In this document: piece after piece, positions 1-64,000 of the stretch
Position numbering within the stretch: position 1 is the first letter of the stretch
How the letters are laid out: every line of letters starts with the position of its first letter
Origin: Mycteria americana
Lineage: Eukaryota; Chordata; Aves; Ciconiiformes; Ciconiidae
Assembly (NCBI RefSeq): GCF_035582795.1
Contig: NC_134390.1
Coordinates: 1,937,560 to 2,001,559, forward strand
Reading direction: 5' to 3'
DNA: 64,000 bases
Translations under genes and position numbers: made by a program
Notes under the pieces: generated by a model
Database searches by the model: none
The model's input: the letters and a program-made list of their open reading frames with translations, nothing else
What the model was told of the DNA's origin: nothing

Positions 1-575
1 GCACCCATCCCATCACTGGCGCCTGGCGCAGCACGCAGGCAACGGGTGCTGCCCAAACCTGCCTGCCCGGCGCGTTGGCAGCGGGGATGCCGTGGGCTCG
101 GCGGCGGCGGCAGGAATTCCCCGGCAGGGCTGCGGTGCCTGGCGTGCCTCTTGCCGGAGGAGGTCTGGATTTTGCGGGGAAAGGATGGACCACGGGCAGC
201 ATCCCCCCCAGCCGGGCCGGATCCACACCCCAGCACATCTTGGGGCTCCCCAGGACGCGGAGCCACCGGCACCGAGCACGGCCCAAGCATCCCCCGTGCC
301 GCGGGGACCCGCCGAGACAGGGGCAACTGCAGCCGTGGTGGCCTGATCCTTCCCTGACGAGCAGCCGGCAGTCCCCTTTTCCAACATTTTGGCAACGTTT
401 TGGTGTTTTCCGGGGTGTTTTGGTGCACCCTGCAGTCGGCTCCAGCCCACGCCGCTCACCGCCATCCCCAAAACCACCCCACGTTCGGGGCTGTTTGGAC
501 AGGACCAGGATGTTCAGCAGAACCAGCTTTGCGCCCTACTCCGTAATTATTTAATTATTAAGATTTAATATATTT

Positions 576-581
576 AATAAA
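576..581 (+). terminator. Possible polyadenylation signal of an upstream plus-strand gene
   Basis: AATAAA sits in an AT-rich tract of about 60 bases unlike its GC-rich surroundings. A second AATAAA follows at 738-743. Assignment to a gene is not possible from this window. Confidence 0.35.
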
Positions 582-1261
582 GTGTAAAGCTATTTTATCG
601 CTTAACAGCTGCCAAACCTCCCCCATCGGGCAGCAGGCGACGTGGCAGGAGGAAACCCCGGCGCTTCTGCATGGCTTAATTTATTGCTTCAACACCGTGT
701 AGCTGCCGTGTATCGCTCCGGCACCACCGGATCCCACAATAAACCTCGCTCCAGCCTCGTGCCAACCCTCTCCCTGCGCCCACGAAGGGCTGCGGCTGCA
801 CCGGGGCGGCTGCGGCTGCCGGCCCTCCTGCTTCTTGGGGTTTGCACTGCTGATAGTCTGGGGGCGAGGGCGAAGCCCCCCGGGATGAAAGGGGAGCTGG
901 CCTGGGGGAGCGTGGCCATCTGGGGGGTTCTGGTCCCCGTGGGACGTCGGCCTCTCCCGGAACATCCCCGTGTGTGCCCGGCGCAGCCCGGCACATCACT
1001 GCGGCCACCCCGGGCTCGTCTCATCCTGCCCTTGTGCACCGCTCCCAGTTACGGAGTGGGAGAAACTGGTCAGCAAAGGGCAGCTGCTGGCCCTCAGCAG
1101 GGCTGGCACCGGGGTGAGGGGTACGTAGGGGCTGCGCAGGGCAGGGCTTGGGGTGCCCAGGCCGGGGCTCGGGGTGCCCATGGCTCAGTCCCCACCACGC
1201 ACCAGCTGCCCCCAGGCCTGGGGCTCACAGTCCCCTGCCTGCGCTGCCCGCACCTGCCGGC

Positions 1262-1650
1262 CTCACACCGCACCCCAGCACCGCACCGACACCGCAAACA
1301 CCCAGTGCGCACCCACCGCACGCACACCGCGCACCCACCGCACGCACACCTCACGCTGCGCACGCACACCGCGCACCCACCGCGCACCCCCAGGCTCCGC
1401 ACACCCCCTGCACACCCCCCAACACGCTGCAGGAGAGCGCGCTGCGCCCGCCCCGCACGGCTCCCGGTGCACACGCACACACGTGCCGGGTGTGCCCCCC
1501 ACGCGTGCACACCTGCACACCCCCACGCCCCCTGCATGCATGCACACACGTGCACAGCGGCATGCACGCACGCAAATCCTGCATGCACACGCAAGCCCTG
1601 CACACGCACGCACAAATCCTGCACGCACCCCATTCCACGCACGCACCCCC
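1262..1650. repeat. CA/GCAC-rich degenerate simple repeat
   Basis: Irregular runs of GCAC, CACGCA and CACCCACCGCACG units extend up to the ACVR1B core promoter. The long open frames here on both strands follow from the lack of A/T-rich triplets, not from coding selection. Confidence 0.75.
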
Positions 1651-1659
1651 CCACGCCAG

Positions 1660-1818
1660 TTCCTTATCGGCCGACCCGCGCCTGGCGGACCCTCCCCTTT
1701 AAGACGCGAGGCGCGGGCCGTCCCCTTTAAGGCTTGCCCCGCCCCCAGGCCGCGCGCCGGCGCTCGCCCCTCCCGCAGGCGCTGGCGGCCGCTCGGCACC
1801 GAGGCCGCGGCGCTCGCC
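1660..1818 (+). promoter_or_regulatory. ACVR1B: ACVR1B CpG-island promoter and 5'UTR
   Basis: Dense CpG sequence lies directly before the start codon. The element TCCCCTTTAAG occurs twice, at 1693 and 1721, 28 bp apart, giving two TATA-like TTTAA cores, followed by a CCCCGCCCCC GC box. No separate 5' noncoding exon is needed because the start codon follows within about 100 bases. Confidence 0.55.
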
Positions 1819-17389
<15,571 letters not shown>

Positions 17390-20300
17390 GCTCTGAGCCC
17401 CAGCAGGAGGAAACTGCACAAAAGCTGCCATGCTAGAGTAGACGTGTGATGGGAGGCCTACCTCGTGTTTCTGCCCAATCTACTGCTACCAACCAGAAAG
17501 CATGACCTACAGGCTGCTAGGTGGGGTGACGGAGCTTATTGAATTGCTCTCTTCCCTGCTTGGGTATGAAACAATCAGAAACCTTTTATGATCACCTCCT
17601 GACAGCGTGAAGACTTGAGAGGGACTTAACCTGAGGGATCTCAGCCATGATCGTAACTCTTGTTTCTTTAATGGAAATCCCTGTAAAGTTCAGTGCGCGC
17701 GGTGCACCCGTTGGCAGTGTTTGAGGCCGGGGTGCTAGGTGCTGGGAGTGGGAAGGGAAAGGGAAGGTTTTCTTGCCGTACTCTGAGGATTTTTCCAGGG
17801 ACTGGCATGTTAATGCAGAAAAAGCATTTGCAAAACAAATGGTGCTCCCTTCTGAGAGGCTGAGCCTGAACAGTTGATCAGCTTCATGAAACCATTTCCC
17901 TCCTTTTTCTTAAGCTTGAAAAATTCTAAGTCAAAAACAGAAATCTGACTGGCTGTCAGTGTGCGCAATGGTGTATGCATGCGCGAGGTGCGCGTGTCCC
18001 CTGTGCCTGTTCATCTCCTTCCGTAGACGTGCAGTGTCTGCCCGTAGGGTGGCTCATCTCTGTTCGTGCTTTCTGTGCATGTGCAAATCTAGAGTGTCCT
18101 TTTTTTGAGCTGTGCGCGCTGGTGCTCTCCTTGTTGAGTAGTGAGCATTGTCTAGCTTGGACAGGCTGCTTAAAACCAGATCCTTAGCTCTCCGATGGGT
18201 GCTGTGGCCTTGCTGTCCGTACGCCGGCTGCAGGAACTTCCCATCAGGTTGCCTCACTGCCACCCCCTCCCTTTTTTAAGACAAAACAAATGAGGAACTG
18301 ACTTCGCTCCTGGAATCCAGGCTTTTTGTCTTGAGCCCCTGGGGTTTGTAATTCTTGGTAGGGTGGAAAGAGAGACCTGGGGGGGGAGAGATGCCATGGA
18401 GCTGAGATGCATGTCAGAGATAGAGCAGGCACTGCGCCCGGCTGGAAGGAGACCAGGCCGTGGGGAAATGCAGGAGACCGTTCTCATAGGAATGCGATTC
18501 CCGAGTCCACCATCCAGGCACCCTCGCAGGCGCGCTCGGCAGCGTGGGGCAGACTCGTCGGGGCCTGAGCCGCAGGGGGCCGGGTGCCTGGGTGTGCTCT
18601 GCACCCCCCGAGAGGCACTCGGCGCTTGGCAGGATCTGACAGCGGGGTGTGGGTTTGGAAATTGATGTCCATCTTTTTAATATACATATATAAATATCTC
18701 ATAATCTGGAAGTGGCTGTGTATAACTTGTGGGGTGGGGGGAACTGCATGAATTTTCTTTTGATTAAATGCCGAATCAGGGTGAAGTAGAGTTGGTTTGA
18801 CTGTTGTCTACAGCTGGGCCTAGCAAAAATGGAAGTAGCTGAGGGCTGAGTCTGTCGTGCTGATTGCAGCACTGAAGGCAATCTGGGAAGCGCCGGTTGT
18901 TTGGTGGTTAGGTCAGTATCTACGGTATATAACTCTGAAGCCATAACTTTTAACTGGAGTGGTTTTGATTATTATTTTTTTTTATTATTATTTTATGGGA
19001 GGGTCTGGATTTTAACTTTTTTTAATATTGTTAATTCTTTATAAGAGAAGAAAAACAATCTATAATTATTACCTCTTGACCTGTTTGTTTGTAAAGAAAT
19101 CACTGCAAAAAAAAAAAAAGAAAAAAAACCAAATGCACACAGCTCGATTTACACTGGAACTGTTTCTACTCAAACCTTGCGCCTGCTCTGTAAGGTGAGG
19201 TTTCATCTCTGCTCCGGCCACCGGGGTTAACTTTTTTTTTTTTTTAAACACTCTGTTCTTGCTGTCTGTGTATCTGTCTGTGTGTCCGTCTTCCCCCAGA
19301 CTCCCTATCTTGTCTGTGACTTTGTGTAAAGTGAGGAGTGTGGTTTTTGCATTGTGTTTGGAGCCATTTTGCATCCTCCCGTGGAGTTTAGCGGCCGGGC
19401 GGCGCAGAGCTGTCGTGGGGGGGCCGGCAGACTTCGGGCAGGTTCATGGAGCAGTGTGGAGTGTACGCTTTGTGAATGTACAGCTTTCCCTTCCCTTTCC
19501 GATTTGTTCTGACTCGTATCGCAGCCAGAGGTTACGGTGTGTCTCCAGTACCGTACGTCCCTTAACCAAACCCTTCTGCATTTAGAAACCGAGGTGGTGG
19601 GCTCTTCACAGATACCCTAAAGACTCTTCAGCTGCTGTAACAGGACCCTGGCGATGGCCCATCCCGGCGGGTTGGGGAGGAAGTCTTAGCGACTGTGAAA
19701 TAAACTGCCATAGGAAAGCCCATCACGCCGGTAGGTACGTCTGCCGCGCGCTCCTCCGTGAGCACTGCGAGCTCGCGTTTCAGAGTACGAGTCTCCCGTC
19801 CCTGTTAACTGTGCAGGCTGCTTCTCGAGGACACTAAATCAGCTACGTAACTTGCACTGACTCACCCACCCCTCCAACTGTAGCCACACATGCATCTGCC
19901 TCAGCGCTAAACCAAACAGCAGACAGCGGAGCGGTTTCAGACCGGATAAGGTTAGAAGGGGTGAGGGCAGGATGACAGGTTATCCCCTATAAGCAGGATT
20001 GCAGAAGAAGCCTTGTTGGTAGAGAGATGCCATCGCGAGATGGTCAAAACCGAGGAGGATCCGAGATGGGAACGCTGACTATGTAGCATTTATACAGCAC
20101 TTTTCATGCAAACATGTGCCAGGGAGGTGCAGTGCTTACTTAGCTGACTGGTAGCAAACATAGGAATCGCTGCCCGGCTCTGAAATGTGCCCGGCTCAGA
20201 GGTGGCTGCAGTGGCTGTGGAAAAAAACACGACACTACAGACAGTTCAGGACAAGAGACGGACGCCGCAGCGGCTCAGAGCGAGGAGGGGAGACGTCAGA

Positions 20301-20600
20301 TACTCGAGGGCAAATTGTGTTGGGGAGAGGCAGAGTACGGAGCTTGTGCTTCTCGTCTGTGGCGCAGGGTTAATCAGTGGTACGCTGGCTTCAGAACAGA
20401 TCTCTTGGTACTTATCTGCCCCTTTTATTTGTTTGGTTTTGTATATTTTATTAGAAATGGACTGTAAAATAGCCACTTAGACACTTTACCTCTTCAGTAT
20501 GCAAATGTAAATACAATGTAATATAGGAAATCTTTTGTTTAATATAAAACAAGGCTGTCGATTTCTGCTGTACATTATTAAAAGTTTGTTTTATTCACGT
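17390..20600 (+). other. ACVR1B: ACVR1B 3' untranslated region
   Basis: About 3.2 kb of non-GC-rich sequence follows the stop codon without another coding exon. It ends at the polyadenylation signal at 20577. It holds T-rich and A-rich runs near 18970-19130, and a Pumilio-type element TGTAAATA at 20506-20513. Length and position agree with the long 3'UTR of this gene in other vertebrates. Short open frames inside it are not supported. Confidence 0.75.
20577..20582 (+). terminator. ACVR1B: ACVR1B polyadenylation signal
   Basis: ATTAAA is followed after about 20 bases by a GT-rich stretch (GTGAGGTGTTGG), the usual arrangement for cleavage near 20600. Confidence 0.7.
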
Positions 20601-22285
20601 GAGGTGTTGGAGTCTCTCGTGGTTTGCTGCGAAGGGTTAGCCGTGGCGTAGAGGGGCAGGAACCGAGCGGCGAAGACTGGCAGAGCCTGTAGTCCCCCAG
20701 CCCTCAGAGAAGTGTCGGGGGGGGTTGTTCACCCACAGCTAAAATAAATCTCCCTGGGAATCCTGCTTGGCGAACCTTAATGTTCAATATTGCCCTTAGT
20801 CGTGGAGATGCAGCTTCCACCGTCCGCTGTGGATGCCTTGGTCGTAGCAGAGGCCAGACGAGGATGTGGCAGAGTGGGGTTTCCAGCCCACACGGGGATG
20901 AGCAGCTGAGAGCAGGTCTCCCTCTCTGGGGGTGGGTAATCGGAAGCAGGAGGGGGCACGGCGGGCAGCTCCCCGAAGCATCCCCCCGGGTCTCCGCACA
21001 CACGAACCCGCAGCTTCAAGGAAGGATCAATTTTACTCCAAACTGTCCGGCATCCCTATGAAATCTGTTTGCTGGGAGGGCAACCGCAACCCCCCCACAC
21101 TAATTCTCCCTAATTAGAGCCTCCTGTGAATGAGGCTGGTGTGAGCGGATCAAGGGGAAAATCCGCTGGGGCCTGGGGTCCCCCGTGGGCTCAGACCGAA
21201 GGGGCTGGTGGGGAGGGGGAGCCGCCATCTGGGCTCGCCCCTCCTCCCTTTCCAGCTTCGTCTGCAGCTCCTGCCGCGGCCCCCGAGAAACTCTGACCCC
21301 AGCCTGGATATCGAGGCAGCGGGTGACTCGGGAGTATGTTTGGGGTTTTTAAAGCAAAAATTAACTTTATTCCTCTTTTGGGAAACGGGATGGGGAAAAC
21401 AGGCCTGCGATGGCTTCGGCCACGGGGCCAAGTCGTTACCTGGGCTGCCGGATTTTGGGAACGGGATGGGATGTTCTTTACTCCTTGATAAAGGGTTGTG
21501 GTTTGGTGCCCTGGGATGGGCGGTGGGCTCGATCCTGTCCTTTCCCAAGCACTTCCAAGCCGGAGCAGCTCAGCGCTGGAAGCGAGCTTGCCTCCTGGTA
21601 ACCCCTGGACAGCCTGTGGGCGGGTGGCTTGGGTGTAACGCCAGCGGGATTGTTACAAACTGGGTTGGTTTTTTTGGTTTTTTTTTTTTGGCAAATTTTA
21701 AATAAACAGCCGGGCAAACCCCTTCAATTCCAGCTGGAAAATTCCTGCTACCTCCCAAGGCCGCGCAGCAAGGGGCTGCCCGGAGCCGTGCGATGCGTCC
21801 GCAGGAGACACCGCGTCTGCCTCCGGGAATTGTTCTTTCCTCTGTGTCCCCGTCCCCAGCGCAGGCAAAGCTCTTGCGGGAACGGTTTAAACCCTCCCGT
21901 CCGCCCGCGTTGGAAGCACGGCCGGGGGCTCCGGCTGCCCCGGCCTCCAGCTTCTGCCTTGAAATAAACCCTAAATGCGGCTTTGGCGGCGGGGTGTCGT
22001 CCTGTGGGGCGAAACCCCCGCGGGCGCTTGGCTGGAGCCCCGCTGCGGTACGGCCCCGGAGAGCGGCAGAGCCCGGCATCGCTGCTGCACCGGGGAAACG
22101 CGGCTGGTTTCTCCCGTTATCGCCCCCACCGTGATCTGCGGGCCAGGGCAGCCCCCACGCCGTCCCCCGCAGCATCCCACCCCGTGTCCCCCCCCGTCCC
22201 TGCTGCCCCCCCTGGGACCCCCCACGCTGCACCCCACCGGGACCCCACGCAGGACGCGGGCCCCGGCCGGGGCGATGCCGGATGC
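20601..22285. other. Intergenic region ACVR1B-TAMALIN
   Basis: No exon is supported. GC content rises sharply across this interval. Isolated AATAAA motifs near 21702 and 21961 lack a gene in front of them and are treated as chance. Confidence 0.5.
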
Positions 22286-22437
22286 GGGGCGGGGCTTACG
22301 GCAACGGGGGCGTGGGCTAGCGCTAGAAAGGGCGTGGTTTCGCTCATAACGGGGCGTGGTTAGGCGCAGAAAGGGGCGTGTTCTCCCCGGAGGGGGCGTG
22401 CCTGCCGCTGGCCACTCCCCCCGCGGGCTGATATAGC
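22286..22437 (+). promoter_or_regulatory. TAMALIN: TAMALIN promoter with a 22-bp-spaced ladder of GC/GT boxes
   Basis: A GGGGCGGGGC box at 22286 is followed by GGGCGTG boxes starting at 22308, 22330, 22352, 22374 and 22394, spaced 22, 22, 22 and 20 bases. These fit Sp/KLF factor sites repeated about every two helical turns. A TATA-like GATATAGC lies at 22430-22437, close to the start codon at 22464, implying a very short leader if it is used. Factor binding is inferred from motif alone. Confidence 0.65.
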
Positions 22438-22463
22438 GGCGCGGCGGGCGGCGCGGCCCGGCC

Positions 22464-26291
<3,828 letters not shown>

Positions 26292-26652
26292 CGGGGGGCA
26301 CCGCCGGCCCCCCCAGGCCTATTTATTTATTTATTGCAAGGGGCTGCCTGCCCCCCCCTGCCCCCCCGGGGGCCGCTGGAAGGAGCTCGGGGTGGGCCCC
26401 AGGGGTCCCGGCTCGGCCGCTGGCTGTGGGGGCCACGGCACCGAGGGACGGACGCGGGGACCCTCCCCGAGGCGGCTCGCGAAGCCACCGCTCATCTCAG
26501 GAATCGCTGCCCTCCTCGCTGGGGACGCGTGGGGGGCCTGCGTCCCGTCCCCCCCGGCCCAGGGGGCCACGGGGGTCCTGCCTCCCGCCGCCCCGGGGGC
26601 TTTCGTAGCGTGCCGGCGTGCTTGGCGCGCGCCAATACAGAGACTTTTTGCA
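26292..26652 (+). other. TAMALIN: TAMALIN 3' untranslated region
   Basis: GC-rich sequence from the stop codon to a variant poly(A) signal, with a short TATTTATTTATTTATT AU-rich element at 26320-26335 just after the stop that may confer mRNA instability. Confidence 0.6.
26634..26639 (+). terminator. TAMALIN: Variant polyadenylation signal of TAMALIN
   Basis: AATACA, a known weaker variant, is followed by GGTGTGTGATTGTGACTG, a typical GT-rich downstream element. No AATAAA lies nearby. Confidence 0.5.
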
Positions 26653-29231
26653 GCGGTGTGTGATTGTGACTGGGGGGGACGGAGCCCCGCGGGGATGGGG
26701 ACGGGCTGGCTGGGGCGGGGGACGTGGCCCCAGGGGAGCCCACCGGGCTGCAGCCCCCCTCGGCCCCCCTGCTGCCCCCTTTGCCCCCCCGCTGGCCGGC
26801 CGGGCTGCGGGCAGGAAGGCCTTGGGGTGACGAACGTCACCTCGGACCCTGCGTGTGCTCCCGGGGACCCCCTCTGCCCCCCCCCCCGCAGCCCCCGGTG
26901 CCGTGGGCCGTGTCCCGGCACTGCGGGGCCCCGGCCAGGCCCTTCCTGCCCCGTTTCCTCCGGCAGCCGGCGGGAAGCCGGTCCCACCCGAGCCCTTCCG
27001 GCTGCGGGGGCCGGGGTGCCCGCGGGGAGCGGGACGGGCACTGGGGTCCCCCCCCAGCTCCCTGCCCCACTGCCCCCCAGGCCCACCCAAGCAGCATCCA
27101 GAGGCCTCAGGGGACGCAGACCCCCCCCCAGCTGCTGCGACGAGCACCCATGGGTGCGGGGGGGGGGGCCTTGCACGAGGGGGGCCTCGCACGAGCGCTC
27201 TGTGCAAGCACCGAGAGCCCCCGGCCGTCTGCCACAGGCTCCGTGCCTCAGTTTCCCCTCCTTGGCTGGGCCATTACATGTTTGGGGAGCCCCAGCTCTG
27301 AGCTCCCGCACCCCACAGCTGGGCCGTGGGGCTCCGGCCCACGGCTCGGCCCCCCGAGACCCTAGGGGGGTCTGCAGGAGATTTTGGGGATGAGACCCCG
27401 GGGGCGTGGGGGGCTGCGCCGGGCTGCAGCGGGGTGCGCACGCGTGCGCTGCAGGGCTACGCGTGCGTGTGCTGCGGGGCTGCGTGCGCACCCGTGTGCC
27501 GCGTGCCTGCACGTGTGCGTGGGGCAGGGCCGCGGGGGCGTGCGTGGGGTCCGGCCGGCTCCCCGCCGCTCGCCTGCCTCGTCCCCGTTCCAGGACGGCT
27601 CCGTGCTTGGACATTTATGGTCCGGCTGACGGGGCCACGCTCGCGGCACCCGCCCGCACGCTGCCAGGGTCGGGGCACCCCGTCCCTGTCACGGCCATCA
27701 CGGGACCCCCCCGCGGCAGCTGCCACCCCACGCGGAGCTTTTTTTAGCCCTGAGCTGGGGCTTGCGTGTGCCCGGAGCTGGGCAGGCGCCGGCTGGACAC
27801 CGGGGTCACGCGTGGCACCGGCTGAGCCGGGCAGTGCCGGTGGGGCCGAGGCTGCGGGGTACGGCCTGGGAACGCCCCGGAGCAGCCTGTCATTACCGAC
27901 AAATATAGGCCCGGGGCAGGGAGCCAGCACCGGCCGTGGGCACCCTGCAACCGCCGCCCGGCCCGTGGGCACCCTGCAATCCCCCGACACCCACCCAAAG
28001 TGGGGGCACCCTGCAACCGCCGCCCGGCCCGTGGGCACCCTGCAATCCCCCGACACCCACCCGACCTGTGGGCACCCTGCAATCCCCTGATGCCCACCCA
28101 AGCCCAGCCACACGGGTCCTGGGGGCAGCGGGAAGGGCCGGCTGGTGGCCACCATGTCCCCTCAGCCTCACTGGGGCGTTGGGGCGGATCTGGCACCCCT
28201 GGGCCGGTGGGAGCCGGGGCTTCCCCCGCACACCCCGGTGGCCTTGCCGGGGTGACCGGGCTCGGGTTTCCTCCCCCGGAGCCGGCGGGGCCCCGCGGCC
28301 TCTCCCGGGGTACAGCTAATCCCGGGTGCGGGGGCTGCCGGCATCACCCTCCTGCCGCCGGCAGTGCCGTCACCGGCTCGGCCGCCGAGTGAGGGGTGCG
28401 AGGGGACGGTGGCCGGCCACGCTCTGCCACCCCGGTGGCTCCGGGCCCCCCCCAATGGCTCCTGGACCCTCGACAGCTCCAGGACCCCCGGTCTGACCCT
28501 GCCCCGGGGGGGTTCCTGGCCGTACCCCCGGGCTGGCACCGGCTGCGCCCCCCGGTTCGCACCGGCTGCTGCCCCAGCCCAGCACGGGGTCGGCACCGGC
28601 TGTAGCGCCGGCTGTGCCCCCCGGTTCGCACCGGCTGCAGCCCCGGGCCGAGCCCCGGTACCGGCCGCGCCGCTCGCGGGGCGCGGGGACCCCGGCAGGC
28701 CCCGGCCGAGCCCGGGGGATGCCCGCGGGGGCGGCCCCCGGTGATGCCGCGGGATTCCGGGGACGTCAGCGGCCAGGTGTGACGTCACGGGGCCCCCGCC
28801 TGGGACGGGCGGCGCGCGGGGCCGCGCGGCGGCGGGGGCCGGGGCCGGAGCGAGGTAACGGGCGGCGGGAGGAGGCGGCGGCGGCGCCCGGCCCCGGGCC
28901 GTCAGCCCCGGTACCCCCGAGCCCCCCCGGGCTCCCGGGGCCGCTCCCCCCCGTCCGCCGGTCCCCTCCAGTACCGGGCTTCCCCCCTCGCTGCTCCTCG
29001 CGGGGCCGGGGGGGGGTCCCGTGAAGCCGGGCAGAGTCCCGGCGCCGGGGGTCCCGGCAGCTTCTCCCTGGGCCCGGTCCCCGCCGTGCCGCCCCGACGC
29101 CGCGGGGATGGGCGGGTGCCCGACACGCACCCCCCCCGGCACGGAGACCCGGGGCACGGCGGCACCGGCCCGAGGGCTGCTCCGCTCGGTGCGGGGGGGC
29201 GGGGGGGGGGGCTCTGCCTCTGCGGGGGGCA
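26653..29231. other. Intergenic region TAMALIN-NR4A1, proximal part
   Basis: Extremely GC-rich DNA with no supported exon. Open frames here are long on both strands because stops are rare in such sequence. A small tandem array at 27938-28083 is listed separately. Confidence 0.5.
27938..28083. repeat. Short tandem array with GGGCACCCTGCAA core
   Basis: Five copies of GGGCACCCTGCAA start at 27938, 27967, 28004, 28033 and 28069. Spacing alternates 29, 37, 29 and 36 bases, giving a higher-order unit of about 66 bases. Confidence 0.85.
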
Positions 29232-29236
29232 TTGCT

Positions 29237-29345
29237 GGGGTGACACTAACGGGGGTGACACTAACGGGGGTGGCACTAACGGGGGGTGGCACTAACGGGG
29301 GGTAGCACTAACGGGGGTGACACTAACGGGGGTAACACTAACGGG
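29237..29345. repeat. 16-17-bp tandem repeat upstream of NR4A1
   Basis: Seven copies of CACTAAC separated by G-rich spacers (unit like GGGGGTGACACTAACG). Confidence 0.9.
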
Positions 29346-29631
29346 ACTGCCAACCGGGGGTCGGGGGGACGACCGGGCACGGCGGGCCGGGTCCCCCAAG
29401 ACCTCCTGTTCGCCCCCGGCAGCGGGTACCGGAGGGTACCGGAGGGGGGATACCGGGTCCCTCCCCGCACGTCTCTCGCCCTCCCGCCGGCCCGGCCCGG
29501 CCCCGCACGGGCTGAGCTCATCTTTCCAGCCCGCGGGCGGTGTTCCCGGCGCTGGGCGCCCGCCAGCAGCCGCCGCTCTTTCCATCGCCCCGGCCAGGGT
29601 CTCCCCGCGGGGACCGGGCGGGGACGGGGAC

Positions 29632-29711
29632 GGGGGTCCCGCCGGGGGGCTGCCACCCCCAGGCCCGGCGACCGCCGGGCCTGGGGGTGGCAGCCCCCCG
29701 GCGGGACCCCC
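29632..29711. repeat. Perfect 39-bp inverted repeat with 2-base spacer
   Basis: Arm 29632-29670 is the exact reverse complement of arm 29673-29711, separated only by AC at 29671-29672. The arms contain GGCTGCCACCCCCAGGCC and its complement. A single strand could form a 39-bp hairpin. It lies about 1.1 kb before the NR4A1 transcription start. Confidence 0.93.
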
Positions 29712-29825
29712 CCCCCGTCCCCCCTTCCCGGGATCAGCCTCCCCGAGCCGCACCGAGCGGGAGGAGACCGGGGGTACCGGCAGCGGGGACGCTGAGCACC
29801 GAAGATAACCGGCTCAGATGAACAC

Positions 29826-30490
29826 TGGGCGTAGCGGCACCGGGGATACCGGCACCGGGGATGGCGGCACCGAGGGGGCACCGGGGATGGGGGCACCGGG
29901 GGGTGGGGACACTGGGGATAGCGGCACCGGCGATACCGGCACCGGGGATGGCGGCACCGAGGGGGCACCGGGGATGGGGGCACCGGGGGGTGGGGACACT
30001 GGGGATAGCGGCACCGGGGATAGCGGCACCGGGGATGGCGGCACCGAGGGGGCACCGGGGATGGGGGCACCGGGGGTGGGGACACTGGGGATAACGGCAC
30101 CGGAGATACCGGCACCGGTGGGGCAATGGTGATGGAGGATGCCAGCACCGGGGCACCAGCAGCGAGGGGGCACCGGGGATACCGGCACCGAGGATACCGG
30201 CACCGGTGGGGCAATGGTGATGGAGGATGCCAGCACCGGGGCACCAGCAGCGAGGGGGCGCCGGGGATACGGGCACCGGGGATACCGGTACCGGTGGGGC
30301 ACCGGAGACAGCAGCACCGAAGGGGCACTGAGGATGCGGGCACCGGGGATACCGGCACCAAGGGGGCACCGGGGATGGAGGATGCCAGCACCGGGGTACC
30401 AGCAACGAGGGGGCACCGGGGATACCGGTACCGGTGGGGCACCGGAGACAGCAGCACCGAAGGGGCACCGAGGATGCGGACACCGGTGGC
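29826..30490. repeat. GCACCGGGGATACC minisatellite with 87-bp higher-order period
   Basis: A 14-15-base core (CACCGGGGATACCGG and variants) is arranged in larger blocks. The marker CGAGGGGGC recurs at 29871, 29958 and 30045, exactly 87 bases apart, and GATGGAGGATGCC recurs at 30131 and 30219. The array ends about 170 bases before the first NR4A1 promoter element. Confidence 0.9.
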
Positions 30491-30657
30491 GCACCGGCCC
30501 CGGGGGGGCCCCGGGCCCTGCTGCCGCCCCTGCCCGTCCCGGCTCGCCGCTCGTCCCGGTGCCGACACCGGGGCCTCCCTCCCCTCCTCCTCCACACCCC
30601 CCCCCCCCCGCCGGCGGCCCCGGGAGCCCCGGGAGGGGGGGGCGGGGGGCGCCCGCG

Positions 30658-30835
30658 CTATTTTTAGCCGGGGCCGCGCGGGTATTTTTAGCGCGGGCGC
30701 CGCGGTTGCGTCAATGGAACCCCGCGTGCGTCACGGCCGCGCCCCCGCCGGAACCGCCCCCCCCCGCGCCTTCTACGGCGCCGCCGTGCGTCACGGGCCC
30801 GCGCGCCGCCCCGCGCGTCACCGAGCGCTTAAGAG
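30658..30835 (+). promoter_or_regulatory. NR4A1: NR4A1 promoter: MEF2-type and TGCGTCA (AP-1/CRE-like) elements
   Basis: CTATTTTTAG at 30658-30667 matches the MEF2 consensus and GTATTTTTAG at 30682-30691 nearly does. TGCGTCA elements lie at 30707, 30727 and 30787, and CGCGTCAC at 30814. Mammalian Nur77 promoters are known to use paired MEF2 sites for calcium response and TGCGTCA ('NAP') elements for growth-factor response, so the arrangement supports immediate-early control. Confidence 0.75.
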
Positions 30836-30844
30836 AAAGTAGTG

Positions 30845-30923
30845 GCGGGGCCGGAGCCCGGCGGAGCCCGCGCAGCGGCGGGAGCGGGAGCGGGAACCGG
30901 AGCGCCGCCGCGCCGGCACCCGG
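30845..30923 (+). other. NR4A1: Probable noncoding exon 1 of NR4A1
   Basis: A GC-rich leader follows the promoter elements and ends at a usable donor (CCGG then GTACGG at 30924). It would splice to the acceptor at 33398, two bases before the start codon. The start is approximate. Confidence 0.45.
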
Positions 30924-31179
30924 GTACGGGCGGCTGCGGGGACCGGGCACCGGGCGGGGGGCACCGGGGGCGGGATGTCCCGGGGGCAGCGGGGACGGGG
31001 GGGTGCGCGCACCGGGAGGTGCACGGGGTCGGGTGTCCCGGCTGGCACCCGTGGGACGGCCGGGTGGGGTGGGTGTCCCGGTGGTACCGGGGAGAAGCGG
31101 GTCGGGTGTGCCGGTGGTACCGGAGGCGAGTCGCGGCGGGCGTCCTGCAAAAGTGCATGGTGTCGGGTGTCGCGGGTGG

Positions 31180-31365
31180 TACCGGGGAGAACCGGATCGG
31201 GTGTCCCGGGTGGCACCGGGGGGGAGCCGGATCGGGTGTCCCGAGTGGCACCGGGGGGAGAACCGGATCGCGTGTCCCGGGTGGCACCGGGGGGGGAGCC
31301 GGATCGAGTGTCCCGGGTGGCACCGGGGAGAACCGGATCGAGTGTCCCGGTAGCACCGGGGGCGA
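31180..31365. repeat. 36-37-bp minisatellite in NR4A1 intron 1
   Basis: Five copies of a unit containing ACCGGATCGGGTGTCCCGGG followed by TGGCACCGGGGG. Flanking sequence carries further degenerate GGTGGCACCGGGG copies. Confidence 0.85.
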
Positions 31366-33400
31366 TGGGCGTCCTGCAAAGTGCATGGGGTCGGGCGTCC
31401 CGGTGGCACCGGGGAGAGTCGGGAGTCCCGGTGGAAGGGACCGGGTGGTGTGCGCCGTGCGGGGCTGGCCCTCGGGGGTACCCGGTGGCACCGGGGGGAC
31501 CCGCGGGGGAGGCGCACCGGGCGGGGGCCGGCAGAGCGAGGGGTCCCGGTCCTGGGGGTCGCGGGGAGAGCCCGACGCCGGGCTCCGGGAGGAGCCGTGC
31601 GGGACCGGGAGCCGTTTCTCGGGGCTGCCCCCAGCCGTGCCGGGCTACGGGGCCGGAGCCGGGCTGGTCCCCGGTCCCGGGACCCTCCGCCGGGTCCAGC
31701 TGCAGCCAGGGAGAGCCCCGGCCCCGGGGGCTGTGGGGGGGCAGAGCCCCCCGCCCCCAAACCGGGCATCGCCCCGGGAGCCCCGAGCAGAGCGGCCGCG
31801 GCGTCGGAGCAGGCGGCACCGTGCAGGCAGGAGCGTGCGGGCAGCACCGTGAGCGTTGCCGTGCAGGCAGGAGCGTGCGGGCAGCAGCGGGGACACGGCA
31901 GCGCGGGCAGCAGCGGGGCACTGCCATGCGGGCAGCACCGCGCAGGCAAGCCCCCCGCTGCCCACCCAGGCCCGGCGGCGGCCGCGTTTTGGCGGGGCGA
32001 GGCAGCAGGTGCCGGCAGGAGGTGGGCAGCGTTACCCCCCCGGCACTGCCGGCTGCTCTCGCCCGCCCGCGGCCCAGGGCCCGGTGCCAGGGGCTGCCAC
32101 CGGCGGCCTCCAGGCCTGGGCACGGGCAGCTGCCTGCGCTCCCAAACGAGGAATCTGCAATTACTGCCCGAGCCGTGGGCAGCGCGGGGGCCGCTGCGGG
32201 AATTTGTGCCCGGTCCCCCGGGGGGGTTCGTGGCAGGGGGGGACCCCAAACGCCGCCAGCGAGCGGGTGAGGGCAAAAGCATTTGAATAAGGAAGCGGCG
32301 ACCACGCCGGGCGCTGCCCGCTGCTGCCAGGCAAACCCCGTGCCGGGACCGCAGGAAGGATCGAGGCTTTGCATGGCCCGGCCGGCGATTCGCAGCCAGG
32401 ATTTGCATGCAGGCGAGGAAAGCTGCCACCGGCAGAGCCGGCGTCCCCCGCTGCCACGTCCCTGGCACAGCCTCGTGCCCCCTGGCCGTGTGTGGGGACG
32501 GGAGGCAGCCGGGGAGCCACTGGCCCCTCTGAACCCCCCGTCTGAGCCCGGCACAGCCCTGGCCCCCGGCAGGCGGGCGCAAACCCCACTGGGGCACCGG
32601 GAGTGGGCCGGGGGCCGGTGCCACCCCGTGGGTGCCAGGGCTGGACCCACGCTGGGTATTTTTAAACCCAGCTCCCCGGGCAGGTATCGGCTTTCTGGGC
32701 GCCGGCAAAAGCCGCCCGGACTTGGCTGGGGGAAGCCAGGGGCCGGTGGGTGAGCTGGCAGCGGTGCCGTGCCGGGGCTGCGGCGGCCGGGGGCCAGGCG
32801 CGGCGTGACCTTTAAAGGTCTGCAAGATGAATTACATTATCGTCTTGCCATTGGGGTCACTCCTGGCTTGGCTTTCAGCTGGACCCGGGACTCCTCTTAT
32901 GTCTTTCGCGGGGCCGGATCCGTGCCGTAGTGCCGGGGGGCTGCAGGGACGGGGGGGTGGGCTCCTCTCCCCCCCTGCAGCCGGTGGGTCTGGCTGCGTT
33001 CGCTTTTCCGAAAGGCTCCGCAACGGGTGGGGGGGGGAGTGGGCCCCTCGACCCCTGGTTCAGCCCCCGCTCTGTCTTCCCCCGGCCAGCCCGGGGCTCG
33101 GGAATCCGCTGGCCGCATTCCTCCCTCCTTCCCTTTCGGCGGCTTTGCTAAGCCAGCATTTTGGGCAATGTCCTTTGCGCCCATTGGCTGTGGCGTGACC
33201 TTTCCCGGGGACGGCAGCGGCCGCCACCGGGCAACCAGCGGCTCCCGGGGTCCGGCTCCGGCCCTGGCCGCCTACGAGGGGGATCCCGGGGAAGCCCCCG
33301 GGGTTCTCGCCCCGTCTCCATCCTCCACCCGGGACGGAGGGGCCGCGGGGGGCGGGCGCGGCGGTGGGGTCCCCGCTGACGCCTTGCTCTCCCCACAGAG

Positions 33401-35757
33401 ATGCCCTGCATCCAGGCACAGTACGGCACGGTGGGCACCGGCCCCTGCGAGCGCTGCCCGGCCGAGCTGCTCAGCCCCGAGGGCGGCCGCTTCCCCATGG
33501 AGGTGGCCGGAGCGGACCTGGCGGCGGCCCCCGCCCTGCCCAGCTTCAGCACCTTCATGGAGGGCTACGCCGGTGAGTTCGACGCCTTCCTCTACCAGCT
33601 GCCGGCCGGCAGCCAGCCCGCCGCCGCCACCGCCTTCAAGCTGGAGGACTTCCAGGTGTACGGCTGCTACCCCGGCGCTTTCGGCGGGCAGCCGGATGAG
33701 ACCCTCTCCTCCAGCGGCTCAGACTGTTACGGCAGCCCCTGCTCCATCCCCTCGCCCGCCACGCCGAGCTTCCAGCCGCCCCAGGCTCCGGGCTGGGAGG
33801 GCTCCTTCGGGGCGTACTCGCCCCCGCCGAACTATGAGGGCGGGCGGCCCTGGGCTGAGCCGGCCAAGGGCGGTGGGTCGCAGCCCCCCTTCTTCGCCTT
33901 CAGCCCCCCGGCACCCAGCCCCGCCGGGTCCCCCGGGACCCTGAAGGGGCAACCGGGCCCCTCGCCCCGCCTGGACCCACGGCTGCTGGACACGGACGCC
34001 TTCGCCCTGGCCCAGGGCTCCCCCGGGGGCTTTGCCGGGCTGCCCCTGGCCCCCGCCTCGCCGCTGCTGGAGGGGCCGGCGCTGGCCCCCACCAAGGCAC
34101 GCAGCCCCGGGGCGGGCGAGGGCCGCTGCGCCGTCTGCGGGGACAACGCCTCCTGCCAGCACTACGGCGTGCGCACCTGCGAGGGCTGCAAGGGCTTCTT
34201 CAAGGTAAGGGGACCCCCCCCGACCCCCAAGAGCTGCTGCCGGGATATTCCCACAATGCTTTGCAGCAGCGGGAGGATGCTGCGGGTCACCCTGGGGAGG
34301 GGCAGGGCAGGGAGCGTGGCCCCGGGAGCCCTCCCCGCGGATGCGGAGCCGGATGCCGGGCTGGAGCGGGAGGCAGGGGAGGACAGAAGGGCTTTTGTTC
34401 GGCGGCTCGGCGCCCCGGGCTGAGCTTGGGCCGCTCCTTCCCCGCCCGCAGCGCACGGTGCAGAAGAACGCCAAGTACATCTGCCTGGCCAACAAGGACT
34501 GCCCCGTGGACAAGCGGCGGAGAAACCGCTGCCAGTTCTGCCGCTTCCAGAAGTGCCTGGCCGTCGGCATGGTCAAAGAAGGTACCAGGGTCCCGTCCTG
34601 AGGTGGGGGGTCCCGGCAGGAGCGGGGGGGCCCCGCTCCGCAGCCCGCCTGGCTGCGCTGAGGACGGACGCGCTCATTGCATGTCCCTCGCCGCAGTGGT
34701 CCGGACCGACAGCCTGAAGGGGCGGCGGGGCCGGCTGCCCTCCAAGCCCAAGCAGCCCCCAGACACGTCCCCCGTCAGCCTCATCACCTCCCTGGTGCGG
34801 GCGCACATCGACTCCGTCCCCAGCGCCACCAAGCTCGACTACTCCAAGGTAGGGCCGGTACCACCCCGCGCCCTCGCCGGGGCTGCGCCAGGGCCGGATC
34901 CTGACCCCGTCCCCGCGGCAGTTCCAGGAGTCGGCCCCGTGCCAGTTCGAGAAGGAGGATTCGGTGGACGTGCAGCAGTTCTACGACCTGCTCACCGGCT
35001 CCATGGACGTCATCCGCAAGTGGGCTGAGAAGATCCAGGGCTTCGCCGAGCTGCCCAAGGAGGACCAGGACCTGCTGCTGGAGTCGGCCTTCCTCGAGCT
35101 CTTCATCCTGCGCCTGGCGTACCGGTGAGCCCTTGGCACGGCACGGCGCGGCGCGGCGGGGAGCCCGGGGCCGCGCCGGGGGGGTGACGCGTGGTTGTGC
35201 CCGCAGCTCCAAGCCGGAGGAAGGGAAACTCATCTTCTGCAACGGGGTGGTGCTGCACCGCCTGCAGTGCGTGCGGGGCTTCGGCGAGTGGATCGACGCC
35301 ATCCTCGAGTTCTCCCAGAGCCTGCACCGCATGAGCGTCGACATCCCCTCCTTCTCCTGCCTCGCCGCCCTCGTCATCATCACAGGTGAGACGCCCCCCT
35401 CCCCGCTCCCCACCCCGCCGCCGTCCCCTTCCCCGCCCTGCGGCCGTCACCCTGGCCTCACGCCTCCATGTGTGTGTGTGTGTGTGTGTCCCCCACCTAG
35501 ACCGCCACGGGCTGAAGGAGCCGAAGCGGGTGGAGGAGCTGCAGAACCGCATCGTGGGCTGCCTGAAGGACCACGTGGCAGCGGCGGGGGCCGAGCCGAG
35601 CCGCCCCGGCTGCCTCTCCAAGCTGCTGGGCAAACTGCCCGAGCTGCGCAGCCTCTGCACCCAGGGCCTCCAGCGCATCTTCTACCTGAAGCTGGAGGAC
35701 CTGGTGCCGCCGCCGCCCATCGTCGACAAGATCTTCATGGACACGCTGCCTTTCTGA
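33401..35757 (+). CDS. NR4A1: Nuclear receptor NR4A1 (Nur77/NGFI-B)
   Basis: Orphan nuclear receptor and immediate-early transcription factor that binds NBRE/NurRE sites and acts without a classical ligand. Coding exons: 33401-34204, 34452-34581, 34697-34848, 34922-35124, 35207-35385, 35501-35757, giving 574 residues (human 598). The start [10 protein letters not shown] is the family signature. The N-terminal AF-1 is Ser/Pro-rich with [19 protein letters not shown] and [14 protein letters not shown]. The two-zinc-finger DNA-binding domain begins at C243 ([15 protein letters not shown]-box CEGCKGFF) and runs to GMVKE, followed by the basic extension [14 protein letters not shown]. The ligand-binding domain ends in [10 protein letters not shown]. 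The acceptor lies two bases before the start codon. NR4A2/NR4A3 are excluded by the N-terminus. No defect is seen. Confidence 0.97.
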
Positions 35758-36262
35758 GACCCCGGCGGGGAGCTGCCGCCAGCCTCGCGTCCCCCGGGGA
35801 TGCCTGGGACCCCCCCCCTCGGGGACACCTGGATCACCCCCGAGGGACGCCCGGGTCCCCTCGGGGACACCCAGGTTCCCCACGTGCCTTCACGGCGCCG
35901 GGCGCAGACGCACGGCAGCCCCGGTGCCTTCCCCCCCCGGGTGGGGCGTCGCCGGCGCGGCGTTCCCCTTCTCCCCTGTAAAAATGCCCCCGTTGTAAAT
36001 AGCGAGCGGCCAGATCCTGTACAGACTGGGGAGCGTGGGGCGGGGAGGGGGCTCCAGCCCCCCCGCCCTCATCCCCCCCTCCCCTTTATATATTTTTTTC
36101 TTTTTTTTTTTTTTTTTTTTTCCTCTCTTTTGGCCATTTTCTGTATATAAACTTGTACGTACAGCGAGAGCTGCCGAAAGGGCCCGTTTCTCTCGTGCGT
36201 GTGTCCCGTCCCCGTCCCCCCCCCCCCCCCCCCCCCAGTAATATCATCTATATTTAATATAC
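35758..36262 (+). other. NR4A1: NR4A1 3' untranslated region
   Basis: Contains a 21-base poly(T) at 36101-36121, the Pumilio-type element TGTATATA at 36142-36149, a 21-base poly(C) at 36216-36236, and ends near AATATA at 36256-36261, a weak poly(A) signal. The end is inferred. Confidence 0.6.
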
Positions 36263-36520
36263 CGTGATATAGAAGGGGGGGTGGCAGAGCTCCAGGGCCG
36301 GGGACAGCCGGGGCGCCGGAGCCGCACGTTGCCCACGCCGCTGCCCTTGAACTGTCACTCACCCCCGCGGCGGTGGCTGCCGCGGCCCCGCACCTGTCAC
36401 CCGCCTGATTTATCCGCCCCAAAATAACCGGGAAGCGTGACCGGGTCCCCCCCTCCCCGCCTCCCTGGGGACGCAGCCATGGGCAGGGCCAGCCCCGGCG
36501 GGGGGGGGGGGGGGGGGGGG
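36216..36520. repeat. Paired 21-base poly(C) and poly(G) tracts
   Basis: C runs unbroken at 36216-36236 and G at 36500-36520, 263 bases apart. They are inverted with respect to each other. Exact length is vulnerable to sequencing error. Confidence 0.85.
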
Positions 36521-38559
36521 ACACGACGACGCGCGACAGCATTTGGGGTCCCTGGCCCAGCGTGGGTCGCAGGGGGCTGGGGACAGGGTGGGGGGGTCCT
36601 GCCGCGTGGCGGGGGGACGCCGGGCTGGGGCGGTCCCCTGGCTTGTCCCCTTCCTCCGGCCGGGGACGGGCTGGCCCCGGAGCAAATGTTAATGGGGACA
36701 CCGAGGGCCGGTGCCGAACAAGGGCCACATTGAGGCGCTGGGCCGGGGGGGCCCCGCGGCGGCACACAACAAGGGTCCCTCTGTCCCCCCCCCGCCACCC
36801 GCCCCCGCCATGGGGGGAGCGCTGACGCACGGCGGGGCCGCGGCCGGGGGGTCGGCCGGTCTGCGGGGGGGCCGGGAGAGCCTGGGCAGCGGGGACGGGG
36901 GGACGCGGGGTGGGCTACGGACATGGCACAGCTCGGCGCGGCACGGCTCTGCTCCGGCTGCGGGGCAGGAGACGCCGCGCTGTGCCATGGGGCAGGAATG
37001 GCCGTGCCGTGCAATGCCGTGCCATGGCACGCCGTGCCGTGGGGCGGGAGCGTCCATGCCGTGGGGCAGGAATGGCCGTGCTGCGCAATGCCGTGCCGTG
37101 CCGTGCCGTGCCACAGCTCCTGTCCCAACGTCCGTCACGGTGCCGACCTGCACCCCAAAGCCACCGGGGAGGGCAGCCCCTGGTGCCCCGAGGCCACCGG
37201 CCGGGTCATAGCAGGGCAGCGGGTCCCTGTCCCCTCCCCGCAGCCCAGGGCTGGCCTTTGCCCACCTTGTCCCCATCCCCAGCCCTGTCCTTGTCCCCCA
37301 TCCCCTTGGCAGGGGCTGCTGCGGGAGGGACGGGGACGATGGTGCCAGCAAGGCCAAGTAAAAATAGCCCCGCGGCTGGCTCCGGCCATGCCGGTTGCCC
37401 CGGGGCTGCACGGCACCGACACATGTGTCACGGCGTGTGCCCGGCCCTCTGCCCGGTGACGTGCCACAGCCGCAGTCCTCCCTGCTATTTACCCCAGGAC
37501 ACGTGTCCCCGCAGCGGCGTGGGCAGCCTGGTGCCAGTGCCCCAAATTCCCGTGTCCCCATGCCCCTGTGTCCCCCATGTCCCCGTGGCCATCCATTCCC
37601 ATGTGCCCCTGTCCCCCTTGTCCCCGTGTCCACCCATCCCCCTGTCCCTGTGTCCCTGATGTCCTCCATGTCCCCGTGTCCATCCATCCCCCGGTCCCTG
37701 TGTCCCCCGTGTCCATCCATCCCCCGTCCCTGTGTTCCCCATGTCCCCATGTCCATCCATCCCCCGGTCCCTGTGTCCCTGATGTCCCCCATGTCCCCAT
37801 GTCCACCCATCCCCCTGTCCCTGTGTCCCTGATGTCCTCCATGTCCCCGTGTCCATCCATCCCCCGGTCCCTGTGTCCCCCATGTCCCCGTGTCCATCCA
37901 TCCCCCGTCCCTGTGTTCCCCATGTCCCCGTGTCCATCCATCCCCCTGTCCCTGCATCCCCCATGTCCCCATGTCCATCCATCCCCCGTCCCTGTGTCCC
38001 CCTGCCCCCCATCTCCCTTGTGTCCATATGTCCCCATGTCGCCCCTTTCCTTATGTCCCCGTGTCTCCCGTGTCCCTGTGATCCAATGTCCTCGTGTCCC
38101 CGCTTTCCCCATGTCCCCATATTGGTGTCCCCATGTCCTTGTGGCCCCCATGGCCCCTGCCCATGTCCTGTGTCCCCTGTCCCCATCTACGTCCCCCTGT
38201 TCTCTCCTTGTCCCCTGTTGCCGTGTCCCCCCCGTCCTGGGCCGTGGCACTGCGGGGGTCACCGGGGGTCACCGGGGGTCACCGGACCCCCAGAGCCGCT
38301 GCAGTACCGCCGCGGAGCCTCCAGCCCAGGGGGCGCTGTGCGCTCGGGAGCGCCCCGAGGAAGTGAGCCGCTCTGTGCCGCGGTAGGCGCAGCTCTGTGG
38401 CGCCCCGTCCCGGAACCAACCAAGCAGGCAGCGGTGCGGGGAGGGAGCCGAGCCGCGGCGTGGGGACGGCGATTCCGCCCCCGGGGCGCACCGCGGCGGG
38501 GAACGACATGGAGGGGGACACAGCGTTAACGACAAGAGGTGTAGAGTGAGGAAACACGG
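36263..38559. other. Intergenic region NR4A1-ATG101
   Basis: No exon is supported. It holds the poly(G) tract, a GCCGTGCC-rich stretch at about 36990-37115 and the minisatellite at 37610-38010. The last 300 bases are CpG-rich and presumably include the ATG101 promoter, but no clear core element stands out. Confidence 0.5.
37610..38010. repeat. About 40-bp CCCATGTCC / CCATCCATCCCCC minisatellite
   Basis: Roughly ten copies of a C/T-rich unit containing TGTCCATCCATCCCCC followed by TCCCTGTGTCCC. Some copies carry an extra CTGATGTCC block, giving longer units. Open frames on both strands here are by-products. Confidence 0.85.
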
Positions 38560-38675
38560 CTGCTACGGCGGGAGGCGCTGCCACTTCGGCAGATGGTGTG
38601 TCCCGATCCCCCCATCTACGCAGATGGACTGCTCCACTTCCCTCCTCCTCGCGGTCAGATGGTCGGTCCCGGGCG
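38560..38675 (+). other. ATG101: Probable noncoding exon 1 of ATG101
   Basis: Non-repetitive sequence ends at a donor GGGCG then GTGAGTGCGG at 38676 and would splice to the acceptor CCCCGCAG ending at 39325. The 5' boundary is a guess. Confidence 0.4.
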
Positions 38676-38689
38676 GTGAGTGCGGGGCC

Positions 38690-39055
38690 GCGGCCCCGGG
38701 AGGGGGCGAGGGGGGCCGGGACCGCGGGGGCGAGGGGAGCCGGGACCGCGGGGGTGAGGGGGGCCGGGATCCCGGGAGAGGGTGAGGGGGGCCGGGGCCG
38801 CGGGGGTGAGGGGGGCCGGGACCCCGGGAGAGGGTGAGAGGGGCCGGGGCCCCGGGAGGAGGCGAGGGGGGCCGGGACCGCGGGGGTGAGGGGGGCCGGG
38901 GCCCCGGGAGGAGACGAAGGGGGCCGGGACCGCGGGGGTGAGGGGGGCCGGGGCCCCGGGAGGAGGCGAGGGGGGCCGGGACCGCGGGGGTGAGGGGGGC
39001 CGGGGCCCCGGGAGAGGGTGAGGGGGGCCGGGACCGCGGGGGTGAGGGGCAGCCT
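38690..39055. repeat. 24/28-bp GAGGGGGGCCGGG minisatellite in ATG101 intron 1
   Basis: Alternating units with cores GGGGCCGGGACCGCGGGG and GGGGCCCCGGGAGAGGGTGA, about a dozen copies. The reverse strand reads Pro-rich in every frame, which explains the long frames there. Confidence 0.85.
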
Positions 39056-39362
39056 GGGGCTCTCCAGGGGGGAGTGGGGTGTGGGGAGGCCCGGACCGGG
39101 ATGTCTGGGTCCCTGTGGGGTATTGGGGGGCCTGGAGCGGGACCCCTGGGTCCCTGCGAGGTGGCGGGGGCCCGGACCGGGATGTCTGGGTCCCTGTGGG
39201 GTGGGGGGGGACGACACACACTGGGACACCAGGGTCCCCAGGGGGTGGGTAAAGGGGGTTGGTGAGGGGCTCTTGCCCAAGCAGGGGCACAACTAACCTC
39301 TCCCAACACCCTTCTTTCCCCGCAGGACCCACCGTCGTGCCCCCCCCAGAGCCACCCCCGCC

Positions 39363-40155
39363 ATGAACTGCCGCGCGGAGGTGCTGGAGGTGTCGGTGGA
39401 GGGTCGGCAGGTGGAGGAGGCCATGCTGGCGGTGCTCCACACCGTCCTGCTGCACCGCAGCACCGGTAAGTTCCACTACAAGAAGGAGGGCACCTACTCC
39501 ATCGGCACCGTGGGCACCCAGGACGTGGACTGTGATTTCATCGACTTCGCCTACGTCCGCGTCTCCTCCGAGGAGCTGGACCGGGCCCTCCGCAAGGCTG
39601 TCGGGGAGTTCAAGGTAAGGAGCCCCAACGGGGAGCCGGCAGGGCTGAAAGCGGGAGCTTAAAAACCCGCGGGCTGTGCCGTGTCCTCGCCTGCGAGGGG
39701 AAGGTCAGTCCCTGGCCCCCCCTAAGCGGGGCCACGTGCTCTCTCGGCAGGACGCGCTGCGCAACTCGGGCAGCGATGGGATGGGGCAGATCTCCCTGGA
39801 GTTCTACCAGAAGAAGAAGTCACGCTGGCCTTTCTCGGATGAGTGCATCCCCTGGGAGCTGTGGACCATCAAGGTGAACGTGGTGAACCTGGCTAACGAG
39901 CAGGAGCGGCAGATCTGCCGGGAGAAGGTGGGCGAGAAGCTCTGCGAGAAGATCATCAACATCGTGGAGGTGATGAACCGCCACGAGTACCTGCCCAAGA
40001 TGCCCACCCAGTCGGAGGTGGACAACGTCTTTGACACCAGCCTGAAGGACGTGCAGCCCTACCTCTACAAGATCTCCTACCAGATCACGGACTCCCTGGG
40101 CACCTCGGTCACCACCACCATGCGCCGGCTCATCAAGGACACGCTGGCTCTGTAG
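39363..40155 (+). CDS. ATG101: Autophagy-related protein 101, HORMA subunit of the ULK1 complex
   Basis: ATG101 pairs with ATG13 through HORMA domains in the ULK1-FIP200-ATG13 complex that starts autophagy, in the cytosol and at phagophore sites. Two coding exons, 39363-39614 and 39751-40155, join in frame to 218 residues, exactly the human length. It begins [20 protein letters not shown] and ends [10 protein letters not shown]. The WF finger that recruits downstream factors is intact: SRWPFSDE puts W110 and F112 at the positions known in human. A 5'UTR acceptor at 39325 implies at least one upstream noncoding exon. Near-complete identity to human shows strong constraint despite the repetitive surroundings. 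Confidence 0.98.
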
Positions 40156-40710
40156 GGCCGGATGCCACCGAGGCAGGTTCACCCCGCGTGGTGGCACCTC
40201 TCCAGCACAGCCCCTGGCTCTTTGGGACAGCGTCTCTGCTTGGATCCTTCCTCTCTGCCTCCAAAAAGCGTCTGCAGGGAGCTGGACTCGGCCTGGCCCT
40301 TAACTGAGGGTTGCTGCCGGTTTGGTTTGCGCTGTGGGGCACTCGCCGGTCCCGGAGAACCGGCTCGGTGACTCCCAGGTTGGCTATGGGGTGGTGAGTC
40401 CTCGAGGCGGGAGCTGCTGGTCGGCACGTGCGGCACCGGCACCGGCTCAGCGCTGGGCTTGTGGCCCGGCAGAGCGATGCTGTGGGTCGGCACGGAGCGG
40501 GGATGGCGTCCGAACCCTGTCCGGCCCTGCCTGCGGCCGCTCTCCAGCTCACCCTGCGCGGCACAGCCAGCACCAGCCCGGTCCCTCGTCACCGCGCGTG
40601 TGTCCCCCGGCAGCACCCTGGTCCCTGGGACTGAGCCGCTTCCCTGTGGGGCCCGGAGATGAACTCGCTGCCTCCTCTGGGGCAAAAATAAAGTATTTCT
40701 TCTTTCACAC
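40156..40710 (+). other. ATG101: ATG101 3' untranslated region
   Basis: About 550 bases from the stop codon to just past AATAAA at 40687-40692. Nothing else is recognised in it. Confidence 0.8.
40687..40692 (+). terminator. ATG101: ATG101 polyadenylation signal
   Basis: Canonical AATAAA in an A/T-rich island (AAAAATAAAGTATTTCTTC) within GC-rich sequence. Confidence 0.85.
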
Positions 40711-41064
40711 GGAGTCTCGTCCCCTCCTGGCTGATGATGGGGCCGGCATCCACGGCATGGGGGGGAAACAGGCGCCGAGGCTGAGCTGGGGGACCCCATC
40801 GTGTCCCCGTGCCGTGGGGCTCGCCGGCCGCAGTGGGATGGGGCAGTGCTGCCCACCCCCCAGCAGCGATACCCTGAGTGGGGCTGCCCCCCAAGCGCAG
40901 CCAGGGGAGGGGACGGGGCGATCCCGCTTCCATGCAGGACTCTGCGCCCCTCCGCAGCACCGAGGGGGGGGCAAAGCCGCTTCCCCCGCCCGGGGGGGAG
41001 CATCGGCGGGGCACCGGCCTCTCAGCAGGGCGAGGGGGGCCGTGCGGGTGGCTAAGACGGTCCC

Positions 41065-41072
41065 TGACATCA
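41065..41072 (+). promoter_or_regulatory. CRE-like element upstream of the Reprimo-like gene
   Basis: TGACATCA lies 89 bases before the start codon and differs from the CRE consensus TGACGTCA at one base. No TATA box is evident. Assignment is tentative. Confidence 0.25.
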
Positions 41073-41160
41073 CTTAAACCCTCCCCGTCTGTCGCTGACC
41101 CACCGCTGCCCCGCGCACCCGCACTCCGCTCCGGGGAGGAAGAGGAGGAGGAGGAGGAGA

Positions 41161-41375
41161 TGAACGCCAGCACGCAGGCCAGCGCCTGGGGGGACGTGCG
41201 GGTGGCCGAAGCCGCCCAAATCACCGTCGTCCTGGTGCTCTGCCTCACCGTCGCCTTCGCCGTCTTCTTCCTCGGCTGCAACCTGCTGCTGCGGGCGGAG
41301 AGTCTGGCGGCAGCCCCGGCGCAGGGGGAGCGACGGCCATCCCGCGAGGCCGAGGCGGCCGCCGAGGGGGCGTAG
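41161..41375 (+). CDS. RPRM3: Reprimo-family membrane protein (third Reprimo lineage candidate)
   Basis: Reprimo proteins are small glycosylated single-pass membrane proteins; RPRM is p53-induced and tied to G2 arrest. This single-exon frame gives 71 residues. It starts MNAST, like RPRML's MNAT with an N-glycosylation sequon at residue 2. One membrane helix spans about residues 20-42 and ends in the family signature AVFFLGCNLLLRAES (RPRM GIFFLGCNLLIKSE). The tail carries ERRPSREAEA (RPRM DRRPSKEVEA), keeping the RRPS site. Human RPRM is 109 residues; the N-terminal outer segment is about 38 residues shorter here and the helix-to-RRPS linker has diverged. The intact frame, conserved motifs and a nearby poly(A) signal argue for a working gene. 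An in-frame upstream start at 40878 lies in low-complexity sequence and is disfavoured. The symbol is provisional: family membership is firm, the orthology to the RPRM3 lineage is inferred from motif and neighbours. Confidence 0.85.
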
Positions 41376-41545
41376 GTGACCGGCGGATGGATGGACGGAC
41401 GGATGGACGGACGGACGGATGGATGGACAGCAGCGTCTTTGTCCGCAGCGTCTTCGACGGCACTTGGGGACGGAGCGGGATGGCGCCGGGGGCCGCAGCG
41501 TCCCCGGCTCGTACAGATGGATTAAAAGGCAACGGGGCCAGCGGA
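41376..41545 (+). other. RPRM3: 3'UTR of the Reprimo-like gene, with a GGAC/GGAT tetranucleotide repeat
   Basis: A (GGAC/GGAT)n repeat covers about 41386-41428 directly after the stop codon. ATTAAA at 41521-41526 is a plausible poly(A) signal. Confidence 0.55.
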
Positions 41546-42159
41546 GGCACTGGGGGGGCCAGTCCCGGGGCCGGGTCTGGATCCGGCCGGGGGCGCGGCG
41601 GCGCTGGTAATCCTCCCCGAGGGGATTAGAGGAAACTTTTATTCCCTGTTTCAGAGCTAATCCCTGGGCTGGCGGGGCCGGCGCTGCTCGGGGAGGGTCT
41701 GGGGCCGCATCCTGCCCCTCCGAACCCCTTGTACCCCCGCCAGCAGAGACGCCAGGGCCGCACCCTGCCCCCCCCAAACCCCTTCTGCCCTTCTCCGAGG
41801 GCTGCAGCCACCGCACCCCGCTCCTCCCCGCCCTTTAGACCCTGCTGGCAGGGATGCAATGGCCGCATCCTGCCCCAAACCCCCTGCGAGCAGGGGGTCC
41901 CGTGGCCCCGTCCTGCCCCTCCGTGCCCCCCTTTGCTCTCCCTCGGTGATGCTCAGGCCGGATCCTCCCCCTCCATTGCTCCCGGGGCCGCATCCTGCCC
42001 CTCCACCCCTCTGGCAACCCCCCCCCCGCCCCGGTCCTAAGCTGCTCCCAATCCTCCGCAGCTGCTGACAGTGGGGGGGAACCGGGGCCACCCCACCCCG
42101 GAGCGGGGCTGGCGATGTGGGGGGGCTTCTCCCCCCATCAAACCGGAGGGGGCCCCCCC
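41546..42159. other. Short intergenic gap between convergent Reprimo-like gene and FMNL3
   Basis: C-rich, with degenerate repeats of a CCGCATCCTGCCCC core (about 41700-42010). No exon is seen. Confidence 0.5.
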
Positions 42160-42852
42160 CCCCACCTTAATCCCACAGCTTTAATAACACCCCTGCAAAG
42201 CTCTGCTTAAGGGTCTGGTCCCTGCACATGCATGCCCCCCCCCCCCCCCCCGGGACATGGGACCCCCAGCATGGGGGGGCTCCCCGGACGCCTGGGTCCC
42301 CTCTGCGCCTTCCCCCGACCCCCCCCCCCCCGCCCCCAAGCAGGCAGCGGCCATGTAAAAGACTCCATATATTTCACATGTACAAAAAGGCACTGGGGGG
42401 GGCGGGGGGGGGGGGGGGGAGTCCGGGGGGATCCGGAGGGGGGGGGGCACCATCCTGCCGCCCCCCCTCCCCCACCCCGGCCTGGCTTTGGTCCCTTTTT
42501 TTTGGCAATTAGTGTTCACATCAGTGGTCAAAGTGACGAGCGCGGAGGGGGGCGGGGGGGCCCCCGTGGTCCCCACGGCAGGATGGGAGCTCTGGGGCAG
42601 TGACCCCCACGGGGACGAGGGAACCCCGATGGGGAGGGGGCACCCCCACGGGGCGGCACCCCGTGGGGCAGCCACCGCCGCTGGGCCCCCACCGCAGCCG
42701 GAGGCAGGATTCGGCCTCTGCTGCAGGCGGACCGGGAGGGGTCCGGGCCACAAGTCCCCCCCCCGGGTGGCGGGGGGGACGGGGACATCGCCTGCGAGCC
42801 CAGGCGAGGACGGTGGCCCGGGATGTCCCTGCGCGGTGACCTCCCCTCAGAC
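42160..42852 (-). other. FMNL3: Probable terminal 3'UTR exon of FMNL3
   Basis: On the minus strand an acceptor (CTCTGCCCCGCAG, preceded by a long pyrimidine tract) ends at 42853. The following sequence runs to ATTAAA at 42185-42180. The stretch 42350-42540 is less GC-rich than its surroundings and contains TACATGTGAAATATATGG and GCCAAAAAAAAGGGACC on the minus strand, the look of a genuine 3'UTR. Assignment to FMNL3 rests on strand, splice signals and the absence of any other minus-strand gene. Confidence 0.5.
42180..42185 (-). terminator. FMNL3: Candidate FMNL3 polyadenylation signal
   Basis: ATTAAA on the minus strand. I found no AATAAA or ATTAAA between the FMNL3 stop codon and this site. 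Confidence 0.5.
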
Positions 42853-42940
42853 CTGCGGGGCAGAGCGGGGTGAGGAGGGGAAACTGAGGCAGCCCGGCCG
42901 CCGCAGCCTGACCCCCCCCGCCCCCCGCCCGGGTCCTTAC

Positions 42941-42966
42941 CCTCGCTCGGCTACAGGCGGATCCAC
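42941..42966 (-). other. FMNL3: Possible 26-base FMNL3 3'UTR microexon
   Basis: On the minus strand the block is bounded by CCTTCCGTCCCGCAGCCCGCAG before it and GTAAGG after it. It would join the donor CAG/GTACCG seven bases after the FMNL3 stop codon to the terminal exon beginning at 42852. Confidence 0.4.
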
Positions 42967-43086
42967 CTGCGGGCTGCGGGACGGAAGGGACAGGGTCAGG
43001 GGACCCCCGGCCTGGCCCGGGGGACGGTCCCGGGTGACCCCAGCGGGGCCGAGGCAGCTGGGGGCCAGTCCTCCAGGCACCAGGCT

Positions 43087-44152
43087 GGGACCCAGTATTG
43101 CACTGGGACCCTGCACTGGGACCCTGCACTGGGACCCAGTATTGCACTGGGACCCTGCACTGGGACCCAGTATTGCAGTGGGACCCAGTATTGCACTGGG
43201 ACCCTGCACTGGGACCCAGTATTGCACTGAGACCCTGCACTGGGATCCAGTATTGCACTGGGACCCAATATTGCACTGGGACCCTGCACTGGGATCCAGT
43301 ATTGCACTGGGACCCAGTATTGCACTGGGACCCTGCACTGGGACCCAGTATTGCACTGGGACCCAGTATTGCACTGGGACCCTGCACTGGGACCCAGTAT
43401 TGCACTGAGACCCTGCACTGGGATCCAGTATTGCACTGGGACCCAATATTGCACTGGGACCCTGCACTGGGACCCAGTATTGCACTGGGACCCAGTATTG
43501 CACTGGGACCCTGCACTGGGACCCAGTATTGCACTGGGACCCAATATTGCACTGGGACCCTGCACTGGGATCCAGTATTGCACTGGGACCCAATATTGCA
43601 CTGGGACCCTGCACTGGGACCCAGTATTGCACTGGGACCCAGTATTGCACTGGGACCCTGCACTGGGACCCAGTATTGCACTGGGACCCAGTATTGCACT
43701 GGGACCCTGCACTGGGACCCAGTATTGCACTGGGACCCAGTATTGCACTGGGACCCTGCACTGGGACCCAGTATTGCACTGAGACCCTGCACTGGGATCC
43801 AGTATTGCACTGGGACCCTGCACTGGGATCCAGTATTGCACTGGGACCCAGTATTGCACTGGGACCCTGCACTGGGACCCAGTATTGCACTGGGACCCAG
43901 TATTGCACTGGGACCCTGCACTGGGACCCAGTATTGCACTGGGATCCAGTATCGCACTGGGACCCTGCACTGGGATCCAGTATCGCACTGGGATCTTGCA
44001 CTGGGACCCAGTATTGCACTGAGACCCTGCGCTGGGACCCAGTATTGCACTGGGACCCAGTATTGCACTGAGACCCTGCGCTGGGACCCAGTATTGCACT
44101 GGGACCCAGTATTGCACTGGGACCCTGCACTGGGATCCAGTATTGCACTGGG
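43087..44152. repeat. 49/31-bp minisatellite after the FMNL3 stop codon
   Basis: Built from an 18-base module CCCAGTATTGCACTGGGA and a 13-base module CCCTGCACTGGGA, arranged 18+13 or 18+18+13. About 1.07 kb. Copies differ by few single-base changes. Stop-free frames of several hundred codons on both strands are artefacts of the unit. Confidence 0.95.
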
Positions 44153-44369
44153 ACCCCCCACTGCAGCAAAGCCCCCCCATGCTGGAAACCCAGCCCTGCG
44201 CCAGGACCCGCACTGGGACCCCGCCTGGCATGGGGATCCTGTGCTGGGGCTCGGCCTGCGGTGGGATCTGTGCTGGGATCCGGTGTCGCACTGGGACCCT
44301 GTGCTGGGACCCTGCACTGCATCGAAGACCCCATGCCAGAAACCCAGCCTTGCACCGGGATCCGGTGCC

Positions 44370-45080
44370 TGGAACCAGCCTTGCACCGGGATCCTGTGCT
44401 GGGATCCTGTGCCGGGATCCTGTGCTGGGACCCAGCCTTGCACCGGGATCCCGTGCTGGGATCCTGTACCGGGATCCTGTGCTGGGACCCAGCCTTGCAC
44501 CAGGATCCCGTGCTGGGATCCTGTACCAGGATCCTGTGCTGGGACCCAGCCTTGCACCGGGATCCCGTGCTGGGATCCTGTGCCGGGATCCTGTGCTGGG
44601 ACCCAGCCTTGCACCGGGATCCCGTGCTGGGATCCTGTGCCGGGATCCTGTGCTGGGACCCAGCCTTGCACCGGGATCCCGTGCTGGGATCCTGTGCCGG
44701 GATCCTGTGCTGGGACCCAGCCTTGCACCGGGATCCTGTGCTGGGATCCTGTGCCAGGACTCTGTGCCGGGAACCAGCCTTGTGCTGGGATCCTGTGCTG
44801 GCACCCAGCCCTGCACCAAGATCCTGTGCTGGGATCCTGTGCTGGCACCCAGCCCTACACCAGGATCCTGTGCCGGGACCCAGCCTTGCACCGGGATCCT
44901 GTGCTGGGGATCCTGTGCCAGGATCCTGTGCTGAGACCCAGCCTTGCACCGGGATCCTGTGCTGGGGATCCTGTGCCAGGATCCTGTGCTGGGACCCAGC
45001 CTTGCACCGGGATCCCGTGCTGAGATCCTGTGCCAGGACTCTTGGGCTGGGACCCAGCCTTGCACCGGGATCCCGCGTCA
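44370..45080. repeat. 57-bp GGGATCCTGTGCTGGGA minisatellite
   Basis: The marker CCCAGCCTTG recurs 57 bases apart (for example 44431 and 44488) through about 45000, with GGATCCTGTGCTGGGA modules inside each unit. It abuts the preceding array; the sequence between them (44153-44370) is a degenerate mixture. Confidence 0.93.
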
Positions 45081-45204
45081 GGATCCTGCTCCGCTCCGAG
45101 GGGCATCCCGGGGCCACAGCGTGCGGGGAGGGGGCGTGCAGGAGGGGGCATGCGGGGCCAGGGGGGATCGGGGGGGGCCCGGGCATGCAGGCGGTACCTG
45201 GGGG

Positions 45205-48200
45205 CTAACAGCTGGACTCGTCGTGGTGGGACGGGTCGCAGAAGAAGCGCGAGCCCCGCTTGGCGGTGCGGGCCGTGAAGGGGACGCTCTTCAGCGCTGC
45301 AGGGGGGCACGGGCGGGGAGGGGGGGACAGGGAGACGTCAGCCCCCGCACGCGGGCGGGACGCGGCCGGCCGGGCGGCGAGGGGCGGCGGGGGCCCGTAC
45401 CGGTGATGATGTCCTCGATGGTGCCGTCCTTGCCCTCGTAGACGGGGCGATGGTCCTTGGCCTGGCGCCGCCGCAGCTCCGCGATCAGCTCCTGCTGCTG
45501 CCACTTGTTCCGCTGCGAGGCAGGCGCGGGGGTCCCAGGTTGGGGACGCAGGCGTCCCCTCCGTGCCGCCCCCCCCGGCCCACCCGCGCGCCCACCCACG
45601 CTCACCTTCTCCTGCTTCTTCGCCTCCTGCGCCAGCAGCTTCTCCCGCATCACCTCCTCCTGCTTCTTCCGCATCTCGTTCTCCTGCTCCGCGTCCTGCC
45701 GGGGCGAGGGGGTGGCGGTGGGAGCCAGCTCCCCCCCGGCCCCCCCGGCGCCAGTGCCACCAACCCCCCGCACGTCCCCTCCCGGCCGTTCCTCACCTTG
45801 TAGGAGCGGATGAACCGGACAAAGACCGGGAAGAAGACGGACGGGGGGGTCGTCTTGGGGCTCTCACCGAAATACCGCACCACGGTGTTGTAGGCGTCCT
45901 GGAAGAGGGGACGGGGCGGTCACCGACGGGCTGCGCGTCCCACGGCTCCCGGCAGCCTCCCGGCACGAGGAGCGTGCAAAGCAAGGTGGGCACGAGGGCC
46001 GTGCAAAGCAAGATGTGCACGAGGGCCGTGCAAAGCAAGGCACGCACGAGGAGCGTGCAAAGCAAGGCACGCACGAGGGCCGCGCAAAGCAAGATGTGCA
46101 CGAGGGCCGTGCAAAGCAAGGCACGCACGAGGAGCGTGCAAAGCAAGGCACGCACGAGGGCCGCGCAAAGCAAGATGTGCATGAGGGCTGTGCAAAGCAA
46201 GGCACGCACGAGGAGCGTGCAAAGCAAGGTGGGCACAAGGGCCGTGCAAAGCAAGATGTGCACGAGGGCCGTGCAAAGCAAGATGTGCACGAGGGCCGTG
46301 CAAAGCAAGGCACGCATGAGGAGCGTGCAAAGCAAGATGTGCACAAGGGCCGTGCAAAGCAAGGCACGCACGAGGAGCGTGCAAAGCAAGGTGGGCACGA
46401 GGGCCGCACAAAGCAAGATGTGCACGAGGGCCGTGCAAAGCAAGGCACGCACGAGGAGCGTGCAAAGCAAGATGTGCACGAGGGCCGTGCAAAGCAAGGC
46501 GTGCATGAGGGCCGTGCAAAGCAAGGCACGCACGAGGAGCGTGCAAAGCAAGGTGGGCACGAGGGCCGCGCAAAGCAAGATGTGCACGAGGGCCGTGCAA
46601 GGCAAGGCACGCACGAGGAGCGTGCAAAGCAAGGTGGGCACGAGGGCCACGCAAAGCAAGATGTGCACGAGGGCTGTGCAAAGCAAGGCACGCACGAGGA
46701 GCGTGCAAAGCAAGGTGGGCACAAGGGCCGTGCAAAGCAAGATGTGCACGAGGGCCGTGCAAAGCAAGGTGGGCACGAGGGCCGTGCAAAGCAGGGCACG
46801 CACGAGGAGCGTGCAAAGCAAGGTGGGCACGAGGGCCACGCAAAGCAAGGCACGCACGAGGAGCGTGCAAAGCAAGGTGGGCACGAGGGCCGTGCAAAGC
46901 AAGGCACGCACGAGGAGTGTGCAAAGCAAGGCACGCACGAGGGCCGTGCAAAGCAAGATGTGCACGAGGGCTGTGCAAAGCAAGGCACGCACGAGGAGCG
47001 TGCAAAGCAAGGCACGCATGAGGGCCGCGCAAAGCAAGATGTGCACGAGGGCTGTGCAAAGCAAGGCACGCACGAGGAGCATGCAAAGCAAGGTGGGCAC
47101 GAGGGCCACGCAAAGCAAGGCACGCGTGCATGAGGAGTGTGCAAAGCAAGGCACGCACAAGGGCTGTGCAAAGCAAGATGTGCACAAGGGTCGTGCAAAG
47201 CAAAGCACACACGAGGAGCGTGCAAAGCAAGACAGGTGTACATGAGGAGCATGCAAAGTAAGGTGTGCGTGACAAGGTGTGCACAAGGAGCATGCAAAGC
47301 AAGGCACAGGCAAGGACCGTGAAAAGCAAGGCACGCACGAGGAGCATGCACAGCAAGGCAGGCGTGCACGAGGAGCGTGCAAAGCAAAGTGTGCATGACA
47401 AGGAGTGCACAAGGAGCATGCACAGCAAGGCAGGCGTGCACGAGGAACATGCAAAGCAAGGTGTGCGTGACAAGGCATGCACGAGGGTCGTGCAAAGCAA
47501 GGCACAGACAAGGACCGTGAAAAGCAGGCGTGCATGAGGAGCATGCACAGCGAGGCAGGCGTGCACGAGAAGCGTGCAAAGCAAGGTGTGGATGAGGGCT
47601 GTGCAAAGCAAGGCAGGCACGAGGACCGTGCAAAGCAAAGTGTGCGTGACAAGGCGTGCACGAGGACCGTGCAAAGCAAGGCACAGACAAGGCTGTGAAA
47701 AGCAGGCGTGCATGAGGAGCATGCACAGCAAGGCAGGCTTGCACAAGGAGCGTGCAAAGCAAGGTGTGTGTGACAAGGCGTGCACGAGGAGCGTGCAAAG
47801 CAAGGCATGCACGAGGGTCGTGCAAAGCGAGGCGTGCATGACAAGGCATGTACGAGGAGCGTGCAAAGCGAGGCATGCACAAGGGCTGTACAAAGCAAGG
47901 TGTGCATGACAAGGAGTGCACAAGGAGCGTGCAAAGCGAGGCATGCATGACAAGGCATGTACAAGGAGCATGCAAAGCGAGGTGTGCACGAGGGCCGTGC
48001 AAAGCAAGGCGTGCATGACAAGGAGTGCACAAGGAGCGTGCAAAGCGAGGCGTGCACGAGGGCCGTGCAAAGCAAGGCATGCATGACAAGGAGTGCACAA
48101 GGAGCGTGCAAAGCGAGGCGTGCACGAGGGCCGTGCAAAGCGAGGCATGCGTGACAAGGCATGTACGAGGAGCGTGCAAAGCGAGGCGTGCACGAGGGCC

Positions 48201-51200
48201 GTGCAAAGCGAGGCGTGCATGACAAGGCGCGCGCGAGGAGCATGCAAAGCGAGGCGTGCACGAGGGCCGTGCAAAGCAAGGCGTGTGTGACAAGGAGTGC
48301 ACGAGGAGCGTGCAAAGCGAGGCGTGCACGAGGGCCGTGCAAAGCAAGGCGTGCGTGACAAGGAGTGCACGAGGAGCGTGCAAAGCGAGGTGTGCACGAG
48401 GGCCGTGCAAAGCGAGGCGTGCGTGACAAGGAGTGCACGAGGGCCGTGCAAAGCGAGGCGTGCATGACAAGGCGCGCGCGAGGAGCGTGCAAAGCAAGGC
48501 GTGCACGAAGGCCGTGCAAAGCAAGGCGTGCGTGACAAGGAGTGCACGAGGAGCGTGCAAAGCGAGGCGTGCATGACAAGGAGTGCACGAGGGCCGTGCA
48601 AAGCGAGGCGTGCGTGACAAGGCGCGCGCGAGGAGCGCGCGAGGCACGGCCGCTCCCCGGCCCTCACCTCAGCCGTCCGTGCGTCCTTCTGCAGCCGCTC
48701 CAGCTTGCCCTCGCTGGCGGCCAGGAAGGAGCGCAGGACGCTGTTCTCGTGCAGGCCGCACTCCCGCCGCAGCAGCTCCATGCCCCGGCCCAGCTCCTTC
48801 ACGTCCAGCAGCACGTTCTCCAGGGACACTGGGGGGACACTGACGGGTCAGGGCCCCGCAGCCCCGGGGGACGGCGAGGCAGGGGCGCGGGGCCGGGGGG
48901 CACCTGCGGCCGCCTTCTCCACGAAGTGCAGCTCCTGCCAGAAGGTTGCCAGCTCGGGGTACTTCTCCCGCACCGTCAGCGCGATGAAGTGCAGCAGCGT
49001 CATCTTCCTGTCCGTCGACTTGGTGTCCAGGAGCTGCGGGGTAGTTTGGGGGGGGGGCGCGGGGGGTCAGGGCTGCGGGATGGGACCCCCGGGAGCCCAC
49101 GCGGACGCGGGCAGGAGGTCCGGGGGTGCCCACCAGGTCCAGGCTCTGCAGTTTGAAGCCGTAGACGGCACCACGTTTGCTGCTGTTCATGTAGTTGCCC
49201 AGCGCCAAGATGATCTGCACGGGGAAAAACAGCGGGAAGGGGGGGGTCAGGGAGGAACGAGACCCCCGCGGGACCCCCCCCGCCCGGCTACGGCAAGGAT
49301 GGAGGGCAGGACTCCGACCCAGCCGGTCCCCACGTCCCCCGGTCCCCCTCCGACCACGCTCACCTCCAACATGTGCTTCAGCTTCTGGGAGGACTTGACG
49401 GAGGCCGAGGCCGCGATGATGGCGTTGAGCTGCTGCAGGGGGACAGGAGGGCAGGGCTCAGGTGGGGCGGGGGGGGTCCGGGCACGCCCCGCGGGTGCGA
49501 TCCCCCCCTCCCCGGCTCCATACCGGCGTCAGCATCTGGAGGTTTTCGGTGAAGTTGCCGAGGAAGGCCATGATGGCCATGCGCTGGGGCAGCCGCTCCA
49601 CCTTGCTGAACTGCAGCATGAAGCGGTCCTCGTCCGCCAGCTCCTCCAGCGGCTTGCGCTCCCGCTCGTACTGCCGCAGCGCCTTCACCTCCGCCTCCGT
49701 CGGCAGGAACCGCATCAGGCACTCCACAAAGTCCACCGGCAGCGTCGCCAGGTCGAACCTGCCCCGCGCCCGCGCCGTTGGGGACCAGCTCCCCGCTGCG
49801 CCCTGCCTGGGCCCCCTGCACCCCAACCGCCCCCCCTGCACCCTGCCTGGGCCCCCTGCACCCCAGCCAGACCCCCCTGCACCCTGCCTGGGCCCACTGC
49901 ACCCCAGCCAGACCCCCTGGGCCCCCTGCACCCCAGCCGGACCCCCTGCACCCTGCCTGGACCCCCTGCACCCCAACCACCCCCCCTGCACCCTGCCTGG
50001 ACCCACTGCACCCCAACCACCCCCCCTGCACCCTGCCTGGACCCACTGCACCCCAACCAGCCCCTTTGAACACTGCCTGGCCCCCCTGAACCCCAACCAG
50101 CCCCTCCTGCACCCCAGCCAAACCCCCTTCACCCCAACCAGCCCCCTTGAACACTGCCTGGCTCCCCTGAACCGCAGCCAGCCCCCCTGCACCCTGCCTG
50201 GACCCACTGCACCCTGCCTGGACCCACTGCACCCCAATCGCCCCCCCTGCACCCTGCCTGGCCCCTCTACACCCCAGCCAGACCCCCTGCACCCTGCCTG
50301 GACCCACTGCACCCCAACCAGCCCCCCCTGCACCCCAGCCAGATCCCTTGAACCCTGCCTGGCCCCTCTACACCCCAACCAGCCCCCCTGCACCCTGCCT
50401 GACCCTCTGCACCCCCTGCACTTTGCCTGGCCCCCCTGCACCCCAGCCAGACCCCCCTGCACCCTGCCTGGACCCACTGCACCCCAACCACCCCCCGTGC
50501 ACCCTGCCTGGACCCCCTGCACACTAGCCAGCCCCCCAGCACCCTGCCTGGACCCACTGCACCCCAGCCAGCCCCCCCTGCACCCTGCCTGGACCCCCTG
50601 CACCCCAGCCAGACCCCTTGAACCCTGCCTGGCCCCTCTGCACCCCAACCAGCCCCCCTGCACCCTGCCTGGCCCTCTGCACCCCAACCAGCCCCCCTGC
50701 ACCCTGTCCGGACCCACTGCACCCCAGCCAGACCCCCTGCACCCTGTCTGGACCCACTGCACCCCAGCCGGACCCCCTGCACCCTGCCTGGACCCCCTGC
50801 ACCCCAACCGCCCCCTCTGCACCCTGCCTGGACCCACTGCACCCCAGCCAGCCCCTTTGAACACTGCCTGGCCCCCCTGAACCCCAACCAGCCCCTCCTG
50901 CACCCCAGCCAAACCCCCTTCACCCCAACCAGCCCCCTTGAACACTGCCTGGCCCCCCTGCACCCCAGCCAGCCCCCCTGCACCCTGCCTGGACCCACTG
51001 CACCCCAACCACCCCCCCTGCACCCTGCCTGGCCCCCCTGCACCCCAGCCAGACCCCTTGAACCCTGCCTGGCCCCTCTGCACCCCAACCAGCCCCCCTG
51101 CACCCTGCCTGGACCCCCTGCACCCTGCCTGGACCCACTGCACCCCAATCAGCCCCCCTGCACCCTGCCTGGACCCCCTGCACCCTGCCTGGACCCACTG

Positions 51201-54200
51201 CACCCCAATCAGCCCCCCTGCACCCCAGCCAAACCCCCTGCACCCCAGCCAGCCCCCTTGAACACTGCCTGGCCTCCCTGCACCCCAGCCAGACCCACTG
51301 GGCCCCCTGCACCCCAGCCGGACCCCCTGCACCCTGCCTGGACCCCCTGCACCCCAACCGCCCCCCCTGCACCCTGCCTGGACCCACTGCACCCCAGCCA
51401 GACCCTTTGAACACTGCCTGGCCCCCCTGAACCCCAACCAGCCCCTCCTGCACCCCAGCCAAACCCCCTGCACCCTGCCTGGGCCCACTGCACCCCAGCC
51501 AGACCCCCTGCACCCTGCCTGGACCCACTGCACCCCAACCACCCCCCGTGCACCCTGCCTGGACCCCCTGCACACTAGCCAGCCCCCCAGCACCCTGCCT
51601 GGACCCCCTGCACCCTGCCTGGACCCACTGCACACCAGCCAGCCCCCCTGCACCCTGCCTGGACCCACTGCACCCCAGTCAGCCCCCCTGCACCCCAGCC
51701 AAACCCCCTGCACCCCAGCCAGCCCCCTTGAACACTGCCTGGCCTCCCTGCACCCCAGCCAGACCCCCTGCACCCTGCCTGACCCTCTGCACCCCCTGCA
51801 CTTTGCCTGCCCCCCCCTGCACCCCAGCCGGCCCCCCTGCACCCCAGCCAGACCCCCTGCACCCCAGCCAGCTCCCCAATACCCCCCCGCCCCCCACTGC
51901 ACCCCGGCACGGGGGCACGTACGTGTGGATGGCCCTGCAGATCTCCTCGGCGCTGCGGCCCGCCTTGCGCAGGGTGATGGCCAGGTTCTTGGCGCGGTTG
52001 GCCTCCAGCAGCGTCACCTTGCTGGCTGCCTTCTGCGACGCCTTGTTCTTGGCACAGACGAGGTCGAGGGCCGGACCCTGCGCCTTGGTCTTGAAGAGCT
52101 CCTCGAAGCGTTCCAGGTCAAGGTCCTGGTGGAACGAGGCAGGGGGGGCTCAGAGGTGGCAGCGGCGGCGGTGGCGCCCACCCAGCCGCTCGGGCCAGGA
52201 GTCCCGAGCTCACCTCCAGCACCCGCTCGTCGTCCAGCTCGCTGAACACCGTCCCGCTGATCTGGTTGGGCTTCAGCGCCGTCCAGTTGAAGACGGGCAG
52301 CCGGAACTTGGTCTTGATGGGCTTCTTGATCCGGATGGCTGCCAGCGGGGCAGGAGCCAGCTCAGCCCCCGCCGGGGCAGGGGGACGCATCCTGTGCCCA
52401 CCCTGAGCCACCCGAGTCCGGCGCATCGGTCCCCAAGCTGTCACCATCCCCTGGGCCTCCCCGGCCCCATCCCGTGGTCCCTGCACCCCTCCCTTGGCGA
52501 CCGCAACCCCGACGCTCCGGTTCCTGCAACCCTTCCCCCGTCCCCACGGCCTCTCCGTCCCCGTCCCCACGGCCTCTCCGTCCCCGTCCCCACGGTCCCC
52601 GCGCCCTCCCCACCTACCCGAGAGCCCGACAGTGAGGGCGATGGAGGGTGAAGCCCCAGGCAGCGGCGGGGCCGGGGGGCACTTGCCTGCGAAGGGAGTA
52701 GGGGGTGAGCCCCTGCCCCGGCGGGGACGGCCCCGTTTAGGGGACACCCCGGGGACCCTCACCTGGGAGTGGGGGGGCGGGGGGCGGCAGGGGGGGCGGC
52801 GGAGGGGGCGGGGGGGGCGCAGCCTCCACGGGGGGCAGGACGGGGAGCCGCAGGGCCTCCTCCAGGGGCTCGGGTTCGGGCCGGGGAGGGGGCTCGGTGC
52901 CCGGTACGGGGGGCGGCTCGGAGCCATAGCGCCGCCGGAAAGCCTCGTCCTTCTCCTTGATCATCCGCCGCAGCGTGTGCACTTGGTGGCTCGTGTGCTC
53001 GTAGGTCTCCTGGGGATGGCGAGCGTCAGGCTCGGGGCGGGGGGGGGCCAGGACCCTGCCCCACGGCCCCCGCGGCCCCACCACGCACCTTGACCACCTC
53101 CAGCTCCTTCTCCCGCTGCAGCAGCTGCTTCTCCAGCTCCGCCACCCGCATCATGTTCTCGTTCTCCAGGTCCAGCAGCTTCTCCGTTAGCTGCGGGGGG
53201 GGGGACACGCACACGGCTGTGACGCCGGCTCGGGGACCCCCCGCCCGGTATCACCGCTGACCTCCCCGGGGGCAAAGCCAGACCCCGGGAGGGGACGCCC
53301 CGGGACCCGGCGAGGAGGGGCCCTGCGTCCCCCCGCCCACACGTACGTGGGACAGATGCTCCTCCAGCTCCTCCACCTTCTCCAGGGCCACGTTCTTGGT
53401 CTCGGCGTCCTCCAGCAGCCCCCCCACGTCGAAGACGTTGTCCAGGTACGCCTGAATCTGCACCTGCAGCTTCTCGCTCTCCGTGTGCCTCGACTTCTGC
53501 GGGCATCGGGGCAGCGTCAGGGACGGGGGGGGGACGGGGGCTCCTCGGGGCAGCCCCCTCAGCCCCCCCCGACCCCCCGTACCTGCAGGAACTCCTCCAG
53601 CCCCAGCTTGGTGAACTCGTACTGGAGGTGGACGCGGAAGTTCATGTCCTCCACCGAGTGCACCACGATGTTGATGAACTGCATGCAGGCGACCTGCGGG
53701 CAGGGCTGGCGTCACCAGGAGCCCCCCCAGCACCCCCTGCCGTCCCAAAGCCCTCCTCGCCCAGGACCGGGTTGGCCCACCATGAAGTCGATGCTGCTGT
53801 CCTCGTTGCGGAAGTAGTCCATCAGCCGCTCGAAGCGGTGCTTCTCCTTGCAGACCTGAGCGGGCAGCAGACGCGGGGTTAACCTGGCTTGGCCACCCCC
53901 CACCCCCCCAACCACCAGCCCCCATCCCCTGGGCTCCAGTCCCCTACTCCCAGTCTGGTCCTGGTGCCCCCAGACCCCCCAGTCCAGCCTGGCCTCGTCC
54001 TCCTTCATGGCCCCATCCCCTGCGCTCCAGACTCCCCATCCCAGCCTGCTCCTGGTGTCCGTTCCTCCCTTCCCTGGGTCCTGGTCCCTGATCCCAGCCT
54101 GCTCCTGGTGTCCCCAGTCCCCCCCCCATCCCAGCCTGCTCCTGGTGTCCCCAGTCCCCCCCCCATCCCAGCCTGCTCCTGGTGTCCCCAGTCCCCCCCC

Positions 54201-57200
54201 ATCCCAGCCTGCTCCTGGTGTCCCCAGTCCCCCCCCATCCCAGCCTGCTCCTGGTGTCCCCAGTCCCCCCCCCATCCCAGCCTGCTCCTGGTGTCCCCAG
54301 TCCCCCCCCCATCCCAGCCTGCTCCTGTCTCCCCCCAGGTCCCCCCCATCCCTGCCCCTGCTCCCCCCGTACCTCCTTGAAGTTGTCGAAGGCAGCGAGG
54401 ATGATCTCGTGGCCGCCCCTCACCAGGCAGACGGCCGCCAGCAGCTCCAGCACCAGCGCCTTCGTCCTACGGCAGAGCAGCACCGGCACCGTCACACCCG
54501 GCCGGCACCGGGGACCCCCACCCTGCCAGCCCCCCCCCCCCCCGCCCCTTACCTGGGGTTCTTGTTATTGAGGCTCAGGGCGATCTCGTTGACGGCGTGG
54601 GGATGGGACATGACCAGGTTGAAGCCGTACTGCGGGCAAGGAGCGGGGACGGCGTTAGCGGCGCCGGCACGGCAGCGGCACTGGGGGCATTGGCGTCGTC
54701 CCCCCCGCAGGGCGGCGGTACCTGGTAGTTCATGATGGCCCGGAGACACATGATGCAGAGGTGGACGTCGTCCTTCTGGCTCACCAGGCGCGAGTTCTTC
54801 AGCGCCCTGCGGCTCGGCAGCGTGCCATAGCTGGGGGGACACCGGGCACCGGTGAGCGGGACCCTCGCACTGCCGGTGCTGCACCGCCAGCGCTCGCCCG
54901 GGCGGGAACCAGCCCCGCGGGACCACGGTGGGGACCAGGGTGGGGACAGCGTGGGGACAGCGGGGCTTTCGAAGGGGCAGAGGAAGAGAGAAGCGGCCGG
55001 AGGGCGACAGGGACAGAGGCTGGCGGAGACGCGGAGCGAAGCCGCCACGAGCGCCGGGCCGGCCCCAGGCAGCCGGTACTTACCCGGCGGGCGAGCGGCG
55101 AGGCGGGTGCGGAGAAGAGAGAGAGAGAGCGCAGCCAGAGAGGGGGGGCCCCGGCCCTGGAAGCAGAGACGGGGCGCGTTACCCCGGGGCGCGGGGGCAG
55201 AGCCAGAGCGGGGGCGAGCGGAGGCAGCGTGGCCGCAGCAGGCAGAGGGACGGGGCGGGCGGCGCGGGCAGGACGGGGACGGCAGCGCCGAACCGCTGCG
55301 GACGAGCAGGGCACGGCACGCCCGGCCGGCAGGATGGGACACGGCACGCGAGGCAGCGCAGGCTGCGGCACGCGTGGCACGTGCCCACGGCACAGCCACA
55401 CCGTGGGGCAGCCGGCACACGGGACGTGGCACGTACCATGCACGCGATGGCGCACGACACAGGACAGGACAGCACGTGGCACAGCACGCACCACGGGCAG
55501 GACGGCGCGTGGCACGGCACGCACCACGGGGCAGGATGGCACGCGGCACGGTACGCACCACGGGCAGGGCAACGCGTGGCACGGGGCGGGATGGCGCACG
55601 GCACAGCACGCGCCGCGGGCAGGACTGTGCACGGCACAGGGCACGATGGCACGGCACGCAGCACGGGCAAGACGGCGCAACGGCACAGCACGCACCGCGA
55701 GGTAGCGGGCACGCGGCACGCGCCACGGGCAGGACGGCGCGTGGCACGGCACGCAGCAAGCGGCAGCACCGCAGCCAGCCGGAGCCGGCAGAGCCGGGCA
55801 GGTGCTGGGCGCAGCGGCGGGACGTACCCCTGCAGCCGGCCGGCGTGGCGGGTACGTACCGTAGGGCGGTCTGGCGGGCAGAGCGGGCGAGGCTGCTGGC
55901 GAAGGGGGCGGGCAGGGCGCTGGGGTGCTGCAGATCCTCGATGGACCTGCTCCAGGCGCGCAGCTTCTCCAGCGCGCCGTCCTCACCGCCTTCCAGGCCC
56001 TCAAAATCCAACCTGGGTGGGACACGCGCGCGGGGAGGGGCACACGGCTTTGGCGCGGAGCGGCGCGGCCACCGCAGCAAGCGCGGAAGCGGGTGGCGGC
56101 TGGGCAGCGGCAGGGCAGGGAGAAGCGCGAGGGTGGCCCTGGGGACCCCCAGCCCCAGCCCGGGCGGGCAGGAGGGGGGGGGCCGAGCATCCCACGTCCC
56201 CCGGGACCCCACGGCAGGCGGGTCCCCACGTGCCGGCCAGGCTGCCCCGGTGCCGATAAGGGGCCAAGCGGTGTCGGCCACCTGCAGCAGGGAGCAGCCA
56301 CGGGGCACCGGGACCCTTCACGTCGCAGGTCCCCCAGCACCCCGGGACCCCCAGCACCCCACTCACATGACGGCGCACTGGGCGAAGGACAGGTAGTTCA
56401 CCAGCACGTCCAGCCCCTTGTTCTCATCGTTGAGGAACTCGCGCACCCACCTACGGTACCAGGCACCCATCAGGGCCCGCGGGAGCCGGGGACCGCCGGC
56501 ACCCCCCGGCGTGATCCACGGGCGCCCCCGGCCCGCCGCAGGGATGGGGAGGGGGTGGCGGGGGCATCTCCGGCGGCCGTTGCGGCCCCTCCGCTATCGC
56601 CCGTGCCAGCGCCGGCACGGCTTTATCTGCCGGCTGCAGAGCGGGGAGGGCTCGGCCCGGGGCGCGAGGCGGGAAGCCGAGCTGGGCGCTGGGGCCGTGC
56701 CCCCGTCCCCAGCCCTGGGCACCCCGGGGTGGGGGGGTTCGGGGTGCCCCGGCCCCCTGGGAGGGTGCTAAGGCGCACGTGTGAGGTGCTGCGCAGGGCA
56801 AGGAGCCCGGCTGGGATACGTCCGGGGACAGGGACGTGGGGGGGGGGTGCAAGGGGGGTGTGTGGGCGTATGGGGGGGGGGTGCACGTGGTGTGTGTGTG
56901 CATGGGATGTGCATGGGGGGGGTGTCCATTGGGGGGGTGCATGGGGGGGTGGGTGTATAGGGAGTGTGCCCAAGGGGTGCGTGGGCACGGGGGGGCGTGC
57001 ATGGAGTGTGCGTGTGTACGGGGAGCGTGCACAAGGGGGGGTGTCCACTGGGGGGGTGTCCATTGGGGGGGTGTCCATGGCAGGGGGTGCACGGGGAGAG
57101 GGGCAGCGTGCACGGGATGTGCATGGGGGGGGGGCTGCACATGGGGCAGTGCCTGCACAGGGAGAGGGACCGTGCACATGGGGGGGGGCTCCATGCACGG

Positions 57201-60200
57201 AGAGACAGGGCTGCGTGCACGGAGAGGGGGGGCACAAAGTGGGGTGTGGGTATGGTAGGGGGGTCCCTGCGCCTGCCCGTGCCCTGCCCGCAGCCCTGCC
57301 CGCGGCCGGGGCCGTGAGTCAGGCAGCAGCAGGAGCCGGGGGGGCCGGGGGGGCCGCGGCCGCCCCTTTCCTGCCGGCGCCAGCCCCTCGCCCCAGCCCG
57401 TTTCCTGTCTCCGGCTGCTGCTATTTTCGGGCCGCGAGCAGGGAAGAGCCAAATGGCGTGGCCGTGGCGGGGCCGTGGCGGGGCCGGTGGCGGGGCGCAG
57501 CCCGGCACGTGCACGAGCCACCCCGAGCACGCGGGCGTGACCACAGAGCCGGGCACCCACCGGTGACGTCCCCAGGAACGTCCCCGTCCCTCCGGCCAGC
57601 CCGTGCGGCGTCCGCGCGTCTCCCCACGCGCCGGAGGGACGAGCCGCCGGTTGCGGGGTCGGGGTGCCGCTGGCTCGGGGATGGTGCCGAGCCCTCCGGT
57701 GCTGGGAGGAGCCGGGCAGGATCCGGCCATGCTGCTTCACGCAGGGCGTCATCACCGGCCCATCCGCCCGCGGCATCCGCCCCCGGGACCTGCTCGCCGG
57801 CAGCCCTGGCCCGCGGCACGGCCAGAGCAGGAACCGGCCCAGTTCCTGCAGCGCCTCCAACTTCCCCTGCAGCTGCGGCGGGGCCGGGGCCGGGACCCTG
57901 TGCCCCCCCGCCCCCCCCCCCCCCCCCCCCCCGCCGGGACCCCACGCTCACCCGATGTGGTTCGTCCTCAGGCTGATCTCCAGCTCGCGCAGGACCTTGG
58001 TCGACTCCTGCACCCTCCTCCTGAACTTCTGGGGGCAAAGCGAGGCTGAGCCGTGCCCCCCCATGGTCCCCCAGCCCCCCTGGACCCCCCCCCCCGACCC
58101 CCCCCAGCCCCTGACCTTCCGTGTGACCCCCGGCTCCAGGAAGCTGCGCAGTTTCTGGATGTAGGCGTGGGGGGGGCTCTTCACCTGGAACCGCTCCTGG
58201 GGGCGATGGGGGGGTTGGTTACACCGGCACGGCAGCACGGCCCCCCCCCAGGACCCCCCATGGCCCCCCCAGCCCCCCACCTGGTCACAGATGAGGTCCC
58301 ACTTCTTCTCGTTGTCGTACTGGCGCAGGAGCCGGGCTTTGTCCGGGGGCAGGTTCATGGAGCTCTGGGGGCAGAGGGGGGGACATCACCCTGGGGGACA
58401 CGGGGACGCTGCCCCCCCCCGAGGGCGCCCAGCCCCACGGCACGGCCAGGGTCCCCCCCCACGGGCACCCGGCCCCACGGCACGGCCAGGGTCCCTGGCA
58501 CTGGGAAGCACTGGTGGGCACGGGGCCACGCGCGTGGCACGGGGACGGCAGACGCCACCAGCACCACGTGCCAGCCACCGGCAGCACCAAATCTCCCCAG
58601 CGCCGACACGTCCTTCCTGTCTGCACCCGCTTCCTCGCCCGCAAACCGCAGCCTCCGCTCCCCGACTGCGGCACAAAGCTCGGCAGCGGTACCCGGCTCG
58701 CCAGGGCGCTGGGCATCTTCATAGCGGACCCCGGGGACCGCTGGTGCAGGATGCGGCCCGGGGCACCCGTATTGGCAAGGACACAAATGGGATGCCACGA
58801 TGGAAACCGGGGATGCTGGATGGCTGCGGGCTTGGGACTGCGCCGGCGGGCGACGCCACCCCACTGGGTGATGCCGTGCTGGCGGGCGATGCCACCCCAC
58901 TGGGTGATGCCGTGCCGGCGGGCAATGCCATGCCGGCGGGCGATGCCACCCCACTGGGTGATGCCACCCCACTGGGTGATGCCGTGCCGGCAGGCGATGC
59001 CACCCCACTGGGTGATGCCGTGCCGGCGGGTGATGCCGTGCCAGCGGGCGATGCCACCCCACTGGGTGATGCCACCCCACTGGGTGATGCCGTGCCGGCA
59101 GGCGATGCCACCCCACTGGGTGATGCCATGCCGGCGGGTGATGCCATGCCAGCGGGCGATGCCACCCCACTGGGTGATGCCACCCCACTGGGTGATGCCA
59201 TGCCGGCAGGCGATGCCATGCCAGCGGGTGATGCCGTGCCGGCGGGCGATGCCACCCCACTGGGTGATGCCACCCCACTGGGTGATGCCATGCCGGCGGG
59301 CGATGCCGTGCCAGCGGGCGATGCCACCCCACTGGGTGATGCCACCCCACTGGGTGATGCCGTGCCGGCGGGCGATGCCACCCTGGCAAGGCAGCTCCCA
59401 GGCAGTGCCGTCAGCAGGAGCCGGCCACCGCCACAGCCGGGAGGTGCCGGCACTCCACCCGCCCCGCGGCGGCTAAAATTATCCCTCCGCTGGTCATCCC
59501 GGCCCAGCGGAGCCGCAGGAAACCGGGACAGAGCCTGGGCGAGGCCGCGCACCCCGGGGGGGGGGGGGGACACACAGTCCCACGGGAACGGGGATGTCAC
59601 CGCCAGGATGGGGTCCCCCCAGAATTGCCCTGGGGTCGGGGACGGTGCCTCCCTCCCCACAGGGCCACGCTTATTTGTATATCGTGGCCAACGGCAAAAT
59701 CACGGGGCCCCCGGGGACACCCCGGGGACGGGGGATGGGGGGGGCACACGGAGGCCCCGAGTGGGGGCGGGGGGCACCGGGGGGGCTTTGAAGCGCAGCC
59801 GCCCTCGCCGGCATTCCCGCCGCTCGGCTTCCTGCCTTTGTGGCGGGAGCAGGGCCGCTCCCGGCCGGGCACTTCCTCCACCACCGCCCCCCACCGGGAC
59901 CCCCCCCCGGCTGCACTGGGACGGACCCCCCCGGGGACTGGGGCTACGGAGGCTGGAGCCCACCCCGGGGCTGGGGGACACCCGGGGACGGATCCTGCCT
60001 GTTCGGGGGCTGCCGGCGCTGCAGCCCCATCACACGATGAAATATTTTCCTCCCCAGCAGTAGCCGGGATGGCACCGGGCGATGCCGATGCCAGAGGGGT
60101 GGTATTTTGGGGGTGCCGGAGGAACCCCAATGCCCCCCCCCCCCCAGAATCCCCAATCCCGGCATCGGCATCGCCCGGCAGGATGTGTGTCCCCCCCGCT

Positions 60201-61518
60201 GGCCCCATGGGGACCGGCTGCCGCATCCGCCCCGCGTGGGATGCGGGGACGGGTGACGGCCCCGTGGGCGGGTGCCACTCGCCGCTGGCAGGACAGTCCC
60301 ACGCTGGGGGTGCCGGTGCCCCCTGGTAGCCCCCGGTTCCAGCTCCCAGAGCCCCACGGGGCCACGTTCGGCATTTCCTGCCTGGACGCGGCTTCTGCTG
60401 GCTACGGCCACCACCGGGATGGCGGTGCCAGGCATGGGGGGCCGTGTGCCCCGGGTGTCACCCAGCCATGGTGTCCCTGCTGGTGTCCTGCCGCCCCCCA
60501 AACAAAGCCAAAGCTGTGCCGGCACCGTGGATGGGCCACCCCACCACGGGTGGACTACGGGGCCACCGCGCTGTGCCGTGAGCCAGGCGCTGGTGGGACG
60601 CGGTGGCCCCCGTGGCATCGGTGGTCCTGATCGGTGGCACCACGGAGCCCGGGGTCACGCCGTGGGGATGGGGTCACCACCGAGCCACATCCCAGTGACA
60701 GGGTGGCACCGCAGCCTTGGCCAGTGACCGCTGCAGGAAGGCCACCGCCCCGGCCGTGACAGTGGACTGGAGACCACGCAGGGCACCCGTGCCCATGGGG
60801 ACACCCCACCCGCGGGGACCCCCAGCCCTGGGGACCCCCAGCCCTGGGGACCCTGCACCCACGGGTGCCCCAGCCCCGGGGACACCGCACCCACGGGACC
60901 CGCGCGCCGCCTCCATGGGACTTTCCCTGTCAAAAAGTCCCGGGGCCCAAGGGGCCCCTGCGGTGGCACCGGGAGTGGCGTCACCCCCCCCGGGGCTGTC
61001 CCGGGACGGGCTTCCCCCGCGGCTGCCCCCGGTCCCGCGGCCACTGCCCATCCCCGCGGGCACCGGCGCTCCCTGCCCGCCCCCGGTTTCTCCGGGCGCC
61101 GGTGCCGTCCCCAGCGGCGCCCGCCCGCCCGCAGCCGGACGCCGGGAGGGGAGCGCGGCGGCGGGGCGCGTCAGGCCCGGGAGGGCGCACCGGGAGGGGT
61201 CCCGGGTGGGGGCGAACCGGGAGAACGCAGCGGGACCCGGGGGAAGCGCAGCGGGAGCCGGGACGGAGCACGGGGGAAGCGCACCGGGGGGGGGCACACC
61301 GGGAACCGGAGGGGCGCGGCGGGCGGGGGCGCAGCGGGCGGCCGGGGCCGCGGCGGGGGTCGGTCTCTCACCAGCACCAGGGCGAAGCGCTCCTCCAGCT
61401 CGCAGGGCTCCGGCATCGGCATCTTGCCGGGGGCGAGCAGCCCGGGCCCGCCCGGGGCCGCCGCCGCTCCCGGGCCCCGGGGCAGCGCCTCCCCGTCCGC
61501 GCTCTCCACGTTCCCCAT
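45205..61518 (-). CDS. FMNL3: Formin-like protein 3, actin-assembling formin
   Basis: Diaphanous-related formin that nucleates and elongates actin filaments at the plasma membrane and filopodia, controlled by Rho-family GTPases and autoinhibition. I trace 26 coding exons, all GT-AG and in phase: 61518-61372, 58364-58281, 58196-58116, 58028-57952, 56450-56367, 56012-55860, 54830-54722, 54629-54553, 54466-54373, 53855-53781, 53693-53583, 53496-53347, 53190-53089, 53009-52763, 52686-52618, 52338-52214, 52125-51923, 49758-49524, 49432-49364, 49214-49134, 49033-48904, 48828-48668, 45898-45797, 45695-45606, 45512-45401, 45296-45205. Total 1019 residues (human 1028). MGNVESAD gives an N-myristoylation glycine. 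GBD/FH3 covers about 30-400, a coiled coil about 400-470, proline-rich FH1 about 490-550, FH2 about 557-950 (starts [16 protein letters not shown]), and a DAD-like tail ([18 protein letters not shown]). The end HHDESSC matches human HHDESNC and identifies FMNL3 over FMNL1/2. Most larger introns hold minisatellites, yet every exon is intact. Confidence 0.98.
45963..48645. repeat. 27-bp GTGCAAAGCAAG minisatellite (2.7 kb) in FMNL3 intron 22
   Basis: From about 45973 to 47120 the unit is 27 bases (core CGTGCAAAGCAAG followed by variable GTGGGCACGAGGGC, ATGTGCACGAGGGC or GCACGCACGAGGAG), about 42 copies. From there to about 48640 a 41-base variant containing GCATGACAAGGAGTGCAC alternates with the 27-base unit, giving a 68-base higher-order period. 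Because 27 is a multiple of 3 and no unit carries a stop, frames of up to about 970 codons appear on the minus strand and 560 on the plus strand. Confidence 0.96.
49795..51895. repeat. 40-bp CCCTGCACCCTGCCTGGACC minisatellite (2.1 kb) in FMNL3 intron 17
   Basis: Modules CCCCTGCACCCTGCCTGGAC and CCACTGCACCCCAGCCAGAC alternate with a 40-base period (for example CCCTGCCTGG at 49951, 49991 and 50031). About 50 copies of the pair. Larger blocks, such as the one containing TTTGAACACTGCCTGGCC, recur near 50065, 50850 and 51410, showing higher-order duplication. Confidence 0.95.
54040..54335. repeat. 36-38-bp minisatellite in FMNL3 intron 9
   Basis: About eight copies of a unit containing CATCCCAGCCTGCTCCTGGT followed by GTCCCCAGTCCCCCC; copies differ mainly in the length of the C run. 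Confidence 0.93.
55300..55765. repeat. Degenerate GGCACGGCACGCACCACGGG minisatellite in FMNL3 intron 6
   Basis: Irregular repeats of GGCACGGCACGC, CACGGGCAGGA and CGGCGCGTGGCAC modules, units of roughly 30-35 bases. More diverged than the arrays in introns 17 and 22. Confidence 0.75.
56825..57240. repeat. G-rich GTGCATGGGGGGGGTGTCC repeat in FMNL3 intron 4
   Basis: Short modules GGGGGGGTGTCCATTGGG and GTGCACGGGGAGAGGG recur at variable spacing. The plus strand is strongly G-rich with many runs of four or more G, so quadruplex formation is likely. Confidence 0.75.
57911..57932. repeat. 22-base poly(C) tract beside the FMNL3 exon 4 donor
   Basis: An uninterrupted run of 22 C on the plus strand (poly(G) in the transcript), starting about 14 bases into intron 4. 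G runs near a donor can act as splicing enhancers. Confidence 0.85.
58852..59388. repeat. 18-bp GATGCC minisatellite in FMNL3 intron 1
   Basis: About 30 copies of two 18-base modules, GATGCCACCCCACTGGGT and GATGCCGTGCCGGCGGGC, in mixed order. Six-residue repeats ([12 protein letters not shown]) appear in open frames because the unit is a multiple of 3; these are not taken as protein. Confidence 0.95.
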
Positions 61519-61964
61519 CCCCGGCCCAGGCACCGGGGGGCGGCGGGGAGGCTCAGCCCGTCGCGTCCGGCCGCCGCCGCCGCCTCCCGGCCCCGCCTCG
61601 CCCCGCCCCGCCCGGCCCCGCCCCGCCCCGCCGGGCCGCCCGCGCTTCCGCGGCGGAGGCGCCAGGGGGCGCCCAAGGGCGGACGGGCGGCGGCGCCACC
61701 GGGGGGCGCCCAAGGGCAGGGAGCGAGCGGGAGGTGCCGATTGGCCCGGCCGCGGTCACGGCGGCCAATGAGCGTCGCGCTTCTGAGCGGCGGAGGGGGC
61801 GCCTGGCCAACGGCGGCGCTCGGGCGCGGCCGGCCGCCAATGGGCGGCGGCGGCGGCTCGTCCCGCCCCGCCCCGAGCGGTGACGGCGGGCCAATAGAAC
61901 GAGGAGGAGGGCGGGCCTCCGCGGCGCGCCGGCCAATGAGGGCCGGGGGCGTGGCGGAGGGGGG
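61519..61964. promoter_or_regulatory. Bidirectional FMNL3/TMBIM6 CpG-island promoter with five CCAAT boxes
   Basis: Between the FMNL3 start codon and TMBIM6 exon 1 lie CCAAT boxes at 61765, 61837, 61891 and 61933 on the plus strand and one on the minus strand (ATTGG at 61740-61744), within a dense CpG island rich in GC boxes. Multiple CCAAT boxes are typical NF-Y targets of divergent TATA-less promoters. Binding is inferred. Confidence 0.7.
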
Positions 61965-62005
61965 GATCGTTCGAGGCCTGGCACGGACGGCGGAGCGCCG
62001 CGCAG
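61965..62005 (+). other. TMBIM6: Probable noncoding exon 1 of TMBIM6
   Basis: Sequence downstream of the CCAAT cluster ends CGCGCAG then GTGAGGGC, a strong donor at 62006. The matching acceptor CTCTTGCAG ends at 63599. The 5' boundary is approximate. Confidence 0.5.
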
Positions 62006-63599
62006 GTGAGGGCTGGGGGGACCGCGGCGGCGGGGGGGTCCGGCCCGGCCTCGGGGGTCCCCGCCGCCCCCCGGGGCCCTCGCGGCGCCTGCGGGCCCCG
62101 GGCAGCCCCCCCGCCCCATCAGGCCTCGTCCCGGAGGGGCCCGGCCTGGGCCAGCTCCTGCCCCCCCCACCAGGCCTCACCCCGGGGGGCCCGGGCGGCT
62201 CCTGCCCCCCCAGCAGGCCTCGCCCCGGGGGGACGCGGCCTGGGCAGCTCCCGCCCCCCCCCCAGGCCTCGCTGCGGTGTGGGGGGGGGGTTGTACAGGC
62301 GGGTCTGGCCCCCCGTGGGGGGCTCCCTCTGGTTCCAGGGGGCTGCAGCGGGGTGGGAGCCGGGGCGAGGCCCCCTCGGCGGCGCCCGCAGGGGAAGCGG
62401 GCCGTTGCTGGCGGGCCCGGGGCAGTGCCAGTGCCAGGGCCGGGCCCGGGTGCAGGCGCCGGTGGGTAAAGGTCGGCCAGCAGCGACGGTCCCGGTTACC
62501 CATTGACGACAGCGCCCGGCAGCCGCCCTCGGGCCACCGACCGGCACAAGCGAAACCGAAACGGCTCCGGCCCGGTCTCACGTCACTCGTGCCAAGTGAA
62601 GGGCTGCTGTCCCGGCTCCCTGGCCCCGCTGAGGGAGGCCCGGGTCCTTCTGCCGTCCCGGGAGCCGGGACCCACCTGCCGCCTCCGTGGGGAGAGCAGG
62701 CCCTGCCTGATGAAACTCGCTGTCACAGCCGCCTGCCACGCCGGGGGAGGCCGTCGCGCACCTCCGCAGCCACCACACCCCGCCCAGAGCCAGCTTCCCC
62801 ATTGCCTTGTGCAACCCCCGGCGAGGCCGCGGGGCAGCAGCCTCTGCTTCTGCCCCGCCGTGAGGCCGAGCCAGGAGGTCCCCGTTGGCGTGGCGGCACC
62901 GGCCCAGTGACAACTGAGCTCTCCCTGTCCCAGTGCTGGGGCGAAAGCAGCGCAGCCCTGGGCAAGGCCGGCGGGCGCAGGGGTTCGTGCCGGTGTGGCA
63001 GGAGGTGACCCTGGGCTGTCCCCTCCGCCAGGGTGGCCGGTTGACAGCCCCGCAGCCCCTCGGGCTCCGTCTGCCCCGGCCTGCTCAGTCCCTTCCACCC
63101 CTGGGGGACAGGCGGCTCGTGCCACTTGCTGGGCTGGTCGGGCTCCGGCAGGTGCCAGGGTAAACAGTGCTGGCCGAGCCAGCCGGACCAGAGGCTCACG
63201 GAGGGGACGAAGCAGGAAGGGGCGAGGAGGAGGAGGAGGCCCTGCAGGGAGCCTCGCGCTGCCGGAGCCTTCTCTGGGGACGTCATTACGGGCGCTAATA
63301 GCAGCCTGGCACAAAGACGCTTTCCAGCTGCCGGCAGTGCTCCCGTGGGGTCGGGGCCTCCCCGGGGGCAGCCCCGGTCTCGCAACAGCCCGCAACGCTT
63401 GCACCAGCTGAGTGAGGAGGGCTCCGGCGCCCGGCCGGCACAGAGCGTGGCAGATCCCAAGCAGCCCGCGGCTCCTGCCGCTCGCTCCGCGCGGGACGGG
63501 CAGGTCCTCGGCTCGCACTGAGCTCCTCCGCCGCGTGGCGGGAGCTTTGGGAGCACGGGAGGGCTCCGGCGTCCCCCTGACCCACCTCCCCTCTTGCAG
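62006..63599 (+). other. TMBIM6: TMBIM6 intron 1
   Basis: GC-rich, with degenerate CAGGCCTCGCCCCGGGGGG repeats at about 62050-62280. No further exon is recognised; open frames on the minus strand are judged chance. Confidence 0.5.
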
Positions 63600-63647
63600 C
63601 TTGCACCCCTGCGAAGCGGCCGGCGGGCCCACTCCCAACCCGGCACC

Positions 63648-63901
63648 ATGAATGTCTTCGACCGAAACATCAACTTTGACGCCCTCTTCAAGTTCTCCCA
63701 CATGTGAGTAACGCCTCGGGCAGGCCGAGCTCGAGTGGGGGGGTTCACGGGGGGGGCTGTGCCCAGCCTCACCACCGCCCCCTCGCCCGCAGCTCGGCCT
63801 CCACCCAGGAGCACCTGAAGAGGGTCTACGCCAGCTTCGCCCTCTGCATGTTCGTGGCGGCCGCGGGGGCCTACATCAATGTGGTGACCCACCTCTTCCA
63901 G
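63648..63901 (+). CDS. TMBIM6: Transmembrane BAX inhibitor motif protein 6 (Bax inhibitor-1), 5' part
   Basis: ER-membrane protein that limits ER calcium load and protects from ER-stress-induced death. Two coding exons are in the window: 63648-63703 and 63793-63901, giving residues 1-55; the next exon lies beyond the end. [19 protein letters not shown] corresponds to human MNIFDRKINFDALLKFSHI, and the second exon [20 protein letters not shown] opens the first membrane helix (about residues 33-50). The start is the first ATG in the exon (CACCATGA, good context) after an acceptor at 63599. Head-to-head placement with FMNL3 matches human 12q13.12. Confidence 0.96.
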
Positions 63902-64000
63902 GTGAGGGGCCTTTGGGGCGTCGCGGGGGGCCCCCACACTCACACCCCTCTGCCCGCGCCGCCCCGGTGAGGCAATGCCGGGCCCCCATCTGCCTCTCAC

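Follow-up and report, generated by a model that had tools for sequence, protein, structure and literature searches.

A short third Reprimo gene beside FMNL3 in the stork Mycteria americana: very likely an avian RPRM3, and most likely the counterpart of mammalian SMIM41

The open reading frame at 41160..41375 (+ strand) of the window, that is, of the whole 64,000-nucleotide stretch of Mycteria americana DNA that was analysed, is very likely an ortholog of RPRM3 in birds and most likely corresponds to mammalian SMIM41. RPRM3 would be the third Reprimo gene born of the vertebrate genome duplications. It is also quite probable that RPRM3 was never lost in tetrapods, that human SMIM41 is the third human Reprimo gene, and that birds carry the most reduced form of the protein, with an ectodomain near the minimum for N-glycosylation. 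The original prediction of an intronless third Reprimo ohnolog with a short N-terminus in a bird is upheld by the presence of three family loci in the stork genome, by a conserved chromosomal position, and by a short ectodomain shared with other bird-type copies.

The coding frame

The frame, delimited as an open reading frame and named from protein searches and subfamily profiles, is intact and uninterrupted from the ATG at 41160 to a stop codon ending at 41375; read from the genome sequence alone, it is the single exon of 71 codons expected of the Reprimo family. The MNAS start, the FFLGCNLL and ERRPS motifs and the length of 71 residues were as originally predicted, while the start itself had been placed at 41161, one base too late. 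A G occupies position -3 of the ATG. GC content by codon position is 76/55/92%, and a gap between the third and second positions as large as this (GC up to 0.80) was found in 429 of 30433 stop-free 71-codon frames at 22-64 kb (1.4%), a rough control that excluded NR4A1, the RPRM3 frame and 48.4-58.5 kb and still contained TAMALIN, ATG101 and the last FMNL3 exons. An ATTAAA poly(A)-like signal lies 146 bases 3' of the stop codon at 41521..41526 (+ strand), the sole AATAAA or ATTAAA within 41377-42300, and a CpG-island-like stretch spans the gene at 41001..41750 (CpG observed/expected 0.96 and 0.92, against 0.33-0.79 in 12 other windows).

No Reprimo family was recognised in the window protein, in RPRM or in RPRML by the Pfam set used, which was without PF27763, the family annotated on the retrieved Reprimo-family proteins. 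No PDB chain matched the 71-residue protein at E<=1, and an Rfam search of 39-43 kb yielded no match.

Relatives and the reduced bird form

With the 71-residue protein as query, 13 proteins were retrieved at E<=0.01 among 17 candidates from 5.8 billion proteins searched (best E 4e-31): 11 bird-type proteins (ten of 70-73 residues, one of 123), including those of Limosa lapponica and Bubo scandiacus, and two from lizards. From a profile search, of which the best 120 of 610 matches were listed, came a further four bird-type copies, Zosterops supplying two of them, together with additional squamate sequences, two from side-necked turtles, and three fish proteins named 'homolog 3'. At least 15 other bird-type copies, 4 of them from named species, have the short ectodomain, and counterparts of ordinary length occur in at least 14 squamate and at least 2 turtle sequences. 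Among the matches listed there was neither a crocodilian RPRM3 nor a chicken copy, which says nothing about absence. No match in the protein search was named as the stork's own copy; with clustering of the database at 90% identity and a closest match at 90-92%, that is no proof of an unannotated stork gene. A 2018 review holds, in its accessible part, that all tetrapods have lost RPRM3 and that it persists solely in coelacanths and in cartilaginous, holostean and teleost fish (PMC6073456), a statement that the bird and reptile copies contradict.

The comparison table comprised 16 bird-type rows (the window included; the bird status of 11 of them was inferred from the tree), 14 squamate rows (11 named), 2 turtle rows and 11 fish RPRM3-type rows. 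The ectodomain, counted up to 17 residues before FLG, measures 14-20 residues in bird-type, 48-56 in squamate, 50-53 in turtle and 46-57 in fish rows, the script under-counting four fish rows in which an inner start was chosen; birds have thus lost about 30-40 ectodomain residues. The loss of some 38 residues claimed at the outset is accurate against mammalian RPRM (71 versus 109 residues in all, 19 versus 57 in the ectodomain). The KSESMIN[LM]L segment is replaced in birds by forms such as RAESLAAAP, and neither the juxtamembrane MIN[FLM]L block nor RPRM's terminal tyrosine is retained. Nor were a CC motif and a DERSLYI-like stretch found in the ectodomain, CC being present in 0/16 bird-type rows; CC is likewise missing from Lerista, three snake RPRM3 rows, one RPRM row and one RPRML row, and, not being universal in the family, was not taken as defining.

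Fish RPRM3 (zebrafish rprm3 and the Pangasianodon, Chanos and Heterodontus copies, the last three named 'reprimo homolog 3' by NCBI) is likewise a third lineage with the FFLGCNLL core and the RRPS tail, but the 11 fish-type proteins are 102-108 residues long and carry CC, whereas the bird proteins combine their trimmed ectodomain with the absence of MIN[LM]L. The squamate and turtle proteins, which bear names such as 'reprimo-like', 'reprimo A-like' and 'small integral membrane protein 41' (the last being the NCBI name of the Emydura copy), run to 99-107 residues from the presumed start, with a full ectodomain, a mostly kept KSESM block, and an MNxS/T sequon in 13 of the 14 squamate rows and one of the two turtle rows. 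VLCL in the membrane segment is seen in 14/16 bird-type, 11/14 squamate and 2/2 turtle rows versus 1/11 fish rows, and an RxSRE tail in 8/16 bird-type and 9/14 squamate rows versus 0/2 turtle and 0/11 fish rows.

What is retained in birds is the Reprimo arrangement of a membrane segment ending in FFLGCNLL followed by a short RRPS tail. The best 19-residue hydropathy window covers residues 21-39, and the RRxS tail occurs in 15 of the 16 bird-type rows, Limosa being the exception. The predicted N-glycosylation sequon at Asn2 (MNAS in the stork) is present in all 16. Across a set of 16 rows (12 bird-type, 2 lizard, RPRM and RPRML), N2, E47, R58, S61 and FLG are invariant. By count along the aligned sequences, stork S61 would be the equivalent of RPRM S98, which the accessible part of PMC6073456 lists as a potential phosphorylation site.

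Such reduction raises the possibility that RPRM3 is a relic, decaying in birds under relaxed constraint, with a stork frame that is intact by luck. Besides the large ectodomain loss and the disappearance of MIN[FLM]L, the stem to the bird clade is long (1.89 changes per column from the midpoint root), and mean pairwise ectodomain identity among 11 of the 16 bird-type rows is 0.63. The same 11 rows, however, average 0.86 in the membrane segment and 0.78 in the tail, and each of the other 15 bird-type copies is open from an MN start over 65-73 residues, except for one of 85; since the databases contain predicted intact reading frames, dead copies in other birds would be invisible. Identity to the stork copy is 79% in the owl, 81% in the godwit and 68% in the most distant of ten compared. 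Simulated neutral drift left mean identities of 81%, 74%, 67% and 61% at 0.10, 0.15, 0.20 and 0.25 substitutions per site (maxima over 300 runs 83% at 0.20 and 78% at 0.25), so that the owl and godwit values lie above the means for 0.20 and 0.25. As these distances were assumed, the identities lend weak support to constraint, and a true distance of 0.10-0.15 would make the stork-owl value neutral. On balance, decay of the gene is considered unlikely, and the copy may be functional, as supposed at the outset.

A second, less probable alternative concerns the extent of the product. The RPRM3 frame is open back to 40878, and the true protein might start upstream (ATG at 40932 or GTG at 40878), the 71 residues being merely its end. 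The segment at 41063-41159 is open in phase with RPRM3 and reads SLTSLKPSPSV followed by a glutamate run, a pattern also found 5' of P0131, P0142, P0143 and P0144; in these four other bird-type copies the upstream translation recurs in phase with small changes (SLTSLKPS[PL]SV plus a glutamate run). The first part of this segment, at 41063..41093 (+ strand), is a probable core promoter or 5' UTR element, with a CRE-like TGACATCA and a TTAAA box at 41074; the promoter-like motif is absent at the stork RPRML locus and has a single match with 3 mismatches at the RPRM locus, not upstream of the gene. The recurring flank may be either a conserved promoter/UTR or a coding extension. Against the longer product stand the probable TTAAA box within the upstream part, its ending in a glutamate run, a spacer to the gene that differs in length among the copies, and the MNxS/T start common to stork RPRM, stork RPRML and 13/14 squamate copies. 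A start upstream of 41160 is accordingly regarded as very unlikely.

Placement among the Reprimo genes

The tree was computed from 70 rows and 109 columns, the rows being hand-picked from 198 retrieved proteins; those passed over included a second Podarcis model (P0153) and numerous copies of RPRM and RPRML. All 16 bird-type rows form one clade (100/100), birds, turtles and squamates group at 91/78 (not starred), and all RPRM3 types are set apart from RPRM, RPRML and lamprey at 90/77 (not starred). AU tests accept the birds with RPRM (p 0.54), RPRML (0.55), fish RPRM3 (0.55), bird RPRM (0.49) or bird RPRML (0.48). In a reduced tree (ten rows out, stricter columns) the best free topology does not keep RPRM3 together; holding groups together gave p values of 0.21 (all RPRM3), 0.38 (sauropsid RPRM3), 0.44 (birds with squamates), 0.21 (birds with RPRM) and 0.24 (birds with RPRML). 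In the phylogeny that the original prediction had called for, the bird clade was not found inside RPRM or RPRML, but the AU tests accept either placement, and the tree by itself does not fix the long bird branch.

Subfamily profiles are clearer than the tree on this placement. For the 16 bird-type rows, the best profile was squamate and turtle RPRM3 in 13, fish RPRM3 in 2 and RPRM in 1 (by 0.3 bit), and the fish RPRM3 profile outscores the RPRM and RPRML profiles in 15/16. The stork protein itself scores 60.5 bits with RPRM3 against 50.6 with RPRM and 51.1 with RPRML. Some margins are small; the RPRM and RPRML profiles each contain two bird sequences, and the search that supplied the fish RPRM3 rows and most of the squamate ones had three bird-type rows in its profile, which may favour the RPRM3 profiles.

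Three Reprimo loci were located in the 1.35 Gb stork assembly: RPRM3 on C26 (the contig of the window), RPRM at C9:43068823 and RPRML at C22:4554554. They are the only three places found at E<=10 with the window protein as query, and a turtle RPRM3 query finds the same three, then two matches at E 0.5 and 5, and no other RPRM3 in the stork genome. The window protein aligns with stork RPRM at 46% identity and likewise with stork RPRML. These two paralogs share the architecture of RPRM3 and each has an FMNL-type gene on its contig; they differ in their lengths (115 residues for RPRM, 111 for RPRML), in their full ectodomains with CC, and in their tails.

The gene order on C26 is TAMALIN (+), NR4A1 (+), ATG101 (+), RPRM3 (+) and FMNL3 (-). 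The naming of ATG101 and TAMALIN, like the assignment to NR4A1 and to FMNL3 inside the two larger families, rests on uncurated human query sequences; NR4A and FMNL family membership was taken from PDB chains. TAMALIN (GRASP) spans 22464..26288 (+ strand; tblastn matches at 25213-26288, with a first exon at 22464 recognised by eye as MTLRRLRRL...), NR4A1 spans 33401..35754 (+; NR4A chains of PDB and tblastn), and ATG101 spans 39363..40152 (+; tblastn matches at 39363-39644 and 39691-40152, with an AATAAA at 40687). FMNL3 is convergent with RPRM3 at 45208..54829 (-), an extent given by matches only; its last coding exon, near 45208, lies about 3.8 kb from the RPRM3 stop. Four pieces of the C-terminal FMNL exons match the human FMNL3 query at 65-91%, FMNL2 at 52-86% and FMNL1 at 40-60%, so that the downstream neighbour was correctly predicted to be FMNL3. 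PDB chains do not settle the subtype: an FMNL1 chain comes first and FMNL2 second both for the N-terminal FMNL exon in the window and for the exon on C9. Pfam found nothing in read-through frames at 1-10 kb (+ strand, three frames) and 22-33 kb (one frame on each strand).

Minisatellites with 49 and 57 bp units take up about half of the RPRM3-FMNL3 gap at 43085-45075, and the FMNL3 span holds further arrays at 45963-48637 and 49812-51905 (about 47 x 27 bp, units of 68-177 bp, and about 103 x 20 bp). GC content changes sharply, from 0.45-0.51 at 4001-20000 to 0.60-0.79 at 22-64 kb.

On C9, RPRM is flanked by FMNL-type matches at C9:42886133-42887718, about 0.18 Mb away, and, on the opposite side, by the NR4A-type match that ranks best outside C26 (C9:43776923, 0.71 Mb away), giving the order FMNL-type (42.89 Mb), RPRM (43.07 Mb), NR4A-type (43.78 Mb). 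This order matches that of FMNL3-RPRM3-NR4A1 on C26, as duplication of a whole block would predict, and places the stork gene within an FMNL3/NR4A1 block parallel to that of RPRM. The RPRML contig has an FMNL-type match (C22:5894748, about 1.3 Mb from RPRML) and carries no NR4A-type match among the 12 obtained; the next-best NR4A-type match outside C26 is on C2.

The same evidence bears on whether a retrocopy of RPRM or RPRML landed beside FMNL3 in the bird ancestor. Such a copy would look alike, as the family genes are intronless, and the AU tests tolerate birds with RPRM and with RPRML; yet it would have had to land by coincidence in precisely the slot that SMIM41/RPRM3 occupies between ATG101 and FMNL3, 15 of the 16 bird-type rows fit an RPRM3 profile best although the competing profiles contain bird sequences, and the turtle query leaves the stork without any other RPRM3. 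An ancestral retrocopy is consequently deemed highly improbable, and a recent one is rejected, the RPRM3-type copy being, on the evidence of the sequences compared, old and common to the bird-type set. Chance occurrence of the frame is dismissed by its database relatives and its 46% identity with stork RPRM and RPRML, and contamination by its position together with the flanking genes on a contig of 2,993,650 bases. Viral contigs, scanned for stray DNA from birds, yielded no relative.

SMIM41 and the possible role of the bird protein

The accessible part of a cattle gene list gives KRT80, SMIM41, ATG101, NR4A1 and TAMALIN (PMC8505495), and the stork RPRM3 lies beside ATG101 and NR4A1 just as cattle SMIM41 does in that list. 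Because of this shared slot and the NCBI name of the turtle copy, mammalian SMIM41 is most likely RPRM3, and the original supposition that the third lineage is absent from mammals is probably wrong. SMIM41 was described in 2019 as a small coding gene added to the human set after a PhyloCSF scan (PMC6886504, accessible part). The available portions of these two papers do not name it a Reprimo gene, and no published statement linking RPRM3 with SMIM41 was found in a search that covered the open literature, most subscription journals and preprints lying outside it; the four papers there that mention RPRM3 and the four that mention SMIM41 do not overlap. The literature search likewise found no paper on reprimo with microchromosome, nor on bird missing genes with NR4A1.

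Human SMIM41, of about 93 residues, was also compared directly, using an uncurated sequence. Its profile scores are 41.8 bits for fish RPRM3, 36.8 for squamate and turtle RPRM3, 36.2 for RPRML and 34.8 for RPRM; none of 300 block shuffles reached 41.8 bits, the shuffle maximum being 13.2. A single hhalign comparison with RPRM3 profile A3, made without a control, returned a probability of 97.5. In BLASTP, this SMIM41 sequence reached E 0.71 against the turtle copy and gave no match with the window protein. The likeness of this uncurated sequence to RPRM3 is regarded as a lead.

By homology with RPRM, the bird RPRM3 would be a single-pass membrane microprotein with its N-terminus outside or luminal, a helix at about residues 20-43 and a short cytosolic tail. 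The minimum ectodomain length that permits N-glycosylation would be about that of the bird ectodomain. Asn2 would be N-glycosylated, as in RPRM, and the ectodomain may have been reduced to a glycan anchor. Given an ectodomain trimmed to 14-20 residues, any role of RPRM3 in birds must rest on the helix and the tail, and most likely it is the helix together with the basic, serine-bearing tail that does the work; S61 in the RRPS motif is a candidate basophilic-kinase site that could act as a regulated docking switch. Expression in nervous tissue is probable by analogy with zebrafish rprm3. For RPRM, p53-dependent G2 arrest activity has been described (PMC6509255, accessible part). The bird protein is a natural deletion experiment in which helix and tail are set apart from the ectodomain.

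Its family is a known one, of which the bird gene is a variant, and with it comes a probable correction of mammalian gene history. Humans are credited with two of the three Reprimo genes in the accessible part of the 2018 review (PMC6073456); should the locus argument hold, they have three, the third having been reported as coding only in 2019 (PMC6886504, accessible part). If so, studies of how RPRM and RPRML act in cancer and in the development of blood may need to count a further paralog.

A passerine-type form was seen in P0131, P0142, P0143 and P0183, two of them from Zosterops, with an ectodomain of 14 residues, a length of 65 residues in three of the four, and a tail without the REAE part.
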